Below, piece after piece: positions 1-46,705 of a stretch of 46,705 nt of DNA. Origin of the DNA: Nanobdellota archaeon. Lineage in GTDB: Archaea > Nanobdellota > Nanobdellia > Parvarchaeales > Parvarchaeaceae. Both the position numbers and the translations under genes were made by a program. Numbering within the stretch: the first letter of the stretch is position 1; the number at the start of each line of letters is the position of its first letter. The notes under the pieces are model-generated. The model saw nothing but the letters and a program-made list of their open reading frames with translations. It was not told the DNA's origin and did no database searches. The stretch lies in assembly GCA_021811735.1 (NCBI GenBank), contig JAJZNK010000035.1:1-46705 (forward strand), in the 5' to 3' direction.

Positions 1-110
1 CGTTAAAAGAAAAGAAAACCTTTTCAAAAAAGTTTCGAAAAGCTATATCCTTTCTTACTCCTGATGAAAGCCGGCGAGAATTTAAAAATGCCATTAATAA
101 ATTAGTATGA
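1..110 (+). CDS. C-terminal end of an unidentified protein (partial)
   Basis: A reading frame is open from base 3 to a TGA at 108-110 and encodes about 35 lysine/arginine-rich residues ending in NAINKLV. The start lies outside the window. The composition looks like the basic C-terminus of a cytoplasmic protein, but no family can be named from this piece. It converges on the glycosyltransferase gene at 153-1076, with 42 bases between the stops, so it may belong to the same surface-glycan region. The other two forward frames contain early stops. A chance open frame of this length is possible. Confidence 0.45.
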   Translation, partial: LKEKKTFSKKFRKAISFLTPDESRREFKNAINKLV

Positions 111-152
111 CAGATAATCTATGTAAGAATAAATTAAATACTAAAATTTACC

Positions 153-1076
153 TTAAACTTTAATAAAGTAGTTCTTAGAGAATATTTTATAGTTGAGGTA
201 CGTACGGTTAGAGATATTCCTTAAATTCCTAATTTTTCCTACTCCTAGTGAATTTCCTCCATTTCCAACGTTTGTTACGGTTAAATCCATCTTGTATATA
301 CCGCTTAAATTACGAAGTACTAGATCTGTATCCTCCTCGCCATTAACAAAGGTTTCATCAAAAACCAAGTTTTTCATTTTAAGGAAATCAGAGTTGATTA
401 TTATGAAGTAAGAAGGCAGTATAAATTTAAAAACTTTCTTGAAAAAGAAACGATTTGAATTGTGTTTTCCACCAACTAAATAATTTAATTTCAGTCTCTT
501 TGATAGTCTACAAAAGAAAAAAACACGCATTATACCCAGATATTTTAATGATAAAAGAGAATAATAAATAAAAGAAAGTTTATTCGATTTGACCAAATAA
601 ACTTCATTTCTTTGAATCGAGTTATTAACTACCTGAACTGGAACAGCCAACTTTACTTTGTTTGGATCTAAGGCCAAAATTTTGGAACGGACAACACTAA
701 TTTTTTCTGTTTTTTGTATATCATCATTACTTAGTACCAACCATTTGGGTTTGTAATTTGATGCGTATTTTAAACCTAAGTTACAACTTCTTGCGTAGTT
801 GAAGAATGGGCCATTACTTTCTACAAACACTATCTGTAACCCTTTAAAAATTTTTTTGCAGTTATTTGCTAACTTACCATTATGATTGGCGGTCGGAATC
901 ACTACGACTATGTCTTTTTTTCCTTTCTGTTCAAATATTCGCATGGGAGCGCTTGGCCTATCTTTCATCCAACTTATTAATTGTTCTGCGTTGTCAAAAT
1001 GGTCATAAAACCGCATAACATCCTCTGGATTTTTGCTGGTAAAAAGCTTATTAAGTTCATCCAATTTCTCTGACAT
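153..1076 (-). CDS. GT2-like (GT-A fold) glycosyltransferase
   Basis: This 307-residue protein probably moves a sugar from a nucleotide donor onto a surface glycan. After a helical N-terminus (1-50) comes a Rossmann-type strand DIVVVIPT (55-62). An acidic NDD motif follows at 117-119, in the place of the metal-binding DXD of GT-A enzymes, and a GEEDTDL stretch at about 246-252 resembles the acceptor-side acidic motif of rhamnosyltransferase-type GT2 enzymes. No membrane anchor is evident, although residues 165-225 are rich in aromatic and basic residues. It is divergent from the dTDP-rhamnose operon, sharing a 44-base promoter region, which suggests but does not prove a rhamnose donor. The family call is by motif only; donor and acceptor are inferred. 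Confidence 0.65.
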   Translation of the reverse strand: MSEKLDELNKLFTSKNPEDVMRFYDHFDNAEQLISWMKDRPSAPMRIFEQKGKKDIVVVIPTANHNGKLANNCKKIFKGLQIVFVESNGPFFNYARSCNLGLKYASNYKPKWLVLSNDDIQKTEKISVVRSKILALDPNKVKLAVPVQVVNNSIQRNEVYLVKSNKLSFIYYSLLSLKYLGIMRVFFFCRLSKRLKLNYLVGGKHNSNRFFFKKVFKFILPSYFIIINSDFLKMKNLVFDETFVNGEEDTDLVLRNLSGIYKMDLTVTNVGNGGNSLGVGKIRNLRNISNRTYLNYKIFSKNYFIKV

Positions 1077-1085
1077 GGATTAAAA

Positions 1086-1117
1086 ATAGGTTATTTAACT
1101 ATTTAAATATAGGTTAT
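1086..1117. promoter_or_regulatory. Divergent promoter region with 9-bp direct repeat
   Basis: The 44 bases between the glycosyltransferase start (1076) and the rfbC start (1121) contain ATAGGTTAT twice in the same orientation, at 1086-1094 and 1109-1117. Two A+T boxes fit archaeal TATA elements: TTATTTAA (about 1091-1098) lies 27 bases before rfbC, and TATTTAAATA (1100-1109) lies about 28 bases before the glycosyltransferase on the other strand. Both mRNAs would be leaderless or nearly so. The repeats could bind a shared regulator; that is inference. Confidence 0.45.
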
Positions 1118-1120
1118 ATC

Positions 1121-1687
1121 ATGAGCTTCGAATTTAAAAAATTAGATATTCCAGAAGTCGTACTTATCACCCCAAAATCATTTCAAGATGTGAGAGGATT
1201 CTTTTTAGAGAGCTATAAAAAATCGGAGTTCTGCGCTAATGGAATAGCCGCTGAATTTAAACAGGACAACCACTCTAAATCATCAAAAAACGTTTTAAGA
1301 GGCTTACATTATCAACTAGATCCATATGCGCAAGGCAAAATTGTAAGAGTAATTACTGGAAAGGTGTTTGATGTTGCTGTAGACATCAGAGATGGATCGC
1401 CAACATTCGGAAAATGGGTATCTGCTGAACTATCTGAAGAGAATAAACAGATGCTTTGGATTCCTACGGGATTTGCGCACGGATTTCTTACATTGGAGGA
1501 CAACACAAACGTATTGTACAAGGCCACTGATGAGTATAATAAAGAAAGCGAAGGCGGGATTATATGGAATGACCCAGAGATAGAAATAAAGTGGCCCACC
1601 GATAAACCCATATTATCCGAAAAAGACCTAAAACACCCTTTATTAAAAGATGCAAAAACAAATTTTAAGTACCAGAGAAATGATTGA
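1121..1687 (+). CDS. rfbC: dTDP-4-dehydrorhamnose 3,5-epimerase
   Basis: RmlC/RfbC epimerises C3 and C5 of dTDP-4-dehydro-6-deoxyglucose, the third step of dTDP-L-rhamnose synthesis in the cytoplasm. The 188-residue length is normal for this cupin-fold family. Visible family motifs are FxDxRGFF (21-28), QDNHS (48-52), VLRGLHYQ with the catalytic His63, and the C-terminal NEY-like TDEYN (137-141) followed by GGIIWNDPEIEIKWP (145-159). It is first in a tight operon: its TGA at 1685-1687 lies 5 bases before the rfbB ATG. The gene uses many AAA and ATA codons, like its neighbours. Confidence 0.95.
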   Translation: MSFEFKKLDIPEVVLITPKSFQDVRGFFLESYKKSEFCANGIAAEFKQDNHSKSSKNVLRGLHYQLDPYAQGKIVRVITGKVFDVAVDIRDGSPTFGKWVSAELSEENKQMLWIPTGFAHGFLTLEDNTNVLYKATDEYNKESEGGIIWNDPEIEIKWPTDKPILSEKDLKHPLLKDAKTNFKYQRND

Positions 1688-1692
1688 TTTAT

Positions 1693-2658
1693 ATGAAAGT
1701 AATAGTTACTGGAGGAGCAGGGTTTATAGGTTCGAATTTTATAATCTATTGGCTTAAAAACTATCCTAATGATCAAGTTGTTAACATTGACAAGCTTACA
1801 TATGCTGCTGACCTAAGAAACTTAAAAGGAACAAATAAAAATTACAGATTCGTAAAAGGAGATATATCAGACAAAAAATTTGTTGAAAAAAACTTTAATG
1901 ACGCTGACATAATAGTAAACTTTGCCGCCGAATCTCATGTTGATAACTCTATAAAAAATTCAGAGAATTTTGTAAAATCTAATATAGTAGGAGTCCACAA
2001 TCTACTTGAAGTCGTGAGAATAAATAATACACGATTCCACCAAATCTCTACGGACGAAGTTTATGGGTCATTACCATTAAAATCCAGCAAAAAATTCAGA
2101 GAAGATTCTAGATATGATCCGAGAAATCCCTACTCTGCGACGAAAGCATCGGCAGACTTCCTAGTAAGAGCATACTATAATACGTATAGAATACCTGCCA
2201 CAATTTCAAACTGTAGCAATAACTACGGACCAAACCAGCATCCTGAGAAGCTTATACCCAAAACAATATTAAACGCTTATCTTGGCAATAAAATAGGAAT
2301 ATACGGAAACGGCAAACAAGTAAGAGATTGGATATATGTAGAGGACCATTGTTCAGCAATAGACAAAATAATAAAAAAGGGCAAAATTGGCGAAACATAT
2401 CTAATTGGAGAAAATGGGGAACAAACAAATATTGATTTAATCAAAAAAATATTGAAATTGATGGGAAAGCCAAACTCACTAATAGAGTTTACAAAAGACA
2501 GACCTGGGCACGATCAAAGATACGCAATAAATGCAAGTAAAATAAAAAAGCAGCTTGGGTGGAAACCAGGATTTACATTCAATGAAGGAATAGCGCTAAC
2601 GATAACACACTACTTAGAAAACAAGAATAAGTATCTACCAAAGGTCGCTCAGAGATGA
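1693..2658 (+). CDS. rfbB: dTDP-glucose 4,6-dehydratase
   Basis: RmlB/RfbB is an extended short-chain dehydrogenase that turns dTDP-glucose into dTDP-4-dehydro-6-deoxyglucose with bound NAD. The ATG at 1693 is preferred over a TTG at 1684 because MKVIVTGGAGFIG is the normal family N-terminus. The dinucleotide-binding loop GGAGFIG is at 7-13, the catalytic TDE at 120-122 and the Y147xxxK151 pair in PYSATKAS. Family stretches such as NYGPNQHPEKLIP and RPGHDQRYAI are also present. The 321 residues match full-length enzymes. It overlaps rfbD by 4 bases (ATGA), which indicates translational coupling. Confidence 0.96.
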   Translation: MKVIVTGGAGFIGSNFIIYWLKNYPNDQVVNIDKLTYAADLRNLKGTNKNYRFVKGDISDKKFVEKNFNDADIIVNFAAESHVDNSIKNSENFVKSNIVGVHNLLEVVRINNTRFHQISTDEVYGSLPLKSSKKFREDSRYDPRNPYSATKASADFLVRAYYNTYRIPATISNCSNNYGPNQHPEKLIPKTILNAYLGNKIGIYGNGKQVRDWIYVEDHCSAIDKIIKKGKIGETYLIGENGEQTNIDLIKKILKLMGKPNSLIEFTKDRPGHDQRYAINASKIKKQLGWKPGFTFNEGIALTITHYLENKNKYLPKVAQR

Positions 2659-3503
2659 AAACTTTGGTTATTGGTGGAAGTGGATTTGTAGGTTATTATA
2701 TAAAAAAATACTTCGACTGCCAGGGCACGTCATTAACAGGAAAAGAGGGTTGCCAAAAATTAGACATAACAAGTGAAAGAGATATAGGAGAATTTATAGG
2801 AAAAAATAGACCGGAATTGATAATTAACTCGGCTGCTATGGCAAATGTTGAACTATGTGAAAAAGAAAGTAATAAGTCTATGCTAGTAAATGGACAGGCC
2901 GTTGAATGGCTTGCTAGAAGCGCACAAGAAAACAATGCAAAATTCGTACAAATATCGACCGATTATGTTTTTGACGGTGAAAAGGGAGATTATAATGAGT
3001 TGGATAAACCTAATCCGATAAACCAGTATGGAAAAAGCAAATTAGTTGGGGAAGAAAACGCACTTAGGCACGATGCTATAGTGCTAAGAATAGAAATGCC
3101 TTATGGAATTAACTTTGCAAAGAACAAAAACACATTTTTTGAATCAGCACTAAATAATCTATCAAATGACAAGGAAGTAAACGCTGCTATAGACCAAATA
3201 ATATCACCAACATACGTTGAAGATGTGCCAAAAGCAATAGAAACGTTGATAACTAATAGTAGGACTGGAGTATTTCACCTAGCGTCAAAAGAAAAACTAA
3301 GCCGGTATGATTTTGTAACTCAAATAGCGAGAACTTTTGAATTAAATGCTGATTTAATAAAAAAAGTTAGCTTAGATGATTTTAAATTTGATGCAAAAAG
3401 ACCAAAAAAGACGAGTTTAAATACTGATAAAATATCAGAAATATTTACGATAGATAGTTTAAATAGAAACTTAAGTAAAATTAAAGATATGTATAAAACT
3501 TAG
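2655..3503 (+). CDS. rfbD: dTDP-4-dehydrorhamnose reductase
   Basis: RmlD/RfbD reduces the 4-keto group with NAD(P)H to give dTDP-L-rhamnose, the last step of the pathway. Seen in the 282 residues are the nucleotide loop GGSGFVG (7-13), the STDYVFDG motif (101-108) and the catalytic Y125xxxK129 in QYGKSK. This matches the usual length of 280-300. The start ATG overlaps the rfbB stop as ATGA. Its own stop overlaps the stop region of convergent rfbA by 4 bases (3500-3503), so the two genes share 3' ends with no room for a separate terminator. Confidence 0.93.
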   Translation: MKTLVIGGSGFVGYYIKKYFDCQGTSLTGKEGCQKLDITSERDIGEFIGKNRPELIINSAAMANVELCEKESNKSMLVNGQAVEWLARSAQENNAKFVQISTDYVFDGEKGDYNELDKPNPINQYGKSKLVGEENALRHDAIVLRIEMPYGINFAKNKNTFFESALNNLSNDKEVNAAIDQIISPTYVEDVPKAIETLITNSRTGVFHLASKEKLSRYDFVTQIARTFELNADLIKKVSLDDFKFDAKRPKKTSLNTDKISEIFTIDSLNRNLSKIKDMYKT

Positions 3504-4213
3504 CGATTGAGAAGTTCCTTTATGATATTAGAAGCAGTTATCAAACTATCAAATGTTCCCGCATCCAGCCACGGCTTATTCAAAAAAGCATGGACTAATT
3601 TCCCGTCTTGCAAATATAGATTATTAACGTCAGTTATCTCTAATTCTCCACGTTGAGAAGGCTTTAGTTTATGAATCTTGTCAAACACTGTAGAATCGTA
3701 CTGATATAACCCTGTTACAGCATATTTTGACTTTGGCACTTTGGGCTTTTCCTCGATTTTTATTATTTTATTGTTAGAATCGAACTCTGGGACTCCAAAT
3801 CTCTGAGGATCTGAAACTTCCTTTAGAAATATCTTTGCGCCAATAGTAAAGGATTTTATGGATTCTGATATATCATCCAATATAATATTGTCACCAAGTA
3901 TAACCGTTATATTATCATTGTTTACGAATGCCTCTGAAAGTGCCAGAGCTTGTGCAATCCCTCCTGCCTCATCTTGGAGTGCATAGTGAAAATTCGCTCC
4001 AAACTCTTTACCTGAACCCAAAAGACTTAAAAAATTACCGGCGTGTTCTTTTCCAGTTACAATAATTATATCAGTAATACCTGCCTTTGTAAGGGTCTCA
4101 ATAGGATAATATATCATAGGTTTGTTGTAAACTGGTAAAAGATGTTTATTTGTAACTTTTGTCAGAGGATATAACCTACTTCCAGTGCCACCGGCCAATA
4201 TTACACCTTTCAT
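3500..4213 (-). CDS. rfbA: Glucose-1-phosphate thymidylyltransferase (short form)
   Basis: RmlA/RfbA joins dTTP and glucose-1-phosphate to make dTDP-glucose, the first step of rhamnose synthesis. The N-terminal signature GGTGSRLYPLT is at 8-18, KPMIYYPIETL is at 31-41, and the metal-site GDN is at 107-109. At 237 residues it lacks the roughly 50-residue C-terminal helices of bacterial RmlA (about 290), like other short archaeal forms; the catalytic core is complete. It is on the opposite strand to rfbCBD and has its own TATA-like box (ATTTAAATAC on its strand) about 25 bases before the ATG, so it is transcribed independently. Confidence 0.93.
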   Translation of the reverse strand: MKGVILAGGTGSRLYPLTKVTNKHLLPVYNKPMIYYPIETLTKAGITDIIIVTGKEHAGNFLSLLGSGKEFGANFHYALQDEAGGIAQALALSEAFVNNDNITVILGDNIILDDISESIKSFTIGAKIFLKEVSDPQRFGVPEFDSNNKIIKIEEKPKVPKSKYAVTGLYQYDSTVFDKIHKLKPSQRGELEITDVNNLYLQDGKLVHAFLNKPWLDAGTFDSLITASNIIKELLNR

Positions 4214-4311
4214 TCTGAAATTAGATGAGTTGTATTTAAATAGTTGTAGAACTAACCAATTTTAGTTGATATCGAATCTAGGTAGCCAAAATACAAGTAT
4301 ATCACAATAAG

Positions 4312-5247
4312 ATGGAAACTCACTACAAATTCAAAAAAACTGTAAAACGCTTTCGACGCGTATTTCTAAGTAAGTTAAATAAACGTTACAGAATGGCACA
4401 TTTTCGTGCTACTCCTGTGATATTATATGGAAATAAAAAAATAGTATTTAATAAGACACAAAAAGATTCCGCTATGGCATTGTTAACCGTAGCTAATAAG
4501 TATATGATAGAACTGTCCGATAAAAAACTCACTTATACAACGTGGAAAGTTGAACCAGATAAAGACACCTTCACAGTTCCGAGTAAAATAAGATTTTCGC
4601 TGAATTCTTTAGACCCGATGATTTTTGCGGAAACTTTTATTTATGACATTCATTTTATTGAGCATAATTTGAAGAATAAAATTGTAGTTGAAGGAGGGGC
4701 ATTTGTCGGAGATACTGCATTGTATTATGCAAATAAAGGAGCAAGGGTTTATACTTTCGAACCAAACTCTGTAAATTTCACAAAACTAAAAAATAATATA
4801 AAGCTAAATTCGGTTCTATCAGAAAGAATAACTCCCATAAATGCTGCTATGGGAAAAAATGGTAAACTAAAATTTGAAATAGAAGGATCTGGTGGATCAA
4901 AATCATTGGATGATACAAAAATTCGCAGCAATAAGAACAATTGGGTGGAAACCGAAAGTTATTCTATTGATAAGATTCTATCGGAATACAACATTAAAAA
5001 ACCTTACTTATTACATTTAGATATAAAAGGACAGGAAGAAGAGATAATAAAACAAAAAGGCATAACGAAATTTAAGAGAATACGACTAGAGTATTCGTTT
5101 TATTTGTGGAAGAACAAAGATGTGGCGAATTTGAATTATCTGATTGACAAATTACAAGCGGCTGGATATACTAAAATTAGAATTTTTAAACATAATAATT
5201 TAGAAATTCCACTTGAGATTCACGGAACTATTGACGCTTCCAAGTGA
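4312..5247 (+). CDS. FkbM-family methyltransferase
   Basis: This 311-residue protein has the FkbM pattern of SAM-dependent methyltransferases, which often O-methylate sugars of surface glycans. After a basic N-terminal region (1-35) and a variable domain, the SAM-binding loop VVEGGAFVGDTALY lies at 125-138, the acidic end of strand 2 (YTFEPN) at 147-152, and the family stretch LLHLDIKGQEEE in the last third. No signal peptide or membrane helix is seen. It follows the rhamnose genes, which suggests methylation of the same glycan; the substrate is inferred. It is transcribed divergently from rfbA. Confidence 0.8.
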   Translation: METHYKFKKTVKRFRRVFLSKLNKRYRMAHFRATPVILYGNKKIVFNKTQKDSAMALLTVANKYMIELSDKKLTYTTWKVEPDKDTFTVPSKIRFSLNSLDPMIFAETFIYDIHFIEHNLKNKIVVEGGAFVGDTALYYANKGARVYTFEPNSVNFTKLKNNIKLNSVLSERITPINAAMGKNGKLKFEIEGSGGSKSLDDTKIRSNKNNWVETESYSIDKILSEYNIKKPYLLHLDIKGQEEEIIKQKGITKFKRIRLEYSFYLWKNKDVANLNYLIDKLQAAGYTKIRIFKHNNLEIPLEIHGTIDASK

Positions 5248-5473
5248 GATAATTTTGTTTTGTAGACACTTTTAAACTATCACTAATGTAATACTACCTA
5301 ATCGAATATCATTGAGATTTATTTGTTCTTGAGTGGATTGAGATATCTTATATACTCATTAAACTCTGACGTAGATTGGCTAACCAAACTAGTTATAGGA
5401 TGTAGTATTAATCTTCAACTCAAAAGTAGAGTCTATTTTTTTACAGTAAATATATCTCAGAAAATTATAAATG

Positions 5474-6880
5474 TTAACTTTCGAGGTATTTTTTCGCTAT
5501 GACATAACCTTTTTTCAGATCCGCTATGAAATATCCATTTTCTTTTATTTTGTCTCTTAGAATATCCGCTTCCGTGAATTTTTTACTTTCTCTGAACTTC
5601 TCTCTTTCATCAGCCATCTGGGTTATCTCCCTTGGTATTTCGTAATCCTTGTAGACTCCGAGGAAACTTTGCATTTTATCGATTCCACCCTTTAAAACTT
5701 TGTATTCGCTGCTATCTATCCTTCCTTTCTCAACCCTTGAATCCGAAAGATCCAGCAGCGCAAAAAATGCCACCAATGCCGAATGTGTATTGAAGTCGTT
5801 GTTTACTGCGGCTTTAAACTCCTCAATAAGCCTTTTCACAGTTTCATTTACCTGTTGCTTTGAAAGTTCATTGTCTTTTTCCGTATATCTCTCGGTCTTC
5901 TCGAGAGATTTCATTGACAAGTCTATCTTTTTAAGCAGGCCCTCGTATTTCTTCAGATTATCGAAAGTGAAATCCAGTCTGTTCCTGTAATTGTTGTCCA
6001 GCACCATTAATCTGAACGACAGCGGATCGAAGCCTCTGCCCTCCAAGTCTTTCAGTGTGTAGAAGTTGCCTAGTGATTTTGACATCTTCTGATTGTTCAC
6101 GAGCAGATGCTCGCAGTGTACCCAGTAATTTACGAATTTCTCTCCTGTGTACGCTTCCGACTGGGCTATCTCGTTCTCATGATGTGGGAACATCAGGTCG
6201 ACTCCCCCGCAGTGGACGTCTATAGTCTTTGCAAGGTGCTTTATCGCCATGGCCGAGCATTCTATGTGCCAGCCGGGCCGTCCCTTCTTTAGTTCTCCAT
6301 CCCAGTAAACCTCTCCATCTTTGGCGTCCCAGTATTTCCATAAAGCGAAATCGGTGGCGCTTTCCTTGTCATATTCATCGCCCTTTATCCTAGAATATTT
6401 CCCGTCAACGGTCATTCCTGACAGCCTGCCGTAGGCTTCGAACGCTGAGACTTTGTAGTATATCCCATCATCGGCTTCGTAGGCGTATCCGGTCTTCAGC
6501 AGCTTCTTTATGATAAGCTGCATCTTGTCGATGTTCTCCGTCGCCTTCGTGAACTTGATGTTCTTTTCGACGTTCAGCTTTTCCAGGTCATCCATGAAAT
6601 ATTTCGTGTAAATGTCAGTGTACTCCTTCAAAGACATCCTGCGTTCTGCCGCACTTTTTATCGTCTTGTCATCCACGTCGGTTATGTTCATTACCTGCTT
6701 TACCTTGTAACCATCCAATTCAAAAGCCCTTTTGACTATATCATAAAATATGAACGTTCTCAGATTGCCTATATGCGCATAGTTGTAGACCGTGGGGCCG
6801 CACGTATACATCGTGACCGTTCCCTCTTTCAAAGCCTTGAATTTTTCCTTTTTCCTTGAAAGCGTATTGAAAAGCTCCAT
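5474..6880 (-). CDS. cysS: Cysteinyl-tRNA synthetase
   Basis: CysRS, a class I synthetase, charges tRNA-Cys with cysteine. The 468 residues match a standard enzyme. Visible are HIGN (36-39), KMSKS (265-269) and the zinc ligands C27, C208, H233 and E237, each one residue before the E. coli positions. The C-terminal third is the usual helical DALR-type and anticodon-binding part. It stands alone, with 226 bases downstream and 350 upstream without a clear gene. Its cognate tRNA-Cys gene lies 11 kb away at 17825-17934. DNA composition is closer to the general window than to the A+T-rich glycan block. Confidence 0.97.
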   Translation of the reverse strand: MELFNTLSRKKEKFKALKEGTVTMYTCGPTVYNYAHIGNLRTFIFYDIVKRAFELDGYKVKQVMNITDVDDKTIKSAAERRMSLKEYTDIYTKYFMDDLEKLNVEKNIKFTKATENIDKMQLIIKKLLKTGYAYEADDGIYYKVSAFEAYGRLSGMTVDGKYSRIKGDEYDKESATDFALWKYWDAKDGEVYWDGELKKGRPGWHIECSAMAIKHLAKTIDVHCGGVDLMFPHHENEIAQSEAYTGEKFVNYWVHCEHLLVNNQKMSKSLGNFYTLKDLEGRGFDPLSFRLMVLDNNYRNRLDFTFDNLKKYEGLLKKIDLSMKSLEKTERYTEKDNELSKQQVNETVKRLIEEFKAAVNNDFNTHSALVAFFALLDLSDSRVEKGRIDSSEYKVLKGGIDKMQSFLGVYKDYEIPREITQMADEREKFRESKKFTEADILRDKIKENGYFIADLKKGYVIAKKYLES

Positions 6881-7230
6881 ATAAAGGATAGTTTGCCGAG
6901 GGTTATAAGCATTAAATTAGAATGTGTGATATGGATGTAAAAGCGTACGACACCGCAATCTATTCCGCATCTGGAGAAGATTAACCAAGCGTACTAAAAC
7001 CAAGACATCTATACGTTTTATCCCTATAAGAAACAAAATGCTTACATTTTATTCACCATTGTAACATCTGTAATACGACTGCTGATAATCCTTGCCAGCC
7101 TGTTAATCGTTGAGAGACATGTTACGATATGCTGGGGAAAATTCGCAAAAACCAGAGAAAATGTTGATTGATGTGCAGCACCCGAAAATTTAATTTGGCG
7201 TTTTATGGGAGAATTTAGACATGCAAAAGA
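6881..7230. other. Intergenic region with a possible membrane-protein remnant
   Basis: No complete gene is seen. On the + strand a frame without a start codon is open from 6998 to a TGA at 7169-7171. It encodes about 57 residues with one clear hydrophobic stretch (ILFTIVTSVIRLLIILASLL) followed by a basic tail. A short ATG frame at about 6932 (MDVKAYDTAIYSASGED) runs into a stop and then continues in the same frame with coherent sequence. This looks like decayed coding DNA of unknown origin, but chance cannot be excluded. Confidence 0.3.
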
Positions 7231-8556
7231 TTATTTAACATCTAGAAGCCACTTCCACAAAGGAATGAATTTAATTTTTTTATCTTGGATTTTTTCCTCG
7301 TTTTCATAGTCCCAAGTTATGATTAAAAGATTGTTACAATGTATATCTTCAGATGCATTTATTATGCCGGAAATTTCTCTGAGCATTATTTCGTCTCTTG
7401 AGGATGCATAAGTAACCTGTATAAGAGTTGTTACAGCCGGTCCGCTTCTTAATACAAAATCTACTTCACTTTCCTGATTACTCCAATAAAAAATTTCCAA
7501 CAAAGGGTCATAAGTTCGTTTTTCTCTTAATTTTATAAACACTGTATTTTCCATCATGATCCCAAGATCATCAGACATGTAGAATCCCGCTGCCATTCTT
7601 AAACCATTGTCTACGATGTATCCCTTACTTGGATTTCGTAGCTGTTCCTTTAATGAACGTGAAAATTTTGGAATCAAAAAAAGAAGCATCACGTCTTCAA
7701 GCATTCTTATATAATTTATTGCCGTCCTTTTCGTGATTCCCTGTTTTTGTTTATGCATTTTATACACATTTGAAATAGAAAGGAGTTTTGTCATATTTGA
7801 CAAAGAGTACCTTATAAGCTCTTTTATTAGCGGTTTATTACGGACAGAAAACCTTTCGAATATGTCTCTTACAAGTAAAGTATTTAGGTATTCTTGAAGA
7901 AGCCTTATACGCGTTATATCGGTCTTCTCCAAAACCACTCGCGGAAACCCTCCGAACTTCATGTAGTCCTTAAGTAAAGCTTTTATCTTAAACCGCAGTG
8001 CGGTGTACTGAAAATTCCTATCAAGTTTTATATTATTTACAAGTAAAATCTCTTCGAAAGAAAAGGGGAGCATTTCATAACTTAATGTCCTTCCTCTGAG
8101 CGATGAAGCTATCTCCTTGCTTAGTAACTTGGAACTTGAACCAGTTAGGAATATTCTTACCTTTTCCCTATCGTATATCCTCCTGATAGCTATTTCCCAA
8201 TGGTCTATATTCTGTACCTCGTCAAAAAACAAGTAAACTGTATTTTCCTTATTTTCGGGATAAAGTTCATAATATGCTTCCAATAACTGTTCGAAATCTG
8301 ACAGCTGAAACGGCATAAGTCGTTCGTCTTCAAAACTTACGTAAAGAATACGATCTTTTTTTATTTTCTCTTTAGTTATAAGTTCTTCAATCAATTGATA
8401 GAAGTAGTATGTTTTACCACTCTGCCTGGGACCGTATACAGATATTATACTCCTACTGTTCAAATCTACATGAATTATCTTTCGATTTATAATGTCCTTT
8501 GGTAGTTCGCTTTCTTGAAATTCGTTTATTACTAGCTTTGCTTTTTCTTTTTCCAT
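7231..8556 (-). CDS. AAA_14/DUF4143 ATPase
   Basis: This is a 441-residue protein of the archaeal/bacterial AAA_14-DUF4143 family: P-loop ATPases with a C-terminal nuclease-like domain, often found in mobile or defence-like regions, with no settled function. Walker A GPRQSGKT is at 42-49, Walker B VYLFFDE at 107-113, and a sensor/arginine region GSSSKLL...SLRGR at about 147-164. A winged-helix region follows, and then DUF4143 with YWSNQESEVDFVL near residue 370. In that last motif the usual lysine of a PD-(D/E)xK core is replaced (IQVTYA), so nuclease activity is doubtful. An 8-bp inverted repeat directly precedes the start codon, suggesting self-repression. Confidence 0.85.
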   Translation of the reverse strand: MEKEKAKLVINEFQESELPKDIINRKIIHVDLNSRSIISVYGPRQSGKTYYFYQLIEELITKEKIKKDRILYVSFEDERLMPFQLSDFEQLLEAYYELYPENKENTVYLFFDEVQNIDHWEIAIRRIYDREKVRIFLTGSSSKLLSKEIASSLRGRTLSYEMLPFSFEEILLVNNIKLDRNFQYTALRFKIKALLKDYMKFGGFPRVVLEKTDITRIRLLQEYLNTLLVRDIFERFSVRNKPLIKELIRYSLSNMTKLLSISNVYKMHKQKQGITKRTAINYIRMLEDVMLLFLIPKFSRSLKEQLRNPSKGYIVDNGLRMAAGFYMSDDLGIMMENTVFIKLREKRTYDPLLEIFYWSNQESEVDFVLRSGPAVTTLIQVTYASSRDEIMLREISGIINASEDIHCNNLLIITWDYENEEKIQDKKIKFIPLWKWLLDVK

Positions 8557-8578
8557 ATGGTATCATATAAGATACCAT
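8557..8578. promoter_or_regulatory. Perfect 8-bp inverted repeat at the ATPase start
   Basis: ATGGTATC (8557-8564) and GATACCAT (8571-8578) form a perfect inverted repeat around a 6-base A+T spacer, touching the ATG at 8556. On the gene's strand a TATA-like TATTTATTA lies about 29 bases before the ATG, so the palindrome covers the likely transcription start. That is a typical position for an archaeal repressor operator. The binding protein is unknown. Confidence 0.5.
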
Positions 8579-8957
8579 AATAAATACTTATTGGTACCCT
8601 ATACAGCACCAATTCATACAATCCAAAGATATCGAGTAAACCTGTTAAAGTATTTTGAGAAACGAAAGGATCGATTTACGCGTTTGGAATACCGATTGTT
8701 GGTTATAAATATCCATTTGATTGTGATTTGTTGACAAGAAGCGATTAATCGTGAATTGAGATTCGCAAGGTATATACGATTTTATCACTTGGAGTAGTAT
8801 AGGTCTCGTTTGGGAGCGTAAAAGTCTATCTTTGGAGAAACCACTCTGACTGCATAGCAACTGTAAGCCATTATATTTTTAGGGTTTGCCGCAAATTATA
8901 AACATTAAGACAGCCGCGTAATCGGGTGTTAAACGTTATCGAATTGGTTTATAGCTA
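8579..8957. other. Intergenic region with no convincing gene
   Basis: About 380 bases lie between the ATPase promoter and the 3' end of the membrane-protein gene at 8958. A 71-codon minus-strand frame (8645-8860) has low-complexity, unstructured composition and no promoter at the right distance, so it is not called. No tRNA, repeat array or strong hairpin was seen. Confidence 0.5.
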
Positions 8958-9518
8958 TTATATTCCTATCGTGCTTAAAAACAGCAGCAGAGGGCTTACC
9001 GCGAAGACTAGGTTAAGCACCATGATCACAACCTGCAGTCTCACCTTATATAGCCAGTATGCCATGGCAGAGTATGCTGCTATGGTTAAGGATCCAACCC
9101 CCAAAGCCAAGCCGGTCATCAGGGGATTTGAGCCTGTGTCAAATGCAAATCCCACTGCAAGAAAAACAAATCCGATGCTTCCTACCACACCAATGGGCTC
9201 TTTCTGATAGTAACCTGTCGTTGTCAAGTACGCGATTATTATGGCAGATATCACAAGAGTGACCGTGAGAGCGTACACTGGTGCAAGCTGAAGTATGCTT
9301 GTTATCACCCCTGCTATGGCTATTACCTCCATCGCCTGCACAACTTTCTGCCTGGATGCCGATGCCGACGCAAAGAGTATCAATGCGCCTAGAAAGATTA
9401 GCAGTCTCTGCACCGACGAACCGTAGGGTATCAGGTACACTGAAAGGATTAGTATGACCATTGCAGCCACGGATATATAAAAGAAGAAATCATCAATTCT
9501 TTTCACTCTTCTTTCCAT
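8958..9518 (-). CDS. Six-helix membrane protein of unknown function
   Basis: The 186-residue product beginning MERRVKRIDDFFFY has about six hydrophobic segments: 14-30, 35-52, 59-80, 84-103, 112-132 and 140-180, the last possibly two helices. It has short polar loops and no recognised motif. A longer frame starts upstream at 9617, but the ATG at 9518 is preferred: on this strand a TATA box (TTTTATATA, about 9540-9550) lies 27 bases before it, consistent with a leaderless mRNA. It is transcribed divergently from the membrane protein at 9672. No function can be proposed. Confidence 0.6.
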   Translation of the reverse strand: MERRVKRIDDFFFYISVAAMVILILSVYLIPYGSSVQRLLIFLGALILFASASASRQKVVQAMEVIAIAGVITSILQLAPVYALTVTLVISAIIIAYLTTTGYYQKEPIGVVGSIGFVFLAVGFAFDTGSNPLMTGLALGVGSLTIAAYSAMAYWLYKVRLQVVIMVLNLVFAVSPLLLFLSTIGI

Positions 9519-9671
9519 GAGAATAGAGAATGCATCCGATATATAAAATGAACTCCATTTGAAAAACGGGCGAGAAGAAGGCATGTTGCAGGTTATTGTC
9601 CGTTTGAAACAACGCATGCTGCCGCTTTGCAGAAAATCAATATTTTAATACTAGACTATATTATAGTTCAT

Positions 9672-10370
9672 ATGTTATTCGGAAAAAATGGGAGATACTT
9701 GGGGGGCATTTTGTTGTTCGTAGGGCTGCTTCTGTTCGTAGCGGTATTTGCAGGGTTTTCTTCCGGATTTTTCTCGCATTCTTTTGCACAATCGGCGATA
9801 AAGGAGATAGTGAACTATACGGTCTCACAGGACCAGTTGAACAGCGTAATAATCAGCACTAACACCACTGGACTTATAAACACAGTCACGCCTCAGCTAA
9901 ATTCTGAAATATCCAACGTAAACTGTGGGATGGGTTGTATCGCGTCTAGTTATATCGACAGCCTGACTGGCGTTAAAATACCTATGGACAACATTGACCT
10001 TTTCCATTATGAACTCCTCTTTTTAGCAATAGCGATAGCAGGTGCCGTGCTGATGTTCTTTTCCTATAAACAGGAGAAAAAACTAACGGCTATAGGCAAG
10101 AACGTGATATCCTCCTCCATAATATCGATAGTGCTCTTTTACTTGCCGCTTGCTTTCATTTTACCGTTACTCCTCTCGTTCACCGTTTCATCATATTCTG
10201 TTAGGGTTCCGACTGAAGTGTTCTCAGGGTTTACTGCGTCCATATTCACCATCGATGTCATAGTTGTGATTGTCGGTTTGGCGCTCATTATAGCGGGAGC
10301 CATAATCAAAAGAATAAAAAGCAATCCTGTACAAAGCACTGGAACTAAATTGATAATCACGAAAAAATAA
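9672..10370 (+). CDS. Four-helix membrane protein of unknown function
   Basis: The 232-residue product beginning MLFGKNGRYLGG has a first hydrophobic helix at 10-30 and a polar, probably external, region (31-110) with Asn-rich sequence and a close Cys pair (C85, C89 in NVNCGMGC). Further helices lie at 112-131, 147-170 and 190-213, before a basic tail. The ATG at 9672 is chosen because a TATA-like TATTTTAATA (9641-9650) lies 27 bases upstream; an upstream start at 9627 would add a region that overlaps this box. It is divergent from the 8958-9518 membrane protein. No family is recognised. Confidence 0.6.
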   Translation: MLFGKNGRYLGGILLFVGLLLFVAVFAGFSSGFFSHSFAQSAIKEIVNYTVSQDQLNSVIISTNTTGLINTVTPQLNSEISNVNCGMGCIASSYIDSLTGVKIPMDNIDLFHYELLFLAIAIAGAVLMFFSYKQEKKLTAIGKNVISSSIISIVLFYLPLAFILPLLLSFTVSSYSVRVPTEVFSGFTASIFTIDVIVVIVGLALIIAGAIIKRIKSNPVQSTGTKLIITKK

Positions 10371-10385
10371 GGTCCTGCAAATGGG

Positions 10386-10557
10386 ATGCGTGAAATTTTC
10401 AAAGAACGGGACATCCTGCTAAGTGATCTTCGTAGGATTTGCATTTTCCGTTGCAAATTCAATCTGGGCATTCCTGATGTATATAATGCCGTCAATATTC
10501 ATCATAACCTTTTCAATCTGGTATATCTCAAGGGAGTCTGATTCAGCTTTCGGATAG
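10386..10557 (+). pseudogene. Frameshifted remnant of a short membrane protein gene
   Basis: An ATG frame at 10386 reads MREIFKERDILLSDL. Near base 10425 the coherent sequence jumps to another frame, which reads IFVGFAFSVANSIWAF, continues through a hydrophobic stretch and ends in SRESDSAFG at TAG 10555-10557. Neither frame alone makes a sensible protein, whereas the combined reading resembles the first helix of a transporter joined to a transporter C-terminus, suggesting a frameshift plus an internal deletion. The family (MFS-like) is a guess. A second SDSAFG-stop ending occurs at 11824. Confidence 0.35.
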
Positions 10558-10585
10558 TGATAACCGTCGTTATTGCGAGTCGAAT

Positions 10586-10604
10586 ATTATCGACATGTGA
10601 TAAT
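10586..10604. promoter_or_regulatory. Inverted repeat upstream of MNT gene 1
   Basis: ATTATC (10586-10591) and GATAAT (10599-10604) form an inverted repeat around GACATGT, which itself contains the palindrome ACATGT. It lies upstream of the TATA-like ATATTTAAAC (about 10636-10645) of the nucleotidyltransferase gene. It may be one half of an operator for that protein's N-terminal winged helix; this is inference. Confidence 0.35.
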
Positions 10605-10662
10605 ATAAAATTCACACAATGCTAACTATTGTAAAAATATTTAAACACATGTAATATTATAA

Positions 10663-10674
10663 TAACATATGTTA
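10663..10674. promoter_or_regulatory. 12-bp palindrome over the start codon of MNT gene 1
   Basis: TAACATATGTTA is a perfect 12-base palindrome that contains the ATG of the nucleotidyltransferase gene (10669-10671), about 29 bases after its TATA box and therefore at the probable transcription start. Its position fits a repressor site used for autoregulation by the encoded antitoxin-like protein. A 12-base palindrome in A+T-rich DNA can also occur by chance. Confidence 0.35.
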
Positions 10675-11193
10675 AAGATAATTAACAATATGAAGCCATT
10701 CTTTGAGGATTGTTATGAACGAATAAGTGTTAGGAAATATTCGAAACTCATAAAAGTATCCCCACCGACTGCGTCCAAAATACTGAAGAAATACGAAAAA
10801 GAGGGATTACTGGAAGAATCGCAGTTTGAGAGATATCTTTTTTTCAATGCAAGGCGAAGTAACAAAGACTTTTTGGATCTTTCTAGGTTGTATTGGAGAT
10901 ATCAATTGTCGGAAATATTGGCGCTCATAGAAAAACGTTTGGTAACTGAGCCCGCAGTGGTGCTTTTTGGATCTCTATCCAAAGCAGAAGTCAAAAAAAC
11001 ATCCGATATTGACATAGCAATCGTGGGAACTAAAAAAAATGCCACTGTAATTAGCGCGGCCGAATTATCCGAATTCGAAAAAAGGCTTGGAAGAAAGATA
11101 GAAATATTTGAATTTGAATCATTGCCGAATTTAGCAGAGTTGCCTCTTTTTAAAGCAGTATTAAATGGGTATATACTTATGAACACCTTATGA
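10669..11193 (+). CDS. Winged-helix/MNT nucleotidyltransferase (pair 1)
   Basis: The 174-residue protein joins a winged-helix DNA-binding N-terminus (about 12-60) to a minimal nucleotidyltransferase domain. The core motif is G101-S102-x10-D113-x-D115 (GSLSKAEVKKTSDIDIAIVG), the metal/NTP site of MNT enzymes. In characterised MntA-HepT pairs, MNT is the antitoxin that AMPylates the HEPN toxin; this role is taken from the family. The HEPN gene follows after 4 bases, so the two are co-translated. The attached DNA-binding domain and the palindromes around the start suggest the protein represses its own operon. Confidence 0.85.
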   Translation: MLKIINNMKPFFEDCYERISVRKYSKLIKVSPPTASKILKKYEKEGLLEESQFERYLFFNARRSNKDFLDLSRLYWRYQLSEILALIEKRLVTEPAVVLFGSLSKAEVKKTSDIDIAIVGTKKNATVISAAELSEFEKRLGRKIEIFEFESLPNLAELPLFKAVLNGYILMNTL

Positions 11194-11197
11194 GGTT

Positions 11198-11602
11198 ATG
11201 GACTGGAAAAACTGCCTGGATTCAGCAATTGCAAAGAAAATAACTCCTGATACAGAACTAATAAAATCTCTGTTAATCTCCTCGAGTAACAAGCTTGAAT
11301 CTGCCAACTTGTTAAAAACCAATGAAGTGACGGCAAGCTCAAAGTTTTCTCTGGCTTATGATGCACTAAGAGAAATATTGGAAGCCGTGGCGATAAAAGA
11401 AGGATATAAAATATACAATCATGAGTGTTATGCGTGTTTTCTGGGCGAGGAATTCGGTAAAAAAGATGAGGCTACAGAATTTGATTATTTTCGTAGAATA
11501 AGGAATAAGATAAATTATTATGGCGAGAACCTATCGGTTGAAGACATCTCTTCGTTAATAAAAAGAATAGAAAACCTGATTGAAACAATAAAGCACTTTT
11601 AG
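11198..11602 (+). CDS. HEPN-domain protein, putative toxin (pair 1)
   Basis: This 134-residue all-helical protein fits the HEPN domain. The conserved central helix (SLAYDALREILEAVAI, 51-66) is followed by a C-terminal motif RNKINYY at 102-108. HEPN RNases of HepT type carry R-x4-6-H; here the His position holds Tyr107, so RNase activity by the standard mechanism is uncertain. GAGG lies just before the ATG, and the gene is 4 bases behind its MNT partner. As in known MNT-HEPN modules it should act in a complex with the partner. The toxin label is by context, not by motif. Confidence 0.75.
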   Translation: MDWKNCLDSAIAKKITPDTELIKSLLISSSNKLESANLLKTNEVTASSKFSLAYDALREILEAVAIKEGYKIYNHECYACFLGEEFGKKDEATEFDYFRRIRNKINYYGENLSVEDISSLIKRIENLIETIKHF

Positions 11603-11746
11603 AGCAATACTATCGCATCCCAGAAAACGGTTTTTATAGTTATTTAGAGATTACTGAGTTAACGCTAGATTGTCGTCTTTATTAACGTTAATATCGTCAC
11701 AACCAATGTTGATATGGCTGGCAAGAAGGATTTGTATACTTGCTAA

Positions 11747-11824
11747 TTTATAATAATTTCAGTATTTCCTACGACTCTTTCGGTACGCCGTACTCTCAGA
11801 AAATCCGATTCAGCTTTCGGGTAA
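11747..11824 (+). pseudogene. Possible transporter-gene 3' remnant (SDSAFG end)
   Basis: An open frame without a start codon runs from 11747 to TAA 11822-11824 and ends in LRKSDSAFG. The same last six residues, from nearly the same 17-base sequence, end the remnant at 10555-10557, and both occur in otherwise non-coding DNA on the same strand 1.27 kb apart. They may be the 3' ends of two decayed copies of one gene family. The similarity is short (14 identical bases), so chance is possible. Confidence 0.25.
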
Positions 11825-11828
11825 ACTA

Positions 11829-12011
11829 TTAACTGCTTTCTCCTTCGTAATACTCTTTTAGAACCTCATTAGAGTTGTTCTCTATCTGTTGTTCTATGAT
11901 TTTTTCTTCTTCATCCATAGTTGGAATTAAATGCGTCCCTAATATAAAAACGTTAACGTCTACTTGTGACTGCTCAGGTGATTTTTCTAATATCTCTCTG
12001 AAATTCTTCAT
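11829..12011 (-). CDS. Short hypothetical protein or gene fragment
   Basis: This 60-codon frame starts MKNFREILEKSPEQ and is acidic towards the end (MDEEEKIIEQQIENNSNEV). Coherent sequence continues upstream of the ATG in the same frame (GVASGDSSLLENKWL) to a stop, so it could be the 3' part of a larger, truncated gene. No good TATA box stands 25 bases before the ATG. No family is recognised. It lies between two remnants and the oxidase-like gene. Confidence 0.3.
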   Translation of the reverse strand: MKNFREILEKSPEQSQVDVNVFILGTHLIPTMDEEEKIIEQQIENNSNEVLKEYYEGESS

Positions 12012-12079
12012 AAGCCATTTGTTCTCAAGTAACGATGAATCGCCACTGGCGACTCCACATGCTACTTTTCATCAAGTTT

Positions 12080-13477
12080 TTAATGCCGTTTATTGGATAA
12101 TCTTTTGTTGTGACCAGATACAACATCCGCATTTCTATAGTTGTTGGCGGTTATATACAGCATCAAAACCATCGCGGCTGTCGTCAACGCGACTCCTGCT
12201 GCCTCTACATACCATGATAAAGTTACAAGGTACACAAGCACTCCATCGGCGCTGAGAAGTATCCCTGCGAAAAAAAGATATGCGCTAAAATTCACATATC
12301 TGGAATCACGCTTTATGAACAGCAAAAAGCCAAGTAGCAGTCCAGCTAGGACAGGCATGAGGAAAAATGCAAACACGAGATGCGCATTCATATAAGCCAT
12401 ATCGTAGATGTATCCTGCTCCACCGTTTGGAGGTGCTCCCGGACTGCCGAAGCCATAATAGACCTCGTTGAATTCTATTATGTATCCGATGCCTATCATA
12501 ACAAACACGGTGGCTACCCATACAAGAAGTTCGGCTACTTGGATCAGTTTAATGCTCTTTTTTCTGGAAAGAACGAAGTAAATACCTACTACAGATATCA
12601 ACGCGCCTACTCCTATCAATCCCGTCAGGAAATCATCAAAGGCAAGGCCGTTCATTCCTCCAGATCCCGATGTGAACAATGTAGGTATGGAATATGTGCT
12701 GAATGAGGATATTATGTATATATAAGTCATTCCCACCGTGCCTATCATTGAAACGACCATGCCGATGTTTACCAGCCTTCTTTTCCCCTTGGTTAAATTT
12801 TCGTACCCGAAGCCAATAAGCGCCAAAGCGACTATCCCTCCCATGATGGCAGGAAGCATTTCGTGAGAATGTGATGTCAGAAGATTTACTAGAAAGGATG
12901 ATGTTCCTCCAATGGAATTCATGAATGAATTAAACAACGGAATCGTGCCGAAACCGTAAAGATAGCCATATTCATATATCATCCCCATAATTGTTGCGGC
13001 TCCTGCAGAAACAGTGGAGAACACTACGAGTAGATAAGCACCCCATATCTTTTTGAATCTTGCCTTGTCCCTGAAGGGGACTACAAGCAACCCTAAAAAG
13101 AAAAGAAAGGCAATGCCTAGCATCCATACGTCTCTCGCACCTTGGATTATATAATCCGCACCCTGTGTCGCCACGGGGTAGAATAAAACAAGACCTACAA
13201 TGTTTAAAATTAACAAGGGAACTGTGCTGACGCTTATGATTCTTGAGATCTTTTTGGGCAGCTTCAGGACAAAAGAGGCATAGATTATAAGTAAGAGAGC
13301 TAAGGGAATCATTACAGTGTGATAATAATTTATTGTATCGCGTGTAAAATCTCCTAGCTTGAACAAAGAAACCTCTGGAATCAGGGGACTTACTGCCACC
13401 ATAACAACGATGTAAAAGATAAGTATGAAAATGTTGAACTTTTCTCCCGCTAAAACCTTGATGCCTGTACTTGCCAT
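12080..13477 (-). CDS. 12-helix membrane protein resembling heme-copper oxidase subunit I
   Basis: The 465 residues form about twelve hydrophobic helices: near 12-32, 52-72, 80-102, 116-134, 145-168, 195-224, 236-258, 283-304, 312-335, 364-388, 398-420 and 425-447. This is the number found in heme-copper oxidase subunit I. The few membrane histidines fall where that family has ligands: H53 in helix 2 (YYHTVMIP; compare the family's H-x-x-x-M), H203 and H205 in helix 6 (SHSHEMLP; compare HPEVY), and H366 in helix 10 (MNAHLVFAF; compare AHFHY). The helix-7 His pair that binds CuB is absent, so it is not a normal oxidase. The next gene upstream is heme O synthase. Function is unproven: it may be a degenerate relative or an unrelated b-type heme protein. 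Confidence 0.5.
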   Translation of the reverse strand: MASTGIKVLAGEKFNIFILIFYIVVMVAVSPLIPEVSLFKLGDFTRDTINYYHTVMIPLALLLIIYASFVLKLPKKISRIISVSTVPLLILNIVGLVLFYPVATQGADYIIQGARDVWMLGIAFLFFLGLLVVPFRDKARFKKIWGAYLLVVFSTVSAGAATIMGMIYEYGYLYGFGTIPLFNSFMNSIGGTSSFLVNLLTSHSHEMLPAIMGGIVALALIGFGYENLTKGKRRLVNIGMVVSMIGTVGMTYIYIISSFSTYSIPTLFTSGSGGMNGLAFDDFLTGLIGVGALISVVGIYFVLSRKKSIKLIQVAELLVWVATVFVMIGIGYIIEFNEVYYGFGSPGAPPNGGAGYIYDMAYMNAHLVFAFFLMPVLAGLLLGFLLFIKRDSRYVNFSAYLFFAGILLSADGVLVYLVTLSWYVEAAGVALTTAAMVLMLYITANNYRNADVVSGHNKRLSNKRH

Positions 13478-13578
13478 CCTATGTCTTATACTGCCACGGA
13501 GATTATAATCCTCCTAATAGTAAGCTTACGTCTCTCTTTTTAATACTTTTAACACTTTCTGAATTATAGAAAACCCTG

Positions 13579-14442
13579 CTAGAAATAGATCACATTGAGA
13601 ATAAGCACTGTCAGCACGGCAATCAAGTAAATATTCAAAAAGTTGAAAAATGAGAGTGCTGCTGCCTTTGGTTTTATGAGAAAGACTGTAAGCAAATACA
13701 TGAATATTATGTTTAAGGCAATCATAAGCAGCATGGGGAACAATGATAAACCAAGTTCAAAAATCAATGCGAATGACAGAATCACAGCTGCTATGGAAGA
13801 CACTGCTATAGCACTGCCCCATACATTTTCCTTGAACACAGTAGGAAGCATGGGAATTTTCGCTTTCTTGTAATCTTCCGTGTACTTTACCGCCAGCGAC
13901 CATATGTGGGGTGGAGTCCAAAACAGCACAAACATGAACAGTAGAAAACCAACTAATAATGACGCCGAGTCTGCAGCGAGAAAACCGAACAGCACAGGTA
14001 TTGCGCCGGCAAAAGACCCCCATATTATATTTTGGTATGTTCTGGGTTTAAGCCAATAGCTGTAGATAAAGATATTATCGAATATACCAAATGTCATAAG
14101 TCCCAGAAACTGTAGTCCAAGCATAAAACTAAGGACAAGTGCCGTCGCAAGTAAAATCGTACCTATGCCTATCGCTGTTTTGGCGCTTATCTCTCTGGTG
14201 ACCAAAGGTCTGTGCCGTGTCCTGTTCATCACCTTATCAGCAGGCAGGTCTATGAGGTTGGTTATTGACTCGCACCCCGCTGTTCCACTCGCGAGAGCTA
14301 TAATAACTAAAATTAACCTGAATGTGTAGAATGAATGGGTTAGAAGACTTCCAAGGATAAAACCTAAAATAGCCGTGACAACTAACACACCCCAGAGTAC
14401 TGGTTGCGTCATCTTAAAGTAAGATATTGCCCGATTTCCCAT
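13579..14442 (-). CDS. ctaB: Protoheme IX farnesyltransferase (heme O synthase)
   Basis: CtaB/CyoE is a UbiA-family membrane enzyme that attaches a farnesyl group to heme b, giving heme O for heme-copper oxidases. The 287 residues have about nine hydrophobic helices. The diagnostic first Asp-rich motif, N62-x2-D65-x3-D69 followed by NRTRHRPL (73-80), is complete; the RTRxRPL part separates heme O synthases from other UbiA prenyltransferases. A second aspartate-type loop is less clear. It lies 101 bases upstream of the 12-helix protein on the same strand, so the two may be expressed together. No canonical heme-copper oxidase gene is visible in this window. Confidence 0.9.
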   Translation of the reverse strand: MGNRAISYFKMTQPVLWGVLVVTAILGFILGSLLTHSFYTFRLILVIIALASGTAGCESITNLIDLPADKVMNRTRHRPLVTREISAKTAIGIGTILLATALVLSFMLGLQFLGLMTFGIFDNIFIYSYWLKPRTYQNIIWGSFAGAIPVLFGFLAADSASLLVGFLLFMFVLFWTPPHIWSLAVKYTEDYKKAKIPMLPTVFKENVWGSAIAVSSIAAVILSFALIFELGLSLFPMLLMIALNIIFMYLLTVFLIKPKAAALSFFNFLNIYLIAVLTVLILNVIYF

Positions 14443-14463
14443 AGTTTTTAATTTTACCGTTTT

Positions 14464-14850
14464 TTACTCCACGGATAATTTGGACTTTACCCAGTCCATA
14501 AATCTCTTGGACCTGACCAACAACAGATTCGCTTCTTTTTCGCTGCTAGATGTTTCTGTATACCCAAATTCGTTCCTTTGATCGAGTGCCCCAGCCAATA
14601 TATCTTTTTTGGATTCGTTATTTGATGCTGCTTGTACATGTAATTGTATGGCTTCATTGTGATTCTTACTGGCTCGTCTTCCAAGCATCGAAATACAAAA
14701 CGCATCGTTAGCAAGTATTATGGACTGTGCTGCATCGAATGCCGCCGCGTTTAACCTGCCTTTCTGATAGTTTTCCAGCGCGGAGTAATAGAATTCCTCT
14801 GATTTTCTTATAAATTTATCGGCTTCGGCTTTTCTCACTTCTCTTGCCAT
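14464..14850 (-). CDS. HEPN-domain protein, putative toxin (pair 2)
   Basis: The 128 residues form a HEPN-like helical bundle. An N-terminal helix carries KSEEFYYSALENY (16-28), GRLNAAAFDAAQSIILANDAF follows (31-51), and the C-terminal motif is QRNEFGY (91-97). As in pair 1, the position of the catalytic His of R-x4-6-H is filled by Tyr (R92...Y97). The start overlaps the 3' end of the nucleotidyltransferase gene by 16 bases, so the two are translationally coupled. The inward-facing SIILANDA segment is typical of HEPN proteins of DPANN and other archaea. The toxin role is inferred from the partner. Confidence 0.75.
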   Translation of the reverse strand: MAREVRKAEADKFIRKSEEFYYSALENYQKGRLNAAAFDAAQSIILANDAFCISMLGRRASKNHNEAIQLHVQAASNNESKKDILAGALDQRNEFGYTETSSSEKEANLLLVRSKRFMDWVKSKLSVE

Positions 14851-15425
14851 ACTAATGCCTCCAGATCTTTTCCGTATAGTAATTTATATCCTGCAAAGAT
14901 ATTTATGGTAAATTCATTCCCTGCTTTGGCATCGGTAATAAAGCGTTTAATATTCATCGCAATTGGAGATATGTGAATGCCGGATTTTACAGTGATTGTG
15001 CTAGCAATATCAGATAACTTGTCTCTGTCGAGTGGCTTTTCATATAACACCAATAAATCTATATCGCTGCCTATTTTCAGACCTTTGACCGCTGAACCAA
15101 AAAGTACTATGCTCACAGGGTTTAGCTTTTTGCATTCCGATACAACTTCTTTTTCTATTCTATCCAAAAGTCTATTTTCCTCGTTGAATGCTGTCTTTAC
15201 ACTGTCTGCCACAAAATTTGATGAAAATGAATAAAGCATTGTATTTCCAATGGATTTCTCATACAGCATACCTTTATCACGAAGGTCCTTTAAACACTCG
15301 TTTGTCTGAGATTTGGAACTGTTCAGAATTCTTGAAATCTCAGAGCCGCTCAGAGATGTATTTCTACGCACCAATAATCCGATGATCCTAGTCTTTAATC
15401 TGGAATCGAATATTTGCTCAAACAT
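14835..15425 (-). CDS. Winged-helix/MNT nucleotidyltransferase (pair 2)
   Basis: The protein has 196 residues. The N-terminal winged helix (about 8-68) includes a recognition-helix region SGSEISRILNSSKSQTNECL (26-45), followed by an MNT domain with G110-S111-x9-D121-x-D123. Domain order matches pair 1, but the sequence is clearly different, so the two are not a recent duplication. A TATA box (GATATAAAAG on this strand, centre about 15452) lies 27 bases before the ATG, suggesting a leaderless mRNA. An inverted repeat sits further upstream at 15477-15494. By family it is the antitoxin partner of the HEPN protein downstream. Confidence 0.85.
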   Translation of the reverse strand: MFEQIFDSRLKTRIIGLLVRRNTSLSGSEISRILNSSKSQTNECLKDLRDKGMLYEKSIGNTMLYSFSSNFVADSVKTAFNEENRLLDRIEKEVVSECKKLNPVSIVLFGSAVKGLKIGSDIDLLVLYEKPLDRDKLSDIASTITVKSGIHISPIAMNIKRFITDAKAGNEFTINIFAGYKLLYGKDLEALVWQEK

Positions 15426-15476
15426 ACCTATATTACACTTTTTCTGACTTTTATATCTTTAGAAATATCAAACGAT

Positions 15477-15494
15477 TGTTCGATTTATCGAACA
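15477..15494. promoter_or_regulatory. 7-bp inverted repeat upstream of pair 2
   Basis: TGTTCGA (15477-15483) and TCGAACA (15488-15494) are perfect inverted copies around TTTA. The site lies 52-69 bases upstream of the pair 2 start, behind its TATA box, and about 100 bases after the TrmB-like stop on the same strand. It could be an operator for the winged helix of pair 2 or a hairpin at the end of the upstream transcript. A T-run after the hairpin, which would favour a terminator, is not obvious. Confidence 0.4.
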
Positions 15495-15595
15495 TCTAAA
15501 AGATTACTCTTTGAGAATTACTGATGCAAGGGGTTTCAATAAGAAAAAGCGTTGTGACAACGAATACGGTGGTTAAGTTCTTTCCCAGTCTACAA

Positions 15596-16354
15596 CTATT
15601 CTTTTAATTTTTCTGCACTGTTCCAGACCCTATTAAAATATCGTTTAAACCCATCGGTCATCCGTTCGTTATCTATGAGTATAGCCGTTGGAGAATTGCC
15701 CCACAATGTTATTACAGTTTTATCAGAGTATACTGAAATTACCAATGGTGTTTCTTCTTTGTTTGGTAATATCCGTAATTTTGTAAGTTTCTGTTTTTCA
15801 TATGTTTTTATAAATTCTATGGCATCGGCAAAAAGCACCATTCTTTGTCTTACCATCTGCCTTTCTCGCGCCCTGTTCCATTTCTTAAAAAATTGACGCA
15901 TAGGTAATTCTATGTTGGAAACGCCTAATACAAGTTCTTCATCGCCCTTCTTTAAGGAATTTAATATGTTATTGAAAACTTTTTCCACCCCGCTATAGCC
16001 CTGATAGACAAAAACATCCTGTTTTTGTTCTGGTTTTTGTGAATTTTGCATTTTATCAAGAATTGGTATAGCTTCTCTCGCTCGTCTCTCCAGATCCTTT
16101 GCAATCTCTACTAATTTAGACGGGTTTTCAGCCGCAAAGTACTTCCGTTTTCCGACCAGCGTATAATGAACAAGGCCGCGCTTCATAAGTTTTTCCAGAT
16201 TTGCATAAACAATTGAGCTGTAAAGCCCGCTATTATGGATTATCTCACCGGTTTTAGAACTGCCCAACTCTAACAGAGTCAAATAAGTTTTTGTTTCGGA
16301 TTCGCTCAGACCTAAAGCATTCAAAAGCGCGATTATTTGAATATTACTCTCCAT
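15596..16354 (-). CDS. TrmB-family transcriptional regulator
   Basis: The 252 residues begin with the TrmB-type winged helix (about 8-75): LGLSESETKTYLTLLELGSS, then a YSSIVYANLEKLMKRGLV recognition region. A helical linker (80-105) and a C-terminal sensor domain with a phospholipase-D-like fold follow, as in many archaeal regulators of sugar or metabolite genes. It is divergent from guanine deaminase, with a 47-base gap that holds one TATA element and an imperfect palindrome. It probably controls itself and that gene; the effector is unknown. Confidence 0.85.
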   Translation of the reverse strand: MESNIQIIALLNALGLSESETKTYLTLLELGSSKTGEIIHNSGLYSSIVYANLEKLMKRGLVHYTLVGKRKYFAAENPSKLVEIAKDLERRAREAIPILDKMQNSQKPEQKQDVFVYQGYSGVEKVFNNILNSLKKGDEELVLGVSNIELPMRQFFKKWNRARERQMVRQRMVLFADAIEFIKTYEKQKLTKLRILPNKEETPLVISVYSDKTVITLWGNSPTAILIDNERMTDGFKRYFNRVWNSAEKLKE

Positions 16355-16363
16355 AAAAAGAGA

Positions 16364-16388
16364 ATAAATTCTTTATATAAAAATTTAT
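16364..16388. promoter_or_regulatory. Shared divergent promoter with imperfect palindrome
   Basis: ATAAATT (16364-16370) and AATTTAT (16382-16388) are inverted around CTTTATATAAA, and GAGA/CTCTC extends both arms imperfectly. The central TTTATATAAA is itself nearly symmetric. It lies about 25 bases before the guanine deaminase ATG (16402) and about 22 before the TrmB-like ATG (16354), so one TATA region could serve both directions. An operator for the TrmB-like protein is the simplest reading. Confidence 0.5.
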
Positions 16389-16401
16389 CTCTCATAAAAG
16401 G

Positions 16402-17772
16402 ATGAGAGACAACACATCGCAGAAAAAAACAAATGCGAATAAGTTGGACGCTGTAATAGAAGTGACTGGACAGACCATATACAGAGCCCGCATCTTTAAC
16501 CCTGTTTCCCGCTCTGAATTCGAGGACATAGAGGATGGTGCGATAGAGGTTGACGAAAAGGGGAAAATTTCAAAAATTGCCAAGTTTAGTGAGTTTAAAG
16601 ATAAAAAGGCAAAGATAATAGATTATCGCGGCAAGATAATAATGCCTGGACTGATCGACTGTCACGTCCACTTACCACAATATGATATGGTTGCGATGGA
16701 TGGTTACGAACTTTTGAATTGGCTAAATGAATATACATTCCCTGCAGAAAGGCGTTTTGAATCGCCAAAATTGGCAAAAGACGCTGCCAGTAGATTTTTC
16801 CATGCGCTTAAAGCGAATGGCACGACTACTGCGGCAGTCTATAACACAGTGCACAAAAATGCTACCGACATCGCATTTGAGGAGGCCGAGAAATCCGGTT
16901 TAAGAGTATTTATGGGTAAAGTTATGATGGACCAGAATTCTCCGGATTTTTTGCAGGAGAAAACCGAGGAATCACTTTTAGAAAGCGAGGAATTGTGTAA
17001 AAAATGGCATGGAAGGGATAATGGACGAATAAACTATGCATTTACACCCAGATTTGCGCCGACGTGCAGTGAGAAACTGATGGAAGGGGTAGCAGATTTG
17101 GCGAAAAAATACAATGCATACATACAAACACATCTGTCTGAAAACCGCAGCGAACTTTCTTGGGTTAAAGAACTTTTTCCGCAGAGCAAGAACTACACTG
17201 ATGTTTATTATAATGCCGGAATACTCACGCAAAAGACCATAATGGCTCACAGCATATGGGTTAATCCTTCCGAATTGAAATTACTGGCTCAGACTTCAAC
17301 GAAGGTTGCACACTGTGCCAGTTCCAATTTCTTTTTGAAAAGTGGGATTTTTGACTTAAACAGTACTTTAGATGCTGGAGTGGATGTAGGCTTGGGTTCT
17401 GATGTTGGCGGAGGCCCGAACCTATCTTTGTTTAGAGAAATGTCGAACGCGTGTAATATGTCAAAAACCCGATACATACAAGAAAATGGCAGTACTAAAA
17501 ATCTAGATTCTATAGGCGCGTTTTATCTGGCTACAAAAGGAGGGGCGAAAGTATTAAGTTTGGACAAAGTAATTGGAGACTTGACTCCTGGGAAAGAGGC
17601 AGATTTTATAGTAGTGGACGCGACACTTGTTGACCCGCAAAACGGTGCGAAAAACAAAAGTGGGAAAGAAATTTTGTCACAATTGGTTTACCGTGCCGAT
17701 GACCGTGTTGTTTTTGCCGCTTATGTTAGGGGAAAGAATATCTATTCTGTCCTACAAAATATGAAAAACTGA
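16402..17772 (+). CDS. guaD: Guanine deaminase
   Basis: An amidohydrolase-superfamily enzyme expected to convert guanine to xanthine and ammonia in purine salvage or catabolism. In 456 residues the metal ligands are visible: H88 and H90 in GLIDCHVHLPQY, H244 in YIQTHLSEN, H283 in IMAHSIW, and D334 in GLGSDVGGGPNLS. The TPRFAPTCS, SSNFFLKSGIF and GSDVGGG stretches are those of guanine deaminase rather than cytosine deaminase or chlorohydrolases. The first 20 residues are a polar extension. It is leaderless by promoter spacing and paired with the TrmB-like regulator. Substrate assignment is by motif. Confidence 0.85.
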   Translation: MRDNTSQKKTNANKLDAVIEVTGQTIYRARIFNPVSRSEFEDIEDGAIEVDEKGKISKIAKFSEFKDKKAKIIDYRGKIIMPGLIDCHVHLPQYDMVAMDGYELLNWLNEYTFPAERRFESPKLAKDAASRFFHALKANGTTTAAVYNTVHKNATDIAFEEAEKSGLRVFMGKVMMDQNSPDFLQEKTEESLLESEELCKKWHGRDNGRINYAFTPRFAPTCSEKLMEGVADLAKKYNAYIQTHLSENRSELSWVKELFPQSKNYTDVYYNAGILTQKTIMAHSIWVNPSELKLLAQTSTKVAHCASSNFFLKSGIFDLNSTLDAGVDVGLGSDVGGGPNLSLFREMSNACNMSKTRYIQENGSTKNLDSIGAFYLATKGGAKVLSLDKVIGDLTPGKEADFIVVDATLVDPQNGAKNKSGKEILSQLVYRADDRVVFAAYVRGKNIYSVLQNMKN

Positions 17773-17824
17773 TTTGAATTCTCCATCGCTTGGAGAAATC
17801 TGCCTTTAGAACTATGACAATAAA

Positions 17825-17934
17825 AGGTGAGCGCGCGAGTCGAACGCGCCTACTTCGTTTACGGCTATGTTCCTAAAACGCTTAACAGCATTTGCCATTT
17901 GCAGACGAATACATAGCCGCTCTGTCAGCTCACC
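17825..17934 (-). tRNA. tRNA-Cys (GCA) with a 39-nt anticodon-loop intron
   Basis: Folded by hand on the minus strand: acceptor GGTGAGC/GCTCACC, D stem ACA/TGT, anticodon stem TTCGT/ACGAA, 4-base variable loop GTAG, T arm GCGCG-TTCGACT-CGCGC, and discriminator U73 (17825), an identity element of tRNA-Cys. The anticodon loop is CTGCAA + intron + A, giving anticodon GCA (17900-17902). The intron is about 17860-17898, after position 37, the usual archaeal site cut by the bulge-helix-bulge endonuclease. The exact borders may shift by a base or two. CCA is not encoded. Nine intron bases (17862-17870) are perfectly complementary to the D arm (17911-17919). Confidence 0.88.
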
Positions 17935-17975
17935 ACATTATATAGATTATAACAGTGTAGTTTATATTGATACCT

Positions 17976-18374
17976 TTATTTAAGAATTATGGCTTTTTTT
18001 ACAATCCTTATGAATTCTTTTGCATTGCCTAAAAGTATTAGGGTGTCTTTTTTGCTGATATCTGCTAGAATATTATAAGAACTAACTTGTCTGCTGTCCA
18101 TAGCTTTACTAAGATATTTTGAAAATTTACTATCTAGCTTACCTGTCTTTACGTAGTACCTACTAAATTCGGATATGACACTTCTATGAGTTTTTGGTGG
18201 TTTTGCCCCCGCATTTACTATGGCACCGTTGGCACAGTAAAACATTGCATAATATGCTAGAGACGTAGCAACTCTGAACCTAGACTCATTGTAATTTGAA
18301 TATGCTCCCTCTAGCGTATCATCTGCCAGTTCTAAATAACTTTTAATCAGTTTCTCCGAATACCCATTTTCCAT
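17976..18374 (-). CDS. HEPN-domain protein, putative toxin (pair 3)
   Basis: From the ATG at 18374 the product has 132 residues; an ATG at 18407 is possible but deepens the overlap with the MNT gene to 65 bases. It is a typical HEPN bundle: KLIKSYLELADDTLEGAYSN (8-27), then SLAYYAMFYCANGAI (38-52), the THRSVISEFSRYYVKTGKL region, and the C-terminal SRQVSSY motif with R95 and Y100. Again Tyr replaces the His of R-x4-6-H. It overlaps its MNT partner by 32 bases. Antitoxin-first gene order and overlap match other MNT-HEPN modules; toxicity is inferred. Confidence 0.78.
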   Translation of the reverse strand: MENGYSEKLIKSYLELADDTLEGAYSNYNESRFRVATSLAYYAMFYCANGAIVNAGAKPPKTHRSVISEFSRYYVKTGKLDSKFSKYLSKAMDSRQVSSYNILADISKKDTLILLGNAKEFIRIVKKAIILK

Positions 18375-18717
18375 ATAGTTTAACACCATCTGTTTTAACA
18401 TTGTCAATAAACGGCACTTTAAGCAAAACCTGTGCCGCCAGCTCTTTCAGCGTAATAAAAAACATTGAGATAAGAAATGAGAAATCGTTTTCTAACTCAA
18501 AATCCGTGGCAATTGTATAGATAGCATCCTTGAACGCCGGATTGTGCGCATAAGGTGTCACTATAAATAGATCTATATCACTACTTTTTTTAGCTTCTCC
18601 TCTCGAGACCGACCCATAAAGGAGTATAGAATCTATTTTATTCCCTAACCTAAAAGTTACTCTCTTTACAAATTCCTCTGCCATAGCTCGATATTCGGCA
18701 CTTATCGCCTCTGCCAT
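18343..18717 (-). CDS. MNT-type nucleotidyltransferase (pair 3)
   Basis: The 124-residue protein is a minimal nucleotidyltransferase with G35-S36-x10-D47-x-D49 (YGSVSRGEAKKSSDIDLFIV). Unlike pairs 1 and 2 it has no winged-helix domain; residues 1-28 form only one helix. It is the likely antitoxin of the overlapping HEPN protein. A TTTAAATC box on its strand (about 18740) stands upstream at a promoter-like distance. The absence of a DNA-binding domain means regulation differs from the other two pairs or is missing. Confidence 0.83.
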   Translation of the reverse strand: MAEAISAEYRAMAEEFVKRVTFRLGNKIDSILLYGSVSRGEAKKSSDIDLFIVTPYAHNPAFKDAIYTIATDFELENDFSFLISMFFITLKELAAQVLLKVPFIDNVKTDGVKLYGKWVFGETD

Positions 18718-18860
18718 GTCAATTAATAGCTGAATAAAGATTTAAACATTATTTGTTACTATCATTGAAGTAGATTCTGTAAACTCACGATAATAATATA
18801 AACTACTGTAGACATCATTGCCGGTCGACCAAAGGAAAGTATTAAAATATTTTGTCTATA

Positions 18861-19114
18861 TTATTGTGTGAATTCAGTAAAATCTGCCGCATGATTTGGT
18901 CTGAAATTAACGATTGCTATTATATCCTCCACATAAGGTCTTCCTTCCTATAAATCTTAACTATCTGTGCACTGCTTTTCTTTACGCCCAGCTTTCCGAA
19001 ATCTATCTTAAGTTTATAGGCCGGTTTTTTCGCGTTGGGAAAATCCTCAATGTCTATTATCCGTCCAGAACGCATGTCGATTGACTTGAAAACGTCAAAA
19101 TCCACTGTTTTCAT
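18861..19114 (-). pseudogene. CsaA-like tRNA-binding protein, frameshifted
   Basis: The first 62 codons from ATG 19114 encode a tRBD/CsaA-like OB fold: FKSIDMRSGRIIDIEDFPNA (9-28), then YKLKIDFGKLG and KIYRKEDL. The frame then stops at 18920. One base out of frame the same domain continues as EDIIAIVNFRPNHAADFTEF to a TAA at 18861-18863, matching the family's VVNFPPRQIA...SEV ending. A single-base deletion near 18935 explains both, and the last strand of a full CsaA also seems lost. It follows DedA with a 1-base overlap. It is either a recent pseudogene or a sequencing error. Confidence 0.7.
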
Positions 19115-19734
19115 CAGCCTTTAACGTTTTTCTTAAAGAGGGAGAATATCCTTCTTCTGAAGATATAGCCCACAAAGAAAACCACGAAGATGACAGCAAC
19201 ATATACTCCTGCCTTTTCAACGACATTCGCAATGGATTCCCAGTTACTGGAAAGATAATAACCAGTGTATATCAAAAAACCAGACCAGATAACTACCCCT
19301 GCGGAAGAATACATTATAAACTTCTTTATGTCCATCTTGAACGCACCACATATTATTCCTGCTATCGAACGTACCGCAGGAAGAAGCTTCGTGAAGAACG
19401 CAAAGTAATTCCCGTATTTTTTTATCCACTTTATCCCTTTTTCGTATTCTGCAGTCCCAAACCCTATCCGCTTAGAATACTTCAGGAATATGTCTATTCC
19501 GAGGAAATACCCAAGAAGAAACCCCACTATGCTACCTAGGATTGACGCTACTACTGCATCCCCGAATCCAAGGTAAGGATTTATCTTGTTTATCGCTATA
19601 AGGAATCCTGTGAAAGGCAAAACGACCTCGCTTGGTATCGGTAGTATAACAGACTCGAGAAACATCAAAACGAAAATCGCGAGATAACCTTGACTTCCTA
19701 TCAATGATAGTATCTGAGGTATGCCAAAAATCAT
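19114..19734 (-). CDS. DedA-family membrane protein
   Basis: A 206-residue DedA/SNARE-associated membrane protein; family members act as polyprenyl-phosphate or phospholipid carriers driven by the proton gradient. Family signs are MFLESVILPIPSEVVLPFTG (24-43), a glycine-rich SILGSIVGFLLGYFLG stretch, KLLPAVRSIAGIICGAFKM in the middle, and a hydrophobic C-terminal helix ending in a basic tail. The ATG lies one base after the L11 stop, so it is co-transcribed with spt5-rpl11. That is an unusual place, as L1 and L10 normally follow L11. It precedes the CsaA-like pseudogene. Confidence 0.88.
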   Translation of the reverse strand: MIFGIPQILSLIGSQGYLAIFVLMFLESVILPIPSEVVLPFTGFLIAINKINPYLGFGDAVVASILGSIVGFLLGYFLGIDIFLKYSKRIGFGTAEYEKGIKWIKKYGNYFAFFTKLLPAVRSIAGIICGAFKMDIKKFIMYSSAGVVIWSGFLIYTGYYLSSNWESIANVVEKAGVYVAVIFVVFFVGYIFRRRIFSLFKKNVKG

Positions 19735-19735
19735 C

Positions 19736-20176
19736 TTACACCTTTTTTATCAATTCTCTTGGATCCTTTCCATCGACTTTTAGTCCCAAGCTTAAACAGG
19801 TGCCAAGGACTTCGTTCACCATTCCCTGCTCATCTTTTGCCAAGGAATATTTCGAGTGGTCCTTTGCTATTTTCTTGACTTTGTCCAGCGAAATCGAAGC
19901 GGACTCCTTCCTGTCTCCAAATCCTTTTTCTATGCCGGCTTCCTTTATCAAGAGCTGTGAAACGGAAGGCATCAAAACATTCAATTCGTATTCCTTTGTC
20001 GCCTTGTCAATCTCTATCTCTACAGGAACCTTCATCCCTGCAAAATCTTTCGTCTTGTCGTTTATCTTCTTTACCACTTCTGGTGGCTTTAAACCCAGCA
20101 TTGTCAGCTGTGGTCCCAACGGAGGAGCTGGTGTTGCCTTTCCGCCTTCAACTACAATCTTTACTTTCGTTTTCAT
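19736..20176 (-). CDS. rpl11: Ribosomal protein L11 (uL11)
   Basis: uL11 binds the GTPase-associated region of 23S rRNA at the base of the L12 stalk. The 146 residues include the N-terminal GGKATPAPPLGPQLTMLGL stretch (12-30), the KVPVEIEID segment (49-57), and the C-terminal rRNA-binding domain ending in LGTCLSLGLKVDGKDPREL. The start overlaps the Spt5 stop by 4 bases. The usual archaeal companions L1, L10 and L12 do not follow; DedA does. Confidence 0.96.
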   Translation of the reverse strand: MKTKVKIVVEGGKATPAPPLGPQLTMLGLKPPEVVKKINDKTKDFAGMKVPVEIEIDKATKEYELNVLMPSVSQLLIKEAGIEKGFGDRKESASISLDKVKKIAKDHSKYSLAKDEQGMVNEVLGTCLSLGLKVDGKDPRELIKKV

Positions 20177-20649
20177 TTATTATCACTCTCACTTTTTACA
20201 GTAGATACGTCCGATATTTTAATATTAACGTTTATTGGCACTGCGGATTCAAGGAACATTACTGTTAACTCTTCTTTCTCCTTGTTCACTCCCTTTACAG
20301 TGGCCGTCTCTCCTTTGAACGGACCAGAAAGCACCTTTACAACATCACCTACGTTCACGTCTATTTTCTGCTGTTTCTTCTCTATGGTTTTAAGAGCTTC
20401 TACTTTGGAAAGCTCCTTGTTTATTATGCCACGAATGTGCTTTATGTTATATATCAATTCGGAAACGCTGTCCTTGGATCTTGCCTCGACTATTATGTAA
20501 CCTTTCAGCGAATAAGGCTTTACTATCGAGTATATGCCGTCGACTCTTGCAAGCTGTGACTCCAGCCTTTCAAGGGCCTGCATTTCTCTTCCTATCGTGA
20601 CTCGTATTATGAAGAAATGCGATTCTTCATTATTCTCAGTAGATTCCAT
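20173..20649 (-). CDS. spt5: Transcription elongation factor Spt5 (NusG homologue)
   Basis: Archaeal Spt5 binds the RNA polymerase clamp and supports elongation. The 158 residues contain an NGN domain (11-85) with FFIIRVTIGREMQALERL and GYIIVEARS, then a KOW domain (99-125: NVGDVVKVLSGPFKGETATV). It is coupled to L11 by an ATGA overlap, a conserved archaeal pairing. SecE, the usual upstream neighbour, is not here; a divergent unknown gene starts at 20720. A few extra polar residues occur at the N-terminus. Confidence 0.95.
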   Translation of the reverse strand: MESTENNEESHFFIIRVTIGREMQALERLESQLARVDGIYSIVKPYSLKGYIIVEARSKDSVSELIYNIKHIRGIINKELSKVEALKTIEKKQQKIDVNVGDVVKVLSGPFKGETATVKGVNKEKEELTVMFLESAVPINVNIKISDVSTVKSESDNK

Positions 20650-20719
20650 ATGCTTAAAAGAATAATATTCTATGAATTTAAGAGTATAAAAGCGTTTGTC
20701 AGCTAGGTATTATAAGAGT

Positions 20720-21157
20720 ATGTCAAAGAAACTGGAAGATATTGTAGATATCCGAAAATTCAGCGGAATGAATCATAGGGAGGTAAAGCTGGAGGGTTCC
20801 GAGAATCTTTACGGAGATAATATAGGATTCATCGGCATACAACCTTTCTTGGGTTACTATGGAAAATTGTTTCGGAAGACTTATCTAGTACTGCCGCATT
20901 TCAAGGAGAAATTTGAACTTATAAGCAATGAGTATACTGATGACGAACAGATCATTACGGTAAAAAGCAAGGGTGACGGCAAGATAGAGCCCAAAGATTA
21001 TTTCATCAAACAAGATGATGGATACGATTATCCTCCGTTCATACAGATAGTCACTAAGGAAGGTTATTTGTACACCTGTTCGTCCAGATTTGAAAACAGT
21101 GAATACGTCGAAACCCCTGACACTGTCAACAAGATAAGATTTTTGAAAAAGGAATGA
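20720..21157 (+). CDS. Hypothetical cytoplasmic protein
   Basis: A 145-residue protein starting MSKKLEDIVDIRKF, with mixed alpha/beta character, no signal peptide, no membrane segment and no recognised motif. The ATG at 20720 is chosen over an upstream start at 20696 because TATAAAAG (20685-20692) stands about 30 bases before it. Tyr, Phe and Lys are frequent. It is divergent from spt5 and ends 97 bases before tRNA-Lys. Nothing in the context points to a role. Confidence 0.6.
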   Translation: MSKKLEDIVDIRKFSGMNHREVKLEGSENLYGDNIGFIGIQPFLGYYGKLFRKTYLVLPHFKEKFELISNEYTDDEQIITVKSKGDGKIEPKDYFIKQDDGYDYPPFIQIVTKEGYLYTCSSRFENSEYVETPDTVNKIRFLKKE

Positions 21158-21254
21158 AACGGCAGGACCTAGAGTTTTAATGGATGCCTTTGGAAAACGC
21201 GCAAAAACAAATAACACATTTAAATGACCAGATTCAATAGATAATATCAATCGA

Positions 21255-21329
21255 GGGCTCGTAGCTCAACTAGGTCAGAGCATCCGGCTTTTAACCGGGT
21301 GGTTGCGGGTTCAAATCCCGTCGAGCCCA
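21255..21329 (+). tRNA. tRNA-Lys (TTT)
   Basis: Folded by hand: acceptor GGGCTCG/CGAGCCC, D arm GCTC...GAGC, anticodon stem TCCGG/CCGGG with loop CTTTTAA giving anticodon TTT, 5-base variable loop TGGTT, T arm GCGGG-TTCAAAT-CCCGT and discriminator A. No intron; CCA is not encoded. A C-rich, well-paired gene inside A+T-rich flanks. The AbiE module and a small gene follow directly, so the tRNA 3' end is a possible integration site. Confidence 0.95.
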
Positions 21330-21404
21330 CTAATTTCAGTACTTCCGAAAGTGGCAACAGAAATAGAAACTAATGTTTATTAATGAAATTTGATATTATA
21401 AGAT

Positions 21405-21584
21405 ATGGGAAAATTCAAAGTTAGTTGGGAAGAAAACGGTGTATTTTGCACTGAAATAATAGAAGTAAATGGTTGGGATACTGTACTAGGCTTAAAAAAG
21501 CATCTGCAGGACTCAGAGCTATTAACTTACGCAGACAAAATAACAAGTGTAGAGCAGTTAGAAGCTATCCATAAGGTTCATTAA
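21405..21584 (+). CDS. Small hypothetical protein (59 residues)
   Basis: An ATG frame of 59 codons begins MGKFKVSWEENGVF and ends in EQLEAIHKVH. It alternates hydrophobic and polar residues as a small alpha/beta protein would (strand KVSWEE, strand CTEIIEV, helix GLKKHLQD, helix SVEQLEAIHK). Coding composition is good and a TATA-like TTTATTAAT (21376-21384) lies about 25 bases upstream. It sits between tRNA-Lys and the AbiE pair and may belong to the same accessory segment. No family is recognised. Confidence 0.55.
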   Translation: MGKFKVSWEENGVFCTEIIEVNGWDTVLGLKKHLQDSELLTYADKITSVEQLEAIHKVH

Positions 21585-21716
21585 TCTTTAGAAGTTTAGC
21601 CGAAAACATCCTAGCAGTATCATTTTTGATGCATTTAGTGGCATAATAACGGATTGCAGTTTTATGGGTTCTGTTTTATAACTATAAATAGTAAACAAAA
21701 CGTATACTTTCTATGT

Positions 21717-22505
21717 ATGAAAAACAATTATTTATCGCATGGTGAGCAAAACATATATTTCGCCCTAAAACCTGGCCAGATATATGATATAGATTTCATT
21801 GCCAGTAGCGTTGGGATCAAAAGAAGGATTTTGATTACCCTTTTATCACGAATGGCACGGAAAGGCTGGATCACTAGATTAAAAAGGGGTAAATACCTGG
21901 TTAATTCTGCCACTGGTGCTGGATCGAATGATTATTTCAGCATTGCAACGATGATCTTCGGAGGTTATCTTGGATTCTCATCCGCATTATATGTCTATGG
22001 CGCCATGGATGAGAGTCCATACACTATTTATGTCTGTACAAGAAACAAAAGTGCTACGACGACCATGCAGAACACAGAAATAAAGGCCGTGGCTTTGGGA
22101 AGAAGAGCAACGGGCATGACATATTTCAACGGCTACTTTGTTTCCTCAAAAGCAAAGACTCTATACGACTGTTTTTACATGCCGAGATTCAGCGGTGGTT
22201 ATTCAAACGTTCTGGCAGCGGTGAATAGACTGGATTTTGGAAAATCGGACTGGAAAGACTTTATCTTTTATGTAAAACGGTTTGGTAACCCGAGTTTTTC
22301 AAGGAAAACTGGTTTCCTTCTATGGCTTCTCAACGAAAATTCCCCGACTAAAATCGTGCCGGAAAATGTGCTTGATGAACTTAACACGGGAAAAAAGATT
22401 GTTAAGATCGGCAAAGGCACTAAAGGAAAATTTAATAAAAAATGGGGGATTGTAAATTATATAGCAGAGGATGACGTTTTGGGCAAGATTCCATGGAAGA
22501 AATAA
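21717..22505 (+). CDS. abiEi: AbiEi-like antitoxin
   Basis: From ATG 21717 the product has 262 residues; a TATA-like ATAAATAG about 28 bases upstream supports this start over 21654. An N-terminal winged helix (about 15-60: IASSVGIKRRILITLLSRM, then KGWITRLKRGKYLV) leads into the AbiEi C-terminal domain with YSNVLAAVNRL and a strand-rich middle. In type IV AbiE systems AbiEi represses its operon and counteracts the AbiEii nucleotidyltransferase. The downstream gene overlaps by 13 bases. The pair follows tRNA-Lys and the 59-codon gene. Confidence 0.82.
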   Translation: MKNNYLSHGEQNIYFALKPGQIYDIDFIASSVGIKRRILITLLSRMARKGWITRLKRGKYLVNSATGAGSNDYFSIATMIFGGYLGFSSALYVYGAMDESPYTIYVCTRNKSATTTMQNTEIKAVALGRRATGMTYFNGYFVSSKAKTLYDCFYMPRFSGGYSNVLAAVNRLDFGKSDWKDFIFYVKRFGNPSFSRKTGFLLWLLNENSPTKIVPENVLDELNTGKKIVKIGKGTKGKFNKKWGIVNYIAEDDVLGKIPWKK

Positions 22506-23269
22506 TATATAGAGCGCTGGCAGGAAAATACGGTTTATCACTGAATTTTGTACTAAAGGATTATTATCTCATGAGATTACTACAGTATACATCACTGTAC
22601 GGCGATAAAAAATTTGTACTGACTGGTGGCACCGCAATAAACAAGGTTTATTTGAAAGAAAAGGCAAGGTTTTCCGAGGATGCCGATTTTGAGCTGATAC
22701 AAAAACCAAGCCTTAACTCAGTCATAAAATCCATAGGTAACATCTCTGCCAATGCAAATGAATTCCTGGATAAAAAAAGAAGACTACTTAAAATATATTG
22801 CCAAGTAGATTTCTATTACAGTACGTTCAATAATTTTACTGACAAAGTCAGATTGGATGTCGCTTTCAACGAATTGGCGGACAAAAATTCGTTTAATGTG
22901 AAAGACGAAATTACTTCACAGTTCAGTATTGAAAGGGTCCATGGTCTTGCAGTTTACAAGCTCGAAGAACTGCTGGCAAGAAAATTATATGCTGTATACA
23001 GACGGACCGAAGGAAAGGACCTGTATGATATTTTTTATAGCTTAGGACTGGTAAATAAGGAAAAATTTTATAACGCAATAAAAAGATTCCTGGGCAGGAA
23101 AAAAGTAGATTTTGATGATATGATAACAGCGCTATCCGAAAAACTGCGTAATGTGGACAACAAATACATCGCTACAAAGACAAACAGCTACATACCAATA
23201 AAACTCAGGCCTACAGATTGGGGGATACTTTCAGATTCCATAGCAGATTACATAGACTCACTTAAATGA
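22493..23269 (+). CDS. abiEii: AbiEii-like nucleotidyltransferase toxin
   Basis: A DUF1814-type nucleotidyltransferase, the toxin of AbiE systems; characterised relatives transfer nucleotides, some onto tRNA. The 258 residues include FVLTGGTAIN (41-50), the metal motif RFSEDADFEL (59-68, with D63 and D65), R120-LDVAFN as the third acidic element, KLEELLARKLYA (156-167) and GKDLYDIFY (174-182). All four AbiEii motif blocks are therefore intact. The AbiEi-AbiEii overlap of 13 bases indicates coupling. This is the fourth nucleotidyltransferase module within 12.6 kb. Confidence 0.87.
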   Translation: MEEIIYRALAGKYGLSLNFVLKDYYLMRLLQYTSLYGDKKFVLTGGTAINKVYLKEKARFSEDADFELIQKPSLNSVIKSIGNISANANEFLDKKRRLLKIYCQVDFYYSTFNNFTDKVRLDVAFNELADKNSFNVKDEITSQFSIERVHGLAVYKLEELLARKLYAVYRRTEGKDLYDIFYSLGLVNKEKFYNAIKRFLGRKKVDFDDMITALSEKLRNVDNKYIATKTNSYIPIKLRPTDWGILSDSIADYIDSLK

Positions 23270-23336
23270 GCAGACCACAGGTTTCATTTATATGAACACT
23301 CAGGAATATGATTTGACTGCTCAAAATTACTGATAT

Positions 23337-24575
23337 TCATTGGGCCGTTACGTTAGCCTGTGCTCTCGCACCGCTTTCGCCCTGAACGACTACCCTGTAG
23401 TTGCTTCCCGGGACTATATTTATATTGTAATTTCCCTGCCCCATAACCAGCAAGCCATTGAAAAGAAAGGTCTCGCTCTGCCCTGCATTAAGTGAGTATC
23501 CTTGCAGGAAATTTGAGTAGTTCACGTAAGCTGGGCATACTGAAGAAACTGGCGTTGGTCCTTCGTTCTCGCCACCGACTACTGGATGAACCATGCACTG
23601 TAGATAAGGTAAATAAAGCGTCCCGTTTGAACCTGCAAAGAAAGTTATAGTTTTCATCTCCGCAAAATCTCTTCCTATGTTGATCAATTCACTTTCCCTC
23701 TCTGTGCTATTGAACACTCGTGTCGTTCCATTCACTGTCGCCGAGAGATCTGAAGGAGTTATGTTACTATGCTGTGTTTCCGAGAAATTTCCATCACCTA
23801 TAGTGTAATTGAACTTTGGAAGCACAACAGACTGGTTTCCGAAAAGTTGTACATGACGTATAAGAACACTGGTATTGGAATTGTCTTTTACCGTAACCTG
23901 CAGGTTGGTAATGTTGTTAGCAGTGGCTAAATGAACTGCACTTATTGAAATATTAGGAGTGATATCCTCAAGCTCAGCTTTGTCCCTGAGGTCCAAAGAT
24001 GCCTTGGCTCCAGGAGTCCTGATTATCTTTGACGGATTTGGTATTATCACCGCCCTTATCGATGGAACCATTATGAATACTGTTGAATTTGCAGTCACTA
24101 TAGTAACGACTGTAGGTGAAAGATCCAAAAGAACTTTTACAGTGCCATTGATGGACTGTGTGCTGTTTATATGTGCGATTATGCGGTTGCTCGGCAGTAT
24201 GACTTTATACACTGTATTATTTATCGTGATCTGTGCATTTGAAACGTTGAAAGCGAGCATGTTTATTTTCGTACCGTTTGGTATCGATGTACTTGCAAGC
24301 ACAATGCTAGAATTCGAGAGAGAAAGAAGGTCTACTCCTCCCGATGCACTAAGGTTTGTCCAGCCACTGGTATTGCTCCCTATTGTGTGAACTGATATTG
24401 CACTGTAGGTTATCGAAAGATTCTGAGTACCAGAAGGCACGTTGGCTGGATCCGTAAGGCTTAATATTACATTTCCTGTCGATACTGCGCCGAACTGTGT
24501 ATAATGCATTAGAAAAATTACTGCCACTATCGCCACTACAACAATTGCTATAGCGCCAACGGCAAAGCCTTTCAT
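23337..24575 (-). CDS. DUF4382 surface protein
   Basis: The 412 residues start MKGFAVGAIAIVVVAIVAVIF, a single N-terminal hydrophobic segment after one Lys and a Gly. A DUF4382 domain follows (about 35-185: GNVILSLTDP, LSITYSAISVHTIG, GVDLLSL, IPNGTKINMLAFNV), then a C-terminal beta-rich region of unknown type. More than 20 N-x-S/T sites suggest N-glycosylation outside the cell. The KG-hydrophobic start resembles class III (prepilin-like) signals, though the charged part is very short. It is divergent from the pilus-type ATPase by 233 bases, so it may be exported or assembled by that machinery; this is inference. Confidence 0.75.
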   Translation of the reverse strand: MKGFAVGAIAIVVVAIVAVIFLMHYTQFGAVSTGNVILSLTDPANVPSGTQNLSITYSAISVHTIGSNTSGWTNLSASGGVDLLSLSNSSIVLASTSIPNGTKINMLAFNVSNAQITINNTVYKVILPSNRIIAHINSTQSINGTVKVLLDLSPTVVTIVTANSTVFIMVPSIRAVIIPNPSKIIRTPGAKASLDLRDKAELEDITPNISISAVHLATANNITNLQVTVKDNSNTSVLIRHVQLFGNQSVVLPKFNYTIGDGNFSETQHSNITPSDLSATVNGTTRVFNSTERESELINIGRDFAEMKTITFFAGSNGTLYLPYLQCMVHPVVGGENEGPTPVSSVCPAYVNYSNFLQGYSLNAGQSETFLFNGLLVMGQGNYNINIVPGSNYRVVVQGESGARAQANVTAQ

Positions 24576-24808
24576 TTTATTAGCTATATCCGTATGTATT
24601 TAAAGGTTTACAAGAGGGATTTATTTGAAAAATTTAACATAAATGCATAGTTGTAATGAATTACAAACATGGAATATTTTCGGTGAGAGCCGTCCTTCTA
24701 GTTAGCTTTTGAAATCACGTTTCCCGCCTTATAGTGCCGTTGAGAGTAGAAGCCATCGAAAGAATTAAAGTTATAAGAATACAAAATTAGTAGTTATTAA
24801 TATACTAC

Positions 24809-26332
24809 ATGGAAACAGACGGCGTTGAGATCATAGACCATTATGATGTTGTATCCGATGGGATAAGTGCAAAGGTCAGGATTTTACGGGTTCCATCCAA
24901 GTTTACGATGTCCTACCACATCACCACTCCTGTTATTGACCAAAGCATGAATGCGGTCCTCACGGAGATAAGGGCCCAGCTTATAAAGGAGAACCCTCTT
25001 AAAATCCAGCAGCTTTCCCAGTCTACATCTGAACAGCTCAAAAGGGAATTTCTTGATATAGTCCAAAAGAAACTCCAGACTATAATACCTGGAATGCAGG
25101 AGAAAGCATACATAGAGCTTTCTGCCACTCTTCTCCATGAAATGTTCGGTCTCGGTATTGTAGAAGTCCTAGATATGGACGCAAATCTCGAGGAGATAGT
25201 CATAAACGATTCAAGAAATCCTATAATGGTTTATCATATAAAATACGGCTGGCTGGAAACCAACATACGGATAGAAAGCGAATCGAAGATAGAGTCGTAT
25301 TCCCAGCAGATTGCAAGAAAGGTCGGAAGGCAGATAACCAATCTTAATCCTCTTCTTGACGCACAGCTTCCCAACGGAGACAGGGTAAACGCTACGCTCT
25401 ATCCAATTTCAACACACGGCAACACTCTTGACATAAGAAAGTTCAGGGCCGAGCCTTGGACGATAATAGACTTTCTGAAAAGAAAAACCGTGTCAAAGGA
25501 GCTTGTCTCATTCATATGGCAGGCGATGCAGTACGAACTTTCCTTCCTTGTGACTGGAGGTACTGCGGCCGGTAAAACGTCGATGCTGAATGTTTTCCTT
25601 CCCTTTATCCCACCGAATCAGAGGATAATAACGATAGAAGATACGAACGAGTTGGTCCTTCCCAAATACATGCACTGGGTGCCAATGCTCACCAGGCAGA
25701 AGAACGCTGAAGGGAAGGGAGAAGTTACGATGCTTGACCTTCTGCTTAATTCCTTAAGAATGAGGCCGGACAGACTTGTAGTCGGAGAGATAAGAAAAAA
25801 GGAGGACGCACAGACGTTGTTTGAGGCGATGATGACGGGACATTCAGTATACGCGACGATGCACGCTGAAACCGCTCAGCAGGTGGTAAAGAGGCTTATT
25901 TCCGAACCGATAGACCTTCCAGAGATTGAGGTCTCCACCCTTGACCTTGTGATAACGTCCTTTAGGCAGAGAAGAAGCGGAGTAAGAAGGGTACTGGAAC
26001 TGGCGGAAATCGTTGAAAGACAGATAAGCGGAATGACAGAGCTGAAGACGAACAACCTTTTCGAATGGAAACCTAGAACCGACACTATCGAAAGGACGAT
26101 AAACACGTCGCAGAAAATCTCAAACAAGCTGGCACTTTATTCCGGTCTTACAAGTGAAGAGATGGTTACGGACCTGAAAGAAAAGGAACTGGTCCTGCAG
26201 TGGATGATTGACAGCAACATGGACAACGTCAACACGATTGGACTGACTGCCAGCAACTATTATGCGAACCGCGAAAAGCTAATGCAGCTTATCAAGGACA
26301 AGGGAGATCCTTCTCAACTCGAAACTATCTGA
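24809..26332 (+). CDS. Type IV pilus/TadA-like secretion ATPase
   Basis: A cytoplasmic hexameric ATPase of the archaeal GspE/TadA/ArlI group that powers pilus or archaellum assembly. In 507 residues the N-terminal domain (1-215) includes NLNPLLDAQLPNGDRVNAT. Walker A GGTAAGKT is at 250-257, the Asp box near 275-285 (TIEDTNELVLP), Walker B DRLVVGEIR at 321-329 and the His box MTGHSVYATMHA at 342-353. It starts a three-gene operon; the next ATG is one base after its stop. No pilin gene is in the operon. Which filament it builds cannot be told from sequence alone. Confidence 0.93.
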   Translation: METDGVEIIDHYDVVSDGISAKVRILRVPSKFTMSYHITTPVIDQSMNAVLTEIRAQLIKENPLKIQQLSQSTSEQLKREFLDIVQKKLQTIIPGMQEKAYIELSATLLHEMFGLGIVEVLDMDANLEEIVINDSRNPIMVYHIKYGWLETNIRIESESKIESYSQQIARKVGRQITNLNPLLDAQLPNGDRVNATLYPISTHGNTLDIRKFRAEPWTIIDFLKRKTVSKELVSFIWQAMQYELSFLVTGGTAAGKTSMLNVFLPFIPPNQRIITIEDTNELVLPKYMHWVPMLTRQKNAEGKGEVTMLDLLLNSLRMRPDRLVVGEIRKKEDAQTLFEAMMTGHSVYATMHAETAQQVVKRLISEPIDLPEIEVSTLDLVITSFRQRRSGVRRVLELAEIVERQISGMTELKTNNLFEWKPRTDTIERTINTSQKISNKLALYSGLTSEEMVTDLKEKELVLQWMIDSNMDNVNTIGLTASNYYANREKLMQLIKDKGDPSQLETI

Positions 26333-26333
26333 A

Positions 26334-27230
26334 ATGGAAGTAAAAATACCTAGTGTAATGATTTCGCCGGAGAAAGCCATTTTCTTCGGAAAGAAAGTGA
26401 AAAGACTGGCGTTTAATCTGAAGGGTGTCATACCCAGCCTGAAACAGGACCTTATGCAGGCGTCAATGGATATAGACTACATAGATTATATCGCTGCGGG
26501 AATAATCGTCACGTTTGTTCTTGTAGGGCTCATGGCCGGCATCTCCGCACTGATCATCCTGATTGCCATAAAGAAGGACTTGTTGACGCTAAAGATAGAG
26601 GCTATTTTGCCTATGCTGATCCTCGTGGTTCCAGCAGTGTATTTTTTGTATTTCCTCAACTTTCCGAAGCTGCAGGCTGTAAAGAGAAACAAGCTTATGG
26701 AAGAGCAGGTAGTATTTGCAACGAGAGAGATAATGATAAAGGTAGGTTCGGGAGTACCTATATTCAACGCGCTGCTGGACGTTGCGAATGGGGATTACGG
26801 CGTGGTCTCGGACGAATTCAAGCTCGCTATAGAGGAAATAGAATCTGGTGTGCCTCAGGAAACTGCCTTGGATCACCTAGCAAGAAGGGTTCCTTCACAG
26901 TCACTTAGAAGGGCAATAGACATAATGCTGAATGCCATAAAATCGGGAAGCGATGTTGCAGGCACCCTTTCGCTGATAAATGACATGCTTATCAAAAAAC
27001 AGCAGTCAGACATGAAATCATATGCAGGCGAGCTTACGCCGATGTCGATGGCGTACATGCTGATGTCTGTAGTCATTCCCAGTCTTGGAATGTCTGTATT
27101 TGTTATCCTTGGATCACTGGCACATTTCAACACTGTAGCTATAATATATATTATTCCGCCGTTCCTGCTGATGTTCCAGATATTTTTCATGGGAATGGTT
27201 GGTAACAGGAGGCCTTCGATAGGAGTATGA
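26334..27230 (+). CDS. TadC/ArlJ-like membrane platform protein, first half
   Basis: A 298-residue T2SF-domain protein with two hydrophobic helices at about 50-75 and 88-112, then a cytoplasmic four-helix T2SF bundle (ATREIMIKVGSGVPIFNALLDV near 129, later RRAIDIMLNAIKSGSD) and two C-terminal helices. Archaeal ArlJ-type proteins of about 550 residues hold two such units; here each unit is a separate gene, as in bacterial TadB/TadC. It recruits the ATPase to the membrane. The start is one base after the ATPase stop and the end overlaps the next gene by 4 bases. Confidence 0.85.
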   Translation: MEVKIPSVMISPEKAIFFGKKVKRLAFNLKGVIPSLKQDLMQASMDIDYIDYIAAGIIVTFVLVGLMAGISALIILIAIKKDLLTLKIEAILPMLILVVPAVYFLYFLNFPKLQAVKRNKLMEEQVVFATREIMIKVGSGVPIFNALLDVANGDYGVVSDEFKLAIEEIESGVPQETALDHLARRVPSQSLRRAIDIMLNAIKSGSDVAGTLSLINDMLIKKQQSDMKSYAGELTPMSMAYMLMSVVIPSLGMSVFVILGSLAHFNTVAIIYIIPPFLLMFQIFFMGMVGNRRPSIGV

Positions 27231-28270
27231 AAAAGACTGTTGAAGCTGAGAGTATACGCGTTCTGCTCGCACGTCTTCTTCCCAAAAAGCTTTCTGTAGG
27301 GATGAAGGAAGAATTTATTTATGCCCAGATGGGAGGAGAGAACCTAGACCAGACTATAGGTTCAATATTGATTGCCCTCATCGCAATATCGGCAATCGGC
27401 GCACTGCTGGTTTTCCACTTCCTTAATTCCCCACTCTACGGACTCGGCGCCGTGCTCGGGATTTTCTTTGGTGGACTGCTTCTTATAAGGTCTCTTCTTT
27501 CGATGATAGCGGACTCTGTCGCTATGAAAATAGAGAAAGTGCTGCCGGATATGCTCCTTTTGATGGCGGCAAACTTAAGGGCCGGAATGATCCCTGAAAA
27601 CTCATTCATAGCCTCAATGAAACCTGAGTTCGGTAAACTGAACGTCCTGCTTAACAAGGCTGCGATAGAGACGCAGGCTGGAAAATCGTTTTCAGAAGCG
27701 ATTCTGGAAATGAATGACATGACCAATTCGGAATTCTTCAGGGACAGCGTAAGGATAATTTCTGAGGGAATAAGATCAGGAGCCGAACTTCACCTTATAC
27801 TTGAGAATCTCGCAAGCAATCTCCTTCAGAATGAAAGTATAAGGAACGATATGAGAGCACAGGTAAAGAGCTATTCGCTGTTCATATTCATAGCCTCAAC
27901 GCTCGCGGGCCCATTGCTTTACGGAGTATCTTCATTCCTTATCGGGATACTTGACCAGGTAGGTACGACTACCTCGGGGTCTACGTCGGCAAGCAACTTG
28001 CCTTCGGGTTCGCTTGGGCTGTTCTCGGGATTCACCCTGCCGCATATATCGATCACGCTTATCTTGGCTATCTCCGTTATAAACGTGATAATAACCACTG
28101 CGTCCAGTGCACTGTTGGGAGGAGTCCTGAACACCGGGAAGGCTAAAAATGGGATAAAAAATATCCCAGTGTATACACTTATAGGATTAGGAGTGTTCTT
28201 CATGGTAAGGATAGGTGTTTCGATGTTCTTTGCGAGTTCATCGCTTACTGCTGGAAGCTCGTCGTTCTAA
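27227..28270 (+). CDS. TadC/ArlJ-like membrane platform protein, second half
   Basis: A 347-residue T2SF-domain protein with helices near 42-65, 68-92, 215-240, 265-290 and 310-335. The T2SF bundle in between includes LPDMLLLMAANLRAGMIPENSF (105-126) and a second half with SVRIISEGIRSGAELHLILENL. It probably forms a heterodimer with the preceding protein as the inner-membrane platform. Translation is coupled by ATGA. The stop codon directly abuts tRNA-Val, so the tRNA may be processed from the same transcript. Confidence 0.85.
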   Translation: MKKTVEAESIRVLLARLLPKKLSVGMKEEFIYAQMGGENLDQTIGSILIALIAISAIGALLVFHFLNSPLYGLGAVLGIFFGGLLLIRSLLSMIADSVAMKIEKVLPDMLLLMAANLRAGMIPENSFIASMKPEFGKLNVLLNKAAIETQAGKSFSEAILEMNDMTNSEFFRDSVRIISEGIRSGAELHLILENLASNLLQNESIRNDMRAQVKSYSLFIFIASTLAGPLLYGVSSFLIGILDQVGTTTSGSTSASNLPSGSLGLFSGFTLPHISITLILAISVINVIITTASSALLGGVLNTGKAKNGIKNIPVYTLIGLGVFFMVRIGVSMFFASSSLTAGSSSF

Positions 28271-28344
28271 AGGGCTCATGGTCTAGTGGCTATGACGTCT
28301 CCCTCACACGGAGAAGGCCGGGAGTTCGAATCTCCCTGGGCCCA
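28271..28344 (+). tRNA. tRNA-Val (CAC)
   Basis: Acceptor GGGCTCA/TGGGCCC, anticodon stem TCTCC/GGAGA with loop CTCACAC giving anticodon CAC, T arm CGGGAG-TTCGAAT-CTCCC (one pair beyond the standard five) and discriminator A. No intron and no encoded CCA. The first base follows the TAA of the TadC-like gene with no gap. Confidence 0.94.
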
Positions 28345-28375
28345 TTTTTATTGGGATAACGTTGCCTATGTCTTT

Positions 28376-29011
28376 CTAAGTTAAAATGTGCGAAGATATG
28401 GGATTTACTGCCACGTTTACTATACCGTACCTGTCTTTTAGTTTATTGGAGAACCTGATATTTTTGTTAGAAAGATATTCTTCTAATTTCTCATCCGCCC
28501 AAACTGCTACCAAACCTGCGGGGAAAAATGCACTGACAAGCCAAACAGCTAAGCCACCGGTTGGACTGCCAGTTAATTCGTAAGTAGAGAAACCTGCCAA
28601 GCCTGAAATCGAAAGCCACGTAGAAAAACCAGCGGCACCCCTAATGGCAGTTTCTCTTTCATCGGCCGCGTCACGTTTCCTATCTATTTGTTTGGACAAT
28701 ACTTTCTCAATAGTATCTTTCTCTTCGCCCGTTCGCACGCTTATGGTATATTTCCCTTTCCAGATAGGGGCGTGAATATCTGCGTATTCCTTTGTAATCT
28801 TGTAAGATAGCTCATAATTTAACTTTCTGCTTTTCGAGAATTTTTTATAAAAGTCATTTGACGAGTCTGAGACTATCTTGTCCAGACATCTTATTATTTT
28901 TTTGGGCCCCCATTCAAGTATGTTATCTACGTTGGGATAATAAGTCGTCGTGTCGCCCACGACCTTCTTGAAGTATAACCCGGCGTGCTCTGGGGAGTGT
29001 GTATATCCCAT
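28376..29011 (-). CDS. Hypothetical protein with two hydrophobic segments
   Basis: The 211 residues comprise a soluble N-terminal part (1-120) starting MGYTHSPEHAGLYF, with a charged KQIDRKRDAADERE stretch near 107-120. A glycine- and alanine-rich hydrophobic hairpin follows (about 124-170: GAAGFSTWLSISGLAGF and TGGLAVWLVSAFFPAGLV), then a basic C-terminal tail. This is compatible with a membrane-attached cytoplasmic protein. On its strand a TTTATATC box lies about 26 bases before the ATG. No family is recognised. It lies between tRNA-Val and the duplicated HEEAH-motif genes. Confidence 0.6.
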   Translation of the reverse strand: MGYTHSPEHAGLYFKKVVGDTTTYYPNVDNILEWGPKKIIRCLDKIVSDSSNDFYKKFSKSRKLNYELSYKITKEYADIHAPIWKGKYTISVRTGEEKDTIEKVLSKQIDRKRDAADERETAIRGAAGFSTWLSISGLAGFSTYELTGSPTGGLAVWLVSAFFPAGLVAVWADEKLEEYLSNKNIRFSNKLKDRYGIVNVAVNPISSHILT

Positions 29012-29223
29012 ATAATCCTTTAATATAACGAAGATATAAAGCTTTTTGTAGTATCTTTCTATCCAGTTTATCGATGGCCTTGGATTGGGATTCCTATTTT
29101 TTCCAACCCTATTATAAAATCAACGACATATGCAAACGCCGGCTGCCAAATACTGCATGCACCTCATTTGAATTGCAATTGCACATGTTTTCAGACATTT
29201 CAATTGATACATAAAACTTTCTA

Positions 29224-29889
29224 TTACAATTGGTAACTGTTTACTTGTTCATAAAAATTCCGCCTGAATTCAATCCAAGAAGAGATTCGTGATATTACAG
29301 AAAAGTTTTTCGTCGTGATATTGCCATACATATCCACTAGCAAGAAAGGTTTTCGTCGGTAATCTGCTGAACTTCTTTTGTTTATGAGATCGCGGGCCTC
29401 AGCAGATCCGTTGTCGGTCAATATTATAATGTCCTTGATCTGGCTGTCCTTTACTTTGCTATATGTAAGATGGCCCTCTTCCATTTTTGTTTTGATGTAA
29501 ACCTCGTCTGGTCTGCCCCCCATTGATAGGTATTCTTTAAGCCACCCTTCCCAATGATCTATAAAAGGGTTTACTTCGCCTTTTATGCTCGCCTGTCTAT
29601 GTGCTTCCTCATGCACGATTGTATTTTTTACTTCTGATATCCTGCCTGAGCAAATCTTGTTGTGCAAGTAAGGCTTGTTAATAAAAATCGTGTCGTCTGG
29701 TTCGTAATACTTCCCATAAAAATCGCCGCCGAAAGTGGCAAGTTTATAGTTATTTTCAAGGAAGGCATCAGGATAGTCTGGAAACTTTTCTCTAAGATCG
29801 GAAAGTATAAAATCCAATGCTTTTCTCTGGTTACTATTGTCAGGCTTAGGAGGATACAAATCCATTAGATAGGGGTCCTTTGATTTCAT
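29224..29889 (-). CDS. SprT-like putative zinc metallopeptidase (copy A)
   Basis: From ATG 29889 (26 bases after a TTTATAAA box) the product has 221 residues. NTIVHEEAHRQ places a zincin HExxH motif at H93-E94-xx-H97. A third possible ligand, H112, lies in DHWEGWLKEY, which resembles the HGxxW segment of SprT/Spartan-type peptidases. The C-terminal half (120-221) includes a strand-rich ILTDNGSAEARDLIN segment. No signal peptide is present, so it should act inside the cell. It is a full-length paralogue of the gene at 30076-30645. Family placement is by motif and spacing only; substrate unknown. Confidence 0.62.
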   Translation of the reverse strand: MKSKDPYLMDLYPPKPDNSNQRKALDFILSDLREKFPDYPDAFLENNYKLATFGGDFYGKYYEPDDTIFINKPYLHNKICSGRISEVKNTIVHEEAHRQASIKGEVNPFIDHWEGWLKEYLSMGGRPDEVYIKTKMEEGHLTYSKVKDSQIKDIIILTDNGSAEARDLINKRSSADYRRKPFLLVDMYGNITTKNFSVISRISSWIEFRRNFYEQVNSYQL

Positions 29890-29900
29890 AGCTATATAAG

Positions 29901-29955
29901 AATGCAAATCGTTTATAAATATTTCAGCACCATTCGTGGCTCCTGAGTGCCTTTA
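29901..29955. repeat. Duplicated promoter segment, copy A
   Basis: Bases 29901-29928 are identical to 30657-30684 (28 of 28), and 29938-29955 matches 30694-30711 with one difference at the same spacing. The segment carries the TTTATAAA box of copy A. In the other copy its distal part is the 3' end of the coding sequence of the two-helix membrane protein. Here that part is non-coding and decayed. Confidence 0.85.
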
Positions 29956-30075
29956 TTTCAAGCTAGAAACCTACGAACCATTATTCTTGTTTTAATGTTT
30001 TGCCCATTCTGTCGTTTCACTGTGATGCTAGATCGGTTATTTCCACTTCTTTTGATTATGTTTTCAATAAACCAG

Positions 30076-30645
30076 CTAGTTAAGGGAATTTCTCGTCGTA
30101 ATATTATCTTTTTGGTCCACGAGCAAAAACGGTTTCTGTCTGTAAACAGCAGCGCTTCTTTTGTTTATGAGATCGCGGGCCTCAACAGTCCCATCGTCTG
30201 TCAATATTATAATCTCCCCAATTTCGCTGTCTTTTATCCTGCTGTATGATTCGCTGTACTCGTTAATTTGTTTCTTAACGTAAACTTCGGGAGGTTTGCC
30301 TCCCATTGATATGTATTCTTTGAGCCACCCTTCACCATGCCATGCGAATGAACTCGTTTCATTCTTTATTCTCGACTGCCTGTGAGCCTCCTCGTGCACA
30401 ATCGTATTCTTTATGCTAGATAGATTCCCTGAACAAAGCATATCATACAAAAACCACCTATTCATAGAAATCTGATCGCTGTCTATGTTATACTCTCCGT
30501 TAAAATCCTCATCCGAGGCCACTATGCAGTATTTACTCTCGAGGAAAACACTGTCCTTTTCAGGAAATCTTTCCCTCATATCGGAAAGTATGGAATCCAG
30601 TATTTTTCTCTGGTTATTTCCGTTATAGAACTCCTCACGTATCAT
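30076..30645 (-). CDS. SprT-like putative zinc metallopeptidase (copy B)
   Basis: From ATG 30645 the product has 189 residues with TIVHEEAHRQ (H84-E85-xx-H88) and AWHGEGWLKEY (H103), a closer match to the SprT HGxxW segment than copy A. The region from about residue 78 to the end matches copy A closely (ARDLINKRSAA, KPFLLVDQ, NITTRN). It ends about 27 residues earlier than copy A. Past the stop, one base out of frame, the DNA still reads SWFIENIIKRSG, similar to the copy A tail, so the C-terminus has probably been lost by a frameshift. Its promoter is the duplicated segment at 30657-30711. Confidence 0.6.
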   Translation of the reverse strand: MIREEFYNGNNQRKILDSILSDMRERFPEKDSVFLESKYCIVASDEDFNGEYNIDSDQISMNRWFLYDMLCSGNLSSIKNTIVHEEAHRQSRIKNETSSFAWHGEGWLKEYISMGGKPPEVYVKKQINEYSESYSRIKDSEIGEIIILTDDGTVEARDLINKRSAAVYRQKPFLLVDQKDNITTRNSLN

Positions 30646-30656
30646 GTTTATATGAG

Positions 30657-30711
30657 AATGCAAATCGTTTATAAATATTTCAGCGCCTGCTGCGGCTCCT
30701 GAGCGCCTTTA
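30657..30711. repeat. Duplicated promoter segment, copy B (parental position)
   Basis: This segment matches 29901-29955 (28 bases identical, then 17 of 18 after a 9-base divergent stretch). Its right part (30680-30711) codes for the C-terminus and stop of the 109-residue membrane protein, and its left part holds the TATA box of peptidase copy B. Because the coding tail is intact only here, this is the original copy and 29901-29955 the derived one. Confidence 0.8.
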
Positions 30712-31009
30712 AAATAACCAGGATGACAATGAATATCAACAGGGCCGCTGCAACGGAATACATCATCGAGTTGACCCCGCATTTTAGGTAGAATGACCCC
30801 GTGGCTGAGGACACTCCAGAAATCTTTCCGGCGTAGACCGTGCATTCATTGTAGTTGGTAAATATCAAAAAATATATCGGTATAGCCATCGCAGCCCCTA
30901 TTATCCCCAGAAGCAGATTCGTCCTGTCTTTTTTCAGCTTTGTGCCCTTTATATTAACATCTATTCCCTGGGATTTCAGCTCCTCTTTGTATCTATCGAC
31001 TAACCCCAT
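30680..31009 (-). CDS. Small membrane protein with two helices
   Basis: The 109 residues comprise a charged N-terminal part (1-30), a helix at about 31-50 (LLLGIIGAAMAIPIYFLIF), an external loop with two Cys (NECTVYAG and YLKCGV) that could form a disulfide, a second helix at about 81-100, and an Arg-rich tail (RSRSRR). It overlaps the stop of the Lrp-type regulator (TAATG), so the two are co-expressed. The regulator and membrane protein may form a signal pair. No family is recognised. Confidence 0.65.
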   Translation of the reverse strand: MGLVDRYKEELKSQGIDVNIKGTKLKKDRTNLLLGIIGAAMAIPIYFLIFTNYNECTVYAGKISGVSSATGSFYLKCGVNSMMYSVAAALLIFIVILVILKALRSRSRR

Positions 31010-31440
31010 TATATTTCAATGTGCTTCATTATAAAAATAGATTGTATTTTCTTTATATTCTGGATGTTTTGAAGCTTCTCATGCACGAAATTAATTATGT
31101 TGGCTTTCGGGCCGTTAACTAGAAAAATGAAATCCCAGTCGCCACTCACCTCGTAAACTTCCTGTATTATGCTTTCCCCCTTCAAATCATGGAAAAACTG
31201 GTCGAAATCCACTGTGTGGACGTTGTTCAGTGAGACTAGTATAAGTGCCTTTTCATATCCGCTGGACTCATGGTAGTCGATTTCCACCTTAAGGCCCTTT
31301 ATGAACCCTTTTCTCTTGAGTTTATTGTAATGATAATAGACTGTGGACTGCGGGAGCTGAAGTTTCTGCGAAATCTCCTTCACAGTCTTGCCTGTCCGCA
31401 GGAGATCCAAAAATTCCAAGTCTTTTTCCTTTAATTTCAT
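31009..31440 (-). CDS. Lrp/AsnC-family transcriptional regulator
   Basis: The 143 residues carry an N-terminal helix-turn-helix (about 5-50: KTVKEISQKLQLPQSTVYYH) and an AsnC/RAM ligand-binding domain (60-143: LILVSLNNVHTVDFDQFF, then SGDWDFIFLVNG, the family's typical strand, ending QSIFIMKHI). Such proteins form octamers or dimers and respond to amino acids. Length is near normal (150). It is followed with a 1-base overlap by the small membrane protein. Confidence 0.88.
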   Translation of the reverse strand: MKLKEKDLEFLDLLRTGKTVKEISQKLQLPQSTVYYHYNKLKRKGFIKGLKVEIDYHESSGYEKALILVSLNNVHTVDFDQFFHDLKGESIIQEVYEVSGDWDFIFLVNGPKANIINFVHEKLQNIQNIKKIQSIFIMKHIEI

Positions 31441-31485
31441 AGGTTTGAAATAATACTTAAGGTAATATTTAGTTTAAAAAGCTTT

Positions 31486-32274
31486 CTACCCACTCACTAT
31501 TCTGGTTGTTAAAAAATTGTCTATCACGTTTTTGAGGGTGGAGTTTGGAAGAAACATCTCCCTTCCGTAAAATGTCCCTAGATCCGCAGGTGAGAGGTAA
31601 AACGCAAAGGTATTCTGGTACAGGAACATCGAACCGTTTAGAAACGTAGTATGGTTCAGCAATCTGGATGGGAAGGAAGATCTGTTCTCGCCATTGTAAA
31701 CGATGGTCGAGTTGACCTCAGACAGTGTCGGATTGTTGGGGAAGGCCACAAAGGTGCCAAAGCCAAGATTGACCTCTCTCGTTACGTTCCTGTTTAGTAC
31801 CGGGACTGAAATGTTGGAGTATATGCTGCATACTGCGAATGCATCTGTGTTTGAACTTGCGATTTCGCAGTTCTTTAGCGAGCTGCTTAAATTTTTTGCA
31901 GTGAAATTGTATGGAAAGAATGTGGCATCCGGCAGGTTCGATACATTTGCCATATCGAGGAGTATATTGTATCCGCTTGGAAGGGAGACATTACTAAAAA
32001 GCACGGAATAATAAAGACTGTTGTTTTCAACCACCTTATTGTTGTTTATTGCAAAGTCTCTGGCGGCCGTGTAATACTGAGATGGGACAAGAAGCGTAGA
32101 ATTCTGCTTGACTGCGTTGAAATATTCAAGCGCATACTGCACAGAATAAGGCAATGAACTGGTTGTCGCTGTGTTAGTCTTGTGAAGGGTTACAAACGCA
32201 AAAATTATGACCAGTAGGACCACTACCACGATTAAGACCTTTAGAAAGCTGGTGGGTATTCTTAGGACCGCCAT
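31486..32274 (-). CDS. N-terminally anchored extracellular protein
   Basis: The 262 residues have a short basic N-terminus and one hydrophobic helix (about 12-31: VLIVVVVLLVIIFAFVTL), with no cleavage site evident. The external domain is rich in Asn, Ser and Thr, has about 20 N-x-S/T sites and a Cys pair (LKNCEIASS, AVCSIYS). This fits a glycosylated surface protein. It ends with LTTRIVSG. It lies 3 bases behind the S26e-like stop on the same strand. No domain is recognised. Confidence 0.65.
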   Translation of the reverse strand: MAVLRIPTSFLKVLIVVVVLLVIIFAFVTLHKTNTATTSSLPYSVQYALEYFNAVKQNSTLLVPSQYYTAARDFAINNNKVVENNSLYYSVLFSNVSLPSGYNILLDMANVSNLPDATFFPYNFTAKNLSSSLKNCEIASSNTDAFAVCSIYSNISVPVLNRNVTREVNLGFGTFVAFPNNPTLSEVNSTIVYNGENRSSFPSRLLNHTTFLNGSMFLYQNTFAFYLSPADLGTFYGREMFLPNSTLKNVIDNFLTTRIVSG

Positions 32275-32277
32275 AAA

Positions 32278-32616
32278 CTATTGCTCATTGTTTTCTTGTT
32301 CGTCCTGATCTTCCTTCTCTTCGCTCAGGTTTATCTCGTTTTCGACCGTGTTATCAGGTGGCATTTCCGTGCCGACCGAATCTTCGGTTGCAAATATCGT
32401 AAATTTCCTTTTGACCCGCTTGCTAGTGGTCTTTTTCACGTACTTTGGCATTCCTTTGTAGAGTCTCTGTCCACGTATTTTCTTAGCGCAATCTGGGCAG
32501 TAATAAGCTTTTATACCGTCTCTAAAAAGATAAACTGCTCTGTCCCTTCTCGTTATCTGACCACATGAGGCGCACCTAACGTTGCTTGTTCTTCCCCTTC
32601 TTATGTTCTTTCCCAT
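32278..32616 (-). CDS. Ribosomal protein S26e-like zinc-ribbon protein
   Basis: The 112 residues start MGKNIRRGRTSNVRCASCGQITRRDRAV, matching the S26e pattern of a basic N-terminus, CxxC and a basic helix. The second CxxC (YYCPDC) follows at 40-43, so the zinc ligands are C15, C18, C40 and C43. It is shorter between the pairs than crenarchaeal S26e and has an added acidic tail (SEEKEDQDEQENNEQ). Its first 41 bases overlap the 3' end of cydB in another frame. TATATATAAG at about 32637-32648, inside cydB, lies 27 bases before the ATG and gives it its own promoter. Another zinc-ribbon protein is the alternative. Confidence 0.6.
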   Translation of the reverse strand: MGKNIRRGRTSNVRCASCGQITRRDRAVYLFRDGIKAYYCPDCAKKIRGQRLYKGMPKYVKKTTSKRVKRKFTIFATEDSVGTEMPPDNTVENEINLSEEKEDQDEQENNEQ

Positions 32617-33610
32617 TCTCTTTATTACTATTAGGCATTATATATAAGTTTGCTATCTTTGTTTCCTCAAATGAGCTGTCAGTGTATCGATTTGAGTAAT
32701 CCATGCCTGCATCGGGCCGTTTATACATGTAAAGGAAGAAAATCAACATCGCAGTCAGAAGCAGCCCTCCGACTATTGTGACTGCTAGAGACGCCGAAGA
32801 TACTGCAGAATTGTTCAGAAATGAGTAAAGAGAACGCGTTCCAAAAATCCTTCCATAGTTAAGAATGTTTATGGAAAGGACTGAGAGAAAGATCAACACA
32901 AATATCGGTTCGCGTCTGGATTTTCCGGTTAGAAAATAAAGCAACGATGTAAACGCGATTGCCACGGCAATAATGTAAGTCACATAGTTTACAATCATGC
33001 CGAGGGCACTCATCGAAATTATGAAAAGTGCTAGCCCTATGACAGTCATGAGAGGGGAAAGACCCTTGAATTTTTCGAGCCTGAAAAACGGAAAGGCGAG
33101 ACCAAAAACGATGAGAAGCAGCCCGACTATGAAACCTAAAGAATAATAATTTGAAACGAACGCGGATATGGAAAAAGAAGTGAGCGCCGAGTTTGTGCCC
33201 AATCCTGTTATCAGTGAAAGAAAGATTATAATTAGGACTAGCAAGATTGCAAAGCTTGCAATTGAGTAGGTTCTCGCGAGCAAAAGCTGGCTTATCTTTG
33301 AATCTTTCCACACATATTCGGAGAAAACCAAAAAAACGTTCCTCGCTATGAACAGGAAGGTGGCAAGGAGTATTGGAAACACGTACATGCTGTCTATGCT
33401 TGGAAAAACAGATGGATACAGTACTTCTGTGTTGACCACGAAAAAGACCGCAAACGTCCCTATTACTCCCCAAACCGGATCGAAATATTTCTTGACTGAC
33501 GGGAGGCTTTTCCTGTCATACATTATGGAAAGTGAGGACATAGCTTCTGTAATCAAGAACGTGAATAAAACGGCAAGGATTACGTAGTTCATCGTTATGT
33601 ATGTATTCAT
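32576..33610 (-). CDS. cydB: Cytochrome bd oxidase subunit II
   Basis: The partner of CydA in quinol oxidation by oxygen. The 344 residues have about nine hydrophobic helices and a lysine-rich cytoplasmic tail. Similarity to bacterial CydB is low by eye, but residues such as the N-terminal YVILAVLFTFLITEAMSS, the position behind cydA and the 4-base coupling (33607-33610) support the call. The last 41 bases overlap the S26e-like gene, and the tail NGKEHKKGKNKQR is largely dictated by that overlap. It is much more diverged than CydA, as is usual for archaeal subunit II. Confidence 0.78.
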   Translation of the reverse strand: MNTYITMNYVILAVLFTFLITEAMSSLSIMYDRKSLPSVKKYFDPVWGVIGTFAVFFVVNTEVLYPSVFPSIDSMYVFPILLATFLFIARNVFLVFSEYVWKDSKISQLLLARTYSIASFAILLVLIIIFLSLITGLGTNSALTSFSISAFVSNYYSLGFIVGLLLIVFGLAFPFFRLEKFKGLSPLMTVIGLALFIISMSALGMIVNYVTYIIAVAIAFTSLLYFLTGKSRREPIFVLIFLSVLSINILNYGRIFGTRSLYSFLNNSAVSSASLAVTIVGGLLLTAMLIFFLYMYKRPDAGMDYSNRYTDSSFEETKIANLYIMPNSNKENGKEHKKGKNKQR

Positions 33611-35022
33611 GCATTACCACCAAGCTCTTTGTTTAGGTCCCTCTTCCCGAGGACTTTCATAACGAAGAAGATTGTCAGAGGAATCACTGCGATGTAAAAT
33701 AATATCATAGCTATTCCTATCGGGACCACTGTTGGTGAAGTGTTGGCGGCAGCGGAAACGGTCATTACATTATATATTATCCAAGGCTGTCTTCCGACCT
33801 CATCAGTCACCCATCCATCCTCAAGCAAAAAGGCGGACAACGCCCCTACTGCAATCAGGATTTTCAAGACGAGGGGATTATCGAATGGATCCGAGAATAT
33901 TTTTTTTGAAAGGATTTTTCCGATTGTGACATTTGATGAAAGCCTCTGTTTTATCCCTCTCGTATTAATAATCCATAGCATAAGGAAAATCACCATAATG
34001 AAAGCTATCAGTATCCCTGTGCCGACCATAACATCGAAGGTGTTATGAACAACTGAGACTGGCGGCCATGTAGTTGGAGAATAAGCTGCGAGTGAATCAT
34101 TTGCTGCTATGACCCCGTTGAAGTTATACGTTGCAAGAAAACTCATGAGTCCTGGGATGTTTATTGCATCGATGGTTTTATTGTTTATGAGTAAACCACC
34201 TATAACCTCAGGAACGTGTGGGCCGGAAACAAAATTCATTTCGAGTGCTGCAAACTTTTCAGGCTGATAAACCATTAGAGAAGTTATCGATTGTATTCCT
34301 ATTATTACTGTCAGAACTATCGAGATTATGACTATAACTGCAGCGATTTTTGCGGATTTTTTATAGAACTCTCTCTGAATACCCTCAGTCTTAAGAAGTT
34401 TGTACGCAAAATAGGCGAGAAGAAACGCAGACCCGGCGAATATAGTCGAACCTACTACATGACCTATCTCTATCCAAGTTGTTGGTGTATTCAAAACCGC
34501 TAAGGGATTCACCCCTATTATTTTTCCTGTGCTCAGATAATATTGAATATTAAATCCGTTTGGAGTATTCATGAATGCATTGATCATCGTTATGAAAACT
34601 CCAGACATAACTGCGCCTATGGATATAAATACTGAAAGGATCCAATGCCTGATTCTATTTCTGAACCTGTTCCAGAAATATATATAAATTCCTAAGAGCA
34701 CCGCCTCGGTGAAGAATGCAAATACCTCCATATACAACGGGAGGATTCCCACCTGCCCCAGGACTGCTATGAATTTCGGCCAGAGCACGAAAAGTTCGAT
34801 AGCGACGACTACGCCACTCGCCGTTCCGACTGCAAAAAAGATTATCAACGCATTTGCAAGCCGCTTGGCCATCACGTCATACATTTTACTCTGGTATTTT
34901 ATGGAGAAGTATTCAGCGATGCTCATTATTATGGGGAGCGTCATTCCCATGGTAACCAGGAGGATATGCACTGCTAAAGAATAACCCATCAATCCAGCAT
35001 CGAAAATAACAAGATTAACCAT
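33607..35022 (-). CDS. cydA: Cytochrome bd oxidase subunit I
   Basis: CydA holds three hemes and the quinol site and reduces oxygen to water without pumping protons. The 471 residues have the conserved heme ligands H19 (heme b595 in current E. coli numbering), H188 and M332 (heme b558), and the glutamates E99 and E106. The Q-loop element QPEKFAALE is at 253-261 and the GRQPW signature at 410-414. The Q loop is of the short type. It is the first gene of the operon. This is direct evidence for aerobic respiration or oxygen detoxification. Confidence 0.95.
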   Translation of the reverse strand: MVNLVIFDAGLMGYSLAVHILLVTMGMTLPIIMSIAEYFSIKYQSKMYDVMAKRLANALIIFFAVGTASGVVVAIELFVLWPKFIAVLGQVGILPLYMEVFAFFTEAVLLGIYIYFWNRFRNRIRHWILSVFISIGAVMSGVFITMINAFMNTPNGFNIQYYLSTGKIIGVNPLAVLNTPTTWIEIGHVVGSTIFAGSAFLLAYFAYKLLKTEGIQREFYKKSAKIAAVIVIISIVLTVIIGIQSITSLMVYQPEKFAALEMNFVSGPHVPEVIGGLLINNKTIDAINIPGLMSFLATYNFNGVIAANDSLAAYSPTTWPPVSVVHNTFDVMVGTGILIAFIMVIFLMLWIINTRGIKQRLSSNVTIGKILSKKIFSDPFDNPLVLKILIAVGALSAFLLEDGWVTDEVGRQPWIIYNVMTVSAAANTSPTVVPIGIAMILFYIAVIPLTIFFVMKVLGKRDLNKELGGNA

Positions 35023-35055
35023 TGTAGTATAACATTTTAACTTTATTTATGGGTT

Positions 35056-35766
35056 TCAAAAGTTTATAGAGCCTTTTGGATAAAGGACCTTATTACCTGA
35101 TGAAGCCAATTTTCTCACCATCCTCTCTGAATCCAGTGACAAGTGAACTGGCACGAGTTTCTTTGCATGGCTTTCATCGAAGACCCTCATAGTCGTGCTG
35201 TAAGTGGAATGCTTCCAGAAATCTGCTTCCTTCTGCTTTTTGTCAGTATATGTCATTTCATGTAGCAGTATATCTGCATCTTCTGCGCCCTTCACAACGT
35301 TTTCGCTGTAAGCAGTGTCGCCGCTGTAGAATATAGTCTTACCTTTGTAGTCTACTCTGTAACCATTGTCTGTGACGAAATGTTTTGCCCTGAAGGGAGT
35401 TATAGGCCCATAGGGCTTATCCTCTATGAATTCAAAAGGGGTGTTGAAAGTTGGAGGGGTTCTCAGGAGCTTTAGCAGCCGTTCCATGCTGGATTTTATC
35501 CCCTTCGGTCCAAGAACTGTAAGTTTTCTGTCTGCCTTGTATATTGACCGATACCAGAACAACTCGGGCAACCCACTAAAATGATCAAGATGCATGTGAG
35601 TTATCAACACCGTCTCTATCTTACGAGGATCTACTCCTATATCCAAAAGTGACTCTACTGTATGTGGGCCGAAATCAAACACCATTTTGTCGTCAAGCAG
35701 AAAAGAAACATTCCTTTCGCCTTTGATAAGATTAGAACTCCATTTCCCGAGAAATTTTATGTTCAT
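35056..35766 (-). CDS. MBL-fold metallo-hydrolase (RNase Z-like)
   Basis: The 236 residues form a metallo-beta-lactamase fold with THMHLDH (H57, H59, D61, H62), an FYSGDTAYSEN segment (SGDT motif), HEMTY, and a C-terminal HLSL. It resembles the RNase Z/arylsulfatase branch, but the long exosite insertion of tRNase Z is not evident, so tRNA 3'-end processing is only one option. Its start overlaps the MFS transporter stop by 4 bases, so the two are co-translated; a hydrolase acting on the transported compound is equally possible. Confidence 0.75.
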   Translation of the reverse strand: MNIKFLGKWSSNLIKGERNVSFLLDDKMVFDFGPHTVESLLDIGVDPRKIETVLITHMHLDHFSGLPELFWYRSIYKADRKLTVLGPKGIKSSMERLLKLLRTPPTFNTPFEFIEDKPYGPITPFRAKHFVTDNGYRVDYKGKTIFYSGDTAYSENVVKGAEDADILLHEMTYTDKKQKEADFWKHSTYSTTMRVFDESHAKKLVPVHLSLDSERMVRKLASSGNKVLYPKGSINF

Positions 35767-37139
35767 TCCGTTAACGCTTCCAGGCTTTTATCCTTTGTCT
35801 CTGGCGCCATGAAAACTGTAAGAAGAAGTCCTATAAGTCCTGCTATTGCGAAGAACAGAAGTCCGTATCCCAACCCATAAAGTGCAACTATAGTAGGAAA
35901 AGTAGTAAGTCCAAGGATTGCACCTATTCTGCTTATCGAAGTTCCCCATCCCTGTCCCGTCGCCCTTATGGTTGTAGGAAACAGTTCCTGTCCGTATACG
36001 AAGTCTGTGCTTCCCATACCCCAAGACTGAGTGAGTTCGAAAAGAATGTACATTGAAGCTATCACCACTCCAGTTATTCCGGCTGCAAAGGCATCCGTTG
36101 GAGTGCGCATTGCGATTATAGCCAAAACTAAAAGCGATACGAACATTCCTGCAAACCCTAATATCGTAACAGGTTTTCTACCCCACCTATCAACTGTGAG
36201 TATACACATTACTGAACCGATGATGGCGATTGAAGAGAATATCGCGGATCCAAGAATAGAAAGACTGTGGCTTAAACCAAGCAGTATAAGTATTGTAGGG
36301 GTAAACAATCCTATGCCGTAAAACGCTACGTCATAGAAGAACCATGCTAAACCAAAGTAAATCGTATTCTTTAGGTATTTTCTATCAAACAACGTGAAGA
36401 ATGAAACTTTTTTGTGTGTTGCCAGAATCTTGTCTGCCTTACCACCTGTTACAATCATTTCAGACTCCCTAGCTTTTGCCAATTCACCGTTATTGGCCAG
36501 CCATCTTGCAGATTCAGGCACTTTTCTCCTTAATATAAGTACGATTATTGCAGGGATGATACCTATTGCGAACATCACCCTCCAAGATATACTTCCAAGT
36601 GGAAGCAATAAATAGCCAACTACGAATGCAAATGCAGCTCCTACCCACCAAGCAAGACCATCGCTTGCTAGGAATTTACCCCTTGATTTCTTAGGACTGA
36701 TTTCAGATATTATGGTTGCGCCTATTGCGTAGTCTGCACCTATTGCTAGACCAAGTATCAACCTGAATATAAAGAGCGACCAGAAATTGAACGACAAAGA
36801 GATTGCGGCAGTGAATATTATGAAGATTACCATGTCCCAAAGGTACATGAACTTCCTTCCCCTAACATCGGTTATATAACCTATAGTCAAAGCCCCGAAA
36901 AGCATTCCGATGGTTGTAGATGCTGCCATCAGTCCTTTACCTAGAGGAGTATTTGCGTAACTGAATGCAGATAAGACCGTTATTATAGTCAAAGCTACAC
37001 CGATAATTGATATGTCGTAACCGTCTAAGAATGTTCCTGCAACGGAGAGAAGAGTTATCCTGTAATGATTAGAATTTGTCTTTGCATTATCTAGAGCAGA
37101 ATAGGAAGCAACCTTGCTAGCACTCTGCTTTTTTTGCAT
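35763..37139 (-). CDS. MFS transporter (metabolite:H+ symporter-like)
   Basis: The 458 residues have 12 helices. FLDGYDISIIG (37-47) in helix 1 is typical of the phosphate/aromatic acid/sugar-type symporters, MFS motif A GYITDVRGRK is at 87-96, and its half-repeat VDRWGRKP lies between helices 8 and 9. The loop KKSRGKFLASDGLAWWVG and the segment TEL-type TQSWGMGSTDFVYGQELFPT...RATGQG match the sugar/organic-acid porter group. The substrate is unknown. A perfect 9-bp inverted repeat covers its transcription start, pointing to repressor control. The MBL-fold gene is coupled downstream. Confidence 0.88.
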   Translation of the reverse strand: MQKKQSASKVASYSALDNAKTNSNHYRITLLSVAGTFLDGYDISIIGVALTIITVLSAFSYANTPLGKGLMAASTTIGMLFGALTIGYITDVRGRKFMYLWDMVIFIIFTAAISLSFNFWSLFIFRLILGLAIGADYAIGATIISEISPKKSRGKFLASDGLAWWVGAAFAFVVGYLLLPLGSISWRVMFAIGIIPAIIVLILRRKVPESARWLANNGELAKARESEMIVTGGKADKILATHKKVSFFTLFDRKYLKNTIYFGLAWFFYDVAFYGIGLFTPTILILLGLSHSLSILGSAIFSSIAIIGSVMCILTVDRWGRKPVTILGFAGMFVSLLVLAIIAMRTPTDAFAAGITGVVIASMYILFELTQSWGMGSTDFVYGQELFPTTIRATGQGWGTSISRIGAILGLTTFPTIVALYGLGYGLLFFAIAGLIGLLLTVFMAPETKDKSLEALTE

Positions 37140-37160
37140 AAAAGTTATCTAAACTTTTAT
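37138..37160. promoter_or_regulatory. Operator-like 9-bp inverted repeat at the MFS start
   Basis: ATAAAAGTT (37138-37146) and AACTTTTAT (37152-37160) are perfect inverted copies around ATCTA. The left arm includes part of the start codon (37137-37139). A TATA-like TTTAAATAC on the gene's strand (37162-37170) ends just outside, so the repeat spans the transcription start and would block initiation when bound. Confidence 0.6.
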
Positions 37161-37378
37161 GTATTTAAAGGTTACTGTCAGGTCGGCCATATAAAAACAC
37201 CATAGACTAATACCTGACTATTATATAGTACAGAAGTTGGTATAAATTTGCGCAGTTAAGGCGTTGCTATTTGAATAGCTATCGAATTTGTTTTTTATTT
37301 TTACTGAACCAACTCACTATATTTACGCACCCATTACGAACGGGAAAGACATAAAAACGAGACAAACAATACAATTAA

Positions 37379-37747
37379 ATGGAGCCACAAAGTGACCTTA
37401 CAAGAAACGTTGTAGAGCTCAGGGAATCGATAAAAATCTTTGACCAGAGAATTTCACAGTTGAAAGACACTATCAAAATGGTGGACCAGAACAACCTTGA
37501 AAAATATAAAGAGATAAAATTAGCCATCCAAAGCATAAACAATGAAATCTCCAGCAGCAAAACCAAGATCTTCGAACTAGAGGACGCAATCAATAGACTG
37601 GAACGGCAATCGGAGAATTTCGCAAAGTCACAGGATATCAAAGTCATAGAGAAATATCTTAGCTTTGTTGACCCTTCAAGGTTTTTAAATAAGGAAGACG
37701 TTATTAAAATTGTAAACGATTACATGAACAGTAAGAAGTGGAGTTGA
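37379..37747 (+). CDS. Small coiled-coil protein
   Basis: The 122 residues have a strong coiled coil over about 8-82 (heptad-spaced I, L and V between charged residues, for example LRESIKIFDQRISQLKDTI) and a short C-terminal helical unit, FVDPSRFLNKEDVIKIVNDYM. No membrane segment. The next gene begins 2 bases after its stop, so the two coiled-coil proteins probably form a complex. Similar pairs occur in other DPANN archaea as far as I recall; the role is unknown. Confidence 0.65.
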   Translation: MEPQSDLTRNVVELRESIKIFDQRISQLKDTIKMVDQNNLEKYKEIKLAIQSINNEISSSKTKIFELEDAINRLERQSENFAKSQDIKVIEKYLSFVDPSRFLNKEDVIKIVNDYMNSKKWS

Positions 37748-37749
37748 AT

Positions 37750-38400
37750 ATGAATCTGATGAATGCATTTAAGAAAAAAGATGAGGACTTACCTGATGTA
37801 AGCGGCATGCTTGCAAATGGGATGAGCCAACAAGATATAATAGACAGTCTAAGGCAGCAAGGATACGACAGCACAACGATAAAGGATGCGCTTGTAAACG
37901 CTTTGAGAAATCAAGCGCCCCAGACAAGCACTGCACCACAGGCGGCGGAACCAGTAAGACAGGAGCAGCCAATCCAAAGGGCGCAACCGTTGCAGCAACC
38001 TGTTATGCAAGAAAGACCTGCTAATCAGTTTTCAAACGCCCAGAATTCCAGCGGACAGAATATAGATAACATACAGCAGATACTAGAGCAGATAATAGAC
38101 GAGAAATGGAAGTCATCTGCATCTGAGCTTAACTCCTTAAGGTCAGGGATGAACATAAACTCTACTTCTATTGAAAATATCAAGGATCAGATAGACAAAC
38201 TTAACCAGAGAATAGACAGTATACAGAACACTATGGTTGGAAAAACCGAAGAATACAATAAAACAATTTCTGATGTAAATGTAGAGCTGCAGGCCTTTGA
38301 AAAAGTGATAGATAGACTTGTTCCTGCCATAAGCGACAGCATAAAAGAGCTTAGGGATTTGATAGAGGGCCTGAAGCCTCAAAAAGGATTAAACGCTTAA
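37750..38400 (+). CDS. Coiled-coil protein with N-terminal helical motif
   Basis: From ATG 37750 the product has 216 residues; a GTG at 37738 would overlap the upstream gene. Residues about 15-50 form a UBA-like two- or three-helix unit (MLANGMSQQDIIDSL, QQGYDSTTIKDALVNAL). A Gln/Pro-rich linker (55-105) and a long C-terminal coiled coil (110-210) follow. The layout resembles a scaffold or adaptor. It is coupled to the coiled-coil gene upstream. Confidence 0.65.
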   Translation: MNLMNAFKKKDEDLPDVSGMLANGMSQQDIIDSLRQQGYDSTTIKDALVNALRNQAPQTSTAPQAAEPVRQEQPIQRAQPLQQPVMQERPANQFSNAQNSSGQNIDNIQQILEQIIDEKWKSSASELNSLRSGMNINSTSIENIKDQIDKLNQRIDSIQNTMVGKTEEYNKTISDVNVELQAFEKVIDRLVPAISDSIKELRDLIEGLKPQKGLNA

Positions 38401-38426
38401 ATACAACCTGTTTTCTCTTGAAATAT

Positions 38427-39236
38427 ATGGGAAAACTGCATAAATTGGATGGATTTAAGAATCTTGACGATTTGGTCGAGGAGGATTACAAGAACGGTGT
38501 AGCCAATTACAGCCTCGGAATTCTTGGTGAGATTACAGGGTTGTTGATTAAAAAATCCATTTTCGTTAATGAAAACCCTTTCATTGGTAGATTTTTAGTA
38601 AGGAAAGACGAATTGGAAGAAGAAGAGGAGGGAATTACGAAGTTCATATATTCTTTGTCGCCTAAATCATTAAAATATCTACATGGCATGACGACTGGTG
38701 AACTATATATTTTTGATCAGGATGAGTACACCTTGTCGACGATTTCGACATATTTTGAGCATGGAGATATAATCAATTCCTGGGAGCCTGTGCAGCTTCA
38801 CGAGGACGAGATACAATTGCTGGAAAACCTAAATAACCAGCCGGAAAAAATAAAGACACTAATGTCTAAAATGTCTGATACATTTTATAAATTCGCGGAG
38901 AACAATTTCTTTGCCTACGAGATAAAGAGCAAATCCAGTGTGTTTTTGGAGTACGATGACGGAGACTCGGGAGATATGTCTAGAGTCTACTTGTTGAAAA
39001 ATGACACTGCTAAAGACTTGATAGAGAAAGTGATGAACACTGACAGCAAAAACCTGACTGAGCTTTACAAAAATCTCAATGGAAGATTGTTCATAAAGGA
39101 CAGTAAGAATGATGTATATTCTCTGGAGATAAACGAAGGGGCTGCCGAGTTCACAAAGCACATGAAAACCGGGGACCGGGAATCGATAATCATGGGTAGG
39201 ATAAACCATGACGACAACAAAGATATGTATGTCTGA
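38427..39236 (+). CDS. Hypothetical protein with N-terminal LDDL motif (unknown cluster 1)
   Basis: The 269 residues start MGKLHKLDGFKNLDDL. The ATG at 38427 is about 26 bases after a TTAAATAC box (38397-38404) that overlaps the preceding stop codon. The protein is acidic and alpha/beta, without signal peptide or membrane helix. It has an N-terminal NLDDLVEED segment (11-19), an acidic patch (DELEEEEEG, about 65-73) and a C-terminal half with KSSVFLEYDDGD and LFIKDSKNDVYSL. It partly parallels the next protein in length and secondary-structure pattern, so the two could be distant paralogues. No family is recognised. Confidence 0.6.
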   Translation: MGKLHKLDGFKNLDDLVEEDYKNGVANYSLGILGEITGLLIKKSIFVNENPFIGRFLVRKDELEEEEEGITKFIYSLSPKSLKYLHGMTTGELYIFDQDEYTLSTISTYFEHGDIINSWEPVQLHEDEIQLLENLNNQPEKIKTLMSKMSDTFYKFAENNFFAYEIKSKSSVFLEYDDGDSGDMSRVYLLKNDTAKDLIEKVMNTDSKNLTELYKNLNGRLFIKDSKNDVYSLEINEGAAEFTKHMKTGDRESIIMGRINHDDNKDMYV

Positions 39237-40074
39237 AAGAAAAAGACTAGATGACTTTATCGACGAAGGAAACGAAGCGATGGTGGATTTGAGGACTTCG
39301 GAAATATTTCAATTGTCTGCAAAAATAAAGGACGGTTCAAGGTTTATCAAAGACAATGTCGGCTTGCACGGGTATTACTTGAGCAAATCCAACCATAGAA
39401 TAGTCGAACAGATTAAGGCGTTGAGCGATACTGAAAGAGACTATCTTTATTACGCTCTTAATAAACCATTAGTCATACTGGATGAAAATAACCTAGTTTA
39501 TACCTTCGACCAGAAGTTCAGCGGACTTGATGCTTTTTCAGTCTTTTACGAACTAAAGATTAATGACGGCCACCTATCTGAATTAAATAAAATTTATGAT
39601 GGCGGAGAAAAACCAGGCACGGATTATGATAAAAAATTTTCAGAAATGTACAGAATTTCGTCCGATATAAAAAACTATGGATTTAAAGTGATACTTACCG
39701 TGCAAAACAAGGATATAGTTTTTTACCTGACGGAACTTCAGTCGATGGGAAAGAAAGGTAAGAAGATACTAAAATACCTTTCTAATCTCAAATCTGATGA
39801 CCTGTCGGATATGAGTTATATAACGCAGCGTTTTTCGATAATAGACACTGAAAAAAATATAGGATATGCAATAATAGACACTAAGGATGGTAATAACAAA
39901 GAGATAACAAAATTCGTAGAAGAGGAGAAAGCCCAATACGAAGGCCTTTACAAGATATTGCAGATGGCTAAGCAGACCCCGAAAAACAAAACATTACTCA
40001 TACCGGGAAAAATAGAGGAAAATACATCCGAATATAAGCCGCCTAACACTGACCCATCTGATATGTACCGTTGA
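39229..40074 (+). CDS. Hypothetical protein with N-terminal LDDF motif (unknown cluster 1)
   Basis: The ATG at 39229 is chosen over 39208 because it overlaps the upstream stop by only 8 bases (ATGTCTGA). The product has 281 residues: MSERKRLDDFIDEGNEAMVDL at the start, then alternating strands and helices (SKSNHRIVEQIKALSDTERDYLYYAL), and a C-terminal half with VILTVQNKDIVFYLTEL and RFSIIDTEKNIGYAIID that mirrors the previous protein. The C-terminal tail is polar and Pro-rich. No membrane part, no recognised domain. It is the last gene of its transcript and converges on aspS. Confidence 0.6.
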   Translation: MSERKRLDDFIDEGNEAMVDLRTSEIFQLSAKIKDGSRFIKDNVGLHGYYLSKSNHRIVEQIKALSDTERDYLYYALNKPLVILDENNLVYTFDQKFSGLDAFSVFYELKINDGHLSELNKIYDGGEKPGTDYDKKFSEMYRISSDIKNYGFKVILTVQNKDIVFYLTELQSMGKKGKKILKYLSNLKSDDLSDMSYITQRFSIIDTEKNIGYAIIDTKDGNNKEITKFVEEEKAQYEGLYKILQMAKQTPKNKTLLIPGKIEENTSEYKPPNTDPSDMYR

Positions 40075-40075
40075 A

Positions 40076-41359
40076 TTAAGGGATTAACCTTTCCGGTGTT
40101 CTTGGAAGCAAAGTCGCCTCTGCCACGTTTTCCAGATTAAGCATCTGTTTTACTATTCTTTCCAATCCAGTCCCTGCTCCACCATGTGGCGGCACGCCGT
40201 AACGGAAAAAGTCTGTGTAGAATCCAAATTTCTCCTTGTCTAGTCCCTTTTCTCCAAGTTGGTTTATCAGCACTTCATATCTGTGCTCTCGCTGTGCAAG
40301 AGTAGTTATCTCCAGACCTTTGTATATCAAATCAGCACGATTTGTCACTGCCTTATCGCTTTCCTTTTTCATGTGGTAAAACTGTGCGATGGACCATGGA
40401 AACTCTGTGAGGAAGAAAAAGTCACTGCCGTATTTTTCCTTCATGTATTGGCCTAGTATACGCTCCCCCTCAGGGTCTATGTCCCCGTCATCTTTTAATT
40501 TGTTCCCATATTTTTCTAGTATCGCTCCTGCTTCCTTTATCGTTATTCTTGGAAATGGAACCTTTGGGTCTTCCAATTTTATGCCATGGAGATCCAGGTC
40601 CTTCTGGTTTCTAGACTTTACCTCCTTGAATATCCTTAGGATCATCTGCTCCAAAACAGACATTACGTCTTCATGCGAATTTATGAAACTCATCTCAAAG
40701 TCCACGCTAGTGTATTCCGTAAGGTGCCTTGAAGTGTGATGCGGCTCTGCCCTGAATACCGGGCCCACTTCAAACACTTTTTCAAAGCCAGCGGCCATCA
40801 TCATCTGTTTGTAAAACTGGGGAGACTGTGCAAGGAATGCTGTCTTGTCGAAATAGACCACTTGGAAGACGTTTGCTCCTCCCTCCGTCGCCTGTGATAT
40901 TATCTTCGACGAATGTATCTGGTAAAATCCGCTGTCCTCGAAAAACTTAACTATTGCATTGCTGACAGTGCTCTGTATTTTGAATGCTGATGCAATCTTC
41001 GGCTTCCTAAGGCTCAGGAATCTGAAATCAAGCTCCTTGTCTAGTGATGACTGGACCTTTTCGCTCAGGTTTAGCGGAACTGGCTGCTCTGCGATCGTAA
41101 GCAAATTCATTTCCTGAGGTATTATCTCATAGCCGTTTACGGCCTTTTCATTTTTCTTCTCAGTGCCCTTTATTTCAATCACTGACTCGGCCTTCACGTC
41201 GGAGAGTCTCTGAAAAATTTCAGGGTTAGAATCTTTCAGCACAGTTACCTGATATTTTCCGTTGATGTCCCTCACTGTAATGAATGCTATCCCTCCGAGA
41301 TTCCTTACGTTCTCGGCCCATCCAACCAGTTCTATTTTTCCATTTTCTTCTTTTATCAT
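40076..41359 (-). CDS. aspS: Aspartyl-tRNA synthetase, archaeal type
   Basis: The class IIb enzyme that charges tRNA-Asp. From ATG 41359 the product has 427 residues, in line with the archaeal/eukaryotic type without the bacterial insertion. The start is supported by a TATA-like box about 30 bases upstream. An N-terminal OB fold (1-95, with VGWAENVRNLGGIAFITVRD) binds the anticodon. Motif 2 (FRAEPHHTSRHLTEYTSVDFE, about 202-222) and motif 3 (GAGTGLERI, near 405) are intact. Whether it also charges tRNA-Asn depends on OB-fold residues and on GatCAB, which is not in this window. Confidence 0.94.
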   Translation of the reverse strand: MIKEENGKIELVGWAENVRNLGGIAFITVRDINGKYQVTVLKDSNPEIFQRLSDVKAESVIEIKGTEKKNEKAVNGYEIIPQEMNLLTIAEQPVPLNLSEKVQSSLDKELDFRFLSLRKPKIASAFKIQSTVSNAIVKFFEDSGFYQIHSSKIISQATEGGANVFQVVYFDKTAFLAQSPQFYKQMMMAAGFEKVFEVGPVFRAEPHHTSRHLTEYTSVDFEMSFINSHEDVMSVLEQMILRIFKEVKSRNQKDLDLHGIKLEDPKVPFPRITIKEAGAILEKYGNKLKDDGDIDPEGERILGQYMKEKYGSDFFFLTEFPWSIAQFYHMKKESDKAVTNRADLIYKGLEITTLAQREHRYEVLINQLGEKGLDKEKFGFYTDFFRYGVPPHGGAGTGLERIVKQMLNLENVAEATLLPRTPERLIP

Positions 41360-41544
41360 AAATTTACCGACCAATCATGGTCATTATAAAATAACCCTAT
41401 ACGTCTCACTTTAATAACTTTTCCGGTGGATTTTTGAGGAATAAATTATATGAAAATACTGCATATAAAATTATTTTGCCTTGTGACGGCTAAACGCGTA
41501 TCTGGATTGCTAAAAGTTAAATCTGCTGCTATTCTTCTATACTG

Positions 41545-42432
41545 ATGGAAGAGAGTTTTGAGGGCGCGAGACTCCACACTGCTGAGCACATGTTCGCCAG
41601 GGCCCTACAGGAACAGGGATTGAAAATCCATGTGAGAAAAGCAGATACCTACAGAGAGGATAATATCGGTAAGGTTTACATAAAGGAGATAATCCCTTTC
41701 GACAGCATAAAAAAGGCCGAAGCCACTGTTAACGACAAGATAATTGATGACCTAATGGTAATGGAAGAGACCTTCAAAACGATTGACGAAGCGAAAAAAA
41801 AGATTCCGAAACTAAGGTTCAACGAAGAGAGACTTGAGGGAAGACAGGAGATAAGAGTAGTGAACATCGGAGAATATGATTTTTCGGCCTGTGGCCATCT
41901 TCATGCAAAAAGCACAAAAGAGATAATTTCTTTTGCTGTCAACAGAGTATCATATCTTGGCGGCGAAACTGAAATAGAGTTCCTGGCAGGCACTCGCGCG
42001 ATTGAATTCCTCCTTAAGATGAAAAACACTGTCCTAGAAACAGCGATGAAACATCATTTTATACCTGAAGAGTTGGAGCTGCACGCTGAAAAGCAGAGAG
42101 AATCAATAAACGAGATGGAGAGTGAGGAGAAAAGAATGCTGTCCGCAATGATATCTAACTCAAATAATATAATAGAACTTAAGAATGCAAAGATATCAAA
42201 ATTTTATGGTGAACTCAGCTCCATAACGCGCAAACATCCTGAAAAATGCATAGCTTTAACAAATGGCTCGCAGATTATAGTTTTGAAGGGAAAAGACTCT
42301 GCTGTAGATATAGTAGCAATCGGTGAAAAACTCCGGAGGAAGGGTTTCTCTGGCAGTATAAATGAAAGCACGATAAACGGGAAGGCTGATGAAACCATAA
42401 TAGAAGAGCTCAAAAAGGAATGGAAAGTCTAG
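41545..42432 (+). CDS. alaX: AlaX-like alanyl-tRNA editing protein
   Basis: A stand-alone relative of the AlaRS editing domain, expected to hydrolyse Ser- or Gly-tRNA(Ala). The metal-binding motifs are H11-xxx-H15 (HTAEH) and C116-xxx-H120 (CGHLH). At 295 residues it is longer than AlaX-S. It lacks the N-terminal beta-barrel of AlaX-L but has a helical linker (165-215) and a C-terminal domain (220-295) with IVLKGKDSAVDIVAIGEKLRR, like the AlaRS DHHA1 domain. It resembles the C-terminal half of AlaRS cut loose. It is divergent from aspS, and its end overlaps the UDG start by 13 bases. Confidence 0.82.
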   Translation: MEESFEGARLHTAEHMFARALQEQGLKIHVRKADTYREDNIGKVYIKEIIPFDSIKKAEATVNDKIIDDLMVMEETFKTIDEAKKKIPKLRFNEERLEGRQEIRVVNIGEYDFSACGHLHAKSTKEIISFAVNRVSYLGGETEIEFLAGTRAIEFLLKMKNTVLETAMKHHFIPEELELHAEKQRESINEMESEEKRMLSAMISNSNNIIELKNAKISKFYGELSSITRKHPEKCIALTNGSQIIVLKGKDSAVDIVAIGEKLRRKGFSGSINESTINGKADETIIEELKKEWKV

Positions 42433-42992
42433 ATTCGATAGCTGGTGAGATAAAGAAATGCACACGGTGTGACCTGTGTCTTAAACGGCAAAACGCAGTA
42501 CCTGGAGAGGGCGATCCTCATAGCAAGATAGTGATAATAGGCGAAGGCCCGGGAAAAAATGAGGACTTGCAGGGCAGGCCATTTATCGGCATGTCGGGAA
42601 AATTCCTTACAAAATACCTGGAGAAAGCAGGTATAACCAGAGAGAAGGTGTTTATAACTAATGCCGTAAAATGCCGGCCTCCTAACAACAGAAAACCGAA
42701 GGCGGAAGAATTAGATAAATGCAGGCCGTTTCTTTCAAGACAGCTCGCTGCTATAAAGCCGACGGTCATCCTTGCGCTTGGAACTTCTGCCGCTTCCGCC
42801 CTGGGGATCAAGTTCAAACACCTTTCAGAGATAAAGAGCCGGACGATTGAAATAGAGCTAGAAGGCAGGAAATTCAACTGCTTCGTTACTTTCCATCCCT
42901 CCTTTCCGATGCGTTTCCCAAGGGCTAGGGACGGGTTTTTAAAGGATATCCGTAGCTGCATAAATGTTTACAATAATTTATCTACAACGTAA
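42420..42992 (+). CDS. Uracil-DNA glycosylase, family 4
   Basis: Removes uracil from DNA in base-excision repair. The 190 residues show the four [4Fe-4S] cysteines (C14, C17, C85, C101), motif 1 GEGPGKNEDLQGRPFIG (41-57; the family norm is GEAPG) and motif 2 HPS at 159-161. The C-terminus is complete. The ATG lies inside the alaX 3' end, so the two are translationally coupled though functionally unrelated. Confidence 0.93.
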   Translation: MESLDSIAGEIKKCTRCDLCLKRQNAVPGEGDPHSKIVIIGEGPGKNEDLQGRPFIGMSGKFLTKYLEKAGITREKVFITNAVKCRPPNNRKPKAEELDKCRPFLSRQLAAIKPTVILALGTSAASALGIKFKHLSEIKSRTIEIELEGRKFNCFVTFHPSFPMRFPRARDGFLKDIRSCINVYNNLSTT

Positions 42993-43032
42993 TAGTAAAG
43001 TATTTATATAGCTTCGACTCATAATACTGAAT

Positions 43033-44073
43033 ATGGATACTGCAAAAGACAGGGATGATAATAGGACCGATATAGGCATGCCCGATTCAGGCGTCGTGCC
43101 GGAAAGTATGGACACCGCAGAAGATAACTCTACCAGTGAACCTGATAGAGAGATATCGCCAAATGTTGTCATGCCTGGGAGCCAGACAAAAGCACAGTCG
43201 CTTGATGAATTACTGAAAGAGGGTGGAGATCACTACAACTCGCTCAAGGCACTTCTCACAGACATAAAGAGATTTGAATCCAACCAGTATGAAAACTTCC
43301 CAGAATTAGCCAGGAGCTTTGCGGCGAATTATTCGAATTACATAAAATCATCACCGCTCGCTGAAGAGCCTAAGACCCTTGAGTTTGCAAAGGACTTCAA
43401 TATCCTTTTGAACGGACAGGGAAGTGACAGCAAGAAGAAGGAATACATGCAAAAGATTATAGATTACCTTAACGGACCAATTTCAGCAGAATACAATAAG
43501 ATTTCTACGTTCCTTAAACCGGGCGACTATCATAATATTGTCAGGGGATCACTCAATGATCCTTTGATAATGCTCAACCCCTTCATGCAGAGTATGAAGA
43601 ATGAACTCGGTAAGAACGAAGACTACGGCAGAGGTATAAAATTGAATGACCTCGCGAAGACAATGGCCGAAGATTATCGAAAGAATGACTTTTCAAAGCT
43701 CGGTGACTACTTCGAGAAGATACCTTATAATAAGAAGGCATTGATGAAGGCCGGGCTAAATGAAACCCAAGTGGAAACCATGATTAAAACACAGGATGAT
43801 CTCTTCAAGAAGATGACCTCTGGATTAAAGGAAGAATACCAAAAACCACTCATGCGATCACTCCTGGGGATACTTATCTCTGAAGGTTCAAAACAAGTAT
43901 CGAAACTCGATCCTAGTAGTTCCATGTCTGCAGTAAAGAACTCAAATCTTGACCCTTTAACTGGGGCTTATCTCGCGCTAAACGCAAAAGATTACGGCGA
44001 AAAGGCGGATAGCATTTCAGGAACTTACAGCCCGCGAATGGGATTAGGTATGGAATATGGTATGGAGGAATAA
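43033..44073 (+). CDS. Hypothetical protein, first gene of unknown cluster 2
   Basis: The 346 residues follow a TATTTATATAG box about 29 bases before the ATG. The N-terminal 45 residues are acidic, Ser/Asp-rich and probably disordered. From about 52 the protein is helical, beginning SLDELLKEGGDHYNSLKALL, a motif shared in form with three other unknown proteins in this window. A long helical body (100-320) and a Gly/Met-rich tail (GLGMEYGMEE) follow. No signal peptide or membrane helix. It leads a three-gene operon. No family is recognised. Confidence 0.62.
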   Translation: MDTAKDRDDNRTDIGMPDSGVVPESMDTAEDNSTSEPDREISPNVVMPGSQTKAQSLDELLKEGGDHYNSLKALLTDIKRFESNQYENFPELARSFAANYSNYIKSSPLAEEPKTLEFAKDFNILLNGQGSDSKKKEYMQKIIDYLNGPISAEYNKISTFLKPGDYHNIVRGSLNDPLIMLNPFMQSMKNELGKNEDYGRGIKLNDLAKTMAEDYRKNDFSKLGDYFEKIPYNKKALMKAGLNETQVETMIKTQDDLFKKMTSGLKEEYQKPLMRSLLGILISEGSKQVSKLDPSSSMSAVKNSNLDPLTGAYLALNAKDYGEKADSISGTYSPRMGLGMEYGMEE

Positions 44074-44076
44074 AAT

Positions 44077-44913
44077 ATGAAAGTAGTAGGATTCATTTCA
44101 AGCAGCGAATATACCACTATAAGCAGTGGTGATAATGGAAGAACAAGCAGCACGTTTGATTATACTCAATGGAATGATAGCAGGCAGTACAACGTGTCAA
44201 AATTTACCAATTCTCTGCAAAAAGAAATGGGGACTGGGAACATAGCAGACCTAATGGCTTACAATGAGATTTCAAAATTACAGGTAGCAGCTGAGATGCC
44301 TGGAGCAAAGCTTGTGGGAATGCAAGATGCTGTATCAGAAAAGAGAAGGCTTGAACAGCTCAAGATGGAGGCACTTCAGCCGAGCAAACATCTTGGCCCT
44401 TTCAGCAACTTAAGATATCAAATAGTGCCCACAGGCGCAGTTAAAACATATGACAGCAACGGAAACGAAAAGCTTCAGAATATGTACAGGCTAAAGGTAG
44501 AGTACGGATACAGACTTATAGATAAAAAACCGGCTTACCATCAGAAAATGCACGATCTTGCACTAGACTTAACTGAGAATGCACAAAACAAAAGGATGCA
44601 CTTGGGAAACTTGGAGAGAAAATGGTTCAATGACAGGATTTATGCAGACGACTTGCAGATAGAATTACTTTCCCCGTACCGGTGGGGAGCGAGCTATGAT
44701 TATAGAAAGATAGACTTTGGGAATAATAGTGTAAAATACAAAAAGGGTTTTGGAACTAAGCTCTTGACCGGACTTCTAGGAATCCCTGGAGGACTTGTTT
44801 TAGGTCCAAGAATAAGCATAGTTTCCACCAAGCCTATGACTGAACGAAGAGTCGAAGACCTGATGGCGATACTTAAAGGCATCGAATCTGTGCAAACGAC
44901 GGAGAACAACTAA
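44077..44913 (+). CDS. Hypothetical protein, second gene of unknown cluster 2
   Basis: The 278 residues start MKVVGFISSSEYTTISS. A Ser/Thr-rich N-terminal part (1-45) leads into a mixed helical middle (HLGPFSNLRYQIVP, YRLKVEYGYRLID) and a moderately hydrophobic Gly-rich segment near 230-255 (LLTGLLGIPGGLVLGPRI), too glycine-rich for a clear membrane helix. It is 3 bases behind the first gene and 2 bases before the third, so the three are surely co-expressed. No known family or catalytic motif is seen. Confidence 0.62.
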   Translation: MKVVGFISSSEYTTISSGDNGRTSSTFDYTQWNDSRQYNVSKFTNSLQKEMGTGNIADLMAYNEISKLQVAAEMPGAKLVGMQDAVSEKRRLEQLKMEALQPSKHLGPFSNLRYQIVPTGAVKTYDSNGNEKLQNMYRLKVEYGYRLIDKKPAYHQKMHDLALDLTENAQNKRMHLGNLERKWFNDRIYADDLQIELLSPYRWGASYDYRKIDFGNNSVKYKKGFGTKLLTGLLGIPGGLVLGPRISIVSTKPMTERRVEDLMAILKGIESVQTTENN

Positions 44914-44915
44914 AT

Positions 44916-45731
44916 ATGGTAAAAGCTGATAACTTGGAAAACCTGATAAATAAAGGGAGCAGCACTGTTTACTTTAGTCTTAATACTGCTGTTCCTAGCC
45001 ACGAAATATGGACTAAGGGAAACGGTCTCGAAAAAGCGGTGGGCATAAAAAACCCAGGTGATGCTGTATCGCTTATAGGTATAAAAAAATACAAGAATGA
45101 TAAAAAGGAAGCGTATTTCCTACACGGGGTCTATGAATTGATGCCGTTCTCTGTTGATGCAGTTGATGACGACGGCTACAAACAGGTCCATAACAAAATG
45201 ATACCTGGAGTTGCTTATATCAATCCATCGTCTGTCGGAATAAAAAGCGATGAACTGGGATCGATAGGTAGTGAAACTGGCCCAGTAAAAAGCGGAAAGA
45301 AGGAATTTCTAGGCATAATAAATTTAGATTACCTTACAAGACTGGACAGTGGAAAAATAAACGAGCGCTTTACAAATGGAGCGTATCTTAATATGAAACC
45401 TACAAAAGATGGCTCGAAGTTCGTTGAACCTTCTGAAAAACACAGAATAATAAATAATGTTGGGCAAGGTGCAGGCCTTATTTCCTCGACGATAACTGAT
45501 AAAATAGCCGATAGATATGGCTTTCCAAGACCATCACCTGGAGATGTGATAGTTGGCATTGGCTATTTTGGGGATTCTATTAAGAGCTACAAAGACCAAG
45601 AACCTTATGCATTTCCAATGGTAGTTTCTGCCATTGGCAACAGGATGCAGGTTCCAAGTGATGTGATAGACAGCATGTACTTTGAAGTTATACTCGGCGT
45701 AGATAAGAGAACGGGAGTAAGTCTCGTATAG
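44916..45731 (+). CDS. Hypothetical protein, third gene of unknown cluster 2
   Basis: The 271 residues start MVKADNLENLINKGSSTVYFSL; the NLENLINKG segment (6-14) matches the pattern seen in the other unknown proteins. The rest is strand-rich with many Gly and Pro (AYFLHGVYELMPF, GVAYINPSSVG, PSPGDVIVGIGYFGDS) and could be a beta-sandwich or barrel-like fold. No signal peptide, membrane helix or catalytic motif. It ends the operon, convergent to the surface protein at 45799. Confidence 0.62.
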   Translation: MVKADNLENLINKGSSTVYFSLNTAVPSHEIWTKGNGLEKAVGIKNPGDAVSLIGIKKYKNDKKEAYFLHGVYELMPFSVDAVDDDGYKQVHNKMIPGVAYINPSSVGIKSDELGSIGSETGPVKSGKKEFLGIINLDYLTRLDSGKINERFTNGAYLNMKPTKDGSKFVEPSEKHRIINNVGQGAGLISSTITDKIADRYGFPRPSPGDVIVGIGYFGDSIKSYKDQEPYAFPMVVSAIGNRMQVPSDVIDSMYFEVILGVDKRTGVSLV

Positions 45732-45798
45732 GTTTAACCATACATAAAATCTGCACTGAAATAAGGATTTAAAAGCATTTTGTGCCGACCGATTGACT

Positions 45799-46705
45799 TT
45801 AAGGTGAGACCCACTGTATATTTGTTAATACACCATTGTTGTTATTTCCGCTGTAGTCATTTGCATTTCCATCTAAAGGCCACCAACCTACAAGTCCCAG
45901 ACTAGATGATGGGGCCCAACCAACACCGTGAGAAAATAGTTGATTTACTTCACTTGGAGAAAGAGTCTTACTGTATAATTGCATGTTACTAAGTGTTCCG
46001 TTAAAAGAGCTTATCCCATAAGTATTGCCCCCGGGTGGAGTGGTTCCAAAAGTTATGTAATTTAATGAGTAAATATCATTAGGAATTGCTGAACCAATAC
46101 AGGGACTTGAAGCATTAACATAATATGTTACTGCACCATTGCTAACCGAGATTGTAACCATCGTCCATATCTTACCATTTACGCCTAATCCATGATCACC
46201 TGAACCAGTCACCCAGATTTCTTCATTTCCACTTCCACAAGAAGCACCTGCTCCTCCACCACTATTCAGCCAAGACGTAATAAAATTAGTTCCGTTAGAA
46301 CCAAACATCGTATAACCATTTCCACTTGTCATTTTGGAAGTGTTAACACCATAAACCCAATAGACGACTGTAAAGGTATGTGAAGTGAATAATGTAGAAG
46401 TAATTATTTCACTGTTTGACCCGTCAAAACTAGCTACTTTATTTACATTACGTTTAACAGAAACGCTTTGTATCCTCCCGTTTGAAAAATACGGCCCAGG
46501 AAGGATCTGACTTGGTTCTAAATATTTTATATTTACAGACCCAGAATATGAAGTTGAACCATTGCAGGCTCCGTTCACGTAAAAGACTCCCGATTGTCCT
46601 GCTCTAAGCAGTGAATTTACATTCTGTACTGTATTGACGCCGTTGTTTCCGCTTACGTTTATGTCCGTTACGTTTACAGGGTATCCTACGGTATTTGAGA
46701 CATAG
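45799..46705 (-). CDS. LamG/concanavalin-like surface protein (5' end beyond window)
   Basis: The frame is open to the window edge, so about 302 C-terminal residues are visible and the start is missing. The first visible part is Asn/Val-rich (NVTDINVSGNNGVN) like repeats of archaeal surface proteins. A LamG-type jelly-roll follows (VASFDGSNSEIITS, HTFTVVYWVYG, IWTMVTISVSNGAVTYYVN, GTLSNMQLYSKTLSPSEVNQLF). After it comes GLVGWWPLDGNANDYSGNNNNG and a stop 10 residues later. That last motif normally begins a LamG domain, so the protein ends with the start of a second, truncated repeat. Many N-x-S/T sites fit an extracellular, glycosylated protein. Confidence 0.7.
   Translation of the reverse strand, partial: YVSNTVGYPVNVTDINVSGNNGVNTVQNVNSLLRAGQSGVFYVNGACNGSTSYSGSVNIKYLEPSQILPGPYFSNGRIQSVSVKRNVNKVASFDGSNSEIITSTLFTSHTFTVVYWVYGVNTSKMTSGNGYTMFGSNGTNFITSWLNSGGGAGASCGSGNEEIWVTGSGDHGLGVNGKIWTMVTISVSNGAVTYYVNASSPCIGSAIPNDIYSLNYITFGTTPPGGNTYGISSFNGTLSNMQLYSKTLSPSEVNQLFSHGVGWAPSSSLGLVGWWPLDGNANDYSGNNNNGVLTNIQWVSP

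Follow-up and report, generated by a model that had tools for sequence, protein, structure and literature searches.

A conserved archaeal membrane protein with a predicted heme-copper oxidase fold and no CuB signature, encoded beside a heme O synthase

Results

A 12-helix protein with histidines in helices II, VI and X

The window analyzed here, a stretch of 46,705 nucleotides that constitutes contig JAJZNK010000035.1 of a Nanobdellota archaeon (assembly GCA_021811735.1), encodes a 465-residue membrane protein that, judging from its predicted structure, is a remote representative of the heme-copper oxidase (HCO) fold without the CuB signature. Its predicted fold is HCO-like, its membrane histidines are conserved, and the family that it founds is linked to a particular heme O synthase paralogue (CtaB-2) and persists in genomes without COX1. 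Its usual neighbor is the enzyme that makes heme O, and on this ground we consider it a probable heme protein of a new kind, shared with Thermoplasma-type archaea. The gene pair and the codons of interest are as follows:

12080 to 13477, minus strand: 12-helix protein of predicted HCO fold, 465 aa, founder of the family described here (ORF with ATG start, AlphaFold2, Foldseek, 12 close homologues)
13319 to 13321, minus strand: codon of H53, helix II; invariant, 29/29 aligned members
12869 to 12871, minus strand: codon of H203, helix VI; invariant, 29/29 aligned members
12863 to 12865, minus strand: codon of H205, helix VI; 28/29, Tyr in L041
12704 to 12709, minus strand: codons of S257-S258, in helix VII close to its outer end; no variation among the 12 close homologues
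12380 to 12382, minus strand: codon of H366, helix X; 28/29, Gln in L049
13579 to 14442, minus strand: heme O synthase CtaB/CyoE, UbiA superfamily, 287 aa (PF01040 E=2.3e-40; TIGR01473 E=2.4e-58)

A preliminary description drawn from the sequence had counted about 12 hydrophobic helices, and the AlphaFold2 model bears this out, with membrane helices at residues 12-28 (I), 46-70 (II), 75-99 (III), 102-136 (IV), 138-174 (V), 192-223 (VI), 230-259 (VII), 280-302 (VIII), 307-336 (IX), 355-385 (X), 393-419 (XI) and 423-464 (XII). The protein contains no cysteine and six histidines in total, and because two of these (H456 and H465) belong to its low-confidence C-terminal tail, all membrane histidines lie in helix II (H53), VI (H203 and H205) or X (H366), exactly where that description had placed them. 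The local contexts likewise read as quoted there (H-x-x-M, HSHEMLP and NAHLVFAF), the numbered motifs being H53-x-x-M56, H203-S-H205-E-M-L-P and N364-A-H366-L-V-F. Helix VII is devoid of histidine, confirming that the helix-VII His-His of a CuB site is absent. Near the outer end of this helix stands S257-S258-x-x-T261, which is invariant in the 12 close homologues; going by its spacing, the Ser-Ser pair falls roughly where HCOs carry His-His.

Predicted models resemble heme-copper oxidases and NO reductases

The first AlphaFold2 model (12 alignment rows, pLDDT 76, pTM 0.82) returned HCOs and NO reductases (NORs) as all of its best 16 PDB matches, with 3mk7, a cbb3, at a TM of 0.60/0.60. For the second model (29 alignment rows, pLDDT 88, pTM 0.89), the best 11 PDB matches in Foldseek were again all HCO or NOR structures, and these included qNOR 6l1x, caa3 2yev, mitochondrial complex IV 7o37 (TM 0.61), cbb3 3mk7 and cNOR 4xyd, at probabilities of 0.96-1.00 and E-values of 0.014-0.22. 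Among the matches listed, TM values for non-HCO folds did not exceed about 0.35 by target and 0.26-0.27 by query. The structure search that the preliminary description had proposed thus set both models beside HCOs and NORs and not with an unrelated transporter family, and, as far as fold is concerned, the two predictions, together with the histidines in helices II, VI and X, uphold its suggestion that the protein is related to HCO subunit I in a degenerate or repurposed form.

Sequence comparisons behaved differently: the protein matched neither PF00115 nor a COX1 profile, and hhalign comparisons with ten Thermoplasmata COX1 and a qNOR, made with shallow profiles, gave no match (probability 0.2% or less). 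Since sequence-profile similarity to COX1 is missing, it is the shared predicted fold from which we infer common descent with the HCOs. In HCOs, the metal-ligand histidines occupy helices II, VI, VII and X, with the helix-X pair arranged as His-x-His, and the COX1 set examined here accordingly shows invariant H119, H292, H341, H342 (helix VII), H427 and H429. Because a helix-VII His-His, a helix-X His-x-His and a sequence match were each looked for and found absent, we do not file the protein as a heme-copper oxidase, although the models indicate that it likely works on an HCO scaffold.

Distribution and conservation of the family

Of 390 Thermoplasmatota genomes, 30 carry the family according to profile searches, in a few cases through weak remote matches or fragments, and alignment to 12 related loci in Thermoplasmata MAGs gave identities of 43-62% to the window protein. 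Neither the window protein nor these 12 homologues had a significant match in Pfam, NCBIfam or PDB sequences, no membrane-domain model of Pfam or NCBIfam matched the remote members, and we found no description of the family in the open-access literature. The preliminary description had named loss of the histidines among homologues as grounds for abandoning an oxidase-like reading. All four membrane histidines are instead invariant across the 12 close homologues, beyond what chance would give, and among 29 aligned members H53 and H203 never vary, whereas H205 and H366 are each replaced once (by Tyr and Gln, as listed above). Further invariant residues in this alignment include D281, D282, E335, E338 and D359. 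A remote clade (L051-L053), inspected by eye, keeps H53 and H203, reads HSY in helix VI and has no H366.

One remote relative, L051:409-2460 (minus strand, 684 aa), ends in a plastocyanin-like domain that bears a C-x3-C...G-M loop and might act as a fused electron donor, although the match of this C-terminal stretch to TIGR02656 (E=7e-4) lies far below the model's cut-off. Two ORFs precede the nearest homologue of the window protein, at L002:3687-5926 (plus strand): one encodes a UbiA-like prenyltransferase and the other, judged by eye, a UbiD-like protein. From their sequences, they hint at a link to quinone biosynthesis.

Within the phylum of the window genome, 371 sampled genomes yielded the family in the window genome alone, besides two marginal matches with E above 1e-5, and in the family tree the window protein groups with L002 and L006 of Thermoplasmata at a support of 100/100. 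The simplest reading is that the window genome, which belongs to another phylum than Thermoplasmatota, probably acquired the gene laterally. We also considered a misbinned Thermoplasmata contig. Comparison with G298 makes this unlikely: identity to the best G298 counterpart is 52% for the family protein and only 22-43% for the remaining matched window proteins. (We take G298 to be Thermoplasma acidophilum and G295 to be T. volcanium.)

No COX1 was found in the window genome, where cytochrome bd is the only classical terminal oxidase that we found. Its genes lie in the window, apart from the gene pair:

33607 to 35022, minus strand: CydA, cytochrome bd oxidase subunit I (PF01654 E=5.5e-95), 43% identical to a G298 protein
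32576 to 33610, minus strand: probable CydB, adjoining CydA, 27.5% identical to the ORF beside the CydA-like ORF of G298

Cytochrome bd of small acidophilic archaea (Micrarchaeota and Parvarchaeota) has been linked to Thermoplasmatales (PMC5864196), and the window genome probably falls within one of these two groups. Elsewhere in the window, positions 14464-15425 hold a gene pair resembling a nucleotidyltransferase and HEPN-type toxin-antitoxin module (with Pfam HEPN and NTase matches), similar pairs occur at 10669-11602 (Pfam NTase match) and, judged by eye, at 17976-18717, and a three-gene operon at 24809-28270 (plus strand) resembles, also by eye, an archaeal pilus or secretion ATPase with two membrane platform proteins.

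Association with the CtaB-2 paralogue of heme O synthase

The heme O synthase gene lies immediately upstream of the 12-helix gene and is co-directional with it. Its TIGR01473 score is slightly below the model's cut-off, and in the CtaB tree it groups with the CtaB-2 paralogue clade, although its very long branch makes its exact place there unsure. In that tree of 56 CtaB proteins, a 100/100 branch splits the COX1-linked proteins from all those linked to the family, whose side of the branch we call CtaB-2. By our own tally, 18 of 40 family-carrying genomes have a CtaB gene no more than about 2 kb from the family gene, in three gene orders (divergent, CtaB-first and CtaB-last); many family genes do not adjoin CtaB.

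The association extends to gene content. A single strong CtaB, in every case a CtaB-2, occurs in ten family genomes devoid of COX1, whereas genomes with both COX1 and a core family member have two strong CtaB in 24 of 26 cases (own tally). Across 380 Thermoplasmatota genomes, and ignoring relatedness, a strong CtaB is present in 29/29 family-positive versus 169/351 family-negative genomes (Fisher 2e-9), and two strong CtaB in 16/29 versus 14/351. G298 has CtaB-2 and the family and is devoid of both COX1 and a recognizable CtaA, which makes the family a natural user of heme O.

The correspondence is looser in other genomes. G196 has the family and no strong CtaB, and eight Ferroplasma/Acidiplasma-type genomes (L102-L109: G249, G264, G303, G315, G431, G434, G245 and G419) have CtaB-2 without the family, no member being found there even at a loose threshold (the single match, at E=0.19, contains stops). 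CtaB-2 must therefore have other uses, and a strict one-to-one pairing of the family with CtaB, which we had entertained, is weakened by these eight genomes. For the guess in the preliminary description that the protein binds heme b or o, the gain is one of context, namely a heme O synthase neighbor whose link to the family recurs across Thermoplasmatota.

Discussion

A proposed membrane cytochrome on a remote HCO fold

The reading that we favor, tentatively and with slightly less than even confidence, is a membrane cytochrome built on a remote HCO fold whose CuB half has been lost or was never present, and which would carry heme O from a dedicated CtaB-2. The neighboring CtaB-2 would supply this prenylated heme; H53 in helix II and H366 in helix X would serve as axial ligands of one low-spin heme in the position of HCO heme a/b, and H203 and H205 in helix VI would line the former binuclear pocket, where the outer-side carboxylates D281, D282, E335, E338 and D359 might join them in forming a second set of ligands or a redox site. 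We further infer that such a protein would bind heme O through this ligand pair and transfer electrons within acidophile respiratory chains, where its companions would probably be cytochrome bd, COX or cytochrome b-Rieske; the plastocyanin-like C-terminus of L051 would suit such a role. Against a cytochrome stand the missing sequence similarity to COX1 and qNOR, Foldseek E-values of only 0.01-0.2, and the single histidine of helix X. H366 is absent in L049 and L051-L053, which leaves part of the family without the proposed H53-H366 pair, and heme O or heme A could go to cytochrome b instead of to the family protein.

Alternative explanations

One of two main rivals, unlikely by our estimate, is an unorthodox heme A synthase, in which the HCO-fold protein would replace CtaA by oxidizing the heme O of CtaB-2 to heme A for use in COX and/or cytochrome b-Rieske ('ba'). 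CtaA is classically encoded next to a heme O synthase, and PF02628 (COX15-CtaA) was not found above its cut-off in family genomes except G203, G499, G531 and G539. Cuniculiplasmataceae are reported to have COX without CtaA (PMC8239418), and a heme a-containing 'ba' complex has been described in acidophilic archaea (PMC12808453, PMC10354927), including Ferroplasma (PMC10354927). The family and a type-0-like CtaA are also complementary in one pair of genomes: a family-less Ferroplasma-type genome, of which our CtaA survey covered 390 kb, encodes a likely type 0 CtaA in its COX cluster (L219:1011-1793, minus strand; 261 aa, EVWHR, four spaced His), whereas family-bearing G298, covered to 99.7%, yielded neither a CtaA-like ORF in a motif search nor a homologue of the L219 protein. 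A second protein, L110:6866-7648 (plus strand), likewise has 261 aa, 8-helix size, EVWHR and four spaced His and is likely a type 0 heme A synthase. PF02628 misses both of these type-0-like proteins, so most CtaA absences carry little weight. Moreover, G539 holds a family member beside CtaB-2 together with a PF02628 CtaA beside COX1, which contradicts mutual exclusion of canonical CtaA and the family, and G203, G499 and G531 hold remote relatives of the family plus CtaA. Genomes without COX1 would need some other user of heme A, and the window protein itself has neither a PF02628 match nor the E-x-x-H-R motif of CtaA; the idea of a triplicated CtaA four-helix bundle was abandoned after the fold searches pointed to HCOs.

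The same fold, the HxH of helix VI, the invariant outer-side acidic residues (D281, D282, E335 and E338) and the presence of qNOR and cNOR among the best fold matches would also fit an HCO-superfamily enzyme that actively reduces O2 or NO. In place of CuB, such an enzyme would have a rebuilt metal site, formed by H203, H205 and carboxylates and facing a high-spin heme O bound to H366. We regard this as improbable: helix X has one histidine, so H53 would be left without a low-spin heme partner; H205 is Tyr in L041 and L051-L053; and no cytochrome c, CuA subunit II or quinol-oxidizing partner was recognized by eye beside core family genes in the neighborhoods listed, the plastocyanin-like stretch of L051 apart. 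The other main rival, no less improbable, is a chaperone for heme O or a factor in oxidase assembly, which would take heme O from CtaB-2 and deliver it, using the histidines as transient ligands. Such a role would match the genomic pairing with CtaB-2, the scattered distribution of the family and its co-occurrence with COX1, cytochrome bd or both, but genomes without COX1 would require another client, and we know of no heme-delivery factor that has the HCO fold. Finally, an unrelated 12-helix transporter with coincidental histidines and a coincidentally HCO-like prediction would explain the lack of HCO sequence-profile similarity and the Foldseek E-values above 0.01. We consider it very improbable, given that the top matches of both models are all HCO or NOR, with a query TM roughly double that of the other folds listed, that histidines are conserved in helices II, VI and X, and that the heme O synthase neighbor recurs.

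Implications and comparison with known systems

To our knowledge, every protein in which the HCO scaffold has been recognized is an O2 or NO reductase that has a binuclear heme-metal site. We have moderate confidence in a broader proposition, that thermoacidophilic archaea have repurposed the HCO fold. The resulting protein would have no copper, be served by a heme O synthase of its own, and act either as a novel cytochrome or in a novel path to heme A; it would occur in cultivable Thermoplasma and have been transferred to an archaeon with a small genome in a different phylum. If so, a conserved branch of the HCO fold without a binuclear site would place the fold in another redox or heme-chemistry role, and would bear on the origin of the fold and on the user of heme O in Thermoplasma-type archaea that lack COX1. 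Were the protein a heme A synthase, it would explain COX-bearing archaea without a recognized enzyme of this kind. Relatives in cultured Thermoplasmatales make the family testable.

Among known systems, cytochrome bd subunit I (CydA, PF01654) is, like the protein proposed here, a membrane redox protein, and both are encoded in the same window and genome; however, CydA belongs to a separate Pfam family, and the 12-helix protein has no PF01654 match. CtaA/COX15 (PF02628, with type 0 in acidophiles) shares with the family a location beside a heme O synthase and histidines in even-numbered membrane helices, but CtaA has 4 or 8 helices arranged as four-helix bundles with an E-x-x-H-R motif, in contrast to 12 helices in an HCO-like predicted fold that lacks this motif. 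The closest comparison is with HCO subunit I and NorB (PF00115): the predicted 12-helix fold is alike (TM 0.61 to complex IV subunit I and 0.60 to cbb3 CcoN), histidines occur in helices II, VI and X, the helix II-to-X histidine spacing is 313 residues as against 308-310 in Thermoplasmata COX1, and a heme O synthase is the partner of both. Unlike HCOs, the family protein shows no detectable sequence similarity to them and no adjoining subunit II or III that we could see, and it has Ser-Ser approximately where HCOs have the helix-VII His-His, a single histidine (H366) in helix X in place of His-x-His (H427 and H429 of COX1), and a His-x-His of its own in helix VI.

Follow-up and report, generated by a model that had tools for sequence, protein, structure and literature searches.

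Three adjacent genes of an archaeal genome, here called A, B and C, belong to no recognised protein family and are separated from one another by only a few bases, which raises the question of what their products do, and of whether they do it together. The genes lie on the + strand of a window of 46,705 nucleotides, the whole stretch of DNA that was analysed, which belongs to an assembly of 52 contigs and 877,581 bases from a member of Ca. Parvarchaeota (DPANN). Gene A (43033-44073) encodes 346 residues, gene B (44077-44913) encodes 278 and gene C (44916-45731) encodes 271, with 3 bases between A and B and 2 bases between B and C, in agreement with the ORF lengths and the 2-3 base spacing given in the initial annotation of the locus. 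That annotation also described the proteins as wholly unrecognised, placed the genes in one operon behind a leaderless-type promoter, and argued from their tight coupling that the products form a complex, possibly of a scaffold with a shell- or tail-like component.

Protein families and operon anatomy

The description of the proteins as wholly unrecognised holds for curated families, with A, B and C all below every cut-off in Pfam and NCBIfam, and a profile search for housekeeping families, a match to which would have contradicted the description, found none. Searches of Pfam, PHROGs, NCBIfam and PADLOC up to an E-value of 1 returned nothing useful for the three proteins, and scanning all 20 B and 12 C homologues still gave no family; for the 12 C homologues the only Pfam entry was PF18491, at 0.095, and none was over the cut-off. 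The best PHROG match for any of the three (0.0026) has no known function and is not convincing. In PADLOC-DB, the lone match was Csn2 to A (15.2 bits, E 0.0034, 70 residues), which is equally weak in NCBIfam, where the cut-off is 35; because PADLOC-DB gave only this sub-threshold match, assignment of A, B or C to known anti-phage defence proteins was rejected. PDB sequences compared with the profiles gave best E-values of 0.019 for A, 0.58 for B and 0.19 for C, judged to be chance matches.

Purifying selection on A, B and C, and with it their status as real genes, is evident from close orthologue pairs, in which pN is well below pS (0.07 versus 0.49 for B, 0.11 versus 0.47 for A, and 0.13 versus 0.55 for C), thus excluding chance ORFs. 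No obvious membrane span is present in any of the proteins, since the maximal 19-residue hydropathy reaches only 0.49 in A, 1.36 in B and 0.91 in C. Judged by composition and motifs, the N-terminus of A looks disordered and the rest of the protein is probably helical. According to passages of Meheust et al. (2022, PMC9258230), major archaeal groups have near-ubiquitous lineage-specific protein families that lack a functional prediction, and A, B and C are likewise near-ubiquitous in one lineage and without functional prediction, but their families are not named in those passages. Nor are the three proteins named in passages, supplements aside, of PMC5864196, PMC9258230, PMC10134863 and PMC7779479; an entry in a supplementary proteomic or family table may exist in print.

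A private promoter precedes gene A, in the form of a 19-bp BRE/TATA-like box, AATAGTAAAGTATTTATAT, at 42991-43009 (+), just outside the three-gene interval that had been annotated. The TATA-like part of the box ends 23 nt before the ATG codon of A, and no Shine-Dalgarno sequence precedes this codon, a combination that fits a leaderless start. For B, a Shine-Dalgarno sequence, GGAGG, lies within the 3' end of A (44064-44068, +), and for C a Shine-Dalgarno-like GGAG can be read at 44901-44904 (+); most orthologous loci in the alignment have GGAGG-like sites upstream of these two genes. One promoter, one strand, minimal spacing and conserved gene order, as read here from the sequence alone, mark A, B and C as a single operon, and the initial annotation was right to predict one operon with one leaderless-type promoter.

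The box reaches into the stop codon of the preceding gene, which encodes a uracil-DNA glycosylase (UDG; 42420-42992, +; PF03167, 5.7e-38) and is outside the promoter-defined unit. Further upstream is a gene for an alanyl-tRNA editing-type protein with a weak tRNA_SAD match (41545-42432), and downstream, on the - strand, a gene for a LamG-domain protein (45799-46578) runs past the end of the window. LamG/concanavalin-like relatives of the latter include a 359-residue protein (L040:9800-10879), which may be compared with L025:4901-6112; the LamG-type relative in L025 has a pilin-like segment, SALEYMMTYGWAILII, near its start, which makes a surface adhesin possible. Elsewhere in the window is another row of three unknowns specific to the lineage (37738-40074, +; 220, 272 and 288 residues), the first of which is a likely coiled coil. 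This run sits just past a gene for an Asp/Asn-type tRNA synthetase, and related genes occupy the equivalent place in L022 and L038.

Lineage distribution and a promoter shared in trans

The family to which the genome belongs comprises 32 genomes, and the order gives the identical number. B is present in 25 of these genomes, A orthologues in 22 and C in 17-18, one of the C matches (in G014) being weak, at E 0.004. In G014, a protein with a weak match to a C motif (L083, E 0.00029) looks membrane-bound and was not counted among the C homologues. Both A and B are present in 21 of the 32 genomes, with A only in one (G028, a fragment), B only in four (G014, G016, G001 and G003), and neither in six (G013, G020, G022, G026, G027 and G031); in G027, C is immediately preceded, at the edge of a contig, by a five-residue B-like remnant. 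Among the eight genomes that are at least 90% complete, A and B are each present in all eight and C in five, and A and B are near-core genes of the order. The ultra-small archaea of this order are thought to be host-dependent. Retention of fast-evolving orphans under a private promoter in genomes whose assemblies are only 0.4-0.9 Mb implies that the lineage needs A and B.

Across 279 genomes of the phylum, profiles gave only weak partial matches outside the family: one for B (G216), two for C (G151 and G280) and eleven for A, the best at 2.8e-5. A scan with the B alignment, using one genome per species and possibly leaving out the genome studied here, identified 10 loci, all in Candidatus Parvarchaeota or Nanoarchaeota archaeon MAGs. 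The three families are confined to their own order, the Parvarchaeales, and are lineage-specific families rather than recent orphans, because they are found across the family and their close orthologues have pN far below pS. Of the distribution across related genomes and viruses that the initial annotation proposed to check, the first is borne out within the order, whereas phage collections gave no match to A, B or C and viral contigs gave none when searched with B, C and A.

The order A-B-C is found in ten genomes (G000, G004, G005, G007, G008, G011, G012, G018, G023 and G025), and in the main clade and G025 it is preceded by the UDG gene, which adjoins A in L021, L022, L025, L037-L039, L072 and L075. 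In other cases the genes are separated: in G024 and G015, UDG-A is either about 21 kb from B-C or on another contig, and in G002 about 3.5 kb lies between B-C and A. C is directly 3' of B at every locus where both were read, and the adjacency of B and C extends to another genus (G001-G003). Nine B rows (G006, G009, G010, G014, G016, G017, G019, G021 and G029) form a clade, here termed the B-only clade, in which no genome has an accepted C, and A, where found, sits elsewhere. In an unrooted maximum-likelihood tree of 24 B proteins, B-only and C-bearing rows are split with strong support (99/97), and B identity across groups is 22-41%.

Two of the loci have peculiarities of their own. Gene A of G012 (L022:7923-8759, on a contig shared with L071) has one in-frame TAG, at codon 114, which, at a coverage of 2.7, more probably reflects a sequencing error or a pseudogene than recoding. 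G030 has two different A-B-C copies, on contigs C2 and C29 (L064 and L063), with B proteins 62% and 65% identical to that of the window, and perhaps represents mixed strains or species.

In two relatives, the promoter box accompanies both parts of the separated operon, and this sharing of a promoter in trans is the main addition to the earlier finding. In the window, the box is unique at up to three mismatches, with 0.09 occurrences expected from shuffled sequences. It precedes A in all eight of the close A-B-C loci compared (seven exact copies, and one with one mismatch), with 21-23 nt between its end and the start codon of A in each, and at up to one mismatch it is found before A at 14 places in 13 genomes. 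In G024 and G015, where A is unlinked from B-C, the exact 19-mer is found before A and, separately, before B; further copies before B are present in G002 (one mismatch), G003 (two) and G006 (three). In 643,926 bases of partly overlapping loci, every match with up to three mismatches is upstream of A or B, the lone exception being L021:1246. In background stretches of two genomes, the box had no match with three mismatches or fewer in G024 (198,317 bases), and in G000 (258,719 bases) it had none with one mismatch or fewer, three with two and one with three.

The longest word common to the upstream regions of A and B is 19 bases in G024 and 22 in G015, and of the 16,471 background pairs of upstream regions in G024, one shares a 19-base word; against 182 other upstream regions, the best match was 12 bases for the A region and 11 for the B region. 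Exact retention of the box at both split loci argues for common control of A and B-C, and the presence of one box before both unlinked A and B-C supports a functional coupling that does not depend on their being neighbours. The rows of G024 and G015 are sisters in the B tree and do not count as independent cases; their shared promoter is perhaps one evolutionary event, and the sharing may in part represent inheritance of a box copied when one operon split. The link in trans is seen only in C-bearing lineages; the A and B promoters of the B-only clade are mostly unlike the box and unlike each other.

Other genes were considered as targets of the box. The one-mismatch copy at L021:1246 (+) precedes an orphan of 191 residues with two hydrophobic stretches, and the two-mismatch matches in G000 precede three small proteins. 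Among the loci examined, no relatives of these genes share the box, and a wider regulon was dropped for this reason. In part of the B-only clade, an alternative element is found upstream of B in G010 (L036:8053), G019 (L035:9995) and G016 (L034:2561), consisting of AAAGGTATTTATA followed by TTATTCTCTATTAAAGAGTAG or a close variant, with a palindrome, and is perhaps a different control site. The 19-bp box offers a handle on regulation in uncultured DPANN archaea, and can be scanned for in search of more regulon members.

Predicted structures of B and C

The structure prediction and Foldseek search proposed with the initial annotation gave models of poor quality for B (pLDDT 48.5) and C (pLDDT 45.6), perhaps as a result of the few sequences in their alignments (11 and 9, respectively), and a Foldseek search of the PDB with the C model returned nothing under E 1. 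In the C model, the C-terminal ~85 residues are predicted, with low confidence (pLDDT about 54-80), to form a double-psi beta-barrel, a fold in which two interlocked psi motifs make a six-stranded barrel. A second aligner placed its matches over residues ~177-270, the best with a Z of 4.3 and an rmsd of 3.3 over 65 residues; with this aligner a Z below 8 may reflect only a common arrangement, and every C match has a Z below 5. In its list, 41 of the 45 rows are what we take to be barrel-bearing proteins, presumably including two-barrel RNA polymerases (RDR2, QDE-1 and cellular RNAP), the N-domains of Pex6 and p97/CDC48, aspartate decarboxylase, molybdopterin oxidoreductases and an expansin.

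A hallmark of the double-psi beta-barrel is the GD-box motif in register, and C carries two GD-box-like motifs, PGDAV and PGDVI, which were spotted before the structural comparison. The N-half and C-half of C align with each other at their GD boxes, if weakly (P 0.075), and both halves align in the expected register with the GD box of CDC48_N, again weakly (P 0.021 and 0.026) and over only 13-15 columns of the profile alignments, as compared with P 0.066 and 0.036 for the best of 22 control families. A C-terminal barrel in C seems somewhat probable, with no family membership being claimed. Residues 183-263 of C superpose on the N-domain barrels (PF02359) of Pex6 (N1) and p97 (Z 2.0-3.6, 60-70 residues), but C has neither an AAA ATPase domain nor a profile match, and with every Z below 5 this is a possible likeness of fold and not membership. 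Membership of CDC48_N was rejected, with no profile match over the cut-off in the 12 C homologues, as was statistical homology, since CDC48_N ranks first of 23 non-self profiles but at P 0.073; the genome does contain a CDC48_N match, located away from C on contig C3. The suggestion that the operon encodes a scaffold and a shell- or tail-like component is not supported by these comparisons, with the ordered part of C resembling, in the model, a double-psi beta-barrel.

In the case of B, a mixed alpha/beta core is predicted at about residues 107-276. A mitoribosomal protein gives the best VIA match of this poor model (Z 6.1, 90 residues), and BamC, Bcs1 and several phage tail terminators, a group marked by its fold and hexameric ring, follow at Z 3-5; no fold is assigned to B from these matches. 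The order of helices and strands over residues 92-257 is like that of phage tail terminators and head-tail connectors (gpU, T5 p142 and the P74-26 neck; VIA Z 3.0-3.5), but identity is 6-8%, the scores are below those of unrelated folds, and B has no phage context.

Within its genus, B usually terminates in E-x-N-(A/N/T), at a near-constant distance from the last conserved block. A search of the 32 genomes for DNA encoding EEN(A/N/T/D)-stop gave 28 matches, as compared with 49 for a mirror-pattern control; nine of the 28 end B genes, one ends a B remnant at a contig edge, and the remainder either close short frames (5 to 83 codons) or do not coincide with a stop. The tail is a feature of B and not a genome-wide tag, and a genome-wide sorting signal was rejected because the non-B matches at a stop end only such short frames. 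B evolves fast, and the conservation of its free C-terminus may therefore mark a point of contact.

A possible assembly and its alternatives

The reading that best accommodates the operon anatomy, conservation, lineage restriction and shared promoter, and which is favoured here tentatively, is that of a lineage-specific soluble assembly with A and B as its core and C as a barrel-bearing accessory, all under one promoter. A, B and C would be soluble cytoplasmic proteins specific to the Parvarchaeales that act jointly as a small assembly, with the conserved A and B at its centre, and C, found beside B in the sampled genomes, would contribute a barrel domain of the binding kind. Double-psi-barrel domains elsewhere bind clients, adaptors or nucleic acid, and C may, if the low-confidence model is correct, be a binding module. 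The private promoter would set the levels of the three proteins together, with A translated from a leaderless start and B and C from Shine-Dalgarno sites on the same message, and in relatives of the C-bearing lineage with split operons each part would carry a promoter copy of its own. Docking between subunits would most likely involve the E-x-N-(A/N/T) tail of B. A physical complex of A, B and C is plausible; the argument of the initial annotation, from tight coupling to a complex, is strengthened as regards joint function by the promoter shared in trans, but the adjacency on which it relied is not fixed, as evidenced by G024, G015 and G002. The assembly would more probably have a structural or client-binding role than act as an enzyme, since no set of invariant residues that look catalytic was seen. 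Pairing of A and B by acidic and basic charge was excluded, since their isoelectric points vary among homologues.

A simpler account, which we consider doubtful but deserving of weight, is that A, B and C are separate proteins of one programme, such as a response to acid or host contact, that are co-regulated and form no complex. A shared promoter explains coupling in the absence of contact, and A is unlinked from B-C in several genomes, but such an account does not predict the direct adjacency of B and C that is kept in another genus, or the conserved free C-terminus of B with its suggestion of contact. The neighbouring UDG gene invites the alternative of a nucleic-acid or DNA-repair complex in which UDG participates and the barrel of C binds nucleic acid. 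UDG is directly 5' of A in the operon loci, and holds this position at loci with A and B-C unlinked (L072 and L075) too, and many of the barrels matched by the C model belong to polymerases; the private promoter, however, comes after UDG and overlaps its stop codon, which places UDG outside the unit, no UDG is beside A among the B-only-clade loci listed, and no catalytic polymerase motif was noticed in C. Such a complex is judged unlikely.

Quite unlikely, too, is the replacement of a known archaeal machine by fast-evolving proteins in which the usual subunits can no longer be recognised. The near-universal presence of A and B in the order and their fast divergence are what this account would predict, whereas the lack of a profile match of any kind argues against it. 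That the genes encode virus- or tail-derived particle proteins, domesticated in the lineage, is very improbable. Its appeal comes from the poor B model, among whose matches structures of phage necks, connectors and tail terminators keep recurring at weak scores (Foldseek E no better than 0.1 in the PDB and 0.002 in BFVD), but in the Foldseek rows TM-scores are about 0.1-0.3, the rmsd is mostly above 8 A, and non-phage folds are ranked higher by Z. These non-significant matches concern B and not C, to which the shell- or tail-like part had been assigned. Searches of phages and viral contigs found no relative, no PHROG is convincing, and the neighbouring genes are mostly housekeeping genes. The tail sheath family PF04984 is found in none of the 32 family genomes, as compared with 3 of 14 controls, a comparison that tests contractile systems only; non-contractile tails have no sheath.

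A more specific form of the favoured assembly would have A, B and C as subunits of a self-assembling intracellular structure particular to the Parvarchaeales, such as a tubule, ring or compartment, to which we attach only a very small probability. Polymer contacts would then be made by the B tail, with C serving as a barrel cap or as a receptor for clients. Internal tubules have been reported in ARMAN cells, and a self-assembling A-B-C structure, if true, could account for them. If the complex is real, A-B-C would represent a small recombinant target for structure determination.
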